Positions 1-64,000 of a stretch of 64,000 nt of DNA are shown here, in pieces. Position 1 is the stretch's first letter. The number at the start of each line of letters is the position of its first letter. Location of the stretch: NCBI RefSeq assembly GCF_019931275.1, contig NZ_JAIOTY010000001.1:744001-808000 (forward strand), given 5' to 3'. The notes under the pieces were generated by a model. That model saw only the letters and a program-made list of their open reading frames with translations. It was not told where the DNA came from and did not search any database. Made by a program: the position numbers and the translations under genes. This DNA comes from Nitratidesulfovibrio sp. SRB-5. GTDB lineage: Bacteria > Desulfobacterota > Desulfovibrionia > Desulfovibrionales > Desulfovibrionaceae.

Positions 1-162
1 GGTGATTTCGCGCAGCCGGTCTTTCCCGTGTTGTGCGCGCCAGTGCAGGATCAGCGAGAGCGGCCCGGCCACCAGTCGCTCGCGCACCTCGTCGAACAGT
101 GCGGTGTCCGGTATGTCGAGCGCGGCGCGGCGGCGGGGAGTGGCGGAACGGGGTTGCGGCAT
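1..162 (-). CDS. Hypothetical protein, N-terminal 54 residues only (runs off the left edge)
   Basis: An open frame starts at the ATG complementary to 160-162, with GGAG seven bases upstream, and stays open to the window edge. The visible peptide begins MPQPRSATPRRRAALD and contains a segment reading GPLSLILHWRAQHGKDRLRE. The basic, Pro-rich start could be a disordered tail. There is no recognisable motif in 54 residues, so no function is offered. The ribosome binding site and the uninterrupted frame support a real gene. Confidence 0.5.
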   Translation of the reverse strand, partial: MPQPRSATPRRRAALDIPDTALFDEVRERLVAGPLSLILHWRAQHGKDRLREIT

Positions 163-230
163 GCGGCCTCCGAAGATGAAAGGCTGGTGTGTTCCGGGCG
201 CGGGTTGTTCCCGGATGACGGGAGGGGTGG

Positions 231-277
231 CGGCGGGGCAGGGGATCGAACCCCGGCTGTCGGCTTGTAAGGCCGAC
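231..277 (-). pseudogene. tRNA-Val (UAC) 3' half remnant
   Basis: On the minus strand a perfect anticodon arm can be drawn (TCGGC / GCCGA around loop CTTACAA, anticodon TAC at 269-267). It is followed by a four-base variable loop, a T arm with loop TTCGATC, and the 3' acceptor strand CCCCGCC at 238-232. Upstream (278-320) there is no D arm and no GGCGGGG acceptor 5' strand, so this is only the 3' half of a tRNA. Such halves are typical of integrase attachment sites or of decayed tRNA genes. No integrase is visible in this window. Confidence 0.5.
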
Positions 278-396
278 CACCTGCCGTTTTCATAGCCGGA
301 AAGCCCGACATCGGGAAAGGGGTGGCCGGGGTTCGGGCCAGTCGGCGCCAGTCGCGGTCAACTGCGAGACGAACGGCTTTCGGATGCAGGCCAGGT

Positions 397-432
397 GTGC
401 CATGTGTGCTGGGCGTGCCAAGTGTGCCAGGT
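397..432. repeat. Four tandem 9-bp units (GTGCCxxGT type)
   Basis: Units start at 397, 406, 415 and 424 and read GTGCCATGT, GTGCTGGGC, GTGCCAAGT and GTGCCAGGT. The same period and a near-identical unit recur at 45660-45740. Confidence 0.7.
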
Positions 433-497
433 GCAAACGCGCGCGAAAGGGGGCGACCCCAGAGCCGTTCACGCTCGGGCGGGGCGGGCGGCAGTCT

Positions 498-1622
498 TCA
501 TTCGTCGTCCGCCACGGGCCGCAGGTGCGGGAAGGCAGCACAGGCCGCCGCATATTCCGTCTCCCACGCCTGGGCCTGTTCCGTGTCCCGCAAACGCGGA
601 GCGGCCCCCGGCAGGCGGTGGGGCGGCACGGCGAACCACGCAGGAGGTGCAGCCACGGCGGGCGGGGCAGGGTGCGCAGCCGGTGCGTTCGGGGTGCCTT
701 CCGCCACGTCCCTGCCCTGCCACGTGTCGCGCCGGGTCAGCAGTTCGTGGATGCGCGCGGTGGTTGCCCGCTTGTCATTGGCCCAGTCCGGGGCCAGCAG
801 TTCATCCCCCGCCGGGTCGCCGGTCAGGCGCTGGATGATGATTTCGGGGCGCAGCCGGGGCAGGGCGCGGGCGATGAGGTCCGCGTAGGCCTCGCGCTCC
901 AGCGGGGTGTAGCTTCCGGCCCTCCACTGCCGGGCCAGCGCGGTGTGCTCGCACACGTACAGGCCGTGAAACTTCACACCGTGCACCGGCAGCCGGTTCA
1001 CCCAGTCCACGCTGGCCAGAAAGTCGTCGCCACTCTCTCCGGGCAACCCGGCGATAAGGTGCGCGCATACGCGCAGCCCCCGTGCTGCGGCGTCCCGCAC
1101 GGCCCGCTCGGACGCTGCGGCGTCGTGCCCCCGGTTGATGCGAGCCAGCGTGGCGTCGTGGGCGGACTGCAACCCCAGTTCCAGCCAGACTTCCGGAAGG
1201 GGGAGAGCCGCCACAATATCCAGCCGTTCATTGTCCACACAATCAGGACGGGTTCCCACTGCCGCTCCCACGATGCCTGGCAGAACAGGCAACACGCCGA
1301 GAACATGGCGTAATTTATCAATGGGCCCATATGTGTTGGAAAACGATTGTAAATAGGCTATGAACAGTCCGGCGTTGCGCGTGCGGGCGTAACGTCCCGT
1401 CCAGACCGTCCACTGTTCTTCCAGCGTCAGTCCATCTTCGCCAAGCCCGGACCCGGATCCGCGCGGGTTGCAGAACACGCAGCCCCCGCGGGACAACGTT
1501 CCGTCGCGGTTGGGGCAGGAGAAGCCGGCGTCGAGCGGCACCTTCTGGACGCGCGCGCCGAAGCGCAACCGCAAATACGTCGCCAGCAGGTGCAGCCGGG
1601 TCGTGGTGTTTTCCATTGACAA
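498..1622 (-). CDS. Radical SAM protein of the YhcC (TIGR01212) type
   Basis: A 374-residue protein resembling the YhcC/TIGR01212 branch of radical SAM enzymes. Its cluster-binding cysteines are C36, C48 and C51 (C-x11-CxxC, as in YhcC and Elp3 relatives), which would hold a [4Fe-4S] cluster for S-adenosylmethionine cleavage. Blocks such as ELGLQSAHDATLARINRGH and AHLIAGLPGE match the barrel of the family. The substrate is unknown. Start choice: TTG at 1622 has AAGGA six bases upstream, while the next ATG (1616) is twelve bases away, so TTG is preferred. The last 70 residues are Ala/Pro-rich and look disordered. The gene is divergent from mreB and shares its 75-bp promoter gap. Confidence 0.85.
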   Translation of the reverse strand: MSMENTTTRLHLLATYLRLRFGARVQKVPLDAGFSCPNRDGTLSRGGCVFCNPRGSGSGLGEDGLTLEEQWTVWTGRYARTRNAGLFIAYLQSFSNTYGPIDKLRHVLGVLPVLPGIVGAAVGTRPDCVDNERLDIVAALPLPEVWLELGLQSAHDATLARINRGHDAAASERAVRDAAARGLRVCAHLIAGLPGESGDDFLASVDWVNRLPVHGVKFHGLYVCEHTALARQWRAGSYTPLEREAYADLIARALPRLRPEIIIQRLTGDPAGDELLAPDWANDKRATTARIHELLTRRDTWQGRDVAEGTPNAPAAHPAPPAVAAPPAWFAVPPHRLPGAAPRLRDTEQAQAWETEYAAACAAFPHLRPVADDE

Positions 1623-1643
1623 TGGCTGTCCTTTTGGAAGAAT
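1616..1643 (+). promoter_or_regulatory. Candidate sigma70 promoter of the mreB cluster
   Basis: TTGACA (1616-1621), 16-bp spacer, AAGAAT (1638-1643). It overlaps the start region of the divergent radical SAM gene. Sequence match only. Confidence 0.4.
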
Positions 1644-1691
1644 GCCCTGTTTTCAACGTTGATACGCATTCCCCCTCAGAGAGGCAAGTAA

Positions 1692-3783
<2,092 letters not shown>

Positions 3784-3948
3784 GCAGTATTCGTCCGGTC
3801 CGCGCCGCGTCGCATGGTCAGGCCTCCGCAAGGGCCTCCCCATCCGTGCGCGGCGTTCCGGTCCAGGTCCGTCGCGGCCTGGCGCCCGGCCAAAGCCAGT
3901 CCAACCCCAGCCAGTTGGGCACAACCACCCAGCAATGCCGGAACATTC

Positions 3949-4419
3949 ATGAATTTCAGCAATCTTGCCTGGTGGGCCTGCTTCATCTTCGTGGGCGTGT
4001 GGCTCCAGCAGGTGCTGCCGGGCGTCGACGTGCTGGTGGCCGGGCTGTTGGTATCCTTGCAGGAGCGGCGCCACTACCAGACCTTCTGGCTGTTGCTGGT
4101 GCTGTTGCTGGTGCAGGAAGGGGCGGGCACGCTGGCCTTCGGCTCCACCGTCCTGTGGTACGGCGTGCTGCTGGTCTTCTTCAACGTGGGGCGCTGGCTG
4201 TTCGAGGCGGAAAACCTGGCTTTCGTGGTGTTGATCAGCCTTGGCCTCGGCGTGTGCCACTTCCTGTTCACGCTGATGATGGCCTCGTTGCAGCAGTTGG
4301 ACATTCCGCGGGACAGGCTGCTGCTGGAAAGCGTGTGGCAGGCCTGCGTCGTTCCCCCGGCCTGGTGGCTGACCCATTTCGTGCGCCGGAGATGCATGGG
4401 CGATGCGCATCCAGTTTGA
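3949..4419 (+). CDS. mreD: MreD-like membrane protein
   Basis: A 156-residue integral membrane protein with about five hydrophobic helices and MreD-type layout, in the MreD position between mreC and mrdA. Similarity to MreD is weak in sequence, as is usual for this family, and the call rests mainly on context and topology. The frame is open further upstream (to 3814), but that part is Arg/Pro-rich and not membrane-like. ATG 3949 has GGAA six bases upstream. The gene ends 17 bases inside mrdA. Confidence 0.75.
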   Translation: MNFSNLAWWACFIFVGVWLQQVLPGVDVLVAGLLVSLQERRHYQTFWLLLVLLLVQEGAGTLAFGSTVLWYGVLLVFFNVGRWLFEAENLAFVVLISLGLGVCHFLFTLMMASLQQLDIPRDRLLLESVWQACVVPPAWWLTHFVRRRCMGDAHPV

Positions 4420-6715
4420 GCCGGAAGGCTTTCAGCCGCCCCGCGCGGGCCTGATACTGCTCCAGTGCATCGTGGCGGGGCTGTTTTTCCTGTTCGTGGT
4501 GCGTTTCTGGTACCTGCAGATTCACCGGGGCGATGATTTCGCGCGCCTGGCCCGCGAAAACCGGCTGCGCCAGGAACGCATCTACGCTTCGCGCGGGCTG
4601 CTGCGTGACCGCGACGGACGCCTGCTGGCCGAGAACCGTCCCGCCTTCGGCCTGGCCCTGGTGCGCGAAGACTGCCGCGACATTCCCTCCACCCTGGCCC
4701 AGGTCAGCGAGTGGACGGGCATCCCCCTTGACCAGCTTACCGCCAAGTTCAACCAGGACCGCCAGCGGGTGAAGCCCTTCGAGCACCTGCTGCTCATCTC
4801 CGACATGCCCTTCGATTTGCTGGCGCGCATCGAGAACCGTGTGCTGCAATGGCCGGGCCTGGAAATCGTCACCCGTTCCAAGCGCAACTACCCGCAGGGC
4901 GAGCTGATGGCCCACATCCTGGGGTATGTGGCCGAAGCCAACGAAAAGGAACTGGAAGACGACAAGAACCTGAACCTTGGCGACTTCGTGGGCAAGCAGG
5001 GGCTGGAACTGGTGCTGGAACGCCGCCTGCGCGGCCAGAAGGGCCTGCATCAGCTGGAAGTGGACGTGCTGGGGCGCCAGCTGAACAAGAAGCTGGTACA
5101 GGAGCCGCAGAGCGGCGAGAACATCGACCTGGCCATCGACCTCGGGTTGCAGCAGGTGGCCTGGGACGCGCTGGAAGACCAGACCGGCTGCGTGGTGGCC
5201 ATGGACCCCGACACCGGCAAGCTGCTGGCCCTGGTCACCAAGCCGTCGTTCGACAACAACGCCTTTGCCGCCGGGCTTTCGCTGAAGGAATGGACGGCCC
5301 TGCGCGACAACCCCCGCCACCCCCTGCAGAACCGCGTCATCCAGAGCGTGTACCCGCCCGGCTCGGTGTGGAAACTGATGATGGCGGGCATGCTGCTGAA
5401 CGAGGGCGTGAACCCCGCCGACTCGGTGTGGTGCACGGGCGAGGTCGCGCTGGGCAAGCAGGTGTTCCGCTGCTGGAAGAAGGGCGGCCATGGCCGCGTG
5501 GACATGATGCGTTCGCTCATCGAATCGTGCGACGTGTACTACTACCAGATGAGCGATCGCTTCGGCATCGACAAGATAGAGGCCTTTGCCAAGGCCTGCG
5601 GTTTCGGCGCGGCCACGGGCATAGACCTGCCGCACGAAAAGTCGGGCCTGGTGCCCTCGAAGGCGTGGAAGCGCAGGCGCTTCGGCGAGCCGTGGCACCG
5701 GGGCGAGACGCTGAACATTTCCATCGGCCAGGGCTTCACCCTGGTCACGCCGGTGCAGGTGGCGGCCTTCGTGTCCGCCCTGATGAACGGGGGCAAGCTG
5801 CTGAAGCCCAGCCTGCTGGCCGACGAGGAGCAGGTGGTGCGTGCTTCGCTGCCGTTCACCGCCGCCGGGCGCAAGATGATTCTCGACGGCATGCGCCTGA
5901 CCGTCAACGACGACCGGGGCACCGCCAAGGTGCTGCGCCGCTCGGATGCCGTCATGGGCGGCAAGACCGGCACCGCGCAGGTCACCAAGCTGAAGATGGT
6001 GGGCGAAGAGCGCGTGCGCACGGAAAATCTGGCCTACGAGCACCGCGACCACGCCTGGATCGCCACGTGGGGCGAAAAGGCGGGCAAGCGGCTGGTGGTG
6101 GTGGTCATGGTGGAGCACGGCGGGCACGGCGGTTCCGACGCAGGCCCCGTGGCGCGCAGGGTGTTCGACAAGTTTTTCGGCGCACCGCCCGGTACGACAA
6201 CTGCCGTGCCCGCAGGGCAGGTTGCGCCGGCCAGTCCGGTCAGCCCGACTGCCCCGGCGCAGCCGTCGCAATCCGCACCAGCCATGCCTGTCACGCCAGT
6301 CACGCCAGTCACGCCAGTCGCGCCAGTCGCGCCAGTCGCGCCAGTCACGCCCGGCACCCGCCCGGCTGCCCCGGCCACGCCGCCCGCCCGACCCGGTCAG
6401 GCAGTAGGCGCGCCCGAACGGCATGAACAGCGTGACCAGCAGGATTCGCAGGACAGGCAGGATCAACTGGACCGGCAGGACGAAGGGCTGCGCACCGTGC
6501 CTACGGGCCGTTCGGCGCGTCCCGCCGGGCGTGACCGCGCGACGGGCAGAGGGGCAGAACCCCCCGAAGTCGAGGACGCGCGCGAGGGCCAGCACCGCTA
6601 CGACCCCGACACCTTCGATCCCGACGCCGACACGCCTGACGGGCGGGGGGGCGACGACGGCGTGGTGCCGCCGCTGCGGCGCTTCCAGAACGTGGCCCCG
6701 GAGGACGGACAATGA
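4403..6715 (+). CDS. mrdA: Penicillin-binding protein 2 (elongasome transpeptidase) with long repeat tail
   Basis: A 770-residue class B PBP that cross-links peptidoglycan during elongation. It has an N-terminal membrane anchor (residues 16-35) and a dimerisation/pedestal region. The transpeptidase motifs are SVWK (S321 nucleophile, K324), SCD (375-377) and KTG (521-523). Enzymes of this family normally end shortly after the KTG region. Here about 170 extra residues follow, first Pro/Thr/Val triplets (VTP and VAP units, coded by 9-bp repeats at 6292-6345), then a charged Gln/Asp/Arg-rich stretch. It overlaps mreD (17 bp) and shares ATGA with rodA, so coupling is likely. Confidence 0.95.
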   Translation: MRIQFEPEGFQPPRAGLILLQCIVAGLFFLFVVRFWYLQIHRGDDFARLARENRLRQERIYASRGLLRDRDGRLLAENRPAFGLALVREDCRDIPSTLAQVSEWTGIPLDQLTAKFNQDRQRVKPFEHLLLISDMPFDLLARIENRVLQWPGLEIVTRSKRNYPQGELMAHILGYVAEANEKELEDDKNLNLGDFVGKQGLELVLERRLRGQKGLHQLEVDVLGRQLNKKLVQEPQSGENIDLAIDLGLQQVAWDALEDQTGCVVAMDPDTGKLLALVTKPSFDNNAFAAGLSLKEWTALRDNPRHPLQNRVIQSVYPPGSVWKLMMAGMLLNEGVNPADSVWCTGEVALGKQVFRCWKKGGHGRVDMMRSLIESCDVYYYQMSDRFGIDKIEAFAKACGFGAATGIDLPHEKSGLVPSKAWKRRRFGEPWHRGETLNISIGQGFTLVTPVQVAAFVSALMNGGKLLKPSLLADEEQVVRASLPFTAAGRKMILDGMRLTVNDDRGTAKVLRRSDAVMGGKTGTAQVTKLKMVGEERVRTENLAYEHRDHAWIATWGEKAGKRLVVVVMVEHGGHGGSDAGPVARRVFDKFFGAPPGTTTAVPAGQVAPASPVSPTAPAQPSQSAPAMPVTPVTPVTPVAPVAPVAPVTPGTRPAAPATPPARPGQAVGAPERHEQRDQQDSQDRQDQLDRQDEGLRTVPTGRSARPAGRDRATGRGAEPPEVEDAREGQHRYDPDTFDPDADTPDGRGGDDGVVPPLRRFQNVAPEDGQ
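6292..6354 (+). repeat. 9-bp tandem repeat in the mrdA tail
   Basis: Three copies of CACGCCAGT followed by three of CGCGCCAGT (6292-6345) and a partial copy. The repeats are in frame and give the VTP/VAP triplets of the PBP2 tail. Confidence 0.9.
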
Positions 6716-7827
6716 GCCCCATCGACCGACGCCTGATCACCCACATGAACTGGGGCCTGGTGGGCTTCACCGCGCTGCTGTTCCTTTTCGGGGTGGCCAA
6801 CCTGTATTCGGCCAGCGGCGTGCGCATGGAAGACGGCATCGTGGTCTCCACGTTCTACCAGAAGCAGCTTCTGTGGGGGCTGATGGGGCTTGGCGGCATG
6901 GTCTTCTTCATGCTGTTCGACTACCGGCACATGAAAAGCCTGGCCCTGCCGCTGTTCATCGTCACCATGATCCTGCTGGCCGCCATCCCGGTGTTCGGCA
7001 AGGTGGTGTACGGCGCGCGGCGCTGGCTGCCGCTGGGCTTCATGAACCTGCAACCCAGCGAGGTGGCCAAGATCGCCATCCTGATCATGGGGGCGCGCTT
7101 TCTGTCGCGCAGCCGCGAACCGCTGGGCTGGAAGGGGCTGTTCGAGGTGCTGGCGCTGGGCGGCCTGCCCGCCGGGTTCATCGTGATGCAGCCGGACCTT
7201 GGCACCACGCTGCTGCTGCTGATGCTGCTGGGCGGCATAACCCTGTTCCACGGGGTGAAGCCGGGCGTGCTGAAGACCTGCCTGGTGGTGGTGCCCTCCA
7301 TGCTGCCGCTGGCATGGTTTCGCCTGCATGACTACCAGAAGCAGCGCATCATGACCTTTCTCGACCCAGGCAACGACCCGCTGGGGGCGGGGTACCACAT
7401 CATCCAGTCGCAGATCGCCATCGGCTCGGGCCAGCTGTGGGGCAAGGGCTTTCTGGGGGGCACGCAAAGCCAGCTGCGCTTTCTGCCGGAAAAGCACACC
7501 GACTTCGCCCTGGCCGTGCTTGGCGAGGAATGGGGCTTCATCGGGTGCGTGTTGCTGGTGGTGCTGTTCTGCCTGTTCCTGCTGAGCATCTTCAATACCG
7601 CGCGCGACGCCAAGGACCGCTTCGGCAGCTACCTGACCGTAGGGGTGTTCTTCTATTTCTTCTGGCAGATACTGATCAACATGGGCATGGTCATGGGGCT
7701 CATGCCGGTGGTGGGGGTGCCATTGCCCTTCATCAGCTACGGCGGCAGCGCAACCCTGGTCAATTTCAGCCTGATTGGGATCGTGCTCAATGTCTCCATG
7801 CGGCGATTCATGTTCAAGACCTCGTGA
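6712..7827 (+). CDS. rodA: RodA, SEDS-family peptidoglycan glycosyltransferase
   Basis: A 371-residue polytopic membrane protein of the FtsW/RodA/SpoVE family, the glycan polymerase that pairs with PBP2. Family blocks visible include QPSEVAK, QPDLGTTLLL, the EKHTDF motif before the late helices, and GVPLPFISYGGS near the C-terminus. The start is the ATG of an ATGA overlap with mrdA and has GGAGG upstream. Length is normal. Confidence 0.96.
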   Translation: MSPIDRRLITHMNWGLVGFTALLFLFGVANLYSASGVRMEDGIVVSTFYQKQLLWGLMGLGGMVFFMLFDYRHMKSLALPLFIVTMILLAAIPVFGKVVYGARRWLPLGFMNLQPSEVAKIAILIMGARFLSRSREPLGWKGLFEVLALGGLPAGFIVMQPDLGTTLLLLMLLGGITLFHGVKPGVLKTCLVVVPSMLPLAWFRLHDYQKQRIMTFLDPGNDPLGAGYHIIQSQIAIGSGQLWGKGFLGGTQSQLRFLPEKHTDFALAVLGEEWGFIGCVLLVVLFCLFLLSIFNTARDAKDRFGSYLTVGVFFYFFWQILINMGMVMGLMPVVGVPLPFISYGGSATLVNFSLIGIVLNVSMRRFMFKTS

Positions 7828-7886
7828 TTGCTGAAACTACCAAGCACGACAGCGTTGCACTTTCGCTCACAAAGGAGGCGACACAC

Positions 7887-8228
7887 ATGGCAAGGGACGA
7901 GATAAACGCCTTCCTCGGCGCGGGCACCGTATACCAGGGCCAGCTGAGCTTTCAGGGCGCGGTGCGCATAGACGGCAACTTCGTGGGCGAGGTGCATTCC
8001 GAGGGCACGCTCATCGTGGGAAAGGACGCCAACGTGGAGGGGCAGGTGCGCGTGGGCCAGCTGATCCTGTCGGGCCGCGTCACCGGAGAGGTGGTTGCCC
8101 AGCGCAAGGTGATCCTGCACCGCACCGGCAACCTGAACGGCAATCTTTCCACCCCGGTGCTGGTGATGGAAGAGGGCGCCGTCATCGAGGGGCGCATCAC
8201 CATGCAGCCCGCGGAAAAGACGGAATAA
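7887..8228 (+). CDS. Bactofilin
   Basis: A 113-residue protein made almost entirely of the bactofilin beta-helix (short valine/glycine-rich rungs such as IDGNFVGEVHSEGTLIVG and QVRVGQLILSGRVTGEVV). Bactofilins polymerise without nucleotide and often scaffold cell-wall enzymes. Its position directly after rodA fits such a role. The start at ATG 7887 is fixed by AAAGGAGG (7871-7878). A frame that continues upstream is the overlap with rodA in another phase. Confidence 0.9.
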   Translation: MARDEINAFLGAGTVYQGQLSFQGAVRIDGNFVGEVHSEGTLIVGKDANVEGQVRVGQLILSGRVTGEVVAQRKVILHRTGNLNGNLSTPVLVMEEGAVIEGRITMQPAEKTE

Positions 8229-8255
8229 ACCCCCACCGTTCACATGCCTTTTTCG

Positions 8256-8277
8256 GCCGCCTTCGGGCGGCTTTTTC
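8256..8277 (+). terminator. Rho-independent terminator of the mre/bactofilin cluster
   Basis: Perfect six-pair stem GCCGCC / GGCGGC closed by a TTCG tetraloop and followed by five T. Confidence 0.9.
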
Positions 8278-8338
8278 ATTTGTGCCGGAATGACGGCGGG
8301 TTGGCTTCCAGAAGACTGTTTGGAAAGGAAAAAAGACT

Positions 8339-8367
8339 TTGACACCCCCGTGGTAATCAGCTAAATC
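8339..8367 (+). promoter_or_regulatory. Promoter of the ATP synthase operon
   Basis: TTGACA (8339-8344), 17-bp spacer, TAAATC (8362-8367), 47 bp before the first atp gene and just after the upstream terminator. Confidence 0.7.
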
Positions 8368-8414
8368 CTACCCGACTTTGAGCTTAAATTCACAACCTCA
8401 CCAAGGGAGCAGGC

Positions 8415-8831
8415 ATGATCGATCTGAACATCACCTTCTTCTTCCAGTTGGTGAACTTCCTTGTGACGCTGGTTGTCCTGAATGCCATCCTCATCCGGCC
8501 GGTGCGGGATATCATCAGACAGCGGCGTGACAAGATGTCCGGTCTTCTCGGCGAATCGGAGCAGTTCGCCGGCCAGGCCGACACCAAGCTGAAGAATTAC
8601 GAGGCCACCCTTGTCAAGGCCCGCGCCGAAGCCACGGCCGAGCGCGACAAGGCCCGTGCCGAGGGCGTGGCCCGGGAGCAGGTGATCCTGGCCGACGCCG
8701 GCAGGCAGGCCCAGGACTACCTCGAAAAGTCTCGCCAGGAGGTGGCCGCGCAGGTGAAGACCGCCATGGATACCCTGAAGGGGCAGGTCGACGCGCTGGC
8801 CGCCAAGGCTACCGCCAAGGTGCTGGGCTAA
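8415..8831 (+). CDS. atpF': ATP synthase F0 subunit b' (short b-type stalk)
   Basis: A 138-residue peripheral-stalk subunit with an N-terminal membrane helix (residues 4-24, FFFQLVNFLVTLVVLNAIL) and then a long Lys/Ala/Glu-rich helix. Two unequal b genes in tandem (this one and the next) are known in photosynthetic bacteria and many deltaproteobacteria, where they form a b/b' heterodimer. It is the first gene of the operon. The a and c subunit genes are not here and presumably lie elsewhere, as is common in the group. Confidence 0.92.
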   Translation: MIDLNITFFFQLVNFLVTLVVLNAILIRPVRDIIRQRRDKMSGLLGESEQFAGQADTKLKNYEATLVKARAEATAERDKARAEGVAREQVILADAGRQAQDYLEKSRQEVAAQVKTAMDTLKGQVDALAAKATAKVLG

Positions 8832-8870
8832 GACTCCACGTCAGTGCGCAACAGCAAGGAGGGATCGGCG

Positions 8871-9440
8871 TTGAAAGGGCTGAAACACAGTGCAGCGGCG
8901 CTCGGACTGGTGCTTGTCACCGCCGGCGTGGCGCTGGCCTCCGAAGGCGGGGGCGAGCATCATGCCGACTGGGGCAACTTCGCCTTCCGTGTCGCCAACT
9001 TCGTCATCTTCATCGGCATCATCTACTGGGCCGCGGGCAAGAAGATTGTGGGCTTCTTCTCCGGGCGCAGGAAGGGCATCGAGCAGGAGCTGAACGACCT
9101 TGAAAGCCGCAAGGCCGAGGCCGCCAAGAACCTGGCCGATGTGGAGCGCCGCATAGCCAACCTTGAGCAGGAACGGCAGTCCATTCTCGCCGAATACCGT
9201 GCCCAGGGCGAAGCCATGCAGGCCGCCATCATCGAGAAGGCGGAAAAGACCGCCTCCCAGATCACCGAGCAGGCCGCGCGCACGGCCGAGAACGAGATCA
9301 AGCAGGCCATGGAGACCATGCGCGCCGAGATGGCCGACAAGATCATTGCCGCCGCCGAAAAGATGCTTCAGGAAAAGCTCACTGGTAAGGAGCACGAGAA
9401 GCTCATCGACAAATACTTAACGAAGGTGGTGCTCAATTGA
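8871..9440 (+). CDS. atpF: ATP synthase F0 subunit b
   Basis: About 189 residues: a signal-like hydrophobic segment ending in ALASEGGG, a second membrane helix (ANFVIFIGIIYWAAG), then the long helical stalk that reaches the F1 head. A longer frame starts at GTG 8844, but TTG 8871 has AAGGAGGG (8856-8863) seven bases upstream and gives a normal hydrophobic N-terminus, so I use it. It ends in a TTGA overlap with atpH. Confidence 0.9.
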   Translation: MKGLKHSAAALGLVLVTAGVALASEGGGEHHADWGNFAFRVANFVIFIGIIYWAAGKKIVGFFSGRRKGIEQELNDLESRKAEAAKNLADVERRIANLEQERQSILAEYRAQGEAMQAAIIEKAEKTASQITEQAARTAENEIKQAMETMRAEMADKIIAAAEKMLQEKLTGKEHEKLIDKYLTKVVLN

Positions 9441-9988
9441 CCGGCAACATCGTAGCTCGCAGATACGCCCGTGCGCTTTTTGCGCTGGGCGCGAAATCGG
9501 GCGTCGGTGAGCTCGAGAAGCTCGGCAGCGACCTTGCCGCGCTTGCCGGGGCTCTCGACAAGGCACCCGAACTTGGCCGCATCTTCCGCAATCCCATCAT
9601 CACCGTCGGTGAGAAGCGGAACGTCATCCTCAAACTGGTCGAGAAGTACGGCGTCAGCGCCACCGTCCGCAATTTCTGTCTGCTGCTGGCGGACAAGGGG
9701 CGTCTCGACTGCCTTTCCGACATACAGGCCTTCTACGGCGTTCTCCTCGACGCCGAAAAGGGCGTCATCCGCGGCGAGCTGATGACGGCCGTTGAACTTG
9801 CGGAAGCAAAGCGCGCACAGGTCAAGGCGGCTCTTGAACAGCAGGCCGGACGCAAGCTGGAACTCACCTTCAGCGTGAACAAGGACATCCTTGGCGGCGT
9901 CGTGCTGAAGGTCGGCGACCGGGTGCTGGATGCCAGTCTGCGCGCGCAGTTAGGTATCCTCAAAGACAACATCAAGAGGGGTGAGTAG
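9437..9988 (+). CDS. atpH: ATP synthase F1 subunit delta
   Basis: A 183-residue delta (OSCP-like) subunit joining the stalk to the F1 head. It has an N-terminal six-helix domain ([12 protein letters not shown]) and a C-terminal strand region ([17 protein letters not shown]) typical of the family. It starts at TTG 9437 inside the atpF stop, with AAGGTGG seven bases upstream, so translation is probably coupled. Confidence 0.95.
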
Positions 9989-9992
9989 GGCT

Positions 9993-11501
9993 ATGCAGAT
10001 CAAAGCCGAAGAAATCAGCAAGATCATCGAAGAGCAGATCCAAAGCTATGAGCAGCGGGTCGAGATGAGCGAAACCGGCACCGTCCTTTCGGTCGGTGAC
10101 GGCATTGCGCGCGTCTACGGCGTCCGTAACGCCATGGCCATGGAACTGCTCGAGTTCCCCGGCGGTCTCATGGGCATGGTGCTGAACCTTGAAGAGGACA
10201 ACGTGGGTGTTGCTCTTCTGGGCGAAGACACCGGCATCAAGGAAGGCGACCCGGTCAAGCGTACCGGCAAGATCTTCTCGGTTCCCGTGGGTGACGAGGT
10301 CATGGGCCGCGTGCTCAACCCCCTCGGCCAGCCCATCGACGGCCTGGGTCCGCTGGAAGCCAAGGAGTTCCGCCCCGTGGAACTGAAGGCCCCCGGCATC
10401 ATCGCCCGTAAGTCGGTGCACCAGCCGATGCCCACCGGCATCAAGGCCATCGACGCCATGACGCCCATCGGCCGCGGCCAGCGCGAACTGATCATCGGCG
10501 ACCGTCAGACCGGCAAGACCGCCGTCTGCATCGACGCCATCCTGGCCCAGCGCGACACCGGCATCCGCTGCTTCTACGTGGCCATCGGCCAGAAGAAGGC
10601 AACGGTCGCCCTGGTGGCCGACACCCTGCGCAAGCACGGTGCCATGGAATACACCACCATCATCTCCGCCACCGCGTCGGAACCCGCGCCGCTGCAGTTC
10701 ATCTCGGCGTACTCCGGCTGCACCATGGCCGAGTTCTACCGCGACAAGGGCGACCACGCCCTGATCATCTACGATGACCTGTCCAAGCAGGCCGTGGCCT
10801 ACCGCCAGATGTCGCTGCTGCTCCGCCGTCCTCCGGGGCGTGAAGCCTACCCCGGCGACGTGTTCTACCTGCACTCGCGCCTGCTGGAACGCGCGGCCAA
10901 GGTCAACGATTCGCTGGGCGCCGGTTCGCTGACCGCCCTGCCGATCATCGAAACCCAGGCCGGCGACGTGTCCGCGTACATCCCGACCAACGTTATCTCC
11001 ATCACCGACGGTCAGGTGTACCTGGAACCCAACCTGTTCAACGCGGGCATCCGCCCCGCCATCAACGTCGGTCTGTCGGTGTCCCGAGTGGGCGGCGCCG
11101 CGCAGATCAAGGCGATGAAGCAGGTTGCCGGCACCATGCGTCTGGACCTTGCCCAGTATCGCGAACTGGCTGCCTTCGCGCAGTTCGGCTCCGACCTCGA
11201 CAAGTCCACCAAGCAGAAGCTGGACCGTGGCGCGCGCCTGGTGGAGCTGCTGAAGCAGCCCCAGTACCAGCCCATGCCTGTCGAACAGCAGGTCGCCTCC
11301 ATGTACGCCGCCACCCGCGGCCTGATGGACGATGTGCCCGTGCTGGCCATTCGTAAGTTCGAAGCCGAAATGCTCGACTTCCTCAAGAACTCGAAGGCCG
11401 ACATCCTGAACGACATCAAGACCAAGAAGGCTCTCGACGCGGACATCGAAGACCGCCTGAAGGCAGCTGTTGCCGAGTTCAAAAAGGGCTTCCAAGCCTA
11501 G
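9993..11501 (+). CDS. atpA: ATP synthase F1 subunit alpha
   Basis: A 502-residue regulatory nucleotide-binding subunit of F1. The P-loop GDRQTGKT is at residues 169-176, and the family signature [17 protein letters not shown] is near residue 355. The start at ATG 9993 (MQIKAEEI) matches the usual N-terminus. A GTG twelve bases earlier is in frame but less likely. Normal length, no anomalies. Confidence 0.98.
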
Positions 11502-11515
11502 GCGGGAGGTAGCCG

Positions 11516-13830
<2,315 letters not shown>

Positions 13831-13840
13831 GGAGTGACCC

Positions 13841-14245
13841 ATGGAAAAGTCGCTCCATCTCGAAATCGTCACGCCTGACAGGCTCGTGCTCAGCGAGAAG
13901 GTCGACTATGTGGGCGCCCCCGGCTACGAGGGCGAATTCGGCATCCTGCCGAACCACATTCCCTTCCTCTCCGCGTTGAACATCGGCAGCCTGTACTACA
14001 AGGCTGGCGGCAAGACGCACTGGATCTTCGTGTCCGGCGGTTTTGCCGAGGTTTCGGACAACAAGGTGACCGTGCTGGCCGAATCGGCGGAACGCGCAGA
14101 GGACATCGACCTCGAACGCGCCCGCAAGGCCAAGGAACGTGCCGAGCAACGCCTGGCCCAGGCCAAGGAAAAGCTCGACAGCGCACGGGCCCAGGCCGCC
14201 CTGCAACGCGCCATGGCGCGCATGAGGGTACGCGGCGCCGCCTAG
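13841..14245 (+). CDS. atpC: ATP synthase F1 subunit epsilon
   Basis: A 134-residue protein with an N-terminal beta-sandwich ([20 protein letters not shown] is the family hallmark) and a C-terminal two-helix region rich in Ala/Lys/Arg that can inhibit the motor. It is the last gene of the operon, with AAGGAG upstream and a terminator 30 bp after the stop. Confidence 0.96.
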
Positions 14246-14278
14246 CGCACCGCAAGCCCGGTCAAAGACGACATGCGA

Positions 14279-14307
14279 CGGCCCGGAGGGAAACCTCCGG
14301 GCCGTTT
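14279..14307 (+). terminator. Terminator of the ATP synthase operon
   Basis: Eleven-pair stem CGGCCCGGAGG / CCTCCGGGCCG with a GAAA tetraloop, followed by TTT. Confidence 0.85.
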
Positions 14308-14376
14308 GCGTTGGCGGCGGACAGATGCTTCAGGCGCGTTGCGCCAACACAGCAGTATGCCGACCCGGACAGCGGG

Positions 14377-14402
14377 CCGGTTGCACCTGCCGGTGCAACC
14401 GG
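14377..14402. repeat. Perfect 11-bp hairpin of unknown role
   Basis: CCGGTTGCACC (14377-14387), loop TGCC, GGTGCAACCGG (14392-14402). There is no T-run on either side, so it is not an ordinary intrinsic terminator. Confidence 0.6.
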
Positions 14403-14644
14403 AGCGAAGCCGAGGGAGAACGACGGGCCGGGACGACGCAAGGACAAGCAAAGGCCGGGAAAGGCCGGCTGGGGCGGGAACCGACAGGCCGGTGCGGGGG
14501 GGGGCGTGCCGGGGGCTGGTGAGGCACGGCCACCTGTTATGCCGCCATGGGCACACCGCCCCACAACTTACCTTCCGATTTTCGCCCCGGCCCTCACCCC
14601 CGACCGAACCCCAACACGCGTCTCAAGACGGCAACCAAACGAAA

Positions 14645-14669
14645 GCCGGGCCGGAAGTTCCGGCCCGGC
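14645..14669 (-). terminator. Likely terminator for the minus-strand gene at 14781-15017
   Basis: Twelve-base arms GCCGGGCCGGAA / TTCCGGCCCGGC around one base. On the minus strand they are followed by TTTCGTTT. It lies about 110 bases past the gene's stop. Confidence 0.55.
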
Positions 14670-14780
14670 ATGCAGGCTGAATGCGGCGCCCCAGAGGGCG
14701 CCGTTGCTGTCGTTGCGCACCGCCGCACTGTGCTGCGCGCCGGTGCATGCCGCCACGCAAGGGCGGCTTCCGTTGTCGGC

Positions 14781-15017
14781 TTACCCCAGAGTCTTGGCGG
14801 CAATGGAGCGGAACAGCTTCAGGCTGTGCGGCTCGTTGCGGAATTCCGCCGAGGGCACCTTGGCCGCGCCTTCGCCATGGCGCTTGTACACGGCGGCAGC
14901 CTTACCGGCCGAGATGTTCTTGCCGCCGGGGCAGACGACGTTGCCCGAAGGGCTGAGGGTGCAGCCCATGGCGGTGGCGGTTTGCATGAACTTGTGGGCG
15001 AATTCTTCCGGTTTCAT
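14781..15017 (-). CDS. Small hypothetical protein with two cysteines
   Basis: A 78-residue protein, MKPEEFAHKFMQTATAMG at the N-terminus, with cysteines in the segment GCTLSPSGNVVCPGGKN and a basic C-terminal part (SLKLFRSIAAKTLG). It has no signal peptide or membrane helix. GGGAGG six bases before the ATG fixes the start, although the frame is open upstream. I do not recognise the family. The two cysteines ten residues apart could form a disulfide or bind metal, but nothing decides this. Confidence 0.7.
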   Translation of the reverse strand: MKPEEFAHKFMQTATAMGCTLSPSGNVVCPGGKNISAGKAAAVYKRHGEGAAKVPSAEFRNEPHSLKLFRSIAAKTLG

Positions 15018-15312
15018 GTATCCTCCCAGGTCGCGGTGTTGCGAGAAGGGCCCGCCGCCGGTCCGCGCTCCGGCTGGCAGCAGGGCGGGCGGCAACGGGC
15101 GGAACCATGTCCGTATGCGGGGAAAATGCCGGGCAGGCCCAAGGCTTTCCCACCATCTCCATAAAGCCACACCGGGCACCAACCGTCAAGTTGGCGATAA
15201 CCGGCCACGGACCGGGCGGTGACTTCGGGCCGTGTCCGGCATGCGGGCACTGGTGCACGGCTGCTTGCACCCGGCTTGTTGCAGACCGCGACAGTTTTTT
15301 CGGGAAAAAGCG

Positions 15313-15340
15313 TTGACACGCTAATGGTAATTGTTACTGT
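15313..15340 (+). promoter_or_regulatory. Candidate sigma70 promoter with long leader
   Basis: TTGACA (15313-15318), 16-bp spacer, TACTGT (15335-15340), in a locally AT-richer patch. The next gene starts 235 bases downstream. Confidence 0.55.
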
Positions 15341-15390
15341 GTAGTCGAGTGGTGCTTCCTCAGCCACGCTCTCTCCTTCACATTGGCGAC

Positions 15391-15437
15391 GGTTCACCTG
15401 CGGGCCGGGAGTGGCAGCCCGGCCCGCTCAGGTGACC
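15391..15437 (+). promoter_or_regulatory. Large hairpin in the leader of the 15575 gene
   Basis: CACCTG plus CGGGCCGGG (15395-15409) pairs with CCCGGCCCG plus CAGGTG (15418-15434) across an eight-base loop and a two-base bulge. GGT/ACC extend the base. It is not followed by T-residues, so it is more likely an RNA structure that affects the mRNA than a terminator. Confidence 0.5.
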
Positions 15438-15574
15438 GGATCACCCGCCGGACGAGGAAGCGGACACAAGATTTTCCGGACAGCGGGCGGAACCAGGCCG
15501 CCAGCAGGATTCTTACAGCAACGGGCGGCATGCAGGCCGCACGGCACGCGCAAACCTTACGGCAGGAGTGACCC

Positions 15575-15922
15575 ATGCAAGACCTGAAGACGCTCGGCCA
15601 CATGGATATCGACTGGAACCTCAGCCCCGAGCACGCCGTGACCATGTACCTTGAGTGGGGCAACAACAACTGGCACGCCGAATACCCTCCGGTACGCTCC
15701 AAGGACGATTATTCCACCTACTTCGTGGTGGACACCTGGGGGCCGCGCCCGGTGGTGCGGCTGGTGCGCCGCAATTCCGAGGCGGCGGAAGACATCTACA
15801 GCGCGCCTCTGCCCGAGCGGCTTGCCAACCTCTTTCTGGCCGAGTTCGGAGACCTGCGCGGCATCTACGAGCCCACACCGGAAATCAAGGAATGGCTGCG
15901 GAACGAGATGGGGCTGGCCTAG
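15575..15922 (+). CDS. Hypothetical protein, 115 residues
   Basis: An acidic soluble protein starting MQDLKTLGHMDIDWNLSPEH, with Trp-rich strands (YLEWGNNNWHAEYPPVR, STYFVVDTWGPRPVVRLVRR) and a helical C-terminus. It has no signal peptide, membrane segment or cysteine. AGGAG nine bases before the ATG supports the start. I do not recognise the family. It is a single-gene unit, with its own promoter far upstream and a hairpin 140 bases after the stop. Confidence 0.8.
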   Translation: MQDLKTLGHMDIDWNLSPEHAVTMYLEWGNNNWHAEYPPVRSKDDYSTYFVVDTWGPRPVVRLVRRNSEAAEDIYSAPLPERLANLFLAEFGDLRGIYEPTPEIKEWLRNEMGLA

Positions 15923-16364
15923 GAAGCATTCTGCCTGCGCGCGGCGGGCAACCTCCATCCTGACAGGTTTTCGGACACTGTCTGTCCTGTCCGTGCTTTG
16001 ACCTGACATCCCGCATTTTCTTTCCTCCATCCTCGGCAGCGATGGCAAGGATTCCCCTTCGGCCCCGGCATTGTGTCGGGGCCGTTGGTGTTTGAACGGC
16101 TGAGGTTGTGGCAAGCACCACGTTGTGGTTGAGAATTCGTGCTGCGTGTCTGCTGATGCGCGCTATCAGTACAGCGTGTTGCGGCATGCCAGCTGGCCCC
16201 CTTCATGGACAGGACGCACACTGGGCTGCATTCCGGCTCCCGCCGCACAGGGTATGGTATTGGCAACGGCTGGGCGTGACCGGCCAATCTGCTGTTCATG
16301 CTGCGTGTTGCCATGCTATATGCGGCATGGCCAAACGCGATATTGTTTCTTCTGCGGAGGTTGC
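15923..16364. other. Gene-free stretch with a terminator-like hairpin
   Basis: Holds the hairpin at 16060-16084. The frame of the following gene is open back to 16125, but that part encodes a Cys-rich, repeat-poor sequence with no ribosome binding site and is probably not translated. Confidence 0.45.
16060..16091 (+). terminator. Terminator-like hairpin
   Basis: CGGCCCCG (16060-16067) and CGGGGCCG (16077-16084) around a nine-base loop, followed by the weakly T-rich TTGGTGTTTG. Confidence 0.5.
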
Positions 16365-17078
16365 GTGCTGCGTTTTCATCCGGAAAGGACGAAAATCGTA
16401 TTCCTTGACCTGGAATTCTATGTGCCGGAGCAGGACAGGGGGCGCAGTTCGCCCAGCGGCATGCGGTATTCACCGGTATTGCCCGACCACAAGATATTGG
16501 GCGGCACCTTCCTTACCTATCTTCCAATGCGCAACCATGTGGAAGGGGTGCACGGCATCTGGGAGTGGCAGCACGGCGCAGAAAAGGAAGCCCTGCGCCA
16601 GATGTATCGCCTGTTGTGTCGCGAGTGGCTGAGCATTCTGGGCAAGGAAGATCATGGATCTCTCATGTTGGGGGGGATTGGTATTTCTCATAGTGATATC
16701 CCGGCGCTGTTTGCGCGCTGTGCACAATTCGGCATCGACACCCCCCACAGGCTGCACGATGTGCTTTATGGAAGCAGACAGTTGGATCTTTCCGCCATCT
16801 CGTACTGCCAATTCTCCGGCGGTTGGCCCTACTTCGCCTACCCGAAGACCAAGCGGGAACTGTACGCGAAGTATCTGAAGCAGAAGTCCCCCGAATCGGG
16901 AAAGCAGGTCTGGCAATGGTACGAGTGCGGGCAGCACGCTCGCATCGAAAAGAGGTGCCGCGCTGAAATCATGTCCACGCTGGCCATTTACAAGGCCATG
17001 TTCGATCTCAGGCGCAAGACGGAAAGCGACCTCAAGCGGTTGAAACGTTACGAGAAGGAAGAGCCAAAAAGCCAGTAG
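16365..17078 (+). CDS. Hypothetical protein, possibly an RNase H-fold (DEDD-like) nuclease
   Basis: About 237 residues. The early strand FLDLEFYVPE has the D-x-E pattern of exonuclease motif I in DEDD nucleases. GGIGISHSDIPALFARC, the later segment RQLDLSAI, and a terminal helix HARIEKRCRAEIMSTLAIY are placed where motifs II and III would be, though the last usually has Asp where Glu stands here. This is a motif-level guess only. The start is uncertain: GTG 16365 follows GGAGG by four bases and ATG 16320 is in frame. The C-terminus is strongly basic (LRRKTESDLKRLKRYEK), which would suit nucleic-acid binding. It stands alone upstream of dnaK. Confidence 0.6.
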   Translation: MLRFHPERTKIVFLDLEFYVPEQDRGRSSPSGMRYSPVLPDHKILGGTFLTYLPMRNHVEGVHGIWEWQHGAEKEALRQMYRLLCREWLSILGKEDHGSLMLGGIGISHSDIPALFARCAQFGIDTPHRLHDVLYGSRQLDLSAISYCQFSGGWPYFAYPKTKRELYAKYLKQKSPESGKQVWQWYECGQHARIEKRCRAEIMSTLAIYKAMFDLRRKTESDLKRLKRYEKEEPKSQ

Positions 17079-17440
17079 CCCATGTGGCGTGGCTGCGTCC
17101 CCTGCTTCGGCTGGCGCTTCTTGCCGTGAAGCGCTTTCTGTGACGCCAGCCGTAGTGGCTGCGGCATTGCCTGCCCTCCCGCCCCCCGTCCCCTTCCCGG
17201 GCAATTTGCGCGTACCCGTGCCTTTCGCCTGCGCGGTTCTTGCGCTTTTTCCGCCCCGCGACCCCGCATTTTTCCCCCCCGGTGCACATCCTTGCACGAA
17301 AAAATGGCCTTCCCCTCTTTACGACCGGCAACCCCGCCTTACTATTCACTCCAGCCAACGCCGGAACGGCTCGCACCGGAACGGCGGCCAGCGCAAGATC
17401 ACTTCGCGACATGCTCGCGTACCCTTTGAGGAGGAAGACA
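17079..17440. other. dnaK upstream region
   Basis: 362 bp with pyrimidine-rich composition and no supported gene. It contains the heat-shock promoter candidate at 17291-17321. I found no CIRCE element. Confidence 0.5.
17291..17321 (+). promoter_or_regulatory. Candidate sigma32-type heat-shock promoter of dnaK
   Basis: CTTGCAC (17291-17297), 14-bp spacer, CCCCTCTTTA (17312-17321). The consensus is CTTGAAA and CCCCATNT with a 13-15 bp gap. About 120 bp before the dnaK start. Confidence 0.5.
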
Positions 17441-19351
<1,911 letters not shown>

Positions 19352-19391
19352 CCAGCCGCCCTTGCCCGCGTCCGTGCGTGGGCAGGGCTGG
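19352..19391 (+). terminator. Weak hairpin after dnaK
   Basis: CCAGCC (19352-19357) pairs with GGCTGG (19386-19391), and TGCCC with GGGCA inside, with a bulge. No T-run, so termination is uncertain. Confidence 0.35.
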
Positions 19392-19700
19392 AATGCTCAG
19401 GGGCGCGTCCGCGCCCGGCCATGTCCTGCGGGATGTCGGTCGGACGCAGGGCGCGCCCCGCTTGCATTCCGGGGCCACAATGTATAGCCTGACGCGATTC
19501 GCCGCGGGGCCTGCCGGTGCAGTGCCCCCGTTTCGCGGCCCGGGTTTCGCCCCTGCGCCGGTCCCGTCCTCGGCGCGTTTTTCGCGTGGCAAGCCGCACG
19601 CCAGGCCGCAGGCCACGCCGCGCGGCGCCCGTGCAGGTACATCCGGCAAGCAACGGTCCACCCCATGGTGCACACGATGGTGCACACCACGGTACCCACG
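19392..19700. other. Gene-free stretch between dnaK and the lipoprotein gene
   Basis: 309 bp with no supported gene. Near its end is a short imperfect repetition of CATGGTGCACACSATGG type (19663-19690) just before the chosen start. Confidence 0.4.
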
Positions 19701-21719
19701 ATGCAGCACGTTCTTTCGCGCGCCACGGTCCTTGCCCTGCTCGCGCTCATGATGCTTTCCGCCGCCGGGTGCGGCGGCAAGCGGTCCATCATCATTCCGC
19801 AAGAACCCGTCACCCCGCAGGTGCAGCAGCCGGTGCGGCGCTCGGCGCTGGACGAAGGCAACGAGGCCCTGAAGCGCGGCGACGCGGCCACGGCGGAACG
19901 CATCTTCGGCATGATGACGGCGCGTACCGACATCACGCCCGAAGAACGCCTGGGTGCGTGGCGCGGCTATAGCATGGCCGCCGAGGCCAATGCCCACCCC
20001 AACCTGGCCCTGGACGGCCTGGAGGGTTGGCGCAGGCTGGACCCGGCTGCCGATGCCGCGCAGGAGTGGCAGGATACCTGGTACCGCGCCGTGTCCCGCA
20101 TTTCCAGGACCGAAAGCCGCCAGCGCGCCACGGCGGTGTTCGGCGACGCCGCGCGCCCGTGGGGGCTGCGTGCGCAGGCCGGGCTTATCGTGGCCACCCG
20201 GCAGTGGGAAGGGGGCGACATTTCCGGTTCGCTCCAGACCCTGTCCAGCCTGTGGGCCCAGGCGGGCACGCAGGCCGGGGCCGCCGCCGGAAGCCAGTCC
20301 TTCCGCGCCGCGCTGGAAAACCGCCTGTTCGACGAGCTGAAGCGTTCCGACAACGCCACGGTGGAGCAGCTTGCCGCCACCGTGACCCCGGAGAACGAAG
20401 GCCGCTATCCCTACAACATCATCGAACTGGAGTCGGCCCGGCGCATGGCCGCCGCCAACGCCGGTTCACTGCGCGCGCTGGAAACCCTTACCCGCTTGCA
20501 GCGCAGCGGCAACTTCAACGATCCCAACCTGCTCGGCACCGTGCTGGCACCGCTGGAGCAGAGCGGCATGCGCGCCTCGCGCACCGTGGCCCTGGCCCTG
20601 CCCATGACCGGCGCCTTCGGCAACATCGGGTGGAAGATCTCGCGCGGGGCAGGCGCCGCCCAGTGGGAACTTTCGCGCACCGGCGTTGAGGTCGAGGTGG
20701 TGGTGCTGAACACCGAGTCGCCCGACTGGCTGGACAAGCTGGCCGCCCTGCCGCCCCAGTGCGTGGTGGTGGGCGGGCCGCTGCGCACCAGCAGCTTCGG
20801 CGCCGCCAAGGAACGCGGCCTGACCGGCCAGCGCGCCTTCTTCACCTTTCTGCCGCAACTGGACGGCGGCGAAGAAGGCCGCGTGGCGTGGCGCTTCTTC
20901 ACCAGCCCCGACGATCAGGTCAACGCGCTGCTGGGCTTCACCCAGGACGCCCTGGGCGTGACCAGCTACGGCGTGCTGCACCCCGACGACGCCTTCGGCG
21001 GCAAGATGGCCTCGCTCTTTGCCGAGCGCGCCCGCGCGCGCGGCTCCAGCGTGGCCTCCACCATGTCCTATCCCGCCAGCAGGCATCAGGAATGGAACCG
21101 CATCGCGGGCAGTTTCGTGAAGGTGCGCACCGTCAACAGCTACCCGGTGCCGGGCGCCACCTTTGAGGCCACCTTCCTGCCCGACAGCTGGAAGAGCACC
21201 GAGATGCTGGTGCCCAACCTGTTCTTCCACGGCGAGGACCGGCAGGTGCTGCTGGGCACCACCCTGTGGGAGCAGGGGCTGGCCGGGCAGAAGAGCGTGG
21301 ACGTGCGCAACTTCGGGCTGGCCGTGTTTCCCGGCGCCTGGAACGGGGCGCAGACCTCGCCCGCCGGCGATGCGCTGGCGCGCACCCTGCGCGAGGCGGG
21401 CAACCCCGATGCCCCCGACTTCTGGGTGGGCCTTGGCTACGACTTCGTGCGCTTTGCCTCGAATATCGGCCTGCCGGAAAAGGGCTGGACCCCGGCGGAT
21501 GTCAACCGCCGCCTGGCCGACGCCCAGCGCATGCAGTGGGCCATGGGCGCCCTGCACTGGAGCGCCGACGGCCACGCCTCGCAGGACCTGTTCCTGTTCG
21601 CGCCCACGTCCGACGGCTTCAAGCCCGTGGAGCCCACCGAGTTCCGCCAGAAGCTGGAACGCACCCGCGAGCGCCACGAGGCCCGCGTCAAGGCCGCGGC
21701 CACCGCAACTCCGCAATAA
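19701..21719 (+). CDS. LpoA/LppC-like lipoprotein, putative penicillin-binding protein activator
   Basis: About 672 residues. The N-terminal signal with lipobox (LALMMLSAAGC) predicts a lipoprotein. A tetratricopeptide-like helical region follows (EALKRGDAATAERIFGMM), then a type I periplasmic-binding-protein fold (VALALPMTGAFGNIG opens it; later GVLHPDDAFGGKM). This order matches LpoA/LppC proteins that activate class A PBPs from the outer membrane. It could also be a branched-chain amino-acid-type binding protein, but the lipobox plus helical domain favours LpoA-like. The start is uncertain: ATG 19701 lacks a clear ribosome binding site and other in-frame ATGs lie up to 36 bp earlier. gatC follows after 24 bp. 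Confidence 0.8.
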   Translation: MQHVLSRATVLALLALMMLSAAGCGGKRSIIIPQEPVTPQVQQPVRRSALDEGNEALKRGDAATAERIFGMMTARTDITPEERLGAWRGYSMAAEANAHPNLALDGLEGWRRLDPAADAAQEWQDTWYRAVSRISRTESRQRATAVFGDAARPWGLRAQAGLIVATRQWEGGDISGSLQTLSSLWAQAGTQAGAAAGSQSFRAALENRLFDELKRSDNATVEQLAATVTPENEGRYPYNIIELESARRMAAANAGSLRALETLTRLQRSGNFNDPNLLGTVLAPLEQSGMRASRTVALALPMTGAFGNIGWKISRGAGAAQWELSRTGVEVEVVVLNTESPDWLDKLAALPPQCVVVGGPLRTSSFGAAKERGLTGQRAFFTFLPQLDGGEEGRVAWRFFTSPDDQVNALLGFTQDALGVTSYGVLHPDDAFGGKMASLFAERARARGSSVASTMSYPASRHQEWNRIAGSFVKVRTVNSYPVPGATFEATFLPDSWKSTEMLVPNLFFHGEDRQVLLGTTLWEQGLAGQKSVDVRNFGLAVFPGAWNGAQTSPAGDALARTLREAGNPDAPDFWVGLGYDFVRFASNIGLPEKGWTPADVNRRLADAQRMQWAMGALHWSADGHASQDLFLFAPTSDGFKPVEPTEFRQKLERTRERHEARVKAAATATPQ

Positions 21720-21743
21720 TCCGCACGCCATACAGGACCGATC

Positions 21744-22031
21744 ATGACCACCATCAGCACCGATCAGGTGGCCGCCATCGCGCGGCTGGCCCGGCTGGCC
21801 CCGGACGAGGCGCAGCTTGCAACCTTTGCCCGGCAGTTCGGCGACATCCTGGGCTACATGGAAATGCTGAACGGCCTCGACACCACCGGCGTCGAGCCGC
21901 TGTACAGCCCCGTGCAGCATGCCACGGCCCTGCGCTTCGACGAAACCGCCCCGCGCTGCACGCGCGAGGATGTGTTGCGGAATGCGCCGGAGGCTGATTC
22001 CGAATTCTTCATTGTCCCTCGGATAGTCTAG
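21744..22031 (+). CDS. gatC: Aspartyl/glutamyl-tRNA amidotransferase subunit C
   Basis: A 95-residue belt-like subunit that holds GatA and GatB together. Typical sequence: [17 protein letters not shown] and, at the C-terminus, [25 protein letters not shown]. GatCAB makes Gln-tRNA or Asn-tRNA by transamidation. AGGA is eight bases before the ATG. gatB is not in the window, and a long repeat-bearing gap separates gatC from gatA. Confidence 0.95.
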
Positions 22032-22073
22032 GGCAGCGCGATGGCCTTCCGGCCCATGGCTGCGTCAGGCTTC

Positions 22074-22123
22074 GTGTTCCGAGGCTCGAAATACGACAAG
22101 AGTATTCCTTCACCTCGGAACAC
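22074..22123. repeat. Long hairpin
   Basis: GTGTTCCGAGG (22074-22084) pairs perfectly with CCTCGGAACAC (22113-22123). AATAC and GTATT pair inside. Confidence 0.65.
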
Positions 22124-22137
22124 TCGCCTTCCTTGCC

Positions 22138-22310
22138 CTGAACCGGAAATCCGCCGCGCTGGTTGTGCCGACGCGACGGGGGAAAGGCAGAAAGACGGAG
22201 CGGCGACGGACCTGACGTGCGGATGCCCGCAGGGAAAAAGAAAAGTGCCTCCTTCCTGAACCGGACGCCGCGCTGGTAGTGCTGGCGCGACGGGGGAAAG
22301 GCAGGAAGAC
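22138..22310. repeat. Imperfect direct repeat, two copies of about 55-59 bp
   Basis: Copy 1 is 22138-22196 and copy 2 is 22256-22310. Both begin CTGAACCGGA, share CGCGACGGGGGAAAGGCAG and end with AAGAC. They differ by a small indel near the start and a few substitutions. Confidence 0.8.
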
Positions 22311-22390
22311 ATGGTGCCCGCCCGACGCGCGGAAGTGCGTGGCGCGGTTGCCGATGCCTGTCAGGCCCGGTGGCGGGCAATGCAGGGGGA

Positions 22391-22412
22391 CCGGGGGAAC
22401 ATGTTCCCCCGG
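22391..22412. repeat. Perfect 22-bp palindrome
   Basis: CCGGGGGAACA followed by its exact reverse complement. It is followed closely by CGGGGCGGCGCCCCG, a second self-complementary segment. Confidence 0.75.
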
Positions 22413-22524
22413 CGGGGTTCGGGGCGGCGCCCCGATTCCTTCCCTCTCTCTCGCAGATATTTTTCTGAAAGTTCACAGACAAGCCCCCGCGCAGGCGGCG
22501 GCATGCACAGCCAAGGATAGTGAG

Positions 22525-24030
22525 ATGTCCGATACGTCCACCGCAATCGTTTCCCTGTCGCTGGCCGAAGTGCGCGACCGGCTGGCCCGGCGCGAACTGA
22601 CGGCGGAGCAGGTCACCGCCGCGTGCCTGGACCGCATCACGGCCACAGAGCCCGCCATTGCCGCGCTGCTCGTCATCAGAGGCGAGGGAGCCCTGGCCGA
22701 AGCCCGCGCGCTGGACGCCGCCGGGCCGGACCCGGCGAAGCCCCTGTGGGGCGTGCCGCTGACGGTCAAGGACGCCCTGACCACGGCGGGCACCCGCACC
22801 ACCTGCGGCTCGCGCATCCTGGGCGACTTCACCCCGCACTACGACGCCTTTGCCGTTGGCAGGTTGCGTGAGGCCGGTGCGGTGATCCTGGGCAAGACCA
22901 ACATGGACGAATTCGCCATGGGGTCATCCACAGAGAATTCCGCCTTCGGCCCCACCCGCAACCCGTGGAACGTGGCGCGCGTGCCGGGCGGTTCCAGCGG
23001 CGGTTCCGCCGCCAGCGTCGCCGCCGGGCAGTGCTTCGGGTCTCTCGGGACGGACACCGGCGGCTCCATTCGCCAGCCCGCATCCCTGTGCGGGTGCGTG
23101 GGCCTGAAGCCCACCTACGGTCGCGTGTCGCGCTTCGGGCTGGTGGCCTACGGCTCGTCGCTGGACCAGATCGGCCCGCTGACCCGCACCGTGGAGGACG
23201 CGGCCCTGCTGCTGTCGGTCATCGCCGGGCACGACCCGCGCGACGCCACCAGCGCCACCCTGCCCGTGGACGACTACATGGGCGCGCTGGCCTCCCGCAA
23301 GGATCTGTCCGGGGTGCGCATCGGCGTGCCGCGCGAATTCCGGGGCGAGGGCATCGACCCCGAGGTGTCCGCCGCCTGCGAGGCGGCGCTGGATACGGCC
23401 AGGGGCCTCGGCGCCACCATCGTGGACGTGGAACTGCCGCACACCCCCTACAGCATCGCGGCGTACTACATCATCGCCCCGGCAGAGGCCAGTTCCAACC
23501 TGGCCCGCTTCGACGGGGTGCGTTATGGCCGCCGGGCGGAAAGCCCGCGCGACCTGGCCGACCTGTACGTGCGCTCGCGCGCGGAAGGGTTTGGCGACGA
23601 GGTGCAGCGGCGCATCATGCTGGGCACCTACGTGCTGTCGTCCGGCTACTACGACGCCTACTACCGCAAGGCAGCGCAGGTGCGCCGCCTGATCCGCGAG
23701 GACTACGAGAAGGCCCTTTCCCGGTGCGACGTGCTGTGCGGCCCGGCATCGCCGGTAACGGCGTGGGGCCTTGGCGAACTGACCAGCGACCCGCTGAAGA
23801 TGTACATGATGGACGTGTTCACCCTGTCGCTGAACCTGGCGGGCCTGCCGGGCCTGTGCATTCCCGTGGGCATGGGCAGCCGTTCCGGCATGCCCGTGGG
23901 CTTGCAGATGCTGGGCAGGGCCTTTGGCGAGGGCGACCTGCTGGCGGCGGCCAACGTGCTGTCCGGCGCGCTGGGCGTGCCGGGGGTGGCACCCGCCATT
24001 TCAGCCGCCGCAGCCGGGACCGGCGCGTAA
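22525..24030 (+). CDS. gatA: Aspartyl/glutamyl-tRNA amidotransferase subunit A
   Basis: A 501-residue amidase-signature enzyme that releases ammonia from glutamine for GatB. The catalytic triad is visible: K82 (VKDAL), cis-Ser S157 (GGSSGGS) and nucleophile S181 (TGGSIRQP), with the spacings of known GatA. The frame extends upstream to 22279, but ATG 22525 with AAGGA nine bases before it matches the family N-terminus. Slightly longer than usual because of an Ala-rich tail. Confidence 0.97.
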
Positions 24031-24075
24031 GCGCGCCCGGATGACCGCACCCCGTACCACGGCAGCGCACGCAGC

Positions 24076-25131
24076 ATGAAGATCGCCGTCGCACTCAGCG
24101 GAGGCACCGACAGCCTGTTCGCGCTCCTGCTTCTGCTGGAGCAGGGGCAGGACGTGTTCGGCCTGCATGCGCGCTTTCTGCCCCCGCGTGCCGAGCAGCC
24201 TTCGGGCAACCCGGACCCGGCCGAGGCCATCGGCTCCATGTGTGCCCGGCTTGGCGTGGACTTTCACGCCGTGGACCTGGCCGATGCCTTCGAAGAGGCG
24301 GTGGTGGCTCCGTTCATCGAGGAATACGTGGTGGGGCGCACGCCCAACCCCTGTGCCCGGTGCAACGCCACCATGAAGTTCGGCCTGCTGCTGGACGCCG
24401 CGCGCGCCCTTGGCGCGGCGCGCCTGGCCACGGGCCATTACGTGCGCCAGCTGCGCCACCCGCAATGGGGCATGACCCTGCAACGGGGGACGGACCCGGC
24501 CAAGGACCAGAGCTACTTCCTGTCACTGGTGGAGCGCGCCCGGCTGGAGCAGGCCGTGTTTCCGCTGGGCAACTGGCGCAAGGAGCAGGTGAAGGCCGAA
24601 CTGGTGAAGCGGAACATCGTGCCGCCGCTGCCGTCGGAAAGCCAGGAAATCTGCTTCGTGCCCGGTGACGACTACCGCGCCTTCCTGCGCGACCGGCAGG
24701 TACGCCTGCCCGGGCCCGGACCCATCGTGACCATGCGCGGTCGCAAGATCGGCAGCCACAAGGGTTTGTGGCAGTACACCGAGGGCCAGCGGCGCGGCCT
24801 GGGCATCGCCTGGGAAGAGCCGCTGTACGTGGTATCCAAGGACATGGAAAACAACGTGCTGCTGGTGGGCGGGCGCGAGCATCTGGCCGCGCGCGGCTGC
24901 CTGACCGAGGACGTGAACCTGCTGGTGGACCCCGCCGACTGGCCCGCCGAGATCAGCGTGCGCACCCGTTACCGGCAGGCTCCCCAGCCCGCGCGGGTAA
25001 CCGTGGGCGATACCGGCATGGCCGTGCGCTTCCGCGAGCCGCAAACCCCGCCCGCGCGGGGGCAGGTGGCGGCGGTGTACGATGCCGAAGGGCACGTGCT
25101 GGCGGGGGGCGTCATCCTGGGGCCTGTGTAG
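24076..25131 (+). CDS. mnmA: tRNA-specific 2-thiouridylase MnmA
   Basis: A 351-residue enzyme that thiolates U34 of Lys, Glu and Gln tRNAs. The PP-loop is SGGTDS (residues 8-13), with Thr where most members have Val. Catalytic cysteines are C93 (NPCARCN) and C193 (SQEICFV). The GSHKGLWQYTEGQRRGLGI block of the central domain is present. It follows gatA after 45 bp, a plausible tRNA-maturation pair, with no evident ribosome binding site of good strength. Confidence 0.95.
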   Translation: MKIAVALSGGTDSLFALLLLLEQGQDVFGLHARFLPPRAEQPSGNPDPAEAIGSMCARLGVDFHAVDLADAFEEAVVAPFIEEYVVGRTPNPCARCNATMKFGLLLDAARALGAARLATGHYVRQLRHPQWGMTLQRGTDPAKDQSYFLSLVERARLEQAVFPLGNWRKEQVKAELVKRNIVPPLPSESQEICFVPGDDYRAFLRDRQVRLPGPGPIVTMRGRKIGSHKGLWQYTEGQRRGLGIAWEEPLYVVSKDMENNVLLVGGREHLAARGCLTEDVNLLVDPADWPAEISVRTRYRQAPQPARVTVGDTGMAVRFREPQTPPARGQVAAVYDAEGHVLAGGVILGPV

Positions 25132-25317
25132 CCCCGGCAGTTTGGCTCCATGGCGTCCCGCGGGCGCACCGATCCTGCGGGTTCCTCCGGGTGCCTGCCC
25201 GGCCTCCAAGACCATGGCCCTGCATGCCCGCCACGGCGGTGGCGCCCCGTTCCTTCCTGCGCCCTTCCTCCCCCCGCCCTGTCTTCCGCCTGTCGGCCAC
25301 AGGTCGACCACCGGTTC

Positions 25318-26631
25318 CTACTGCGTCGTGCAGATGCTCTGCGACACGTTCAGGGCTTGCAGATAGCGGTGCGTCAGCAGTGACATGTCCAGCCCCAGTT
25401 CGGCGAAGCCCTGTGCGGCATCGCCAAAGTCTCCCCGTTCGTATGATTCCACCACGTGCAGCCAGTGAGCCAGCGCGCCGCGCCGCTCGATGAGCGCCTC
25501 GTCGATGTCGCTGCTGAGCCGGATGTCCGCCAGAATCGTTTCCATGGGCAGGCCCAGGATCGCGTCCAGCAGCGAAAACAACCCGGCCAGGTACAACCGG
25601 TCCGCCGGTGGCCCGCCCGTGGTGCTGTTGCGCAGGGCCTCGGCAAAGACGCCCCTGAACACCGACATGCGGATCAGTTCCGGCACGAACGGCCCCTTGG
25701 CGATGCCGGAAAGCAGGGCGGCGCACAGCCACCGGCGCAAGCCCGTCTCGCCCATGAGCCTGGCGGCGAACTCCACGGACGATACCCGCGAGCTGAAGGA
25801 AAAATGCGCGGAATTCAGGTAGCGCAACAGCCGGTAGGACAGCGAGACGTCGGCCCGGATGGCCTTGATGAGACGTGGCGTGGTGGTGCTGCCGGAAGCG
25901 AATATCTTGATGGTTTTCAGCCGCAGGGCCTGGGTGGTGCTGACCGTGCACCCGGAGGTCAGTTGCGGGCGCGACAGGAAGTACCCCTGAAACAGATGGC
26001 AGCCCAGCTTGCGGCAATATTCCAGGGTGGACTGGTCCTCGATCTTTTCGGCCACTACCCTGACGCCCGCCGCAAGCATTCTTTCCACGTCGCGTGCCAC
26101 GTCGGCGCGGGGCCTGCGCAGCACCTCCACTTTCACGTAGTCGGCCATCGGCAGCAGCGCGTCCGCCGGTCCGGCCCCTGCATAGTCGTCAAGGGCGATG
26201 GTGAAGCCGCGCCGCTTGAGCGCGGCCAGTTGCGCCAGAATGCCGGGCGTGGGCTGCGTGGTTTCCAGCACCTCGACGCAGGTGCGGGCCGGGTCGAGCA
26301 TGTTGGCAAGGCCGCTGAGCAGCAGGGATTCGTCGAAGTTGACGAACAGCATCCGGTTGTCGCCCAGGGTGTCCATGATCAGTGGCAGGCCGTCGATGAT
26401 GACCGATGCCGTGGCGACGGCATCGGAGAACGGCGGGCAATTGCTGGAGGGCCAGCATGCATTTCGGTACAACATTTCAAAGCCGAAGATATGCCCTGAA
26501 GCGTCGAAGATGGGCTGATGCGCGACCATGACGGGAGCACTGCCCGCTTTTGTTTGTGTCGTGTCATGGAGGAACGGTGCAGGTGCTGCGCTGTCGGGGG
26601 GGTGTGCCTCGTCGTTCTGGAATTTTTTCAT
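25318..26631 (-). CDS. EAL-HDOD (YuxH-type) signalling protein, probably not a phosphodiesterase
   Basis: About 437 residues. The N-terminal half is an EAL-like domain in which the signature reads FEMLYR and the metal-binding positions are altered (VEVLETTQ, then LDDYAG), the pattern of YuxH-like proteins that bind or sense rather than cut cyclic-di-GMP. The C-terminal half (from about residue 230) is an HDOD domain (SLSYRLLRYLNSAHFSFSSRVSS and GLFSLLDAILGLPM are typical). The start is uncertain: ATG 26631 has a weak GGA nine bases upstream, and an in-frame ATG at 26673 has none. Monocistronic, facing mnmA. Confidence 0.85.
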   Translation of the reverse strand: MKKFQNDEAHPPDSAAPAPFLHDTTQTKAGSAPVMVAHQPIFDASGHIFGFEMLYRNACWPSSNCPPFSDAVATASVIIDGLPLIMDTLGDNRMLFVNFDESLLLSGLANMLDPARTCVEVLETTQPTPGILAQLAALKRRGFTIALDDYAGAGPADALLPMADYVKVEVLRRPRADVARDVERMLAAGVRVVAEKIEDQSTLEYCRKLGCHLFQGYFLSRPQLTSGCTVSTTQALRLKTIKIFASGSTTTPRLIKAIRADVSLSYRLLRYLNSAHFSFSSRVSSVEFAARLMGETGLRRWLCAALLSGIAKGPFVPELIRMSVFRGVFAEALRNSTTGGPPADRLYLAGLFSLLDAILGLPMETILADIRLSSDIDEALIERRGALAHWLHVVESYERGDFGDAAQGFAELGLDMSLLTHRYLQALNVSQSICTTQ

Positions 26632-27030
26632 GTGGCGTCCATGCGTGCGTTCTGTAGTGATGGGAACCCACATGAACTATCCAGAATTCGTGTCGGTCGA
26701 CAGTCGGGCTCACCCCCACGAATAGCTGTGTGTACGCGCGATCATTGGAGAGGACGGCAGGAAACCTGGAGCGGGTGACAGCAGGAGAAGGTATGGTGAA
26801 GGTAGCGTTGGCTCGGGGTGAGGTAGGGGGCGTGGGGCCAGGAATGGGGGGCTGGCATGGGGGCGCGGCGATAGCGCCCGGGCAAAGGGGGGCTGGCGGG
26901 CGCCGGGCACGGCCAAATCAGGACGCCCACGCCTGGGCCTGCACGGGCGTATCCCTGGTGTGCGGCGTGCCGCCCCAAGGAGCGGACGTTTGAAGATGAA
27001 TGTCGGGCTGGCAGGCGGGGAAAGGGAGGA
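26632..27030. other. Gene-free stretch
   Basis: 399 bp between two minus-strand genes. G-rich frames are open here but lack ribosome binding sites and protein-like composition. I see no repeat or clear promoter. Confidence 0.4.
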
Positions 27031-27468
27031 TCAGCAACGCTTGGGCAGGGACATGACCGATGGATGGGCATCCGGGTGGCTGGCGGTGGCGGCCAGCACG
27101 CGCGGCGTGGCCACGGAGCTGAGTGCCCCGCGCAGCACGTCTGTATCCAGCGGTTTGGGCAGCACGGCGTCCGCGCCCATGAGGTGGGCGGTGCGGATGG
27201 CCGATTCCATGTCCATGACCGGGGTGCCTCCGGACATGGCGATGACCTTCACCCCCGGAAACTCGCGGCGCAATTGCGCGATGGTGGCCAGGCCATCCTG
27301 TTCGGGCATGATGATGTCGGTAATAACCACGTCTGCCGGGGTCATGCGCTGGCAGGTCATGCATGTTCGGCCGTTGTCCGCCGTTGCCACCTCGTGCCCC
27401 CAACTGCACAGCAGGGCTTCGAGAAAGCACAGCGTCACGGCATCATCGTCCACGACCAGTATCCGCAC
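27031..27468 (-). CDS. Stand-alone receiver-domain response regulator
   Basis: A 145-residue CheY-like receiver. The acidic pocket is D7-D9, the phospho-acceptor D51 lies in VVITDIIMPEQDG, the switch residue is in IAMSGG, and the conserved Lys is in VLPKP. No output domain follows; the tail (residues 122-145) is Ser/His/Pro-rich. GTG 27468 with GGAGG five bases upstream is the likely start. The frame continues to 27570 but with a composition unlike a receiver. The partner kinase is not obvious. Confidence 0.85.
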   Translation of the reverse strand: MRILVVDDDAVTLCFLEALLCSWGHEVATADNGRTCMTCQRMTPADVVITDIIMPEQDGLATIAQLRREFPGVKVIAMSGGTPVMDMESAIRTAHLMGADAVLPKPLDTDVLRGALSSVATPRVLAATASHPDAHPSVMSLPKRC

Positions 27469-27669
27469 CTTGGCCTCCAGTGGGCTGCGGGACGGCCCGC
27501 AGCAGGGTGATGGCGCGCCGGGTGGCGCGCAGATGCTTGCCTGTGGCCGGGCGATTTCGCCCGCCACCACATGGCAGCATACGAACGCAAGCCCGCAAAT
27601 GCCAATGACCAGCCTGAACGGGTCAGGACGGGGCAGGACGGGCCGATACAGGCAACCCGGTGGATGCCG

Positions 27670-27966
27670 CTAACGTTCGGCGGACATGCGCAGGGGCAGC
27701 AGGGGGCGATGGATTTCCGCGCCGCCCGCCTCGGGTTCCAGCCGGTAGCCCAGTTGCCGCGCCATGTATTCCAACGGTCTGATGTTGCCGGTGTGCTTCA
27801 TGATTTCAAGCAGCGTTTCCACGCCCAGCTTGGCCCCGGTATCGTACGGGTTTATCTCGCGCAGCAGGGTGGAGTAGGGCTTGCCTATTTCCTTGGCCAG
27901 CGCCTTGGCCGGGGTGGGGCTGTCCAGCACGATGCCGTGGACGATCTTGGTCAGTTCGGAAAGCAT
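27670..27966 (-). CDS. Phage CII-like regulatory protein (CP76/PF06892 type)
   Basis: A 98-residue protein resembling the phage regulatory CII family: an N-terminal helix-turn-helix (SPTPAKALAKEIGKPYSTLLREINPYD) and the typical LGVETLLEIMKHTGNIRPLEYMARQLGY. AGGAG precedes ATG 27966 at eight bases. The upstream 180 bp (27967-28146) is the most AT-rich in the window and probably carries its promoter. It stands next to the sigma54 regulator gene with no other phage genes, so it is either domesticated or a prophage relic. Confidence 0.8.
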   Translation of the reverse strand: MLSELTKIVHGIVLDSPTPAKALAKEIGKPYSTLLREINPYDTGAKLGVETLLEIMKHTGNIRPLEYMARQLGYRLEPEAGGAEIHRPLLPLRMSAER

Positions 27967-28146
27967 GAGCGGTCTCCTGGTTGATAATCTGGAGCGACAC
28001 ACTCACGCCTTATCAAAAGTCATACCGCAGTGTTATTTTTAATGATTAGTCAATAATAAATGCATGTTGAATGATGGTTGAGCAGTTGCGTGGCGAGATG
28101 GTTGCGTAATTTTTTAGATTACTTTGTCTTGTAAAAATTTACACTG
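27967..28146. promoter_or_regulatory. AT-rich control region upstream of the CII-like gene
   Basis: Clearly lower GC than its surroundings. It contains small AT-rich inverted repeats (GTAATTTTTTAGATTAC, 28106-28122, and GTAAAAATTTAC, 28131-28142) near the 3' end of the sigma54 regulator gene. Confidence 0.45.
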
Positions 28147-29790
28147 TCATTTTTTGCTGGACAAATCGTCATCCACCCATTGGCGCATCACCCCGTGCTT
28201 GCGCAACAGCGCGTACAACCGTTGGCGGGACAGCCCGGCCATGCGGGCTGCCTTTGTGATGTTGCCCTCGCTGGCCAGCAGCAGATGGTGCAGGTAGCCC
28301 TTTTCAACACTGCCAAGGGCGGCATTGCGGTAGTCCCTCCAGACCCGGGGATGGGTGTGGTGCTGGCCGGGCGCGCCGCACGACGGCTGAAGCCCGGGGG
28401 GGAATTCGGCGGGGCAGGGCAGGCCCTGTATTCCCCCGGCGATGCCGGGGCAGATGTCGGGCGGCAGGCCGCCATCAGGCGCCGCCGGGTAAGCCATGCA
28501 GGGCTTGCCCGGCGCAAATCCGCCTGGTCCCCATTGGCCTCCCTGCCCGGCGTTGCCTGCCAGTGCGGCAGCCGCCGCACTGGCCGCGCCGGTCGCATTG
28601 GCCCCGGCTCCGGGCGCCAGCCTGTGGCGCACCATGCGGGCGCGCAGCGGCACGGGCAGGTGCTCCAGTTGCACCACCGGTTCCTCGTGGGCCAGCAGCA
28701 GCGCCCCCTCCACCACGTTGACCAGTTCGCGCACGTTGCCGGGCCAGTCGTGCGCGGCCAGGGCCTCGTACACGTCCGGCTCGAAGCCCTTGGCGCCGAT
28801 GCCGTCGCGGCGGCAGATGCGTTCCGCGTGGGTGGCGACCAGTTCGCGGATGTCCTCCTTGCGTTCGCGCAGGGGGGGCAGTTGCAGTTCCACGGCTTGC
28901 AGGCGGAACAGCAGATCCTTGCGAAAGGTACCGCGCTCGGCCATGTCCGGCAGGTTGCGGTTGGTGGCTGCCACCAGGCGGAAGTCGCTTTCCACCTCTT
29001 CCTTGCTGCCGATGGGCCGGAACCGCCGCTCTTGGAGCACGCGCAGAAAGGCCTTTTGCTGGGCCAGGGGCAGTTCGCCCACCTCGTCCAGAAACAGGGT
29101 GCCCCCGTGCGCCTGGCGGATGAGCCCGGCGCGCGATTCCATGGCGCCGGTGAAGGCCCCGCGCTGGTAGCCGAACAGTTCGCTGTGCAGCAGGGAGCGC
29201 GACAGGGCCGCGCAGTCCAGGGTGATGAACGGGCCGGAGGCGCGGCGGCTGTTGCGATGCAGGGCCCGCGCGAACAGTTCCTTGCCGGTGCCCGTTTCTC
29301 CGGTAACGAGCACGGCGGCATCGCCCATGGCCGCCTCGGCCAGCCGCTCCAGACAGGCGGCCAGACGCTGGCTGGCGCCCACGATGCCCCCCGTGTCCAG
29401 CGGACGGCGCAACTGGCGGGTTTGCCGGTTGCGGTGGCGCAGGGCGCGGTCCAGGGTGAAGCGCATCTGCTCCAGCGAGGCGGGCTTTTCCACGTAGTCC
29501 CACGCCCCGTCGGTGATGGCCAGTTCCGCGCCGTCCGGGTCGCCCGCGGCGGTGACGATGATGATCTCCGGCGGGCTGGCCATGTGGCGCAGCCGGGGCA
29601 GCATGTCCAGCCCGTTGCCGTCGGGCAGGCGCACGTCCAGGAATACGGCGTCGAACACGTCGCGCTCCAGCAGGCGGGCGCCGTCCGCCAGCGAGTGGGC
29701 GGCGGACGAGGCGTGTCCCTCCATCTCCATGGCCGAGCGCAGCATTTCGCAGAACAGTTCGTCGTCGTCGATGATGAGCACATTGGCCAT
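28147..29790 (-). CDS. Sigma54-dependent response regulator (NtrC family)
   Basis: A 547-residue activator. Receiver domain with phospho-acceptor D52 (FLDVRLPDG); AAA+ domain with Walker A GETGTGKE, the sigma54-contact loop GAFTGA, Walker B GGTLFLDEVGELPL and the arginine-finger region; and a Fis-type helix-turn-helix at the C-terminus (GNITKAARMAGLSRQRLYALL). Between AAA+ and Fis domains lies a Gly/Ala/Pro-rich linker of about 100 residues, much longer than usual. It is transcribed with the histidine kinase just upstream (20-bp gap), a likely two-component pair. Target genes are unknown. Confidence 0.93.
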   Translation of the reverse strand: MANVLIIDDDELFCEMLRSAMEMEGHASSAAHSLADGARLLERDVFDAVFLDVRLPDGNGLDMLPRLRHMASPPEIIIVTAAGDPDGAELAITDGAWDYVEKPASLEQMRFTLDRALRHRNRQTRQLRRPLDTGGIVGASQRLAACLERLAEAAMGDAAVLVTGETGTGKELFARALHRNSRRASGPFITLDCAALSRSLLHSELFGYQRGAFTGAMESRAGLIRQAHGGTLFLDEVGELPLAQQKAFLRVLQERRFRPIGSKEEVESDFRLVAATNRNLPDMAERGTFRKDLLFRLQAVELQLPPLRERKEDIRELVATHAERICRRDGIGAKGFEPDVYEALAAHDWPGNVRELVNVVEGALLLAHEEPVVQLEHLPVPLRARMVRHRLAPGAGANATGAASAAAAALAGNAGQGGQWGPGGFAPGKPCMAYPAAPDGGLPPDICPGIAGGIQGLPCPAEFPPGLQPSCGAPGQHHTHPRVWRDYRNAALGSVEKGYLHHLLLASEGNITKAARMAGLSRQRLYALLRKHGVMRQWVDDDLSSKK

Positions 29791-29809
29791 GCGTCAGGCT
29801 CCTGCGGAC

Positions 29810-31453
29810 TCAGTCGGCCACGGGCAGCAGGATGTCCACCATGCAGCCCAGGCCCGGCCCCGCCGTGATGTCCAGCCGCCCGCCATGGGCCCGCACGATG
29901 CCCGCGGCGCGGGCCAGTCCGCGCCCCTTGCCCTCGTGCCGGGCCTTGGTGGAAAAATAGGGGTCGCGCATGCGGCACAAGGTGTCCGCATCCATGCCCT
30001 TGCCGGTGTCGCGCACGCGCACGCGCACCCAACGGCCGGGAAGGCGGGGTGAGGGCGGAGCCAAGGTGGTTTCCACCAGGACGCGCCCGGCGGGGGGGGC
30101 GGCGTCGGGGGGCGGAGGCACGGGATGGGCCTGATGCACAGGGAGAACAGGGCGAACCGGCGATGCCGGGGAAGCACTGCCCGCGCCGACCGGCGATTGC
30201 GTGGCGCGCGGCTGGTCCTGATTCGTGCCCTGAATTGCCCAAGCGGCGTTACGCCATATCTCGGCAAAGGCTTCGCGCAGGCGGGCGGCATCCACGCGCA
30301 CTGGCGGCAGCCGGTCGGGGCGGGGAGCCTGCCCGGGAGTGCCGGGCTGGCCGGTGCCGACCGGTGAGGACTGGGCAGATGGGCCAGGTGGGCCAGATGG
30401 ACCGGACGGGCCAGATGAGCCAGACGGGCCGGACGGGGAGTGCCGTTCCTGAGGCAGGCCGCAGGATACGGCCCATCGGACGTCGGGTGGCAGTTCGCCC
30501 GCCAGTTCCGCGCACCATGCGGTGACAAGGGCGTGCAGGTCGACCGGTTCCGCGTTCAGGTCCATCCGTCCGGCAACGGACTGGGCAAACGCAATGACAT
30601 CGCGGGCGCGTTGGCAGCCCAGCACGATGTTGTCGAGGCTGCGCAGCACCATGGGGTCGGCGGCGTGCGGCGTGACGGGCGCGGCGTGCAGCCGCGAGAT
30701 GGCGATTTCCGCGAAGCCGAGGATGGAGGCCACCACGTTGCCGAAGTCGTGCGCCAGGCCCACGGACAGCGCATCCAGCGCCTGGCGCAGGTGAGCGTCC
30801 GGCACCGGAAGGGGCGTGGGCGTCGGGGGGGCGGTATCGCGGAACTGGCTGTCCTGACCGGCAGGGCCGCCATGACAGGCCGGGGCAGGATGTCTTGCCG
30901 GAGGCGGCCCGTCAGGCAGACCGGGACCGTCAGGCAGACTGGGCCCGTCAGGCAGACCGGGCCCGGAAGTGGGGACTGGCCGGTCTGGAATATCCGGCCA
31001 GTCTGGAAGGTCGGGGGCGCGCAGTTGCAGCAGCACCCCGGCGCGGCCATGGGACGCAGGGGGGGAGCTGCCCACGGCGGCAGGGTCGCGCGGGTCTCGC
31101 AGGGCGGGGCAACCGGGTATGGCCCGGACCTCGGCGGAGGACAAGGTGCGCACCAGCATGCCCCCCCGCACGTCAGCGGGGCGTGCCCCTGCCGCGTATG
31201 TCCGCCCCTTGCCCGCGGTGTCGTGCGGATTGGGCAGGTCATGCAGGGCGGGTGGAAGGTCCAGCAGCCAGTGCCACCCCGCACAGGGGGGGCAGTTTTC
31301 GGACAGGGGCAACAGGTCGTGCAGCATGGCGCCGGGCGGGGGCGACACAAGCCCCAGAGCGCGCAGGAACAGCCCGCTCATGCCGAGCACGCGGCCCGAG
31401 GGGGCCACTGCGCAAAGGCCGGTTCCGGCATGGTCGTGCAGCAGGCGTGTCAT
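29810..31453 (-). CDS. Histidine kinase with collagen-like repeat segments
   Basis: About 547 residues. There are no clear membrane helices. A PAS-like N-terminus (GLCAVAPSGRVLGMSGLFLRAL) is followed by a Pro/Gly/Asp-rich stretch, then the H-box LSVGLAHDFGNVVAS and an HATPase_c domain (RNAAWAI, DTGKGMDADTL, KGRGLARAAGIVRAHGG). The kinase domain is broken by low-complexity inserts, including GPSGSSGPSGPSGPPGPS between H-box and N-box. Inserts are coded by 9- and 18-bp repeats. ATG 31453 has GGAA six bases upstream. Probable partner of the sigma54 regulator downstream. Confidence 0.85.
   Translation of the reverse strand: MTRLLHDHAGTGLCAVAPSGRVLGMSGLFLRALGLVSPPPGAMLHDLLPLSENCPPCAGWHWLLDLPPALHDLPNPHDTAGKGRTYAAGARPADVRGGMLVRTLSSAEVRAIPGCPALRDPRDPAAVGSSPPASHGRAGVLLQLRAPDLPDWPDIPDRPVPTSGPGLPDGPSLPDGPGLPDGPPPARHPAPACHGGPAGQDSQFRDTAPPTPTPLPVPDAHLRQALDALSVGLAHDFGNVVASILGFAEIAISRLHAAPVTPHAADPMVLRSLDNIVLGCQRARDVIAFAQSVAGRMDLNAEPVDLHALVTAWCAELAGELPPDVRWAVSCGLPQERHSPSGPSGSSGPSGPSGPPGPSAQSSPVGTGQPGTPGQAPRPDRLPPVRVDAARLREAFAEIWRNAAWAIQGTNQDQPRATQSPVGAGSASPASPVRPVLPVHQAHPVPPPPDAAPPAGRVLVETTLAPPSPRLPGRWVRVRVRDTGKGMDADTLCRMRDPYFSTKARHEGKGRGLARAAGIVRAHGGRLDITAGPGLGCMVDILLPVAD
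30378..30440. repeat. 9-bp tandem repeat in the kinase gene
   Basis: Seven diverged copies of GATGGGCCA/GACGGGCCG type. On the coding strand they give Gly-Pro-Ser collagen-like triplets between the H-box and ATPase regions. Confidence 0.85.
30910..30963. repeat. 18-bp tandem repeat, three copies, in the kinase gene
   Basis: Units at 30910, 30928 and 30946 beginning CGTCAGGCAGAC. They encode LPDGPx repeats in the linker before the H-box. Confidence 0.9.
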
Positions 31454-31747
31454 GTGCTTCCCGCGTCCAAAGGATGCGGCGGGGAATCCGCCGGGGTTTC
31501 CATGGTGGCCCCATACTGCGCAAAGTTGCGCTGCAAGGCAATGGGCCTGGGCGCGGAACCTGCGGGACGCACGGGGAAACCACGCGCCCGGCGGCGACTG
31601 CGGGTTGCCGGAGAGGCTGCCCTCCACTGCCGGTGGATGACGCTTCTGCCGGATGAACCATCATACGGATGGTTGTCCGGCAAAGTCTGACTGTGGGCGT
31701 CTGCCCGGCAGGCGCCCCGGCAGCAGGGGGAAAGGGCTGGCTCCCCG

Positions 31748-34063
31748 TCAGCGGCGGCGTGAGGTGTCCATCTCCTTCAACCGCTGATGGATCTGGCGTG
31801 CCCGGCGCGGGCCGATGCCCGGCACCTCGGCCAGTTCCTTTTCGCTGGCGGCGCGCATGGCGGCCAGCGTGCCGAAGCGGTCCCACAGAAGGCGCGCGGT
31901 CTTGGGCCCCACCCCCTCCACGCGTTGCAATTCGCCCGTCAGGGCCGCCCCGGCGCGGGCGCGGCGGTGCCGCCCGATGGCGAAGTCGTGCACGGCATCG
32001 CGCACGTGCTGGAGAAACAGCAGTTCCGGCGCGCCGTCGCGCAGGGGCAGCGGGTTGGTCCGGCCCGGCAGGAAGATGCGGTCGGCTACGTTGCCCGCGC
32101 GGCGGTCGGCCCGACCGTCCTCGGTGCGGGCCTTGGCGATGGAGGCCAGTGCGAACAGCCCTTCGCCGCCCGCCTCGCGGACGGCCCTATGCACGGCGGA
32201 AAGCTGGCCCCGACCACCATCAATCAGGACCAGGTCCGCCCACGGCGGGCCGGAAGCGATGCGCCGCCGGGCCCATTCGGCCAGGGCCGCGTAGTCGTCG
32301 CCCGCCGTGAAGGTGGGGGGCTGGCTGGTGTGTTCGGCGGAGGTTTCGGAGGCCTCGCCCGCGTGTCCGGCCATTTCTTCTTCAGGCTGATCGGCGAACA
32401 CACCATCGGACGGGCCGTCTGATGGACCGTTTGGCGCGCTGGTGTCGGGCAGGCCGAGGGAACTGTCGGCAGGGCGGTCGAGGGCGTAGGCGCGCCAGGC
32501 GTCGCGCACCGGACGCCCATCCTCGAAGACCACCATGCCCGCGCGGGTGGAGCGGCCCCCGGTGTGCGAAATGTCCACGGCCTCCACCCGGCGCACCGGC
32601 GCGGACAGGTGCAGGGCGCGGGCCAGCAGGTCGGGCAGGGGGGCTTCCGCCTCGCGGCGGGCATGCTCGCGGGCGTTGGCGGCGGCCATGTCCACCAACC
32701 GGTTCTCTTCGGGCGAGCGGGGCGCCACTATGCGCACCGGCCCGCCGCGCAGGTCGGCCAGGGTTTCCTCTATGGCCCGCAGGCTCATGTCCGTGACCGC
32801 CTGGGGGGGGATGGGCGCGGATGATGGCGCGAAAACTCCCTGCGCCGCAGCGGGCGATGCGGAACCCGGTCCGGCCAGTCCTTGCGGCATGACTGGCATG
32901 TCTGGCATGTCTGGCGCGACTGGCGCGACTGGCGTGACTGGCGTGACTGGCTCGGCTGGCGAGACCGGCTCGGCTGCTTCCTCCGATACGGACGATTCGG
33001 TCGGCCCTTCAGGTTCCTTCGGCACAGTCGTGGCCGGGGTGGTTCCGGCGGCATCATCCCCTTCCATTCCTTCGTTGCCTTCAGTGCCTTCCGTCACGGG
33101 CAGCCACGGCACCACGATGCGCGCGGGTATGGCCGAATGCGGGCCGTAGAACTGCCCCAGGAAGCTCAGCAACAGTTCAGGGGCTTCCTCGAAGCCAAGG
33201 CCCGGCCACAGGAAGGCCCGGCCATCCAGCACCGCGCCCTGCCGCACGAACAGCACGCCAAGGCCAAGCCCGCCGCCGGTGTCCACGATGCCCACCACGT
33301 CCAGGTCGCCCCCGCCAGGCAGTACGGCGGCCTGACGCTCCACGGTGCGCTCCACGGCGCGGATCTGGTCGCGCAGTGCTGCGGCCCGTTCGAATTCCAG
33401 CGCCTCGGAGGCGGTTTCCATCTCCGTGCGCAACTGCCCCACCAGTTCGCCGGAGCGGCCCGAGAGCAGCATCTCCACCCGTTGCACCAGCGCGGCGTAC
33501 TCCTCGCGTGGCACGTCGAACACGCACGGGGCAAGGCACTGCCCTATGAAATGATACAGGCAGGGGCGCACCCGGTTTTCCAGCGCGCGGTCGGTGCAGC
33601 GGCGCAGGGGAAAGGCGCGGTGGATGGCCTTCCAGGTGGCGCGGGCCGCACCGGCGGAGGTGAACGGGCCGTAGTACTGGGCGCCGTCGCGGCGCACGGC
33701 GCGCACGATGTCCAGGCGCGGGAAGGGATGCTTCTTTTGCAGGCGAAAGAGCACGTACTGCTTGTCGTCGCGTAGCACGATGTTGTAGCGGGGCCGGTGC
33801 TTCTTGATCAGGCTGGCCTCCAGCAGCAGCGCCTCCTTTTCGGTGGTGGTGCTGAGGGTGTCCAGCCGCTGGGCCTGGCGGAGCATGGCCAGCGTCTTGG
33901 GCGTCTGCGGCGGCGGGGCGCCTTCGGCGGCCTCGCGGAAATAGGAGGCAATGCGCTTGCGCAGGTGCTTGGCCTTGCCCACGTACAGGATGCGCCCGGC
34001 GGCGTCCTTGTACAGGTAAACGCCGGGGGTGTCGGGAATGTTCGACATTACGGGTTTTTGCAT
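31748..34063 (-). CDS. uvrC: Excinuclease ABC subunit C with low-complexity insertions
   Basis: The nuclease subunit of nucleotide excision repair. The GIY-YIG domain opens the protein (IPDTPGVYLYKD, ILYVGKAKHLRKRI). The Cys-rich segment, UvrB-binding region (EMETASEALEFERAAALRDQIRAVE), RNase H-like C-domain (VEAVDISHTGG, LVLIDGGRGQLSA) and terminal helix-hairpin-helix pair (RVEGVGPKTARLLW, EVPGIGPRRARQI) follow. About 770 residues against a usual 600-620. The excess is two inserts, near residues 340-430 (Glu/Thr, then Pro-Val-Thr repeats) and 545-600. The start is uncertain: MQKPVMSNIPDTPG at 34063 is used, but ATGs at 34048 and 34096 are in frame and none has a good ribosome binding site. 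Confidence 0.93.
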   Translation of the reverse strand: MQKPVMSNIPDTPGVYLYKDAAGRILYVGKAKHLRKRIASYFREAAEGAPPPQTPKTLAMLRQAQRLDTLSTTTEKEALLLEASLIKKHRPRYNIVLRDDKQYVLFRLQKKHPFPRLDIVRAVRRDGAQYYGPFTSAGAARATWKAIHRAFPLRRCTDRALENRVRPCLYHFIGQCLAPCVFDVPREEYAALVQRVEMLLSGRSGELVGQLRTEMETASEALEFERAAALRDQIRAVERTVERQAAVLPGGGDLDVVGIVDTGGGLGLGVLFVRQGAVLDGRAFLWPGLGFEEAPELLLSFLGQFYGPHSAIPARIVVPWLPVTEGTEGNEGMEGDDAAGTTPATTVPKEPEGPTESSVSEEAAEPVSPAEPVTPVTPVAPVAPDMPDMPVMPQGLAGPGSASPAAAQGVFAPSSAPIPPQAVTDMSLRAIEETLADLRGGPVRIVAPRSPEENRLVDMAAANAREHARREAEAPLPDLLARALHLSAPVRRVEAVDISHTGGRSTRAGMVVFEDGRPVRDAWRAYALDRPADSSLGLPDTSAPNGPSDGPSDGVFADQPEEEMAGHAGEASETSAEHTSQPPTFTAGDDYAALAEWARRRIASGPPWADLVLIDGGRGQLSAVHRAVREAGGEGLFALASIAKARTEDGRADRRAGNVADRIFLPGRTNPLPLRDGAPELLFLQHVRDAVHDFAIGRHRRARAGAALTGELQRVEGVGPKTARLLWDRFGTLAAMRAASEKELAEVPGIGPRRARQIHQRLKEMDTSRRR
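32891..32971. repeat. 9-bp tandem repeat in uvrC
   Basis: Nine diverged copies of GACTGGCGT/GTCTGGCAT. Read on the coding strand the unit is close to the CACGCCAGT repeat of mrdA. They give VTP, VAP and DMP triplets. Confidence 0.9.
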
Positions 34064-34383
34064 GCGGAAAGGGGCGGCCCGCCGGTGCGGTGCCATGTGT
34101 CAAAAGCGTGACTCTCGGGTGGCGGGGCGTGCGTGGACAAGGGGTAGGGCGCACATCGCCGCGTTCCGGTCTCCCCCATCGGCACGCATGCGTCAAGGGC
34201 GGGCGGGGGCTGGCAGGAGCGCGCGGCGGTACAGGTCGGAACCGGACAAAAAATCTCTACCGTAAAAAAAATTTTACACCGGCTCTTGCCAAGGTTTTCC
34301 GGGTGGAGTAATTTGCACTCCGAACCTTGTGTTCCCGCGTCAGGAACATCGCACTTGAACCGCAAAGGAAGGAAGGGAAAACA
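34064..34383. other. uvrC-porin divergent region
   Basis: About 320 bp without a gene. The right half is AT-rich and contains an A/T hairpin (GTAAAAAAAATTTTAC, 34262-34277) and the porin promoter. Confidence 0.5.
34286..34314 (+). promoter_or_regulatory. Promoter of porin 1
   Basis: TTGCCA (34286-34291), 17-bp spacer, TAATTT (34309-34314). The same layout precedes porin 2. Confidence 0.7.
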
Positions 34384-35787
34384 ATGAAGCGCATCGTTAC
34401 TCTGATGCTCGCCGCCATGCTGGTGCTCGGCTCCGTCGCCGGCGCCTCGGCCGCCGACATCAAGGTGAAAGGCCAGTGGGATTTCGCGTTCCAGTGGCTG
34501 GACAACACCAACTTCCGTGATGGCGACGACTCTGCCACCGACGCTGGCGAAGACGACTTCGACGCCCGCCAGCGTTTCCGCACCCAGATCGACATCATCG
34601 CCAGCGAAAACCTGCGCGGCGTGGTGTTCTTCGAAATCGGCGAAACCGTGTGGGGTCGCGCTGGCGACAACAACCGTGACGGCGGCGCCCTTGGTGCTGA
34701 CGGTCTCTCCGTTGAAGTGAAGCGTTCGTACATCGACTGGACCGTGCCCAACACCGACCTGATGGTCCGCATGGGCATCCAGGGTCTGGCCCTGCCTGGC
34801 GTCGTGGCCGGTTCCCCGGTCCTTGATGACGACGTGGCCGCCCTTACCCTGTCGTACAAGTTCAATGACATGGTTTCCGCCACCGCTTTCTGGGCTCGTC
34901 CGTTTGAAAGCAACGACACCGAAAGCAACGGCCACAACAGCTACGACGAAATGGACCTCTTCGGCGTCCTGCTGCCCCTGAGCTTCGACGGCGTGAAGGT
35001 GACCCCGTGGGCCATGTACGGCTCCATCGGTGAAGACGTGTCCACCGCTGGTTCCGTGTCCACCCAGGGTGCCCACGGCCTGCGTCCCATCGGCGCCCCT
35101 TCGTCCGGCAAGCTGTTCGGCAAGGACACCACCATGTGGTGGGCTGGTTCCTCCTTCGAAGTGTCCATGTTCTCGCCCCTGTCGTTCAAGCTTGACGCCA
35201 TGTACGGCAATCTGGAAGGCGACGAAATCGGCACTCTTGACATGGACCGCTCCGGCTGGCTGGTCATCGGCGCCGTCGACTACAAGATGGACATGATGAC
35301 CCCCGGCCTCTTCGCCTGGTACGCTTCCGGCGATGACGACGACCGTGACAACGGTTCCGAGCGCATGCCCTACATCCAGCCCGACTTCGGTCCGACTTCG
35401 TTCGGCTTCGACAAGGTCGGCGCGCCCATCGGCAACGACTCGAACGTCTCCGTCAGCGGCACCGGTCTGTGGGGCGTTGGTGTGCAGTTGGCTAACATCT
35501 CCTTCGTTGAAAACCTGAAGCACACCCTGCGCGTGGTGTACATGGAAGGTACCAACGACAAGGATATGGCCAATGTTGCCTCCTTCAACGTGTCGGGCAA
35601 TGGCATCTACCTGACCGAGAAGGACAGCGCCTGGGAAGTGAACCTTGATCATTTCTACAAGATCTACGAAAACCTGGATCTGATCGTCGAAATGGGTTAC
35701 ATCAAGGTCGACCTGAGCGACGAGTGGACCAACGACCAGACCTCCGACGCCTGGAAGCTGGGCTTCAACCTGAAGTACAGCTTCTAA
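34384..35787 (+). CDS. Outer-membrane porin 1 (Desulfovibrio homotrimeric type)
   Basis: A 467-residue precursor with a signal peptide (MKRIVTLMLAAMLVLG, cleavage after ASA, mature start ADIKVKGQW). The mature part has alternating short beta strands, many Asp/Asn turns, Trp/Tyr girdle residues and a C-terminal aromatic (LKYSF), all as expected for a beta-barrel. It resembles the abundant porins of Desulfovibrio thought to admit sulfate and organic acids. Codon choice is strongly biased (GAC, AAG, GGC), fitting high expression. AAGGAAGG precedes ATG 34384. A close paralogue follows. Confidence 0.92.
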   Translation: MKRIVTLMLAAMLVLGSVAGASAADIKVKGQWDFAFQWLDNTNFRDGDDSATDAGEDDFDARQRFRTQIDIIASENLRGVVFFEIGETVWGRAGDNNRDGGALGADGLSVEVKRSYIDWTVPNTDLMVRMGIQGLALPGVVAGSPVLDDDVAALTLSYKFNDMVSATAFWARPFESNDTESNGHNSYDEMDLFGVLLPLSFDGVKVTPWAMYGSIGEDVSTAGSVSTQGAHGLRPIGAPSSGKLFGKDTTMWWAGSSFEVSMFSPLSFKLDAMYGNLEGDEIGTLDMDRSGWLVIGAVDYKMDMMTPGLFAWYASGDDDDRDNGSERMPYIQPDFGPTSFGFDKVGAPIGNDSNVSVSGTGLWGVGVQLANISFVENLKHTLRVVYMEGTNDKDMANVASFNVSGNGIYLTEKDSAWEVNLDHFYKIYENLDLIVEMGYIKVDLSDEWTNDQTSDAWKLGFNLKYSF

Positions 35788-35812
35788 GCAAAAGACGTTC
35801 CTGACGCACCCC

Positions 35813-35850
35813 GGAGGGGGGAGGCTGCAAGCCTCCCCCCTCCTTTTTTT
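35813..35850 (+). terminator. Strong terminator of porin 1
   Basis: Thirteen-pair stem (35813-35825 with 35831-35843), loop TGCAA, then seven T. Confidence 0.95.
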
Positions 35851-36094
35851 GGGGGGTGCTTGAGCCCACGCGGGTTCACCACGGTGGGCGCGGTGCCGTG
35901 ATGCGGGGCGGGGATGGTCGTAAAAATTGTTGATGTGCTTCTTTAGGCCATGTTTGCATTTTTGTCATGCGTGTGATGGCGGATGTGGTATGGATAATGC
36001 GTCTGACACGCGATTGTTGCCAAAATTTTAAACTTCGGATAGTTTGCGTGGGTGGTTTCAGGCAACCCCAACAGCAAAGAAGGAAGGAAACTCC
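35851..36094. other. Porin 1-porin 2 gap
   Basis: AT-rich in its second half. It holds the porin 2 promoter and no gene. Confidence 0.5.
36017..36045 (+). promoter_or_regulatory. Promoter of porin 2
   Basis: TTGCCA (36017-36022), 17-bp spacer, TAGTTT (36040-36045), followed by GCGTG. It mirrors the porin 1 promoter base for base at most positions. Confidence 0.65.
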
Positions 36095-37516
36095 ATGAAA
36101 CGTTTTGCTACCCTGATGCTGGCCTTCGCGCTGGTGCTGGGCGCCTTCTCGGCTGCCCAGGCCGCCGACATCAAGGCCAAGGGCCAGTGGGCCTTCGATT
36201 TCGCGTGGACCGATTCGCTGGGCTTCTCCAAAAGCGGTGACAACGGCTCTGACGGCCAGGACGACTTCTCCGCCAGCCAGCGCTTCCGCACTCAGATCGA
36301 CGTGATCGCCAGCGAAGCTCTCAAGGGCGTCGTGTTCTTCGAAATCGGCAACACCGTGTGGGGCCGTGCAGCTGAAGGCGGCGCCCTTGGTGCCGACCAG
36401 ACCATTGTCGAAGTGCGTCGTTCGTACATCGACTGGATCGTGCCCAATACCGACCTGAAGGTCCGTATGGGTATCCAGGGTCTTGACCTGCCCGGCGCCA
36501 CCTTTGGCGCTTCGCCCATCCTGAGCGGCGAAGACGGCGCGGCCCTTACCCTGTCCTACGCCATCAATGACATGCTCGGCGTGACCGCCCTCTGGGCGCG
36601 TCCTTACGAAGGTGGCGCCAACGAGACGGAAGCCAACGGCCACAACCGCTTCGACGAAGTGGACGTGTTCGCCCTTGCCGTTCCCGTGACCCTCGACGGT
36701 TACAAGATCACCCCCTACGGCGTGTATGCTTCCGTGGGTAGCGATGCCGATCTCAGCGTTGGCGCTTCCGCTGACTACGTTGCCGGTGGTATGCAGAGCC
36801 TTGGCCAGTACGTCGGCGGTCTGACCGGCGACGACACCAAGGCGTACGACGCCTGGTGGGGCGGCGTGGCGTTCGAAATGAGCGCCTTCGCTCCCTTCTC
36901 GCTGAAGGCTGACTTCACCTACGGTTCCAAGGATGCCAACGAAGACTACGCCACCCGTTCCGGCTGGCTGGTGTCCGCTTTGGCCGCATACAAGCTCGAT
37001 ATGGTCACCCCCGGCCTGGTTGCCTGGTACGGCACCGGTGAAGACGACGACATGAGCGACGGTTCCGAGCGCATGCCTTCCATCTCCCCCACTGCCTGGG
37101 CCCCGACCAGCTTCGGCTTCCCCGGTTCCGTGTACCGCATGGACAGCAACCTTGGCGGCACCTCCAACGGCGTGGGCAGCTGGGCCATTGGCGTGCAGCT
37201 GGCTGACATCTCCTTCATCGAAAACCTGTCCCATGTGTTCCGCGTGGTGTACATCACCGGTACCAACGACAGCGATGTCGTGAAGAAGAACGGCCTCGCC
37301 GGTGACCTGATTGGCGACACTTCCAACGGCATCTTCCTGACCGAAAAGGATCACGCCATCGAAGTGAACTTCGACTCCACCTACCAGATCTACGACAACC
37401 TGAAGATGGTCGTGGAAATGGGCTGGATTCGCGCCGATCTTGATGACAACGTCTGGGGCGACCCCGACCTGTCCGACGCCAAGAAGCTGGTCTTCAACTT
37501 CATCTACGACTTCTAA
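36095..37516 (+). CDS. Outer-membrane porin 2, paralogue of porin 1
   Basis: A 473-residue precursor with signal peptide (MKRFATLMLAFALVLGAFS, mature start ADIKAKGQWAFDF). It aligns with porin 1 over its length: shared blocks include QRFRTQID, FFEIG, VWGRA, RRSYIDW/KRSYIDW, VRMGIQGL and NGHN. The C-terminus is IYDF, again ending in Phe. The two genes are separate transcription units, each with its own promoter and strong terminator. AAGGAAGG is upstream of ATG 36095. Confidence 0.92.
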   Translation: MKRFATLMLAFALVLGAFSAAQAADIKAKGQWAFDFAWTDSLGFSKSGDNGSDGQDDFSASQRFRTQIDVIASEALKGVVFFEIGNTVWGRAAEGGALGADQTIVEVRRSYIDWIVPNTDLKVRMGIQGLDLPGATFGASPILSGEDGAALTLSYAINDMLGVTALWARPYEGGANETEANGHNRFDEVDVFALAVPVTLDGYKITPYGVYASVGSDADLSVGASADYVAGGMQSLGQYVGGLTGDDTKAYDAWWGGVAFEMSAFAPFSLKADFTYGSKDANEDYATRSGWLVSALAAYKLDMVTPGLVAWYGTGEDDDMSDGSERMPSISPTAWAPTSFGFPGSVYRMDSNLGGTSNGVGSWAIGVQLADISFIENLSHVFRVVYITGTNDSDVVKKNGLAGDLIGDTSNGIFLTEKDHAIEVNFDSTYQIYDNLKMVVEMGWIRADLDDNVWGDPDLSDAKKLVFNFIYDF

Positions 37517-37546
37517 GCCTTACGCAGCCTGAAACCGCACACCCCG

Positions 37547-37577
37547 CCGGGGGCCGCAAGGCCCCCGGTTTTTTTTT
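37547..37577 (+). terminator. Strong terminator of porin 2
   Basis: CCGGGGGCC / GGCCCCCGG around GCAA, followed by nine T. Confidence 0.95.
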
Positions 37578-37617
37578 GGTTCAAAGGATGGGCACGTTCC
37601 GGGCAACCGGCACGAAA

Positions 37618-37647
37618 ACGGCCCGCACCTCTTCTGGTGCGGGCCGT
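37618..37647 (-). terminator. Terminator of the CBS-ACT gene
   Basis: Twelve-pair stem ACGGCCCGCACC / GGTGCGGGCCGT with a six-base loop. On the minus strand it is followed by TTTCG. Confidence 0.7.
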
Positions 37648-37710
37648 GTGCGGTTCAAGAGACGGGAAGAAGGAGGGGGCGGCGGGTTGCGTGGTCCCCC
37701 GGTTTGCTTG

Positions 37711-38382
37711 CTAGCCCGGGTGCACGTTGTCACGCGCCCAGTACATCAGCGAGAAGCGGCTCTTGACTGCTTCGATGATGCGGTTTTCCTCGGCGCGGTC
37801 CATGGGCAGGATGCGGATGTACACCCGGCGCGTGGGACCGCTGGAATCGTCCATGGAGGTGAGGATGGAGATGATGCGTGCATTGTGTTCACGCAGGGTG
37901 TCCACGATGGGCTTGAGCGTGCCGGGTGTGTTTTCCAGTTCGAAGGCGAACTGCACACCGCCGTGGCGCACCCCGGTGATGGTGATGAGCACCTTGAACA
38001 CGTCGCTGTCAGAAATGATGCCCACCAGTTTGCCCGCGTCGTCAATGACGGGCAGGCCGCCGATGCGCTTTTCGATCATGTTCAGGGCCACGGTTTCCAC
38101 CGTGTCGTCGGCGCGCACTGTGAACGGGTCACGCGTCATGATGTCTTTGACCTTGATTTCGGAAAGCAGATAGTACAACTCGTGCATGTCGAGCGTGGTG
38201 GCCTTGGAGGGGGAGGCTTCCTTGATGTCCCGGTCGGAGACGATGCCGATCAGGCGCCCTTCGGCGTCCACCACGGGCAGGCGGCGGATGCGGTTTTCCT
38301 TGAGGATCTTGGAGGCCTTCATCATTGACGTATCGGGCGTGACGGTGATGACATCCTTGGTCATCCATTCGCGAATGAGCAT
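37711..38382 (-). CDS. CBS-pair and ACT domain protein (AcuB-like)
   Basis: A 223-residue protein with two CBS motifs (MTKDVITVTPDTSMMKASKIL with RRLPVVDAEGRLIGIVSDRD, and MTRDPFTVRADDTVETVALNM with GGLPVIDDAGKLVGIISDSD) and a C-terminal ACT domain (VQFAFELENTPGTLKPIVDTL). CBS pairs bind adenosyl ligands and ACT domains bind small metabolites, so it is probably a regulator of an unknown partner. Strong AGGAGG upstream. Monocistronic. Confidence 0.9.
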   Translation of the reverse strand: MLIREWMTKDVITVTPDTSMMKASKILKENRIRRLPVVDAEGRLIGIVSDRDIKEASPSKATTLDMHELYYLLSEIKVKDIMTRDPFTVRADDTVETVALNMIEKRIGGLPVIDDAGKLVGIISDSDVFKVLITITGVRHGGVQFAFELENTPGTLKPIVDTLREHNARIISILTSMDDSSGPTRRVYIRILPMDRAEENRIIEAVKSRFSLMYWARDNVHPG

Positions 38383-38659
38383 GGGGTTAATCCTCCTGCG
38401 TGGCGGATGGTGCGCGTTGATGGACTAGGTATCCTGTTGGAACCATTCTATACCTGTTTCCGGGCGGAGCACAACCTTCAGGCGGGTGTCCGGGCCGAAG
38501 AACCGCGTGGAATCCTGCGGGGGACCTGGCCGATGCGCATGGCCGTCAGGCAGGGCTGTCCGGTCGGGCAGGCAGGTGGTACAAGGGGCACCCGCGCGGC
38601 CTCATGGTCGGCAGGGACACGTTCCGCCATGGTGCTGGCGGGCAACACAGGGGAAGCAC

Positions 38660-39526
38660 ATGTTCGAAAGGGAATTGCGCAACGTAAGCATGACCGTGTG
38701 GTGGAACCTGGCGCTGCTGACCATCGGGGGCACGCTGTTCTCGCTGGGCATGAACGCCATCGCCGTGCCGCACGGGTTCATCTCCGGCGGCATCTTCGGC
38801 ACGGGCATCTACATATACTACGCCACGGGTGTGCTGTCGCCCGCCTTGTGGTACCTGCTGCTCAACCTGCCCATTTTCGTGCTGGGCTGGCTGTTCGTCA
38901 GTCGCCGCTTCTTCCTGTACAGCCTGTACGGCACGGCGGTGACCACCCTTGCGGCCCAGTTCATCACCTGGCAGGCGCATATTGCCAATCCCCTGCTGGC
39001 GGCGGTGGCCGCGGGCACCGTGTGCGGCGCGGGGCTGGGCATCGTGTTGCGTTCGTTGGGCAGCGAAGGCGGCATGACCATCATCGCCATCATACTGCAC
39101 CAGCGCTGGAGCATGCGCGTGGGGCAGGTGAGCTTTCTCTACAATTTCGTGCTGTTCATGGTTGGTCTGGCCACGCTGGACGTGGACATGGTGCTCTATT
39201 CCGTCATTCTGGTGTATACCTATTCGCAGGTGATGGACTATGTGCATTCACTGTTCAACCAGCGCAAGATGGTGTTCATCATCTCGGAATGCTCGGAATG
39301 CATCGCTGCGGAGATATTGCAGCACCTGCATCGGGGGGCTACATTCCTGCAAGGCAAGGGGGCCTTTACCGGGCGGGACAAGCAGGTTCTGATGACCGTG
39401 GTGCAGAACTACCAGCTGAAGCGCCTGGAGGAAACGGTGTTCCGGCACGACCCCAACGCGTTCATGATCGTGGAGAACACCTTCAATGTGCTGGGAACGG
39501 GATTTTCCACGCGCAAGGTCTACTAG
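38660..39526 (+). CDS. YitT-family membrane protein (DUF161 plus DUF2179)
   Basis: A 288-residue protein with about five membrane helices (for example LALLTIGGTLFSLGMNAIAV, with PHGFISGGIFGTGIYIYY typical of the family), then a cytosolic DUF2179 domain (FIISECSECIAAEILQHL, GAFTGRDKQVLMTVVQ). Function of the family is unsettled. ATG 38660 has GGGGAA upstream. The longer open frame from 38486 encodes Arg/Gly/Pro-rich sequence and is not part of the protein. Confidence 0.9.
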   Translation: MFERELRNVSMTVWWNLALLTIGGTLFSLGMNAIAVPHGFISGGIFGTGIYIYYATGVLSPALWYLLLNLPIFVLGWLFVSRRFFLYSLYGTAVTTLAAQFITWQAHIANPLLAAVAAGTVCGAGLGIVLRSLGSEGGMTIIAIILHQRWSMRVGQVSFLYNFVLFMVGLATLDVDMVLYSVILVYTYSQVMDYVHSLFNQRKMVFIISECSECIAAEILQHLHRGATFLQGKGAFTGRDKQVLMTVVQNYQLKRLEETVFRHDPNAFMIVENTFNVLGTGFSTRKVY

Positions 39527-39783
39527 GTTCTGACGCGGGCAATTCGCGGCCGGAATGGTGCGCCCTTGGCTGGTGCTCGCCATGCTGATGCACGCCATGC
39601 CGATGCGGACCGGATCGGGCGCGCAAGGCGCAAGGATGGCGGGAGCTGTGCACATGGTGCGGCGGCATACTGCGGCGGCGGGCAGGGAAGTACCCCTGTC
39701 CGCCGCCGCAGCATCTTTGCGCATGCCTGAATGGGGAACCTGTTGCCAGGTGGTCGCGGACGGGGTGCCGGACAGTGGGTGCG

Positions 39784-40998
39784 TCAGTCCGTTTCGATGA
39801 CACGCAGGCTGGCGCACAGGGCGGCCAGGGTGTCCGGAGTCGGGCCTGCGGTGCTGCACAGGCAGACGGTCACCAGCTTGTTTTCGTCACCGACAAGCCA
39901 TGCCGCGCCGTCCTCGTGGATGGCGCCGCGCGACAGGCCGCGCAATACCGGCAGAGTGCCCAGCAACGACCTGCGGGCCGTGCGCTGCCAGAAGGCCGAT
40001 TCGCGGGCGTGGGGCGGTTGGCAGTGAGGGGCGCGCGCATGCACCTCGCGGGTATCCAGCCCCGCGCGGCGGGCGGCCCAGTGGCGCAGGGGCAGCCCTT
40101 GCAACACCACGTTGGCGGGTGAAAGCCGCTCCACGGACAGGGTGTCCGCCCCCCGGCGAAAGTGCACGGCGCAGAGCCCTGGCCGAAAGGTGAAGTCGCG
40201 CAGGGTAAACCCTGCGGGCGCGGAAAGCTCCAGATCGTGCAACCTGAAGGGCACGGCCTCGTGCCGGGGGTGCAGGCGCAGGGTGGTCAGCACGGACGCG
40301 GCTTCCAGCAGGGCTGCCTCGTCGGGTTGCGGGGCGTGCAGCCGGGTAATGGCGGGCGCCGCGCCGTGTCCGTTGGCTTGCCTGACGCCCCGGCTGTCGC
40401 TGGTATTGGTGAAGTCGGGAGGATCAGGGGCATCGGCGGTGCCGGGGGTGCCGTGAACCTGCGGAGCAGTCGGCGGCCCTGCCGGAAAGCGTACCTCGAC
40501 GTTACAGCGGGCCACGCCATCGTGGCACAGCGCGCCGCAGCCTCCGTGCCAGGCAAACGGCACATAGGTCAGCCGGGGACGCAGCGCGGCCAGCACCTGC
40601 GCCCAGCGGGCGGGCACCCGGCGCGGATCGGCGGTGAAGCCGGGCAGGCGGCGGTTCTGGCGCTCCAGGGCCGCACGGCGGCGCGGGATGGAAAATTCTG
40701 CGGGGTCGGGCTGCCAGGCGCATTCCAGGGTGGTGCGACCGTGCCGGGCCAGCGCCAGGAAATGGTGCTCCACGTCGTGGGGCTGCCAGTCGGGCGGAAC
40801 GGTCAGGCTCAGACCGTTCCAGGCGATGTGCCGCGCGAGCGGCTCTGGTAATGGGGGGACAGGGTCCATGTGGCAGGTCGGGGGGAGCCGGTCGGGGCCC
40901 GGCGGGGTAAGGGGGGGGACGGGCTGCGGCCACGCTCGGCCACCTGGGCCGTTGCGGTTGCGGTGAGGCAGGGGGAACGTCCGTGGCGTTCCGGGCAT
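39784..40998 (-). CDS. Hypothetical protein, 404 residues
   Basis: A soluble protein with two similar-looking halves: both contain a short strand block beginning with a Leu-rich LSLTVPPDW / LELSAPAGF motif, followed by segments on Cys/His-bearing strands (WHGGCGALCHDGVARCNVEV). Between them is a Pro/Gly/Ala-rich linker near residues 165-200. It may be a tandem duplication of one domain. Start ATG 40998 has GAGGAA seven bases before it; a TTG at 41031 is in frame and ATG 40869 is the next alternative. I do not recognise the family. Confidence 0.7.
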   Translation of the reverse strand: MPGTPRTFPLPHRNRNGPGGRAWPQPVPPLTPPGPDRLPPTCHMDPVPPLPEPLARHIAWNGLSLTVPPDWQPHDVEHHFLALARHGRTTLECAWQPDPAEFSIPRRRAALERQNRRLPGFTADPRRVPARWAQVLAALRPRLTYVPFAWHGGCGALCHDGVARCNVEVRFPAGPPTAPQVHGTPGTADAPDPPDFTNTSDSRGVRQANGHGAAPAITRLHAPQPDEAALLEAASVLTTLRLHPRHEAVPFRLHDLELSAPAGFTLRDFTFRPGLCAVHFRRGADTLSVERLSPANVVLQGLPLRHWAARRAGLDTREVHARAPHCQPPHARESAFWQRTARRSLLGTLPVLRGLSRGAIHEDGAAWLVGDENKLVTVCLCSTAGPTPDTLAALCASLRVIETD

Positions 40999-41350
40999 CG
41001 GGTTCCTCACCTTGAAAGAGTACCCAATCAATTGTCAGGACGCAAGAGGCACGCAGTGGCGCAGGCCGCCGCGTGGCGAAAGTGCCTGCCGCTTCGCCGA
41101 ACGCGCGGCCATGGCGGGGGCGGGCGGGTTTCCGCCCCGCCGGGCGTCATGGGCAGGCACGCCGACGCACGCCATGCTTCAAGCACGCCGGGCGGCATTT
41201 CCTGCCTCGACCAGCCTTGACTGGCCTCGATCTGCCTTGATCTGCCCCGACCTGCCCCCGTCTTGATGCGAACTGCGGTGGCTTCCCGATGCGGCTCTGC
41301 CTGATGCGGCCCCGATGCAGTCCGCCTCCGATGCGGCAGAACGCTGTCGC
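40999..41350. other. Gene-free stretch with short repeated words
   Basis: 352 bp without a supported gene. From 41210 it repeats short words (CTTGACTGGCCTCGATCTGC type, then several GATGCGGC), again giving local tandem-repeat character. Confidence 0.45.
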
Positions 41351-43891
41351 TCAGCGTTCCCCGGCGCGCAGCAGGGCCTCGCGGGCGTCATGGTCGCGGC
41401 CACGCACTTGCAGGGCGCGGGCCAGTTCCAGCCAGCCCTGCTTCAGGTCGGGCCGCAGGGCCACGCTTTGCCGGGCCATTACTTCCGCGATTTCCGGATC
41501 CTCGCCGCCGTCCAGGTACAGCCGGGCCATGAGCTGCAAGGCAATGGCGTCCTGCGGGTTGTGCAGCAGCGCCTCGTGCAGGTGTTCGCGGGCCTCGTCC
41601 GGGCGGCCCTGACGCATGCACAGCCGGGCCAGGTGGCGGCAGGTCAGCGCCGCGCCGCCGTCCAGCTTCGCGGCCTTGGTGTAGTACTGCCGGGCCTGGG
41701 CGAAGCGCTTCTCGCCTTCGGCCAGTTGCCCCAGGCGGATAAGGGCGTAGACGTGCCCCGGCGCGTTGCGCAGGCACTTGCGGAAGCAGTCGCGCGCCTC
41801 CGTGGCTTCGCCCTCGGACTGGCACACCGTGCCCAGGTTGTACAGGGCCATGGGGTCGCCGGGCTTGCGCGTCAGCGCCTCGCCGAAGTGGCGCCGCGCC
41901 TCGGAATGCCGCCCCAGCCCGGCCATGCACACCCCCAGCGAGTTCCAGGCCATGGTGTTGCCTTCGTCCGCCAGCAGGGCCAGCTTGTATTCCTCGATGG
42001 CCCCGAAGGTGTCGCCCAGGCTGTAGCGCTTGTCCGCGCTGATGTTCAGGGCCAGCGAATCCAGCACCCCCACGCGTGGCGCGGGCAGCAGCATGGCGTA
42101 TTCCAGGGCCTTCAGGCAGTTTTCCAGCGCGTCGGCCTTGCGGTAGCTGAGGTACGGGTGGCAGGCCACCCCCACGGCGGCCCCGATGCGCAGGCGGCGT
42201 TCCAGTTCGTCGCACAGGGCGGCGTAGGTTTCCCGCGCCCCTTGCGCCCCCTCCGTTCCATCGGCCGTCATGCCGGGATGGAAGAATATCAGGCTGTTCA
42301 GGCCGTAGCGCCCACCCAGGGCCTGCGGACCCAGCAGGTCGCGGCACAGTTGGGCGGCCTCTGCCATGAGCTGTTCGGGGTGCGCGGCGCGTCCTTCCGG
42401 CTCGCGGCCTTCGTCAGACAGGCGGATCAGCGCCAGGGCGAAGGCATCGCAGCGTTCGCGCTCAGCGCTCCAGCGGGCAAGGAAGTCGCCGTGGCGGAAC
42501 AGCCCGGTCAGGGGGTCCGTGCGTGGAGCCTCTCCGCCGCCGTCGCGCACGGTGACGCCCTTTTCCTCGGGCAGCAGGGTCAGCCGGTCACCGGGTTCCA
42601 CCGGCCAGGTGGGGTCACCCACGTGCATGATTTCGGCCAGCGAGGTGTTGTCGCGCACCTCCATCAGCACCACCTCGCCCTTGTACAGGGGCTGGCGCGG
42701 CTCCTGCGAGCCGCCGCGCACGGGGTAGGCCACCGACCACACGGAAAAGCGCTGCCCTTCGCGGGCGTTCATGTTGCCGCCAAGGCTCAGTACCACCCGC
42801 GACAGGGGCAGGGTTTCCAGCACCCGGCCCCCTTCGGCGAGAATGCGCGAAAAGCCCATCACCGGCACGCCGGGGGCGGCATCGCCCCCCTTGCCGTCAC
42901 CCTCCCCGGCGGACGGGACGGACAGGCCAGACGGGGCGGCGGCCTCCACGGCCACGGCGGCGGCCAGGCGGGCCTTGCGCAGCAGCACCCGGGCCTGCTC
43001 GCCATGGTCGCGGGCAAAGGCCGCGCCTTCCATGTCCTGCGGGTAGACGGCGAATCCGGCGGAAACGGCCACCCCCACCGGCTCGTCGGTGAGCCCGCAG
43101 GTGATGGTCACCCCGCGCAGGCGGCGCACCATGTCCACGGCCAGCTTGCGGCAGCCGCCGGACGTGCCCGCGGGCACGAACAGGGCGAATTCGAAGTCGC
43201 CGGTGCGGGCGGCCAGGGCCTGTTCCGGCGCGGCGCGGCGCAGTTCCTCGGCCAGCGCGGCGATGAGCCGGTCGGCAAAGACGTAGCCGTGGTCGCGTGC
43301 CACCTCGCGCAGGCTGCCCAGGCGCACGGCGATGACGCCCATGCTGGCCCGGTGCCCGGCGGCCAGGTCGCACTTGCCCTCCGACGCGGTGGAAAAGCAG
43401 TCACGGATGCAGTCCACCTCGCGCGCTATGGCGTCCAGCAGGTGCTGGCGGGTGGCCAACCCCGTCACCGGGTCGGTCAGGCTGGCCTTGTACAGTTGCA
43501 GGTTTTCCAGGCACAGCCCGGCCAGGCCCGGCAGCACCGGCGACAGCGCGCGCGCCGTGCGCGCGGGCACGCCGCGCGCCACGAACACGCCCAACTGCTG
43601 GCCCTGATGCATCAGGGGCACCAGCAGCTTGCGCTCCTGCGGCAGCCACAGCGGTTCCGGGCCGCTGGCGGCACGGGGAAAATACAGGCTGTACGCCTTG
43701 AAGGGCAGCACGCGGGCCATGGCATCGCGCAGACGGTGTTCGAAGGCGATCAGGTCGCGCCGGGTAAGTGGAACCTGCCACATTGGCAGGGTCGGATTTA
43801 CAGGCCGTGCAGGCGGACAGGCGGGGTCGGCAGGCACGGAAGGCCGGGAACTGTCGGACGCGGCGGCGCCGGGTGCTGTGGGCTGCTTCAT
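41351..43891 (-). CDS. Twin degenerate GGDEF domains with C-terminal TPR array
   Basis: An 846-residue protein. A GAF-like N-terminus (residues 40-140) precedes a first GGDEF-like domain (DPVTGLATRQHLLDAI; active-site loop reads RTGDFEFALF instead of GGDEF). A beta-rich middle region follows, then a second domain (DPLTGLFRHGDFLARW; loop reads GGRYGLNSLIF), then about six tetratricopeptide repeats (AWNSLGVCMAGLGRHSEARR and ALYNLGTVCQSEGEATEARD are typical). Both loops have lost the catalytic Glu-Glu pair, so diguanylate cyclase activity is unlikely. It may be a scaffold or c-di-GMP effector. There is no clear ribosome binding site at ATG 43891. Confidence 0.85.
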   Translation of the reverse strand: MKQPTAPGAAASDSSRPSVPADPACPPARPVNPTLPMWQVPLTRRDLIAFEHRLRDAMARVLPFKAYSLYFPRAASGPEPLWLPQERKLLVPLMHQGQQLGVFVARGVPARTARALSPVLPGLAGLCLENLQLYKASLTDPVTGLATRQHLLDAIAREVDCIRDCFSTASEGKCDLAAGHRASMGVIAVRLGSLREVARDHGYVFADRLIAALAEELRRAAPEQALAARTGDFEFALFVPAGTSGGCRKLAVDMVRRLRGVTITCGLTDEPVGVAVSAGFAVYPQDMEGAAFARDHGEQARVLLRKARLAAAVAVEAAAPSGLSVPSAGEGDGKGGDAAPGVPVMGFSRILAEGGRVLETLPLSRVVLSLGGNMNAREGQRFSVWSVAYPVRGGSQEPRQPLYKGEVVLMEVRDNTSLAEIMHVGDPTWPVEPGDRLTLLPEEKGVTVRDGGGEAPRTDPLTGLFRHGDFLARWSAERERCDAFALALIRLSDEGREPEGRAAHPEQLMAEAAQLCRDLLGPQALGGRYGLNSLIFFHPGMTADGTEGAQGARETYAALCDELERRLRIGAAVGVACHPYLSYRKADALENCLKALEYAMLLPAPRVGVLDSLALNISADKRYSLGDTFGAIEEYKLALLADEGNTMAWNSLGVCMAGLGRHSEARRHFGEALTRKPGDPMALYNLGTVCQSEGEATEARDCFRKCLRNAPGHVYALIRLGQLAEGEKRFAQARQYYTKAAKLDGGAALTCRHLARLCMRQGRPDEAREHLHEALLHNPQDAIALQLMARLYLDGGEDPEIAEVMARQSVALRPDLKQGWLELARALQVRGRDHDAREALLRAGER

Positions 43892-44191
43892 GGGTATGGC
43901 TTATACCGTTTTTCCGCACCGTTGGAAAGGCGTGCGGCATTGCGCGCGGCGCGTTGCGCCCAGGTCGGAGACGGGTCGTCGCAGCCCGGCGCACCGGGGA
44001 AAGGTTGAACCGTCTGGTGGCTTGGGCTATGGTTCTGATCGTCTGGTCAGGCCAGACAGGTCAGGCCAGTCTGGCGTGTCCCGCCCGCCGTGTCCGGATT
44101 CCGCATTCCGGGCGGAACTCCAAACGCAGTTGCCCGGAACATACCCGGAACGCACCCGGAATACACCCCAAATCCCCCCCCCGATACCCTC
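43892..44191. other. Gene-free stretch with two short tandem repeats
   Basis: 300 bp before the nitroreductase gene. It holds a 14-bp unit twice (44045-44072) and an 11-bp unit three times (44133-44165). No ribosome binding site or promoter stands out. Confidence 0.5.
44133..44165. repeat. 11-bp tandem repeat, three copies
   Basis: CCCGGAACATA, CCCGGAACGCA, CCCGGAATACA, 27 bp before the nitroreductase ATG. Confidence 0.85.
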
Positions 44192-44728
44192 ATGACAGAC
44201 CCTAATGTTTCCGATGCATCCCGCGTCGTGCTCGACGCCCTGCACCAGCGGCGCAGCATCCGTCGCTTCACCGGAGAGCCGGTCACCCGCGACGAGATCG
44301 TGGCCATGCTGGACGCGGCCCGCTGGGCTCCCAGCGGCCTGAACAACCAGCCGTGGCGCTTTCTGGTGGTGCAACCCGGCGACCCCCGTCAGGAGGCGCT
44401 GGCGGGCTGCACCAAATACGCCCGCATCGTGCGCGACGCCGGGGTGCTGGTGGCCGTGTTCCTCGACCGCGAGACCTGCTACCACCCCATGAAGGACCAT
44501 CAGGGCGCGGGCGCCTGCATCCAGAACCTGCTGCTGGCCGCCCATGCCCTGGGCCTTGGCGCGGTGTGGCTGGGCGAGATCGTCAACCAGGCGGAGCAGG
44601 TGGAGCAGGCCCTGGGCCTGCCCGCCGGACGGTATGAATTCATGGCCCTCATCGCGGCCGGGCGCCCTGCCCAGCGCGGCTCGTCCGACCGCGTCCCCCT
44701 TGAAAATCTGCTGCTGGAGGCCCTGTGA
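44192..44728 (+). CDS. Nitroreductase-family flavoprotein
   Basis: A 178-residue FMN-dependent oxidoreductase. Visible family blocks: RRSIRRFTGEPV (FMN phosphate), WAPSGLNNQPWRFLVV, and GLGAVWLGEI. Members reduce nitro compounds, quinones or flavins with NAD(P)H; the substrate here is unknown. There is no Shine-Dalgarno before ATG 44192 (the upstream is C-rich). The frame reaches back to 44090. Its stop overlaps the next start (GTGA), so it is the first gene of a compact redox operon. Confidence 0.9.
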   Translation: MTDPNVSDASRVVLDALHQRRSIRRFTGEPVTRDEIVAMLDAARWAPSGLNNQPWRFLVVQPGDPRQEALAGCTKYARIVRDAGVLVAVFLDRETCYHPMKDHQGAGACIQNLLLAAHALGLGAVWLGEIVNQAEQVEQALGLPAGRYEFMALIAAGRPAQRGSSDRVPLENLLLEAL

Positions 44729-45366
44729 GTTCTGTAAGGCCGCGTATTTCCACCTTTCCCATGGGGCCGCTGGAGACCAACGGCTACCTCGTGCACCTGA
44801 ACGGGGCCGCCGTGGCCGTGGACCCGGGCGGCACGCCGCGCCCCATGCTCCAGTACGCGGAAAAGAACGGGCTTGCGCTCACGCACATCCTGATCACCCA
44901 CCTGCACTTCGACCACATCTACGGCGTGGCGGCCCTGGTGGAAGCCTCCGGCGCGCCGGTGCTGGCGAGCGCGGCCGACGCCTTCCTGATGGAGACGGAA
45001 CTGGGCAGGGGCGGGGCCTTCGGCTTTCCGCGCGTGACGCCGTTCAGCTACCAGCCGGTGGAGGAAGGCGATCTGGACCTGGGCGCCATCGCCTGTCGCG
45101 CCCTGACCACGCCGGGCCATACACCGGGCAGCCTGTCGTTCCACTTTCCGCAGGTGGGCGCGGTGATCGTGGGCGACCTGCTGTTCCATCGGTCCATCGG
45201 TCGCACGGACTTTCCCGGCGGCGACCTGGACGCCCTGCGCCGCTCGGTGGTGCAGAAGATTTTCACCCTGCCCGACGACACCGTGGTCTACCCCGGTCAC
45301 GGGCCGGAAACCACCGTGGGTTCCGAAAAATTGAACAACCCGTACTTCACGGAATTTTCCCTGTAG
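44725..45366 (+). CDS. Metallo-beta-lactamase-fold hydrolase (glyoxalase II-like)
   Basis: A 213-residue protein with the metal-binding signature THLHFDHIYG, then TTPGHTPGSLSF, VGDLLF (bridging Asp) and YPGHGPETTVGSEK, as in glyoxalase II-like hydrolases, so a dinuclear metal site is expected. The substrate is unknown, with a thioester or persulfide being plausible from the neighbours. GTG 44725 lies in the nitroreductase stop with GGAGG seven bases before it. 38 bp after its stop begins the TusA-like gene. Confidence 0.9.
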   Translation: MSSVRPRISTFPMGPLETNGYLVHLNGAAVAVDPGGTPRPMLQYAEKNGLALTHILITHLHFDHIYGVAALVEASGAPVLASAADAFLMETELGRGGAFGFPRVTPFSYQPVEEGDLDLGAIACRALTTPGHTPGSLSFHFPQVGAVIVGDLLFHRSIGRTDFPGGDLDALRRSVVQKIFTLPDDTVVYPGHGPETTVGSEKLNNPYFTEFSL

Positions 45367-45404
45367 CCTTTACGCACAGGCTGTTATATGCGGAGCCCAT
45401 GGAC

Positions 45405-45647
45405 ATGTCGGAACCGCTGCTCGTAGATTTGCGCGCCACCTGCTGAGGGGTGGGCATGGAGGTAGGTTGGTACCTCCGTTTCAAGCCGGATGCGGCCCTG
45501 GTGTTTCTGGTGGGCCACGGATCCGTGGACGCGGCGCTGGGTGCGCTGCATACGGTTTCCGGCTGGGTGGCCGACGTCACCCGGCACGAGGACCATGCGG
45601 AGATCCGCTTCCGGCGGGGCACGCCGGGCGTTCACGATGCACGGTAG
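45405..45647 (+). CDS. TusA/SirA-like protein with predicted selenocysteine at the in-frame TGA
   Basis: Read through TGA 45444-45446 as selenocysteine, the frame gives 80 residues starting MSEPLLVDLRATC, then U14, then GVGMEVGWYLRFKPDAALVF. This matches the short TusA/SirA fold: the beta-1 motif D-x-R-x-x-C, where relatives have Cys-Pro, reads Cys-Sec. A helix, a second strand (AALVFLVGHG), and a terminal strand (AEIRFRRG) follow. Nineteen bases after the TGA a nine-pair hairpin closes on loop GGTTGG (see next entry). Without readthrough, two useless fragments result: 13 residues, and a 63-residue frame from ATG 45456 that lacks the motif. Start: ATG 45405 is nine bases after GGAG; ATG 45399 is also in frame. 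TusA proteins relay sulfur as persulfide. Confidence 0.82.
45444..45479 (+). promoter_or_regulatory. Sec UGA codon and bacterial SECIS-like hairpin
   Basis: TGA (45444-45446) is followed after nine bases by ATGGAGGTA (45456-45464), loop GGTTGG (45465-45470) and TACCTCCGT (45471-45479): nine pairs with one G-U. Bacterial SECIS elements have a short apical loop with G in its first two positions, 16-37 bases after the UGA. Here the loop begins with GG and lies 18 bases after it. Confidence 0.75.
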
Positions 45648-45659
45648 CACGGGACGGAC

Positions 45660-45810
45660 GTGCCGGGTGTGTCGGGCGTGCCGGGTGTGCCGGGCGTGCC
45701 GGGTGTGCCGGGTGTGTCGGGCGTGCCGGCTGTGCCTGACGGGCCTGAAGCCGAACGTGCCTGATGGGCCTGATGGGCCTGATGAGCCCGACGGACCTGA
45801 CAGGCCCGGC
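45660..45810. repeat. 9-bp minisatellite after the TusA-like gene
   Basis: Nine copies of GTGCCGGGT/GTGTCGGGC type (45660-45740), then several GATGGGCCT-type units to about 45807. In the frame of the preceding gene, past its TAG, it would encode GVP collagen-like triplets. Confidence 0.85.
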
Positions 45811-45875
45811 GGGCCGACGGAGCCAAACGATGCCGGTGGGGGGCGCCACACCGGGGGGCACGGCAAGGAGTAGCC

Positions 45876-46508
45876 ATGAACGCAAGCATCATTCCTGCCC
45901 GGGCGTTGTCATGCAGCCCGCGCGCCAACGGCAACAGCGACAAGCTGGCCGCCCTGTTCGCGCGCGGATTCGCCGAGGCTGGCGGCAACATAGAGGTCAC
46001 GCTGATGCGCCAGTACGAGGTGCGCCCCTGCGTGTCCTGCTACCGCTGCCAGCACGATCCCAACGGCTGGTGCTTCCTGGAGGGCACCGACCGCAGCGCG
46101 CCGCTGTTCTCCATGCTGCACGAGGCCCCCGCGCTGTTCTTTGCCGCGCCGGTGTTCTTCTACCACCTGCCCGCCATGTTCAAGGCGTTCATCGACCGGG
46201 GGCAGTCGTACTGGCTGCGGCGCGAGGCGGGCGACCCCCTGCTGCTGTCCCTGCCGCGCCGCACGGCCTGGGTGGCCCTGGTGGCCGGGCGCAAGAAGGG
46301 CGAACACATCTTTGACGGCAGCCTGCTGACGTTGCGCTACTTCCTGGCGGCGTTCAACATCACCCTGGCCGAGCCGCTGCTGCTGGCGGGCTATGATGGT
46401 CCGGACGACATCGCCAATGATCCGGCAACCTGCGCGCGGGTGCTGGAATACGGCGGCAACGCCGCGCGGGCCATGTTCGACGGTCAGGCCATGGCCGTGA
46501 ACCTGTAG
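45876..46508 (+). CDS. Flavodoxin-fold NAD(P)H/FMN reductase with Cys motif (iron-sulfur flavoprotein-like)
   Basis: A 210-residue flavoprotein. The N-terminal ALSCSPRANGNSDKLA is the FMN phosphate loop. CVSCYRC with C52, C55 and C58, plus C66 (NGWC), is the extra cysteine motif seen in iron-sulfur flavoproteins and related reductases. FAAPVFFYHLPAMFKAFIDR is the typical FMN-ring loop and dimer segment. AAGGAG is seven bases before the ATG. With nitroreductase, hydrolase and the Sec-TusA protein it forms a putative thiol/persulfide redox cluster. Confidence 0.88.
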   Translation: MNASIIPARALSCSPRANGNSDKLAALFARGFAEAGGNIEVTLMRQYEVRPCVSCYRCQHDPNGWCFLEGTDRSAPLFSMLHEAPALFFAAPVFFYHLPAMFKAFIDRGQSYWLRREAGDPLLLSLPRRTAWVALVAGRKKGEHIFDGSLLTLRYFLAAFNITLAEPLLLAGYDGPDDIANDPATCARVLEYGGNAARAMFDGQAMAVNL

Positions 46509-46511
46509 CCG

Positions 46512-47336
46512 GTGCATTCCCTGCGAGCACGCCTTGCGGCGTGGGCGCGCGCCTGCGGTCTGGCGGAAGTGCGCTGCGCCGCCTGCGGCAGGCCGTGTGA
46601 AGGGCATGCCGCAACGCCTTGCGCTGCGCCGTGCGGCGGGCAATCCACCGCATCGTCCGCCCCGGCGGCATCCCCTTCCCATGCCCCGCCACTGTGCCCG
46701 GCCTGCACCGTGGCCCTTGCGCCGCGCCGGGGCGGCATCTGCCCGCGCTGCGGCGCGCCGCACGCCCTCGCCACCCTGCCGGATTCCCCCTGCGGCCATT
46801 GCCTGACGTCCCCGCCGCCCTGGGCCGCCTTTCGCATGCACGGCCTGTACGAAGGCACCCTGCGCCATCTGGTGCTGCGCGTGAAATTTGCCGAGGACCA
46901 TGCCGCCGCGCGCGTGCTGGGCGGCTTGCTGGCCACGGCCTGCCACGGCCTGCCCCGGCCCGACGGGGTGGTGCCGGTGCCGCTGCATCCGGAACGCCTG
47001 CGCCGCAGGGGCTGCAACCAGTGCCTGGAGCTTGCCCGGCTGCCCGCCGCCGCTCTGGGCGCGCCGCTGCGCCCCGGCTGGCTGGCCCGCGTGGTGCCCA
47101 CCCGCCCGCAGACCGGGCTTTCACGCCAGGAACGCCGCCGCAACCTGCGCGGGGCCTTCGCCGCGCATCCGGACGTGCGCGGCAGGCGCATCCTGCTGGT
47201 GGACGACATCTGCACCACCGGCACCACGCTGGCCCGCGCCGTGGACTGCCTGTTGCGGGCCGGTGCCGTGGCCGTGGACTGCGCCGTGGCGGCGCGTACG
47301 CCCGCCCATCCCGCACACGCCGCTCGGCGCGGATAG
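46512..47336 (+). CDS. ComF-family phosphoribosyltransferase-like protein
   Basis: A 274-residue ComF homologue: an N-terminal zinc-finger-like part with paired cysteines (CAACGRPC, CPRCGAPH, CGHC) and a C-terminal type I phosphoribosyltransferase domain with the PRPP loop RILLVDDICTTGTT. ComF proteins take part in DNA uptake or repair-linked processes in naturally competent bacteria. Its role in this group is unclear. GTG 46512 begins three bases after the flavoprotein stop, so the two may be co-transcribed. The segment at residues 35-60 is an Ala/Pro/Ser-rich insertion. Confidence 0.88.
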   Translation: MHSLRARLAAWARACGLAEVRCAACGRPCEGHAATPCAAPCGGQSTASSAPAASPSHAPPLCPACTVALAPRRGGICPRCGAPHALATLPDSPCGHCLTSPPPWAAFRMHGLYEGTLRHLVLRVKFAEDHAAARVLGGLLATACHGLPRPDGVVPVPLHPERLRRRGCNQCLELARLPAAALGAPLRPGWLARVVPTRPQTGLSRQERRRNLRGAFAAHPDVRGRRILLVDDICTTGTTLARAVDCLLRAGAVAVDCAVAARTPAHPAHAARRG

Positions 47337-47441
47337 TCGCCGCCGGTCGCCTTCTTCCCGCCTTTTCCTGCCGTTCCTTCCACGGGTACCCATGCCCGCG
47401 CACCGGCCCCGCCCGTGCGCGGCAAGCGCAAGGAGCACACA

Positions 47442-48179
47442 ATGGAAACGACAGCCAGAAACGCCATCGTCACCGGCGGGTCGCGCGGCATAGGCCGAGC
47501 CATCGCCCTGCGTCTGGCGCAGGACGGATTCTGCGTGGTGGTCAACTACGCCAGCAACGCCCCCGCCGCCCTCGAGGTGGTGGACGCCATCGCCAGGACG
47601 GGCGGGCAGGCCGTGGCCGTGCCCGGCGACGTGGGCGAAACGGGCGACGTGGAGGGCCTGTTCGCCGCCGCGCACGATGCCTTCGGCCAGGTGGGCGTGG
47701 TGGTGAACAGCGCGGGCATCATGCCCATGCTGCCCATTGCCGGGGGCGACACCGCCGCCTTCGAAAAGGTGCTGCGCACCAATCTGACAGGCACCTTCAA
47801 CGTGCTGTCCCGGGCGGCCAACGCGCTGACGGCGGGCGGGCGCATCATCGCCCTGTCCACCAGCGTCATCGCCAAGTCCTTTCCCGGCTACGGACCGTAC
47901 ATCGCCAGCAAGGCGGGGGTGGAAGGGCTGGTGCGGGTGCTGGCCAACGAACTGCGGGGGCGGTCCATCACCGTCAATGCCGTGGCGCCCGGCCCGGTGG
48001 CCACGGACCTGTTCCTGAACGGCAAGACCGAAGAGCAGATCGCCGCCATCGGCAAGCTGGCCCCGTTGGAGCGGCTGGGCACGCCGGAAGAGATCGCCGG
48101 CGTGGTGTCCTTTCTGGCCGGGCCGGAAGGCGGCTGGGTCAACGCCCAGGTGGTGCGGGTGAACGGCGGTTTCGCCTGA
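47442..48179 (+). CDS. Short-chain dehydrogenase/reductase (FabG-like)
   Basis: A 245-residue SDR. Rossmann glycine motif TGGSRGIG near residue 12, NSAG strand motif, catalytic Ser in ALSTSV and YxxxK (YIASK), and a C-terminal VNGG. It resembles 3-oxoacyl-ACP reductases and related sugar or steroid SDRs, and the substrate cannot be told. AAGGAG eight bases before ATG 47442. The 105-bp gap from comF contains no clear promoter. Confidence 0.92.
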   Translation: METTARNAIVTGGSRGIGRAIALRLAQDGFCVVVNYASNAPAALEVVDAIARTGGQAVAVPGDVGETGDVEGLFAAAHDAFGQVGVVVNSAGIMPMLPIAGGDTAAFEKVLRTNLTGTFNVLSRAANALTAGGRIIALSTSVIAKSFPGYGPYIASKAGVEGLVRVLANELRGRSITVNAVAPGPVATDLFLNGKTEEQIAAIGKLAPLERLGTPEEIAGVVSFLAGPEGGWVNAQVVRVNGGFA

Positions 48180-48271
48180 TTCCCTGACGCATCCGGACCA
48201 CATCTCCGGCACGGGGGGGGCGGGTGTGCAGGCCGGGCGGCCAGCCCCCCGGCCTTTGTGCGCTTTTGATG

Positions 48272-48324
48272 GTGACACGACATTCTGTTTCGTGTAACGA
48301 AGCATTTCATATTTCATGCTTCGT
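48272..48324. promoter_or_regulatory. Two overlapping inverted repeats upstream of the DUF4198 gene
   Basis: GTGACAC (48272-48278) and GTGTAAC (48292-48298) form an imperfect inverted pair 13 bp apart. ACGAAGCAT (48297-48305) and ATGCTTCGT (48316-48324) are perfect arms 10 bp apart. They lie 37-90 bp before the gene in a locally AT-rich patch, where an operator would be expected. Confidence 0.5.
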
Positions 48325-48360
48325 ATCCGCGTACGCATATCAACAGGAAAGGAGTATTCC

Positions 48361-49149
48361 ATGCAGCTTCGCAGGCTTGCCGGCGCGCTGGCGCTGGTGC
48401 TCGTCACCGCGGCCCCGGCCCTTGCCCACTTCGGCATGATCATTCCCGACGCCCCGGTGGCCACCGCCGCCAAGCGTTCCACCACAGTCACCCTGTCGTT
48501 CTCCCATCCTTTCGAGGGGCACGGCATGAACATGGAACGTCCCCAGGCCTTCGGCGTGGTGCGGGTGGACGGCGGCAAGACCGAGCGCACCGACCTGCTG
48601 GCCTCGCTGAAGGAAACCAAGGTCATGGGCAAGGCCGCCTGGAAGACCGATTTCACCTTTCCCAGGCCCGGCGTGTACATGTTCACCATGGAGCCCAAGC
48701 TGTACTGGGAACCGGAAGAAGACTGCTACATCCAGCACCTGACCAAGGTGGTGGTGCCCGCCTTCGGCAACGAGGACGGCTGGGACACCCCGGCGGGGCT
48801 GAAGTTCGAGATCATTCCCCTTACCCGTCCCTTTGGGAATTACGCGGGCGGCGTGTTCACCGGCGTGGCCATGCTGGACGGCAAGCCCGCCCCCGGCGTG
48901 GACGTGGAAGTGGAATACTACAACGCCCAGGGCAAGTATGCCGCGCCCACCGAGTTCCACGTGACCCAGGTGGTCAAGACCGACGCCAACGGCGTGTTCA
49001 CTGTGGCCTGCCCGCTGCCCGGCTGGTGGGGCTTTGCCGCGCTGACCACCGCGCCCGAGCAGGTCAAGGGGCCCGACGGCGCCATGAAGGACGTGGAAAT
49101 CGGCGCGGTGCTCTGGACACGCTTCGACGCCTTCAAGCCCGCAAAATAG
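48361..49149 (+). CDS. DUF4198 periplasmic protein, possibly linked to metal uptake
   Basis: A 262-residue exported protein: signal peptide MQLRRLAGALALVLVTAAPALA, mature start HFGMIIPD. It then has beta-rich domains, FSHPFEGHGMNMERP, YWEPEEDCYIQHLTK and KPAPGVDVEVEYYN, characteristic of DUF4198 proteins. Such proteins often accompany nickel or cobalt ECF transporters, and the early His-rich segment could bind metal. No transporter gene is adjacent here, so the role is inferred from family context alone. AAAGGAG is seven bases before the ATG. Confidence 0.87.
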   Translation: MQLRRLAGALALVLVTAAPALAHFGMIIPDAPVATAAKRSTTVTLSFSHPFEGHGMNMERPQAFGVVRVDGGKTERTDLLASLKETKVMGKAAWKTDFTFPRPGVYMFTMEPKLYWEPEEDCYIQHLTKVVVPAFGNEDGWDTPAGLKFEIIPLTRPFGNYAGGVFTGVAMLDGKPAPGVDVEVEYYNAQGKYAAPTEFHVTQVVKTDANGVFTVACPLPGWWGFAALTTAPEQVKGPDGAMKDVEIGAVLWTRFDAFKPAK

Positions 49150-49190
49150 TGTGCGGCTGGCACGCCAGCCGACTGCGCGCCGTACTATCC

Positions 49191-49220
49191 GCCCGGCTCC
49201 GGCTTGTGCCGGGGCCGGGC
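49191..49220 (+). terminator. Terminator-like hairpin after the DUF4198 gene
   Basis: GCCCGGCTCCGGC / GCCGGGGCCGGGC with loop TTGT and one T-G pair. No T-run follows. Confidence 0.45.
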
Positions 49221-49413
49221 GTTGCCGCATCCGCAGATTGGCGCAACCGTGCGGCAAAGAGGCATTACGTAGTCCATGCAGTGGGTAGGGCGCGTGATTG
49301 GTTGCCGCATGACGACTTGCATTCCACGGGCGAAGCCTTATGATTGCCAGAACGCCACCGGCGCGGCCTTCACGGCGCACCGGCCAGCGTCAGAACCGGT
49401 CCGGAGGCCTTCC

Positions 49414-49812
49414 ATGCGCGTGCTCATCGTCGAGGACGACTTTACCAGCCGCAAGTACCTGCAAACCATCCTGTCGCCTTACGGGGCCTGCGACATAGCC
49501 GTCAGCGGTGTCGAGGCGGTGGAGGCATTCGCGACCGCGTTGAACGCGCAGCAGCCGTACGACCTTGTCTGTCTGGACATCATGCTGCCCGAAATGGATG
49601 GACAGGAGGCCCTGCGGCGCATCCGCGCCATGGAGCGCGAGCGCGGGGTGGCCCCCGCCGACGAGGTGCCCGTGGTCATGACCACCGCTCTCGACGACCC
49701 GCGCAACGTGGTGGAGGCCTACTACAAGGGCGGGGCCACGTCGTACGTGCCCAAGCCCATCGACCGTCAACTGTTTGTGCAGATGTTGAAGGGGCTTGGC
49801 GTCATCCGCTAG
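49414..49812 (+). CDS. Stand-alone receiver-domain response regulator
   Basis: A 132-residue CheY-like protein. Acidic pair E7-D8-D9, phospho-acceptor D55 (LVCLDIMLPEMDG), switch Thr in VVMTTA and conserved Lys in YVPKP. The loop after D55 is slightly extended (ERERGVAPADEV), as seen in receivers that work with hybrid kinases. GGAGG is seven bases before ATG 49414; the frame's extension to 49276 is not needed. No kinase is adjacent. Confidence 0.92.
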   Translation: MRVLIVEDDFTSRKYLQTILSPYGACDIAVSGVEAVEAFATALNAQQPYDLVCLDIMLPEMDGQEALRRIRAMERERGVAPADEVPVVMTTALDDPRNVVEAYYKGGATSYVPKPIDRQLFVQMLKGLGVIR

Positions 49813-50039
49813 GATTTTTCCGGGATTTTTCCCGCATCTGCCCGGCGCTCCCGGCCCGCAGCCGCAGCGCCGCCCCGTCGCATGCCGCCGTTTCGATGGT
49901 GGACCGACGCCGCACCGACACCCCCGTCGTTGCACCGGCCCGATATCCTGCGGGCCGCAACTGATGCGGTATGCCGGTGGGCACAGCCCGCCAGTCTACC
50001 CCGACTTCGACCAACCGCACGCAACCATCGGGAGTACCC

Positions 50040-50966
50040 ATGACCCGTACCCGGATTATTGCCTGTTGCCTGGCCGTGGCCGTGGCCTTTTGCCTGAGCA
50101 TGACCGACCTTGCCGACGCCAAGCGCCTCGGCGGGGGCAAGTCGTTCGGCGGCAGCCCCAGTTACCAGCGCAGCTTTACCCCCAGCCAGCCTTCGCCTTC
50201 CTCGCCCGCAGGGCCCAATCTCAACCGGCAACAGCAGACCCAGCAGCCCGGCCCCGCCACGCCGCAGCAGGCCCCGCGCTCCCGCTTCGGCGGGTTCGGC
50301 GGCATTCTGGGCGGCATGCTGGCGGGCAGCCTGATCGGCTCGCTGCTGTTCGGCGGCGGCTTCGGCGGCGTGGGCATGATGGACATGCTGCTGCTGGCGC
50401 TGGTGGCCTTCATGGCGCTGAAGTTCTTTGCCGCACGGCGCGGCAGCGCCCCGGCCCCGGCCTCCGCTTCCGGCCAGCCCGGCGGCATGCGCCGCGAGGC
50501 CGACTACGGCGCCCAATCCGGCTCCGGTGCCGGGTGGGATGCCCTGCGCAATGCCCCGGCGACCGCCGCCGATGCGCAGCCCGCGTCGCCCGGCATTCCC
50601 GAGGGATTCGACACGGAAGAATTCCTGCGCGGGGCCAAGCTGGCCTACAACCGTCTGCAAACCTCGTGGGACCGGCGCGACCTGGACGACATCGCCCAGT
50701 TCACCACCCCCGAGATACTCAAGGATATCACCCAGCAGGCCCAGGAAGATCCCGGCCCCTCGCGCACCGAGGTGCTGTACTGCAATGCCAGCGTGCTCTC
50801 CGTCACCGAAGAGAAGGACCGCAGCGTGGCCACGGTGTTCTTCGACGTGCTGATGCGCGAGGACGCCCAGGCCGATGCGCCCAGCCAGGTGCGCGAGGTG
50901 TGGCACTTCGTGCGCACCGGCAACGAGATGTGGCGGTTGGACGGCATCCAGCAGGTGGAAATGTAG
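50040..50966 (+). CDS. Tim44-like domain protein, exported
   Basis: A 308-residue protein with a signal peptide (MTRTRIIACCLAVAVAFCLS...ADA), a Ser/Pro/Gln-rich segment and then a Gly-rich membrane region (GGILGGMLAGSLIGSLLFGGG, MMDMLLLALVAFMALKFF). A C-terminal Tim44-like domain follows (EEFLRGAKLAYNRLQTSWDRRDLDDIAQFTTPEIL, then VWHFVRTGNEMWRLDGIQQ). Bacterial members are common and poorly understood. GGGAG is five bases before ATG 50040. Ends at a strong hairpin shared with the converging peroxiredoxin gene. Confidence 0.85.
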   Translation: MTRTRIIACCLAVAVAFCLSMTDLADAKRLGGGKSFGGSPSYQRSFTPSQPSPSSPAGPNLNRQQQTQQPGPATPQQAPRSRFGGFGGILGGMLAGSLIGSLLFGGGFGGVGMMDMLLLALVAFMALKFFAARRGSAPAPASASGQPGGMRREADYGAQSGSGAGWDALRNAPATAADAQPASPGIPEGFDTEEFLRGAKLAYNRLQTSWDRRDLDDIAQFTTPEILKDITQQAQEDPGPSRTEVLYCNASVLSVTEEKDRSVATVFFDVLMREDAQADAPSQVREVWHFVRTGNEMWRLDGIQQVEM

Positions 50967-51030
50967 CATCGCACCTGATGTCTGGCGGCGGGGATGCTGC
51001 CGGGCGTCGAGTGCGCCGCATGACGTTGAA

Positions 51031-51069
51031 GGGGCGGTTTCCCGTGGTGAACCCACGGGAAACCGCCCC
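51031..51069. terminator. 17-bp stem between converging genes
   Basis: 51031-51047 pairs perfectly with 51053-51069 around TGAAC. Weakly T-rich on the plus side (TTCCGTTTG). It probably serves both strands. Confidence 0.65.
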
Positions 51070-51148
51070 GTTCCGTTTGTTCCGCACCATGCTGTAGCAG
51101 CGGTGCGTTGTGACCGGCGCACCGGACAGTTGCCGGAAGGCGACCGCG

Positions 51149-51640
51149 TTATTTCCCCGCCAGCCGCCGCAGTTCGTCCCGCACCGCCTGGGCATGCCCG
51201 TCCACCTTCACCGGCGACCACACCGCCCGCACCGTGCCGTCCGGCCCGATGAGAAAGGTGGAGCGCACGATGCCGGTCACCGCCTTGCCGTACATCATCT
51301 TGGTGCCGAAAGCGCCATAGGCCTTGGCCACCGCGCGGTCCGGGTCGCTCAGCAGGGCCACGTCCAGGTCCTGTTTCAGCGTGAAGTTGCCGATGGCTTT
51401 CGGAGAGTCGGGGCTTACCCCCACCACTGCCGCGCCCGCCGCCGCGAAGTCGGGCAGCATGCAGGTGAAGTCGCGCGCCTCGCGGGTGCAGCCGGGGGTG
51501 CTGGCCTTGGGGTAGAAGTAGAGCACCAGCCATGTTCCGGCAAAGTCGGACAGGCCGCGCGACGCGCCGGATGCGTCCGCCAGCCGGAAGTCGGGGGCCG
51601 CCTTGCCCGACAGCGAGGCGGCGGTGATCAGTTCGCTCAT
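51149..51640 (-). CDS. bcp: Peroxiredoxin of the BCP/PrxQ family
   Basis: A 163-residue thiol peroxidase. Peroxidatic Cys C51 sits in [15 protein letters not shown]. Most BCP proteins carry the resolving Cys five residues later, but here that position is R56 and the only other cysteine is C60. It is therefore either a one-Cys enzyme or uses C60. The thioredoxin-fold blocks [16 protein letters not shown] and [14 protein letters not shown] are intact. Terminator-like stem downstream. Confidence 0.93.
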
Positions 51641-51876
51641 GGGGATATGCTCCGTGGTCTGGTGTTCGTGACTTGTGGGGAAGGGGAGGGCAACCGGGTG
51701 CCATTCGGTGTTTCGGGGCCATGCACGTGGCGCATCGGCAGCTTGCCGGTGCCTTTCCGTGGCGCGGCCCGCCTGGCGTCCCCCGTCCTGCGCCCGGCTT
51801 TGCCTGCGGTCGCGACGCCGCCCGGAATACGCCCCACCACGAGGGGATAGCGTGTTCCGGGCGGCTGCCGGTTTTG

Positions 51877-54012
51877 CTATTGCTTCTGGCCCGGCAACAG
51901 GCCCTTGATGGCCCCGCCGATGCCCTTTACCGCCTCGCCGCCCTTTTCCACCGGGGCCTGGATGACGCCGCCAGCGCCTTCAAGGGTGTTCATCAGCATC
52001 TTGGCCGGGTCCACCCCGTAGCTGGGCGAATCCAGCGCGCCGCTGATCTTGATGGGTATCTTGGGCAGGCCGGTGACGTCGAGCGTGGCGGCGTAGTCCA
52101 CCACGTTGCGGCCAAGGTCGGCCGTGCCCGCGCCCGTGGCGCCGATGCCCGGCGAAACGAACTTGAGGTCCTTGTTGCTGACCACGCCCTTGTCGGCGCG
52201 GACGGACGCGGTAAGGCTGTCGAACTTCTGGCCCGACGCCCCGGCCCGCTTGGATTCCGCGCCCTTGATGCCTTCGGGGATGATCTGGAAGCCGTGGATG
52301 GTGCCCTGGGTCATGGCCAGCGATGCCGTGCCCGCCAGGGTATGCTTGGCGGCGTTCCAGTCGTCGCCGGTGGCGGTGAGGTCGGTCTTCACGTCGGTGC
52401 GGGCCGACAGGTGCCGCTTGCCCAGCGCGGCCTGTTGCAGTTCGCCCACCTCCACCCCCTTCACGGTGGTGACGATGCGCGACTTTGTCGCCTCGGCGCG
52501 GGTGTCGGCGGTGATGTCGCCGTTCACCGAGCCGCCGCCCAGGTTCAGTTGCAGCGGGTTGATGCGCACCAGCCCCTTGTCGGCCACCAGGCGCACCAGC
52601 ACGTTGGTCATGGGCACCTTGGAGGCCACCAGCCGTCCGGCCTTGAAGGTGACATCCGCATCGATGGTGCGCAGGCTCTTCTTGGCCTCTGCGGTGCCGT
52701 CCTGCGGTGCCGCCTTGCCGTCCTTGCCGTCCTTGCCGCCCTTGCCGGTGGTCGGGGCCGCGCCCTTTTCGGTCGCCTTGCCCTTGTCCCCTTCCGGCGG
52801 CAGGTAGCGGTCCACGTCGATGGCGTCCAGCGTCAGTTCCGCCCGGATCACCTGCACCGCGCCCGGCACGGCGGATGCCTTGCCCTGAATGGCTGTGTCG
52901 TCCAGCTTGCCGGTGATGGACCGCACGTCCACCTTGGCGGGCGCGGCCTGCACATCCAGCTTAAGGTCCAGCGCGTCCAGCACCTTGGGGTCGGCGGTGC
53001 GCACCGGGGTGCCCAGCGATTCCAGCGCCTTGCGCGGCGAACCGGCCAGGGTGACCAGCCCCTCGAACGACTGCGCACCGAGCGCGGCGGTGCCGTTGGC
53101 GCCCACCTTCAGGGTGGGGGTGGACAGCGACAGCCGGGCGATGTCCACGCGCTGCGGCACGGTGTGCACGGTCAGGTCGCCCGCCAGTTCCACCTTGCCG
53201 ATTCCGGCGGGCACCACGCCGCCCTTGGAGGTAAGGGTGATGGTCAGGCCGTCGATGCGCAGCACCGAGCCGTCCAGATCGGACTGCACCCTGGCGGCGA
53301 GGGCAAGGTCCGCGTCGATGTCCGGCTTCTGGCCGGACATGGCTACGGCAAGCCTGATGTCGGCGGGGTCGCCGCCGGGGGCCAGGCCGTTGACGTTGAC
53401 GTTCAGGTCGCGGGCGCGGAACTGCTGCCCGGTGCCCAGGTCGCGGAAGGACAGCGAGGCGCCCTTAACGGACAGGGTGTCCACGGCCACGGCCAAGGGC
53501 GCGCCGCCGGAGGCCGATGGCTGCGCAGGCTGCGCGGACTGGGGGGAGGGGGCCGCAGGGGCCGCCGGGGTCTGGCCGGGCTTGGCGAAGTCCCAGTTGG
53601 TGCGGCCATCGGCGGCGCGCACCAGGTTCAGGTACAGCCCGTCCAGCATCAGCTCCGCCACCTCCACCCGCTTGGACAGCAGGGGCATGAAGGCCACGCG
53701 CAGCCCGCCGCCCTTGATGCTCAGGAAGATGTCATCATCTCCCGGTGCGGCGGACGGGGCGCCAGCCTTGGGGAAGTCCGGCGGATTGCCGAGGTGCATG
53801 GGGCCGAAGGCCACCCCCAGCCACGGGAAGAAGGACAGCGAAAGGTCGCCGTCGAAGACCAGTTCGCGGCCCGTGGCAGAGCGCGCGGCGTCCGCGATGC
53901 GGCCCTTGTAGTCGTTGGGATTGATGGTGGCCACCACGATGGCGATGGCCGCGGCGGCAAGGATGACCAGGGCGCCGATGGCGGCGGCCACGAGTTTGAA
54001 CGTTCTGTTCAT
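51877..54012 (-). CDS. AsmA-family envelope protein
   Basis: A 711-residue protein: N-terminal membrane anchor ([21 protein letters not shown]) followed by the AsmA signature [38 protein letters not shown] (a repeating beta-groove, now seen as a lipid-transfer fold). It ends with the C-terminal AsmA domain. Low-complexity Ala/Pro/Gln and Gly/Lys stretches interrupt it at residues 146-165 and 415-435. GGGAG eight bases upstream fixes ATG 54012. The much longer open frame upstream is antisense to cobQ and is not part of the gene. Confidence 0.9.
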
Positions 54013-54154
54013 GGCGGTGCTCCCGGGTTGGGGTTGCCGAAGGGACGGCGGCACGGGCCGGAGCGCGTTGAACAGCGGCAAGACGGAGAAGCCCGAGCCT
54101 TCCCTGAAGATAACCCACCGGGGATGTTGGGGCAAGGCGTGAGAACGAATTGTG

Positions 54155-54195
54155 ACGGAGCCGCGCGGAAAGTGGGCTGCACGGAGCCGCGCGGA
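54155..54195. repeat. 15-bp direct repeat
   Basis: ACGGAGCCGCGCGGA at 54155-54169 and again at 54181-54195. Confidence 0.9.
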
Positions 54196-54212
54196 TGGCT
54201 GCATGCGTGGTC

Positions 54213-54264
54213 GCCATCTGGTTGCGCGGATGGCCGCCATCTGGTTGCGCGGATGGCCGCCATC
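54213..54264. repeat. Two identical 23-bp tandem units plus partials
   Basis: 54213-54235 and 54236-54258 are identical, with partial copies on both sides. Each unit junction contains GGATGGC-C-GCCATC, a small inverted repeat. Confidence 0.9.
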
Positions 54265-54345
54265 CGGCAGGGCGGGGTGCCTTCCTCGCGGCGAGGGGCG
54301 GGACCGCTCTGGCGGAGCGGTGCGATTCGCGCTAGACCTTGGCCC

Positions 54346-56010
54346 ATGACTTCCGACACCCGCACCGAATCCCGCCTCCGCGCCCCCCGCACTCCGGCCC
54401 TGATGGTGCAGGGCACCTGCTCCAACGCGGGCAAGAGCATCCTTGCCGCCGCGTTCTGCCGCATCTTCTTGCAGGACGGGCTGCGCGTTGCCCCGTTCAA
54501 GGCGCAGAACATGGCGCTCAATTCCTGCGTCACCCCCGACGGGCTGGAAATGGGCCGCGCGCAGGCGGTGCAGGCGGCGGCCTGCCGCCTGGACCCGGAC
54601 GTGCGCATGAACCCGGTGCTGCTGAAGCCCTGTTCCGACGTGGGCTCGCAGGTCATCGTCATGGGGCGGCCCGTGGGCGTCATGCGGGTGCGCCAGTACG
54701 TGGACTACAAGCCGCAGGCGCGCGATGCGGCCTTTGCCGCCTACGACAGCCTGGCGGCGGAACACGACGTGATGGTCATCGAGGGGGCGGGCAGCCCGGC
54801 GGAAATCAACCTGAAGGCCCACGACATCGTGAACATGGCCATGGCCCGCCATGCCGGGGCGCGGGTGCTGCTGGTGGGCGACATCGACCGGGGCGGGGTG
54901 TTCGCCGCGCTGGTGGGCACCATGGAATTGCTGGACGGCTGGGAGCGCGACCATGTGGCGGGCTACCTGCTGAACAAGTTCAGGGGCGACGCCAGCCTGC
55001 TCGACCCGGCGCTGGACTTCATGAAGCAGCGCACCGGGCGCCCCGTGCTGGGCGTGGTGCCGTACCTGCGCGACCTGGGCCTGCCGGAAGAGGATTCCGT
55101 CACCTTCAAGGAAGGGCTGCCCGGCCTGCGGGACGGAACTCTGGAGGACGCGGGGCCCGATGCGTCGGGGTACGGATTGGGCCTCGTACTGGACATCGTG
55201 CTGGTGGACCTGCCGCACATCAGCAATTTTACCGACGTGGACGCCCTGCGCGGCGAACCGGACGTGCGGCTGCGCGTGGCCCGCACCCCGGCGGAACTGG
55301 CGGCCCCGGACGGCAGGATGCCCGACGCGGTGATCCTGCCCGGCAGCAAGAACACCACCGGCGACCTGCGGACGCTGCGCGCCACGGGCATGGCCGATGC
55401 GCTGGCCAGCCTTGCGCGCGACCCGGACGGGCCGATGGTGGCGGGCATCTGCGCCGGGTTGCAGATGCTGGGCCTGTGCGTGGCCGACCCGCTGGGGCTG
55501 GAGGGCGGCGGCAGCGAGCAGGGGCTGGGCCTGTTGCCGGTGCGCACCGAGTTGGCGGCGGAAAAGACCCTGCGCCGCATGGCGGGGGTGCATCCGCGCA
55601 GCGGCCTGCCGGTGGCGGGCTACGAGATTCGCCACGGCGTCACCGTGGCCGAGGGATCAGGCGGAGACGGCCTGGACTTTGTGGATTCCGTGGACGCCGG
55701 GGGTGGCGGCTGCGCCGGTGCCGACGCGGCGTTCCCCTTTCTGCTGCGCGAGGATGGCGGCCCGCTGGGCTGGGGCACCCACGGGGGGCGGGTGTGGGGC
55801 ACCTCGCTGCACGGGGTGTTCGACGCCGACGGCTTTCGCAGGCATTTTCTGGACGGGCTGCGCATGCGCCGGGGAATGGCCCCGCTGGGCCGCGTGATGG
55901 CCCCCTATTCGCTGGACCCGGCGCTGGACCGGCTGGCCGACGCCGTGCGCGCCGCCGTGGACATGGACGCCATTTACGATATGCTGAACCTGCGGCCAGA
56001 CAGGATGTAG
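54346..56010 (+). CDS. cobQ: Cobyric acid synthase CobQ
   Basis: A 554-residue glutamine-dependent amidase of adenosylcobalamin synthesis. The N-terminal dethiobiotin-synthetase-like ATPase domain has [12 protein letters not shown], and [16 protein letters not shown] is a family hallmark. The C-terminal GATase domain has the nucleophile Cys in [12 protein letters not shown] and the His in GTSLHGVFD. Somewhat longer than the usual 480-510 because of Gly/Asp-rich inserts before the last His. No good ribosome binding site is seen before ATG 54346. Other cob genes are not in the window. Confidence 0.95.
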
Positions 56011-56074
56011 GCGCGCTTGCGGGCGCACGCGGGGCGGCGGTCCTGCCGCCGGAGACGCCGGAAAGGGGAACGTG

Positions 56075-57274
56075 ATGCATATTGACGGGAAGAGGCGGGG
56101 AGTGCCGGTGCATCTTCCGGTGTTGCTGGCATGTTTGCTGGCGGTGTTGCCGGTCCGTTTCGCAGTGGCTGCCGGAGATGATGTCCTTCGGGCGGCGGCT
56201 GTTGCCGAAGCCATGCCGTCGTCCGTGACCGATGCGGTCGCGCCAGCCGATTCCGCGCCAGCCGATTCCGCGCCAGCCGGGCCAGCGGCAAGCGCCCCTG
56301 CGGCATCCGGGTTCCCGCCGTCCTCCCCCGTTGCCTCCGTTTCCTCCACCTCCGTGGCCCCGGCCATGGGGCACATGCCGAATTTCGGCGACCAGCCCGC
56401 CACCGAAGGCTCCGGGGCACTGTACGCAGAGGCGGTACGCGTGCTTTCGCAGGTGCGCAGCACCCGCTATACCGGCAGCTTTGTGGTGGACGAGGATACG
56501 GGCCGCTTCGAACTGAACTGCTCCGGCTTCCTGTCGCTGCTGCTGTACGAGGTGAACCCCTCGGCGCTGGCCACCGTGGACCGCAGCGGCAAGCACTACC
56601 GCCCACGGGCGGAGGACTTTCACCGCAGCATCCTACGCGCCGGACCCAAGGGCGACGGTACGGGCTGGCTGCGGCTGGAACGGGTTTCCGACCTGCGCCC
56701 CGGCGACGTGGTGGCCTGGCTGCGCCCCGCCGAGCGCAGCGCCAGTTCCGCCACCGGGCATGTGATGGTGGCGCTGGCCAGCCCGCGCCTGAATCCGGCC
56801 CGGCCCGGCGAGGTGCTGCTGCCCGTGGCCGACTGTACCCTGAGCCCGCACGGCGACCTTGCCGCCATGCAGGGGGTGGGCAGCCCCGAATCGGAGGCCG
56901 CCCGGGCCGCGCCGCCGAACGATGCATCGGCTGCGGAGCCCGTTGCGGGGCAGGCGCGAGAACAGGCGCCGACGCACGCGCCGGGACAAACCCCCGAACA
57001 GATACTGACACCCGGGCCCGGTTTCTCCCTGGGGCAGCCCCGGCCACCGCAGGTGGAGGCGCCCTCGGCCATCGCCCCCGGCCTGGAACGTGGCAGCGCC
57101 GCATGGCTGGCCGCGCTGCCACGGGACACGCGCGAGCCGGGCATCGGCGGCGTGGGCAGCGGGGTCATCGGCCTTGCCGCCGACGCCACCGGCCATCCCG
57201 TGGCCTACTGGTGGCGGGGCGGAGTTTCACGCCACCGGCTGGTGACCTCCATCATGCTGGGGCGGCTGGAATAG
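56075..57274 (+). CDS. Exported NlpC/P60-like (Cys-His) putative cell-wall hydrolase
   Basis: A 399-residue precursor. Signal peptide (LPVLLACLLAVLPVRFAVAA), then an Ala/Pro/Ser-rich segment coded partly by 15-bp repeats (56240-56284), then a region with a Cys nucleophile (ELNCSGFLSLLL), LRPGDVVAWLRP and a TGHVMVAL His block. This is the Cys-His layout of the NlpC/P60 fold. A second Pro/Gln-rich segment leads to a short C-terminal part (GSGVIGLAADATGHPVAYWW). ATG 56075 has GGGG six bases upstream. The substrate is unknown. Confidence 0.75.
   Translation: MHIDGKRRGVPVHLPVLLACLLAVLPVRFAVAAGDDVLRAAAVAEAMPSSVTDAVAPADSAPADSAPAGPAASAPAASGFPPSSPVASVSSTSVAPAMGHMPNFGDQPATEGSGALYAEAVRVLSQVRSTRYTGSFVVDEDTGRFELNCSGFLSLLLYEVNPSALATVDRSGKHYRPRAEDFHRSILRAGPKGDGTGWLRLERVSDLRPGDVVAWLRPAERSASSATGHVMVALASPRLNPARPGEVLLPVADCTLSPHGDLAAMQGVGSPESEAARAAPPNDASAAEPVAGQAREQAPTHAPGQTPEQILTPGPGFSLGQPRPPQVEAPSAIAPGLERGSAAWLAALPRDTREPGIGGVGSGVIGLAADATGHPVAYWWRGGVSRHRLVTSIMLGRLE
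56240..56284 (+). repeat. 15-bp tandem repeat, three copies
   Basis: GCGCCAGCCGATTCC at 56240 and 56255 and a diverged copy at 56270. In frame, encoding APADS repeats. Confidence 0.9.
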
Positions 57275-57578
57275 CCGGGACAGACGCAGCCCGAGGGTGC
57301 CCGGCGCCCACCCGGCGTCCTCATGCCCCCGGCGTTTCGGAACATGCAGCCACGCGCCGCGACTTTCCGGCGTCCCCCCCCACACGCCTTTCCGGCATAT
57401 CCCGACGCTTCTCTCCGGGGCGCGGCCTTCCATCCTGGCGGACGTTTCGCACGGCGGCCCGCCGCACGGCCTCAATTCCGCAACGTACGGCCCGGCAGGG
57501 TACGGGACAGATCCCGCCCTGCCGGGCCGTGTGCGTTTGCCCGGTCCTGCGCCCGGCATTATCCGGGCGTCTGCACCG
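57275..57578. other. Gene-free stretch with a long hairpin between converging genes
   Basis: 304 bp. Only the structure at 57487-57530 stands out. Confidence 0.5.
57487..57530. terminator. Two-part hairpin between converging genes
   Basis: ACGGCCCGGCAGGG (57487-57500) pairs with 57517-57530. Inside it CGGGA and TCCCG form a second stem. No T-run on either side. Confidence 0.5.
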
Positions 57579-58016
57579 TTACCTCGCCAGTTCGTCGGCC
57601 TTCTTGCGCAGGTAGTCGCCAAGGTCGTTCATGGCCGCCTTGGCCTTGAACAGGTTGAGGTGCAGCGCATCGGTAAAGCCGAGCACGTTGGCCCCTTCCT
57701 TCAGCGGGGTGGACGACTGGCCGAGGGTGGTGTGTTTCAGGCGACCGCCCTCCACCACGAACACCGTGGTATCCACCATGTTGCCCAGGAATTCCTTTTT
57801 CACGTCCACGGTCAGCACCACGTTGTTGCCTTTCAGCTCGCGCTTGGTGATGTCGCCCATCACCGATTCGCCAAGGTAGATATTTTCGTCCTTGATGTCG
57901 GGCACGGCGTCGAACACCACCCGGTAGTCGTTTTCGAACAGGCCGAGCACTGCATGGGCGGTGGTGGCCGCGCCCGGCAACAGCAGCAGGGCAAGGAGAA
58001 GGACAAGGATGCGCAT
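57579..58016 (-). CDS. Exported MCE/MlaD-like domain protein
   Basis: A 145-residue precursor with a signal peptide (MRILVLLLALLLLPGAATTAHA). The mature part resembles an MCE (MlaD-like) domain: FENDYRVVFDAVPDIKDENIYLGESVMGDITKRELKGNNVVLTVDV. Typical MlaD proteins are membrane-anchored, whereas this one appears secreted. It then ends with a short helical tail (DLGDYLRKKADELAR). GGGAGG is six bases before ATG 58016. Family placement is tentative. Confidence 0.7.
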   Translation of the reverse strand: MRILVLLLALLLLPGAATTAHAVLGLFENDYRVVFDAVPDIKDENIYLGESVMGDITKRELKGNNVVLTVDVKKEFLGNMVDTTVFVVEGGRLKHTTLGQSSTPLKEGANVLGFTDALHLNLFKAKAAMNDLGDYLRKKADELAR

Positions 58017-58426
58017 GGAAACCTCCCGTACTGGCGGATGATGGCGAATGATGCCGTTCACACTGGATGTCGGCCGATGCCTGCCGGTGCCGGGGATGCG
58101 GCACGGCAGGCGCGCGTGCGTCCACGGGTTCTGTCCCGGAGTGGTTTTCAGCATACACCCCGGCGCGCCTCGTGGGCAACCGTGCGGGCATCGGAGTGCA
58201 CCTGCCCCGCGCGCAGGCTCGATCAGGCATGCCCGCCGCTCCTGCCGCCACGAAATTTCCAACGGGGTATCCGCGCCGTATGCGGTCTGCTATGCACGGG
58301 GGTGATCAGGTGGTGTGCGGATGGGCGCCCCGCATGGTGCGGGGGCTGATTGTGCCTGGCCAATTCCGACTGGCGGGAACCGGCCAGACCCGCTGCGCCG
58401 CCAAGCCCAGCGCGAGGAGGTGCGCC
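58017..58426. other. Gene-free stretch
   Basis: 410 bp between divergent genes. No convincing frame, repeat or promoter seen. Confidence 0.4.
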
Positions 58427-59005
58427 ATGGCGGATTTTGCACCGGAACTGGCGAAGCTTGATGGCATCGAAGGCGTGTACGACAACGACCCGGACGACGC
58501 GGGCGGGGAGACCTGCTTCGGCATTGCCCGTGCCTCTCACCCGGGGTGGGAAGGCTGGCCGCTGGTGGATGCGGCCAGGAACAAGCCCGGGTTCCCCGAT
58601 ATCCTGGAACATGACCCCGGCGTGCTGGCGGCGCGGGCGGCCTTCTACAAGGCGGAAAACTGGGACCGCTTTGCCTGCGACGAATGGGAGCAGGGGCTTG
58701 CGGGCGAGATTTTCGAGCAGGCGGTCAACCTGGGCAACGGGCGGGTTGCCGAACACCTGCAACGCGTGTGCAACGCCCTGAACCACAGGGGGCGCTACGG
58801 GGCGGACCTGCTGGTGGACGGGGCCTTCGGCAGCAACACCCTGGCCGCGCTGCGCAAGGTTGTGGCGGACAGGCGGTCGCGCGCCGTGCAGTACGGCATC
58901 AACGGGCTGCAATGCGCCCACTACGTGCAACTGGCGGAAAAGAACGCGCTCAAGCGCAAGTGGACCGGCGGCTGGCTGGCCAACCGGGGTGGCACCACGC
59001 CCTGA
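58427..59005 (+). CDS. GH108-type muramidase (phage-like lysozyme/secretion activator)
   Basis: A 192-residue protein with the GH108 signature EGVYDNDPDDAGGETCFGIA (catalytic Glu expected at residue 15) and a C-terminal peptidoglycan-binding-like helical part. Such muramidases are frequent in prophages and beside secretion genes. There is no signal peptide, so export would need a holin or another route. GAGGAGG is six bases before ATG 58427. No other phage lysis gene is adjacent. Confidence 0.87.
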   Translation: MADFAPELAKLDGIEGVYDNDPDDAGGETCFGIARASHPGWEGWPLVDAARNKPGFPDILEHDPGVLAARAAFYKAENWDRFACDEWEQGLAGEIFEQAVNLGNGRVAEHLQRVCNALNHRGRYGADLLVDGAFGSNTLAALRKVVADRRSRAVQYGINGLQCAHYVQLAEKNALKRKWTGGWLANRGGTTP

Positions 59006-59029
59006 CGCTGTGTGCCTTCGCGCAAGGCA

Positions 59030-59050
59030 GGGGCGGGCAGCACCCGCCCC
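59030..59050 (+). terminator. Hairpin after the muramidase gene
   Basis: GGGGCGGG / CCCGCCCC around CAGCA. No T-run. Confidence 0.4.
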
Positions 59051-59216
59051 GCCACGGCCTTGCCGTCCATGTCACGCGCCCTGCCGGGCGCGGGTACGCC
59101 CCGCGTTTGTGCGGGGGGCAGACTTTTTTTCGTGCCGAGGGTAAAACGTGGTGGCGCAACCCCGGCGGGCGCAACTGCCGCGCCGCCGTCGCCATTCACT
59201 ACGGGAGGATACGCAC

Positions 59217-59459
59217 ATGGGCATCATCTGGTTTCTGCTGCTGGGCGCACTGGCGGGTTGGCTGGCCGCCAAACTGATGCAGGGGCGCGGCTTCGGCTTT
59301 CTGGGCAACATGGCCGTGGGCGTGGTGGGCGCGGTGCTGGGCGGATTCCTGTTCCGCATGGTGGGCGTGCACGGCGGCGGCATGATGGGATCGCTGGTCA
59401 CCGCCGTGGTGGGGGCCATCGTGCTGCTGTTCCTGGTGAGCCTGGTGAAGCGGGGCTGA
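59217..59459 (+). CDS. GlsB/YeaQ/YmgE-family small membrane protein
   Basis: An 80-residue, very hydrophobic protein with three membrane helices and the family's Gly-rich pattern (GALAGWLAAKLMQGRGFGFLGNMAVGVVGAVLGGFLF). Often stress-induced; function unknown. GGGAGG nine bases before ATG 59217. Confidence 0.9.
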   Translation: MGIIWFLLLGALAGWLAAKLMQGRGFGFLGNMAVGVVGAVLGGFLFRMVGVHGGGMMGSLVTAVVGAIVLLFLVSLVKRG

Positions 59460-59520
59460 CGTTCCGCACCGGATCGGATGCTTCGGGCGGCAGCCCTGCA
59501 CGGCCCGTAGCGTGCGCAGA

Positions 59521-59552
59521 AACGCCCCCGGCGGATATCCGCCGGGGGCGTT
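59521..59552. terminator. Perfect 32-bp palindrome between converging genes
   Basis: AACGCCCCCGGCGGAT followed by its exact reverse complement. It lies between two converging stops and probably ends transcription on both strands. Confidence 0.7.
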
Positions 59553-59559
59553 GGTCAAT

Positions 59560-60078
59560 CTAGTCGTGCCACTTCTTGGCCTTGCCGGGGGGCATGCCGC
59601 CCTTTTTCATCAGGCCGGGAGGGCCGCCGTGCGGGTGGCCCTTGTAGTAGCCGCGGTACAGGTCGTCGTCGAACTCCCTGTCGTAGGCGTCGTACAGCCG
59701 GTACCCGTAGCCGATGGACCGTGGGGAAACGCCGAAATAGCGGCATATTTCCGGCCAACCCATGCCAGACGCGCGCATGTCGCGCACCTGCATGCGGGGC
59801 GCCCTGGCGAACCGCGAGATGCGGTCCACGCGGGCCTCTTCCAGGCGGTATTCCTGCTCACGCCATCTGCGCTCGTAGCGGTAGGCGTCGTCGTAACGGC
59901 CCTGCCTGCTGATGCGGTCCAGCTTCTGCCGAGCGTAATCCGCCTCGCGGATGAGGTCGCTCAGCACGCCCAATGTCGTTCCAAGGTCTCTCAGCTCGTC
60001 GGCGCGCGCGGCGAGCGGAGCCGTCATGGCCAGGCAGAGCAGGAGTGCCGTCACTCTCGCAATGCGACCGATGATCAT
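59560..60078 (-). CDS. Exported hypothetical protein
   Basis: A 172-residue precursor with a signal peptide (MIIGRIARVTALLLCLAMT, cleavage after ARA). The mature part is Arg/Tyr/Asp-rich, with a helical first half (LIREADYARQKLDRISRQG) and an odd segment (MGWPEICRYFGVSPRSIGYGYR) resembling a short helix-turn-helix. It ends in a basic Gly/Pro/Lys tail. AGGAGG is five bases before ATG 60078. Family unknown. Confidence 0.75.
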   Translation of the reverse strand: MIIGRIARVTALLLCLAMTAPLAARADELRDLGTTLGVLSDLIREADYARQKLDRISRQGRYDDAYRYERRWREQEYRLEEARVDRISRFARAPRMQVRDMRASGMGWPEICRYFGVSPRSIGYGYRLYDAYDREFDDDLYRGYYKGHPHGGPPGLMKKGGMPPGKAKKWHD

Positions 60079-60402
60079 GATGCCTCCTTTGCGGGGCCAG
60101 TGCGGGCGCGGGATGCGCCCCGGTCCCGTCAATGGCGCCTCTGTACACCAACGCGCGGAAAGCGCAAGGCCTGCGCGATATGGCACGGAATGAAAGCGCC
60201 CGGGCGGCGTGTGGGGGCTGGGGGATATGGTGAGGCAGGGCTGAAGCGCACGGCAATCTTTTGCGTGTCGCCCCGTTTCTGGAAACGTTGTCGACGTCCC
60301 CTTGTCGGTGGATATTTCCGCAGCGACCAGGCGCACCGATGCAGCAGTCTTGCGGAATGATCTTTCCGTCACGCCCTGCGGCCTTCGTGGCGTGGCCGCA
60401 GG
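60079..60402. other. Gene-free stretch upstream of the exported protein gene
   Basis: 324 bp. It contains the hairpin CCTGCGGCC / GGCCGCAGG (60375-60383 with 60394-60402) immediately after motB, likely a terminator without a T-run. No gene supported. Confidence 0.5.
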
Positions 60403-61149
60403 TTACTGCGCGGCGGGGTTCAGCAGCTGCTTTTCCAGCACGAATTCCACGCGGCGGTTCCTGGCCCGGTTTTCTTCCGTGGTGTTCGGGAACAGCGGGT
60501 TCATGTCCGCAAGGCCGGTGGCGGTGATGCGGTGCGGGGCTATGCCCATGTCCAGCAGGGTGCGCAGCACGTTGATGGCCCGCGAGGAGGACAGGTCCCA
60601 GTTGTCGCGAAAGCGCCCGCCGGACGGGGTGGGCGAACTGTCGGTGAAGCCGCGCACGTTGATGTCCTGGTCCGGATGGCGCACGAACAGGTCGTACATG
60701 TGCTGCAAGAGCTTGCGGCCCTCGGGCGTGATGGTGTCGCTGCCGGGTTCGAACAGCACCCCGGCGGGCATGTTCAGGGTGATCTTGCCGTCCTCGCTGC
60801 TGCCGGTCAGGATGTCGCTCATGCCGCGCGACTGCGCGAACAGGCGCACCTCCGCGAACAGCCTGTTCTGGGCTTCCACCAGTTGGCGGCGGTACAGCAC
60901 CTCGTCAACCACGCTGCCCACCTTTTCGTCCTTCAGGCGCACGATGCGCGCGCCTTCCCCCACCCCCAGGGCCTGCTGCACCGAACTGATGGATTCGGAG
61001 AACGTGCCCTTTTCCACGGAGGACATGGAAAAGAGCAGCACGAAGCAGGCCAGCAGCAACAGGGAAAGGTCCGACGTGGTGATCAGCCAGATGGCATGGT
61101 CGTCACTGTCGGACTCCATGGCCTTCTTGCGTTCGTCCCTATCGAGCAT
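60403..61149 (-). CDS. motB: Flagellar motor stator protein MotB-like
   Basis: A 248-residue stator subunit. A short cytoplasmic tail, then one membrane helix with the proton-binding Asp D27 (TTSDLSLLLLACFVLLF). A plug/linker region and an OmpA-like peptidoglycan-binding domain follow (NVRGFTDSSPTPSG, NWDLSSSRAINVLR, RRVEFVL). ATG 61149 lies inside the end of motA, with AAGGAG eight bases upstream. Confidence 0.93.
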   Translation of the reverse strand: MLDRDERKKAMESDSDDHAIWLITTSDLSLLLLACFVLLFSMSSVEKGTFSESISSVQQALGVGEGARIVRLKDEKVGSVVDEVLYRRQLVEAQNRLFAEVRLFAQSRGMSDILTGSSEDGKITLNMPAGVLFEPGSDTITPEGRKLLQHMYDLFVRHPDQDINVRGFTDSSPTPSGGRFRDNWDLSSSRAINVLRTLLDMGIAPHRITATGLADMNPLFPNTTEENRARNRRVEFVLEKQLLNPAAQ

Positions 61150-61894
61150 AGCGGCGCTCCTTGGGTGCCAGGAACGAGGACAGCTTTTCGTAGACCAGGC
61201 GCGGGTTGTTGTTTTCGAGGATGCATTTGGCCCCCTCGAAGATGATTTCCAGCCGGTGCACCTCCAGCTGGGTGCGCGCGGCTAGCTTGCCCGCGATGGG
61301 CGTGAGGATGAGGTTGGAGAGCATGGCCCCGTAAAAGGTGCAAATCATGGCCACGGACATGGCCGGGCCGATGCTCTTGGGATTGTCGAGGTTGGCGAAC
61401 ATCTGCACGAGGCCAATCAGCGTGCCGGTAAGGCCCAATGAAGGGGCCAGCAGGCCCAGCCGCTTGAACACGTTCTGGGCCACCGAATGGCGCTTGCACA
61501 GCGAGGATATTTCGATCAGCAGCGAATCCTTGATCAATTCCGGCGCGGCATTGTCGGCGATGAGCATGCAGGCCTTCTTGAGCACGGCATCGTTGGTGTG
61601 CACGTGTTCCAGCGCCATGATGCCCTCGCGGCGGCTCAGTTCGGCTATGCGCACCATGGAGTTGACGACGTCGGCATCGGAAAATTCGCGCATCATCAAG
61701 GTTTTCGATGCGGCACGGAAGGCCTGCAACACCTGGTTGAGCGGAAAATTTATGCAGATTGCCGCCAGTGAGCCGCCAACGACGATCATGAAGGCGTGCA
61801 GGTCAACGAACAACCATATGGAGCCGCCACCCATGATGGCGCCGAAGACCATGGCAAGGCCGACGATGAGTCCGAAAAGGGTTGCGATGTCCAT
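61139..61894 (-). CDS. motA: Flagellar motor stator protein MotA-like
   Basis: A 251-residue protein with four membrane helices. GGSLAAICINFPL, LGLLAPSLGLTGTLIGLVQM (conserved Pro) and AMSVAMICTFYGAMLSNL are typical of the MotA/ExbB fold. The cytoplasmic loop (residues 55-150) is of MotA length. Overlaps motB by 11 bp. The 625-bp upstream gap and weak ribosome binding site (GGGA) say little about control. Confidence 0.93.
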   Translation of the reverse strand: MDIATLFGLIVGLAMVFGAIMGGGSIWLFVDLHAFMIVVGGSLAAICINFPLNQVLQAFRAASKTLMMREFSDADVVNSMVRIAELSRREGIMALEHVHTNDAVLKKACMLIADNAAPELIKDSLLIEISSLCKRHSVAQNVFKRLGLLAPSLGLTGTLIGLVQMFANLDNPKSIGPAMSVAMICTFYGAMLSNLILTPIAGKLAARTQLEVHRLEIIFEGAKCILENNNPRLVYEKLSSFLAPKERRYAR

Positions 61895-62519
61895 GCAGGA
61901 TGTCCCGTGGATTCTGTATGCAATGTGTCGCCGGTATGGCGAAAATTTTGTGCGCCCGTGAATGTGTTTTTCGTGAGGCTGATGAGGCGCAGTGCCGGGA
62001 GCAAAAATGCGGTGGGCAAGGGCGAAGCGGGATGCAACGGCGGTATGACGTCTTCCTGCGGGGGCAGTGGGCCGCTGATTCCCGGACGTGCTGCCATATC
62101 TGGCACAGCATGGTGCAACGTATTCCTAAATGCAAGCATGGCGGATGGGGGCGCGAGCGGAACATGCTGTGCGGCAAGCGCTTTTTTTGTGCGCGCGGGA
62201 TGCCGGGAGGAGGTGGTGCGACTGTGCGGCGCCGGAAAGCGTGCGGGGGCGCCCATCGGGGCTGGTCACCGGGGCTTGTCTTCCGGGGGGGGGGGAGTCA
62301 GGGGGCGAGGAGGGGGTGCCGTTCCTGATGGGGCAACAGCGGTCAAGGCCGGTCAACCGGGCGCAGGATGCGGCGCTGTCGTGGGCAATGGGAAGGGCCA
62401 CGCTGGCGCGTGCCGTGGCGGGGTCCGGAATACGTTCCGGCGCCATGCGGCATCGCAGTGACAACGTGGCCCTCATCAGGCAGGGCTTCGCGGTGGCGAA
62501 GCCGCGAACCGGCGGGAAT
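61895..62519. other. Longest gene-free stretch, upstream of motA
   Basis: 625 bp without a supported gene. It holds a G11 tract and further G-runs (62285-62316) and a short inverted repeat after the FlgO-like gene (TTCGCGG / CCGCGAA, 62487-62508). I could not identify a sigma28 or sigma54 promoter for motA. Confidence 0.5.
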
Positions 62520-63128
62520 CTACCATTCGGCCAGGGGCGAAACCACCGGGCTGTTCACCACGGAATAGTCGCAGGACGAAAGCACCATGCTGTCGTCGGC
62601 GCGGACGATGCGCGAGGCCACGTAAATCTTTTCCTGCGGATTGCTGTGCCCGGAAACGCTGGAGCGAACCACCGCGTAGGTGCCGACAACCACGGTGGCG
62701 GCGTTGTGCATTCTGCTGATTTCTTTCACGTCGCGGCTCAGCATGAATTCCCCTTTGCCCTCCTGCACGAACAGTGAGTTCTGGCGCAGCTTCAGTTCCA
62801 CCACATGGTAGCCCCGTTGCGAAAGCCGCGACCCCACGTGCTCCGCGATCATCCTGCCGAAGGTGGAGGATTCCGTCAGGTTGTTCACGTTGACGAAGCT
62901 GGCCACGATGATGGGCTGGTCCTTGGAAATAGGCAGGCGCAGGTTGGTGTCGAGCTTGTCGGCGATGGCGTAGCCCGCCTCGACGTAGTCGCTGCCCAGT
63001 TCATAGGGGGTGCTCCGCGCGTCGGTCGATTGCCGGGGCGCGCAGGCCGCCACAAGCAGGATGCAGGCCACGGCCAGCAGCACAAGCAGCGCGTGACCGG
63101 AACGGAAAGCGGAAATGAACGGTTTCAT
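62520..63128 (-). CDS. FlgO-like outer-membrane lipoprotein
   Basis: A 202-residue lipoprotein precursor (lipobox LLVAACAPR). The body matches FlgO-family features: KDQPIIVASFVNVNNLTESSTFGRMIAEHVGSRLSQRGYHVVELKLR and VVVGTYAVVRSSV. FlgO proteins sit in the outer membrane and are needed for motility in some vibrios. Next to motAB the link to motility is reasonable but unproven. Nine bases separate it from the upstream lipoprotein gene. Confidence 0.8.
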   Translation of the reverse strand: MKPFISAFRSGHALLVLLAVACILLVAACAPRQSTDARSTPYELGSDYVEAGYAIADKLDTNLRLPISKDQPIIVASFVNVNNLTESSTFGRMIAEHVGSRLSQRGYHVVELKLRQNSLFVQEGKGEFMLSRDVKEISRMHNAATVVVGTYAVVRSSVSGHSNPQEKIYVASRIVRADDSMVLSSCDYSVVNSPVVSPLAEW

Positions 63129-63137
63129 GCGGCCCCC

Positions 63138-63827
63138 CTACTTGTTGACGACCTGAAGTTGCCTGGTGGGCAGCACGGTCGGCGCCTCCCACGGAACCTG
63201 ACGTTCCCAGTATTGTCCCTTCTCGGCCTTGTCGATGTAGTAGACGGCCAGGAAGTTTCGGCGCAGTTGCCCGTTCTGTCTGGCAACCACGCCGATGACG
63301 AGTTCGGTGTCGGTGGTTTGCATGGCGCCCCATTGCATGCTGGCGTGGCTGGTCTCTACCGCAAGGCCGCTCAGTATCAGGATGGTGTCGAGGCTGTCGT
63401 GCCAGGTGGCGTCGTTGTGGGTGTAGTAGTGCGCACCTGCCATGCCCAACCCGGCCAGCAGCAGACCCGCACCGGGGAAGGGCGCGTTGCTGGGGCGCGG
63501 CCCGCGGTGTTCGACGATCTGGGTGCCCCAGTCCAGCACCATGGCGCCCTTGGGTGACGCGCTGACCGGCATGCCGCGCAGCATGGCCTCGTGCCGCATG
63601 AACTGCGAAAAGGCGCGCCCGAAGTCGGACCGGTCATCCTGCGCCACATGGACCGGGGTTCCCGGTTCCAGCTTCAGGCCGTCGAGCACCGTGGCGGCCA
63701 GCTCGCGCCAGTGTTCGGCGGCTTCCAACTGCTGCTGGGTGGAAAAGGCATGCCCCACCGGTTTGGGCACGCGGGCGCAACCCGCCATGATCAGGGCGAG
63801 GAACAACAGGGCGAACACTCTGGGCAT
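63138..63827 (-). CDS. Lipoprotein of unknown function, partner of the FlgO-like gene
   Basis: A 229-residue precursor with lipobox LALIMAGCARV. Contains an N-terminal helical part, a Gly-rich segment (GAGLLLAGLGMAGAHYY) that could be a weak membrane contact, and a strand-rich C-terminal half (LVIGVVARQNGQLRRNFLAVYYI). Family not recognised. AGGAGG six bases before ATG 63827. Co-transcribed with the FlgO-like gene from the promoter at 63855-63882. Confidence 0.75.
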   Translation of the reverse strand: MPRVFALLFLALIMAGCARVPKPVGHAFSTQQQLEAAEHWRELAATVLDGLKLEPGTPVHVAQDDRSDFGRAFSQFMRHEAMLRGMPVSASPKGAMVLDWGTQIVEHRGPRPSNAPFPGAGLLLAGLGMAGAHYYTHNDATWHDSLDTILILSGLAVETSHASMQWGAMQTTDTELVIGVVARQNGQLRRNFLAVYYIDKAEKGQYWERQVPWEAPTVLPTRQLQVVNK

Positions 63828-63854
63828 GGGATCCTCCTGCGCGGTTTTTTCCCA

Positions 63855-63882
63855 TGCATACCGTGTCTATATGTAAGGTCAA
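63855..63882 (-). promoter_or_regulatory. Candidate promoter of the lipoprotein/FlgO-like operon
   Basis: On the minus strand TTGACC (63882-63877), 16-bp spacer, TATGCA (63860-63855), in a short AT-rich patch about 30 bp before the start codon. Confidence 0.55.
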
Positions 63883-64000
63883 TTTTTATTTTCGGGAAAG
63901 CTGGATGTGGCGAGAGGGGCAGGCGGGAGGGTACCAGCGGGCCGTGCGGGGCATTTGGCACGAGCCGTGTACGGATGCCAAATTCACGGCACAACGCGAA

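Follow-up and report, generated by a model that had tools for sequence, protein, structure and literature searches.

The window, i.e., the whole stretch of 64,000 nucleotides that we analyzed (G000:C1:744001-808000) in the 4.12 Mb genome of Nitratidesulfovibrio sp. SRB-5, contains a gene of 80 codons that mechanical gene calling does not recover and that, in our reading, encodes a selenoprotein: an in-frame UGA would be decoded as selenocysteine (Sec), and the product is predicted to take the fold of the sulfur carrier TusA. We are highly confident in these points taken jointly (identity of the protein, Sec decoding, and TusA fold), in the absence of any protein or selenium data. The features on which the argument rests are the following:

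45392..45395, + strand: Shine-Dalgarno-like GGAG, 9 nt before ATG 45405, recognized from the sequence.
45399..45401, + strand: upstream in-frame ATG, the start chosen by the first-pass annotation and the less likely one; 3 nt after GGAG; absent in the relative L004.
45405..45647, + strand: putative TusA-fold selenoprotein gene, 80 residues with Sec14, MSEPLLVDLRATCUGVGMEVGWYLRF..., stop codon TAG.
45444..45446, + strand: TGA taken as the selenocysteine codon, residue 14, after the TGC of Cys13; conserved in relatives.
45456..45479, + strand: putative bacterial SECIS-type hairpin, loop GGUUGG at 45465-45470, 18 nt after the TGA.

The frame 45399-45647 contains a single TGA (45444-45446), right behind a TGC, and closes with a TAG at 45645-45647, so that the claim of the first-pass annotation that an open frame is broken by TGA alone is borne out; with U for TGA, 45399-45644 reads MDMSEPLLVDLRATCUGVGMEVGWYLRFKPDAALVFLVGHGSVDAALGALHTVSGWVADVTRHEDHAEIRFRRGTPGVHDAR. 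The same annotation had the gene start at an ATG with a GGAG upstream; both elements exist at 45399 and 45392, but ATG 45405 is better placed and is the likely start as judged from spacing and comparison, since the GGAG lies 9 nt before it versus 3 nt before ATG 45399, and since L004 lacks the first ATG and keeps the equivalent of 45405. Routine under-calling had also been predicted, and mechanical ORF calling at this locus indeed gives a 65-codon frame from GTG 45450, downstream of the TGA, and nothing else. The interval between the TAG and the next gene (45648-45875) is a run of GTGCCGGGTGTGTCGGGCGTG-like repeats; in sister species, the frame extends through a low-complexity tail and stops close to the start of the next gene. 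In a tree of the family, the window copy falls among Nitratidesulfovibrio records.

Searching 59 related genomes with tblastn, we found the gene in 28 of them, with a TGA at the same codon in 28/28, inside the motif D-L-R-x-x-C-U-G-[VL]-x-x-E-[VI]-[GS]-W-[YH]-L-R. The set holds 29 rows, from which L029, a response-regulator-like frame rejected as a family member, was dropped for all counts; three rows count a second TGA, as their match reaches or passes the gene's own stop. In the resulting alignment (A1), D8, C13, Sec14, L24, and W54 are invariant (28/28), that is, on both sides of the TGA, R10 is kept in 26 rows, and position 15 is R or H in two. The alignment of homologues proposed in the first-pass annotation thus came out in favor of its reading, codon 14 being TGA throughout with upstream and downstream flanks conserved; of the findings that would have refuted it, a lack of conservation upstream of the TGA is contradicted by D8 (28/28), C13 (28/28), and R10 (26/28), and a sequencing error at 45444-45446 is ruled out, since independent genomes share the TGA.

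The distribution of the family was addressed by profile searching: out of 297 genomes from the order, 157 (about half) match the Sec family. Among the best 150 of these 157 matches, the TGA is present in 149, and one is stop-free; the codon was not inspected in the seven positives falling below (G044, G056, G113, G151, G162, G177, and G181), of which G113 and G181 may have been picked up through the Cys paralogue alone (see below). In a phylum-wide sample, 6 of 395 genomes match, every one from the window's own family. Scanning named contigs for the TGA-bearing DNA pattern returned 59 stretches, 14 of them unrelated and 45 members (42 via the motif filter and three by eye). Member records are titled Nitratidesulfovibrio, Pseudodesulfovibrio, Solidesulfovibrio, Humidesulfovibrio, Fundidesulfovibrio, Desulfocurvus, Desulfonatronovibrio, and Desulfovibrio, with some wider-titled MAGs (Proteobacteria, Deltaproteobacteria), including L077, L111, L115, and L118; L111 does not differ, within the part compared, from a genome belonging to the family of the window. 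Judging from the sequences searched, the Sec family appears only in Desulfovibrionales and in MAG records grouping with them. The motif filter provided 87 distinct copies; it required D-x-[RSK]-x-x-C-U and, thus, cannot by itself prove the upstream motif. Ten further copies that it missed (L131, L132, L135-L138, L142, L085, L095, and L122), absent from the 87-copy hairpin counts given below, carry the TGA in 10/10. The copy L146 (genome G086) is intact, with a single TGA. The gene of L129 (G209) has an extra in-frame TAA and looks broken; the same genome has a stop-free Cys paralogue, L202.

In bacteria, the loop of a SECIS element lies 16-37 nt after the UGA and has a G at its start. The hairpin that the first-pass annotation had described (nine pairs, loop GGTTGG, 18 bases past the TGA) was confirmed by folding and meets this rule: its stem pairs 45456-45464 with 45471-45479, one of the nine pairs being U-G, and its loop starts with GG. 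The stretch 45447-45485 folds at -15 kcal/mol (z -2.83; 2 of 200 shuffles as good), while extending it to 45447-45500 gives an ordinary fold (z -1.18), and an Rfam scan of the window gave no match at gathering scores. Across the 87 copies, 566 of 609 cells of the seven core pairs are paired, versus at most 419 with the 3' side slid by 1-3 bases, a score reached by none of 1000 shuffles; restricting the set to 43 representatives with identities below 80% gives 273 of 301 versus at most 213. Pair 18-29, in which base 29 is a silent wobble base, occurs as G-C (43), A-U (22), or G-U (22), and never as A-C; pair 20-27, at the top of the stem and outermost on the loop side, is unpaired in 26/87 copies.

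Codon choice in the stem points the same way. Leu +10 is CTC in 80/87 copies, versus a background of 0.194, and, further along these genes, from +13 to +28, the 150 Leu codons include 95 CTG and 15 CTC. Likewise, Val +6 is GTA in 36/60 (background 0.078), Ile +6 is ATA in 18/22 (0.155), Gly +7 is GGT in 51/78 (0.102), and Arg +11 is CGT in 57/86 (0.091). The background is the codon usage of the flanking genes of 67 loci, and the P values, which assume independence, are descriptive only. No synonymous variant of the window copy out of 5000 folds as well; in 60/87 copies, at most 5% of the variants do, leaving 27/87 in which the hairpin is not singly significant. The core pairing, the codon choice against usage, and the poorer folding of the synonymous variants of the window copy show the hairpin to be under selection at the RNA level. 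The conservation of the TGA, of both its flanks, and of the silent hairpin bases makes the locus more than a chance arrangement.

The decoding machinery is in place: the window's genome has SelB (358.6 bits), SelA (615.7 bits), and tRNA-Sec (83.6 bits), so that a missing SelB or SelC, another finding that would have counted against the first-pass reading, is not met. Together with TGA conservation and the hairpin, this supports the claim that the UGA is read as Sec, a decoding that is inferred and not measured. The genome also has four formate dehydrogenase alpha (FdhA) genes with one in-frame TGA each. Three of these genes gave a readable hairpin; the fourth did not fit the motif used, and one more row of that output is a spurious frame. 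Their loops differ from GGUUGG, and these hairpins, thus, support the use of Sec in the genome and not a common loop sequence. At G000:C1:366428-369425 (L224, L225), one of the four TGA-bearing FdhA matches falls into two frames, which cover profile positions 2-887 and 887-1009.

Within the order, SelB-wing_3 was found in 150/157 family-positive versus 105/140 family-negative genomes (Fisher 2.6e-7, uncorrected for relatedness); as the latter figure implies, Sec use does not need the Sec family. Seven family-positive genomes have no SelB-wing_3 match. SelA was searched in six of them (G021 was outside this check): it is present in G130, G052, and G098 and was not found in G104, G006, and G291. 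The TGA is kept in G006 and G291 despite the lack of SelA and SelB hits, these genomes being 86% and 81% complete.

G104 holds the only TGA-less orthologue, L127, whose frame is continuous across both halves with CPC in place of CU. It reads DLRQACPCTLTRDTSWYLRF, where its genus mate L128 has DLRRVCUGLTRDASWHLRF; anchoring the alignment from both sides, we read Sec as corresponding to the second Cys of CPC, with one Pro inserted. In the tree, L127 clusters with L026 and L128 (support 100/99), which belong to the same genus and carry the TGA. The tree has few columns, unsettled bootstrap values, many open forks, and a long branch for L127, and this grouping is the only one we used. Neither SelB-wing_3 nor SelA was found in G104, which is 85% complete, making their absence likely, not proved; both are present in the genus mates G042 and G107. 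The hairpin of L127 is gone as well (-3.5 kcal/mol vs. -11.0 in L128). As far as these sequences can tell, the loss of the TGA fits the absence of SelA and SelB.

Against Pfam and NCBIfam, the protein encoded in the window had no match better than chance; the Pfam TusA profile (PF01206) matched none of the 43 members of a second alignment (A2) at E up to 1, while the same profile finds matches in 30/30 relatives, 29 of them above the cut-off, and matches the window's genome elsewhere. The NCBIfam scan of the 43 members brought up no selenoprotein model and just two families, none with an E better than 0.028, and a PDB sequence search with A2 brought none. The CPxP motif is absent; C13, Sec14 (shown as C14), G15, and G17 are invariant in the 43 A2 rows.

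The evidence for the fold comes from a predicted structure (mean pLDDT 90, pTM 0.80), which has a beta-alpha-beta-alpha-beta-beta order. Foldseek retrieved HP1264, YeeE-YeeD, IscS-TusA, and the SirA-like DSY4693 at probabilities of 0.99-1.00, with E no better than 0.018 and nothing below 0.001. In the VIA structural comparison, six of the first seven rows (Z 9.2-7.7) are TusA-type: YeeE-YeeD twice, SirA-like DSY4693, IscS-TusA twice, and YhhP, where we take YhhP and YeeD to be TusA-type. Smr and Alba folds come at Z 7.7 and below, so the lead of TusA is clear for the best three rows only, and models lacking any clear match commonly reach a best VIA Z of 7 to 8 as well. HP1264, first in Foldseek and sixth in VIA, is not shown to be a TusA member by its title, and it is its presence among the seven best structural rows that keeps our confidence from being higher. 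The predicted fold is that of TusA, Sec lying immediately ahead of helix 1, and the TusA/SirA-like character claimed at first reading finds support in it.

The position assigned to Sec at that time does not hold, being off by one: Cys13 had been placed at the TusA Cys and Sec at the following Pro, while profile alignments put Sec14 on the catalytic Cys. The direct comparison of Sec family and TusA profiles is weak and limited to the C-terminal half (51%, E 1.5e-4). The link comes from a family of Cys paralogues with the motif DLRxVxCGLVPAI, whose profile matches that of the Sec family along practically its whole length (97.3%, E 1.7e-11) and aligns Cys-on-Cys with TusA, the latter comparison being itself weak (28%). 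On the strength of these two alignments, we infer that Sec occupies the catalytic-Cys place of TusA and that Cys13 is an extra residue one before it.

With one of its members as a query, the Cys paralogue was found in 74 of the 297 genomes, in 72 via a stop-free frame; the two others (G224 and G258) matched just through the Sec family itself. The phylum sample gave 2/395 genomes, both from the window's family, and a Pfam scan of 20 members gave one chance match and nothing else. Their Cys at the Sec place is invariant, and the position just ahead of it may hold T, S, V, Y, A, or C. Sec/Cys pairs among homologues are, thus, of two kinds, the CGLVP paralogues and the CPC orthologue L127. In 19 of 30 loci (L191-L220), the paralogue adjoins mnmE, two of them with only a short mnmE piece; in L206, for example, 114-1496 is mnmE, followed by the paralogue. 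MnmE acts on U34 of tRNA, and TusA feeds the thiolation of U34; this neighborhood would fit a TusA-like role of the Cys paralogue.

The surroundings of the selenoprotein gene are different, with the following four neighbors in the window:

44090..44728, + strand: nitroreductase family protein (PF00881).
44725..45366, + strand: metallo-beta-lactamase-fold hydrolase (PF00753); best NCBIfam match GloB, below the cut-off.
45876..46508, + strand: NADPH-dependent FMN reductase/flavodoxin-like protein (PF03358, PF02525), with CX2CX2CX7C.
46512..47336, + strand: phosphoribosyltransferase-domain protein (PF00156), which, by name, we take to be ComF.

A homologue of the hydrolase lies directly upstream of the selenoprotein gene in 56/83 loci with enough flank, and one of the FMN reductase directly downstream in 66/81; all four neighbors are missing from the loci of Solidesulfovibrio and Fundidesulfovibrio and from several others. 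A catalytic-motif test of the metallo-beta-lactamase neighbor gave 19/63, a figure on which we base no conclusion. In the FMN reductase (45876-46508), the segment CVSCYRCQHDPNGWC holds a four-Cys cluster common to homologues. The pattern CX2CX2CX3-9C is found in 54 of 67 reductase homologues, and in the other 13, by eye, the fourth Cys stands slightly further on; this cluster presumably resembles the compact one of iron-sulfur flavoproteins, and the protein is possibly one of them. No sel gene and no YeeE/YedE transporter was seen among the four window neighbors examined.

We propose the following course of events. Ribosomes would start at ATG 45405 and reach the UGA at codon 14, where SelB and Sec-tRNA would insert selenocysteine, guided by the hairpin at 45456-45479, as inferred from conservation. 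Sec would act as the nucleophile, either taking up a sulfane sulfur or a selenium atom or attacking a persulfide; Cys13 or another thiol would resolve the Sec species, and the adjacent flavoprotein or another reductant would reset the site. These last three steps are inferred, and we advance such a chalcogen relay as a working proposal that falls somewhat short of an even chance. The first-pass annotation had leaned towards a redox pair rather than a simple sulfur carrier; the sequence leaves this undecided, and any function is at this stage an inference.

The redox alternative survives best. Sec and Cys would form a thiol-disulfide-type center (a selenylsulfide) reduced by the flavoprotein, without any sulfur transfer, the TusA fold being a mere scaffold. 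Cys13 and Sec14 are vicinal and both invariant (28/28), the CPC of the Sec-less L127 retains two Cys, and a PF03358-type reductase with clustered Cys sits downstream in 66/81 loci. However, the remaining 15/81 have no reductase at that place, and the Cys paralogues keep only the Cys at the Sec place, so that a single nucleophile is enough there, as in TusA carriers. We regard this alternative as possible, on the doubtful side. Less favored, and in our opinion unlikely, is a carrier specific for selenium, taking Se from a Cys desulfurase or selenide to SelD or to tRNA selenation. The Cys paralogue next to mnmE in 19/30 loci would suit it. YedF is, we assume, related to TusA. It is tied to selenium metabolism in the accessible part of a 2022 review (PMC9312934). 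Against it, SelB occurs without the Sec family in 105/140 family-negative genomes, so the protein is not needed for selenoprotein synthesis, and sel genes are absent among the four neighbors examined.

Two more readings do without Sec altogether. The UGA could be a true stop, separating a 13-residue leader from a distinct gene of 63-65 residues (from ATG 45456 or GTG 45450), or the locus a decaying pseudogene; the downstream frame is what mechanical ORF calling returns, and L129 does carry an extra TAA. A stop would not explain the conserved residues before the TGA (D8 and C13 in 28/28, R10 in 26/28), the TGA-less orthologue and the Cys paralogues that are continuous across the site, or the conserved silent bases of the hairpin; moreover, the internal starts are not kept, GTG +2 being found in 43/87 copies and ATG +4 in 30/87, and we consider this reading very improbable. 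Finally, a TGA read as Trp (by suppression) or as Cys has nothing but the open frame in its favor and can be practically set aside, as the nitroreductase gene, whose final bases, up to 44728, overlap the GTG start codon at 44725, must be closed by a TGA, many relatives end the selenoprotein gene itself in TGA, four FdhA genes have an in-frame TGA expected for Sec, the hairpin has the spacing of a SECIS, and the one copy without the TGA comes from a genome in which SelA and SelB were not found.

Taking the selenoprotein reading further, we tentatively, and with less assurance than for the relay, suggest that this would be the first selenoprotein on a TusA fold: a carrier with Sec as its nucleophile and a vicinal Cys, which could bind sulfur or selenium in a mixed S-Se form, let it go through a Cys-Sec bond, and be reset by the four-Cys flavoprotein; Sec and Cys branches of a single carrier family specific to this lineage would coexist in sulfate reducers. 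Whatever its function, the family adds a selenoprotein without a Pfam or NCBIfam model, present in 157/297 genomes of an order of sulfate reducers, cultured strains included. It places Sec in a sulfur-carrier fold, where our literature searches found no selenoprotein, and makes testable what a carrier gains from selenium.

Rhodanese-like, DsrE-like, OsmC-like, and YedE proteins have folds other than that of TusA. All four are included in Table 1 of a 2026 review (PMC13188914), which counts 119 prokaryotic selenoprotein families; neither its section 7 nor Table 1 gives a family of TusA/SirA type or one with the CUG[VL]G motif. Neither "TusA" nor "SirA" is mentioned in the accessible part of PMC9312934, and no report of a TusA- or SirA-type selenoprotein was found in the open-access literature. 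Other Desulfovibrio selenoproteins are named in PMC1914089 and PMC1794560, as far as these texts were accessible; PMC1242214 does not mention Desulfovibrio, and none of the terms sought occurs in PMC2398784. In the available part of the deep-Sep paper (PMC12013277), Desulfomicrobium orale and Salidesulfovibrio onnuriiensis have zero new genes, and its authors state that the method may miss selenoproteins without Cys homologues. The present family may point to a blind spot in selenoprotein finders relying on known homologues, provided that it is not already among the known families of deep-Sep (Table S1).

With the catalogued selenoprotein families, the Sec family shares an in-frame UGA with an adjacent hairpin, and its "CU" motif also occurs in the MerB-like SaoL, HgcA, SaoC, and KCU-star of that catalogue, as far as the accessible part of the review goes (PMC13188914). 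The thiosulfate uptake complex YeeE(TsuA)-YeeD(TsuB) provides the top VIA rows (Z 9.2 and 9.1 over 72 residues), but its YeeE/YedE transporter is absent among the four window neighbors examined. The DLRxVxCGLVP proteins, for which we found no name, have the same D-x-R and C-terminal Trp strand; they differ in having Cys for Sec, no internal stop, an mnmE neighborhood, and the motif VPAI. TusA/SirA/YhhP proteins (PF01206) are similar in their size of about 80 residues, in the D-x-R before the active site, and in the beta-alpha-beta-alpha-beta-beta order, whereas the Sec family is set apart by Sec in place of Cys, CUG-[VL]-G in place of CPxP, an extra invariant Cys just before Sec, and the helix motif GW[YH]LR.
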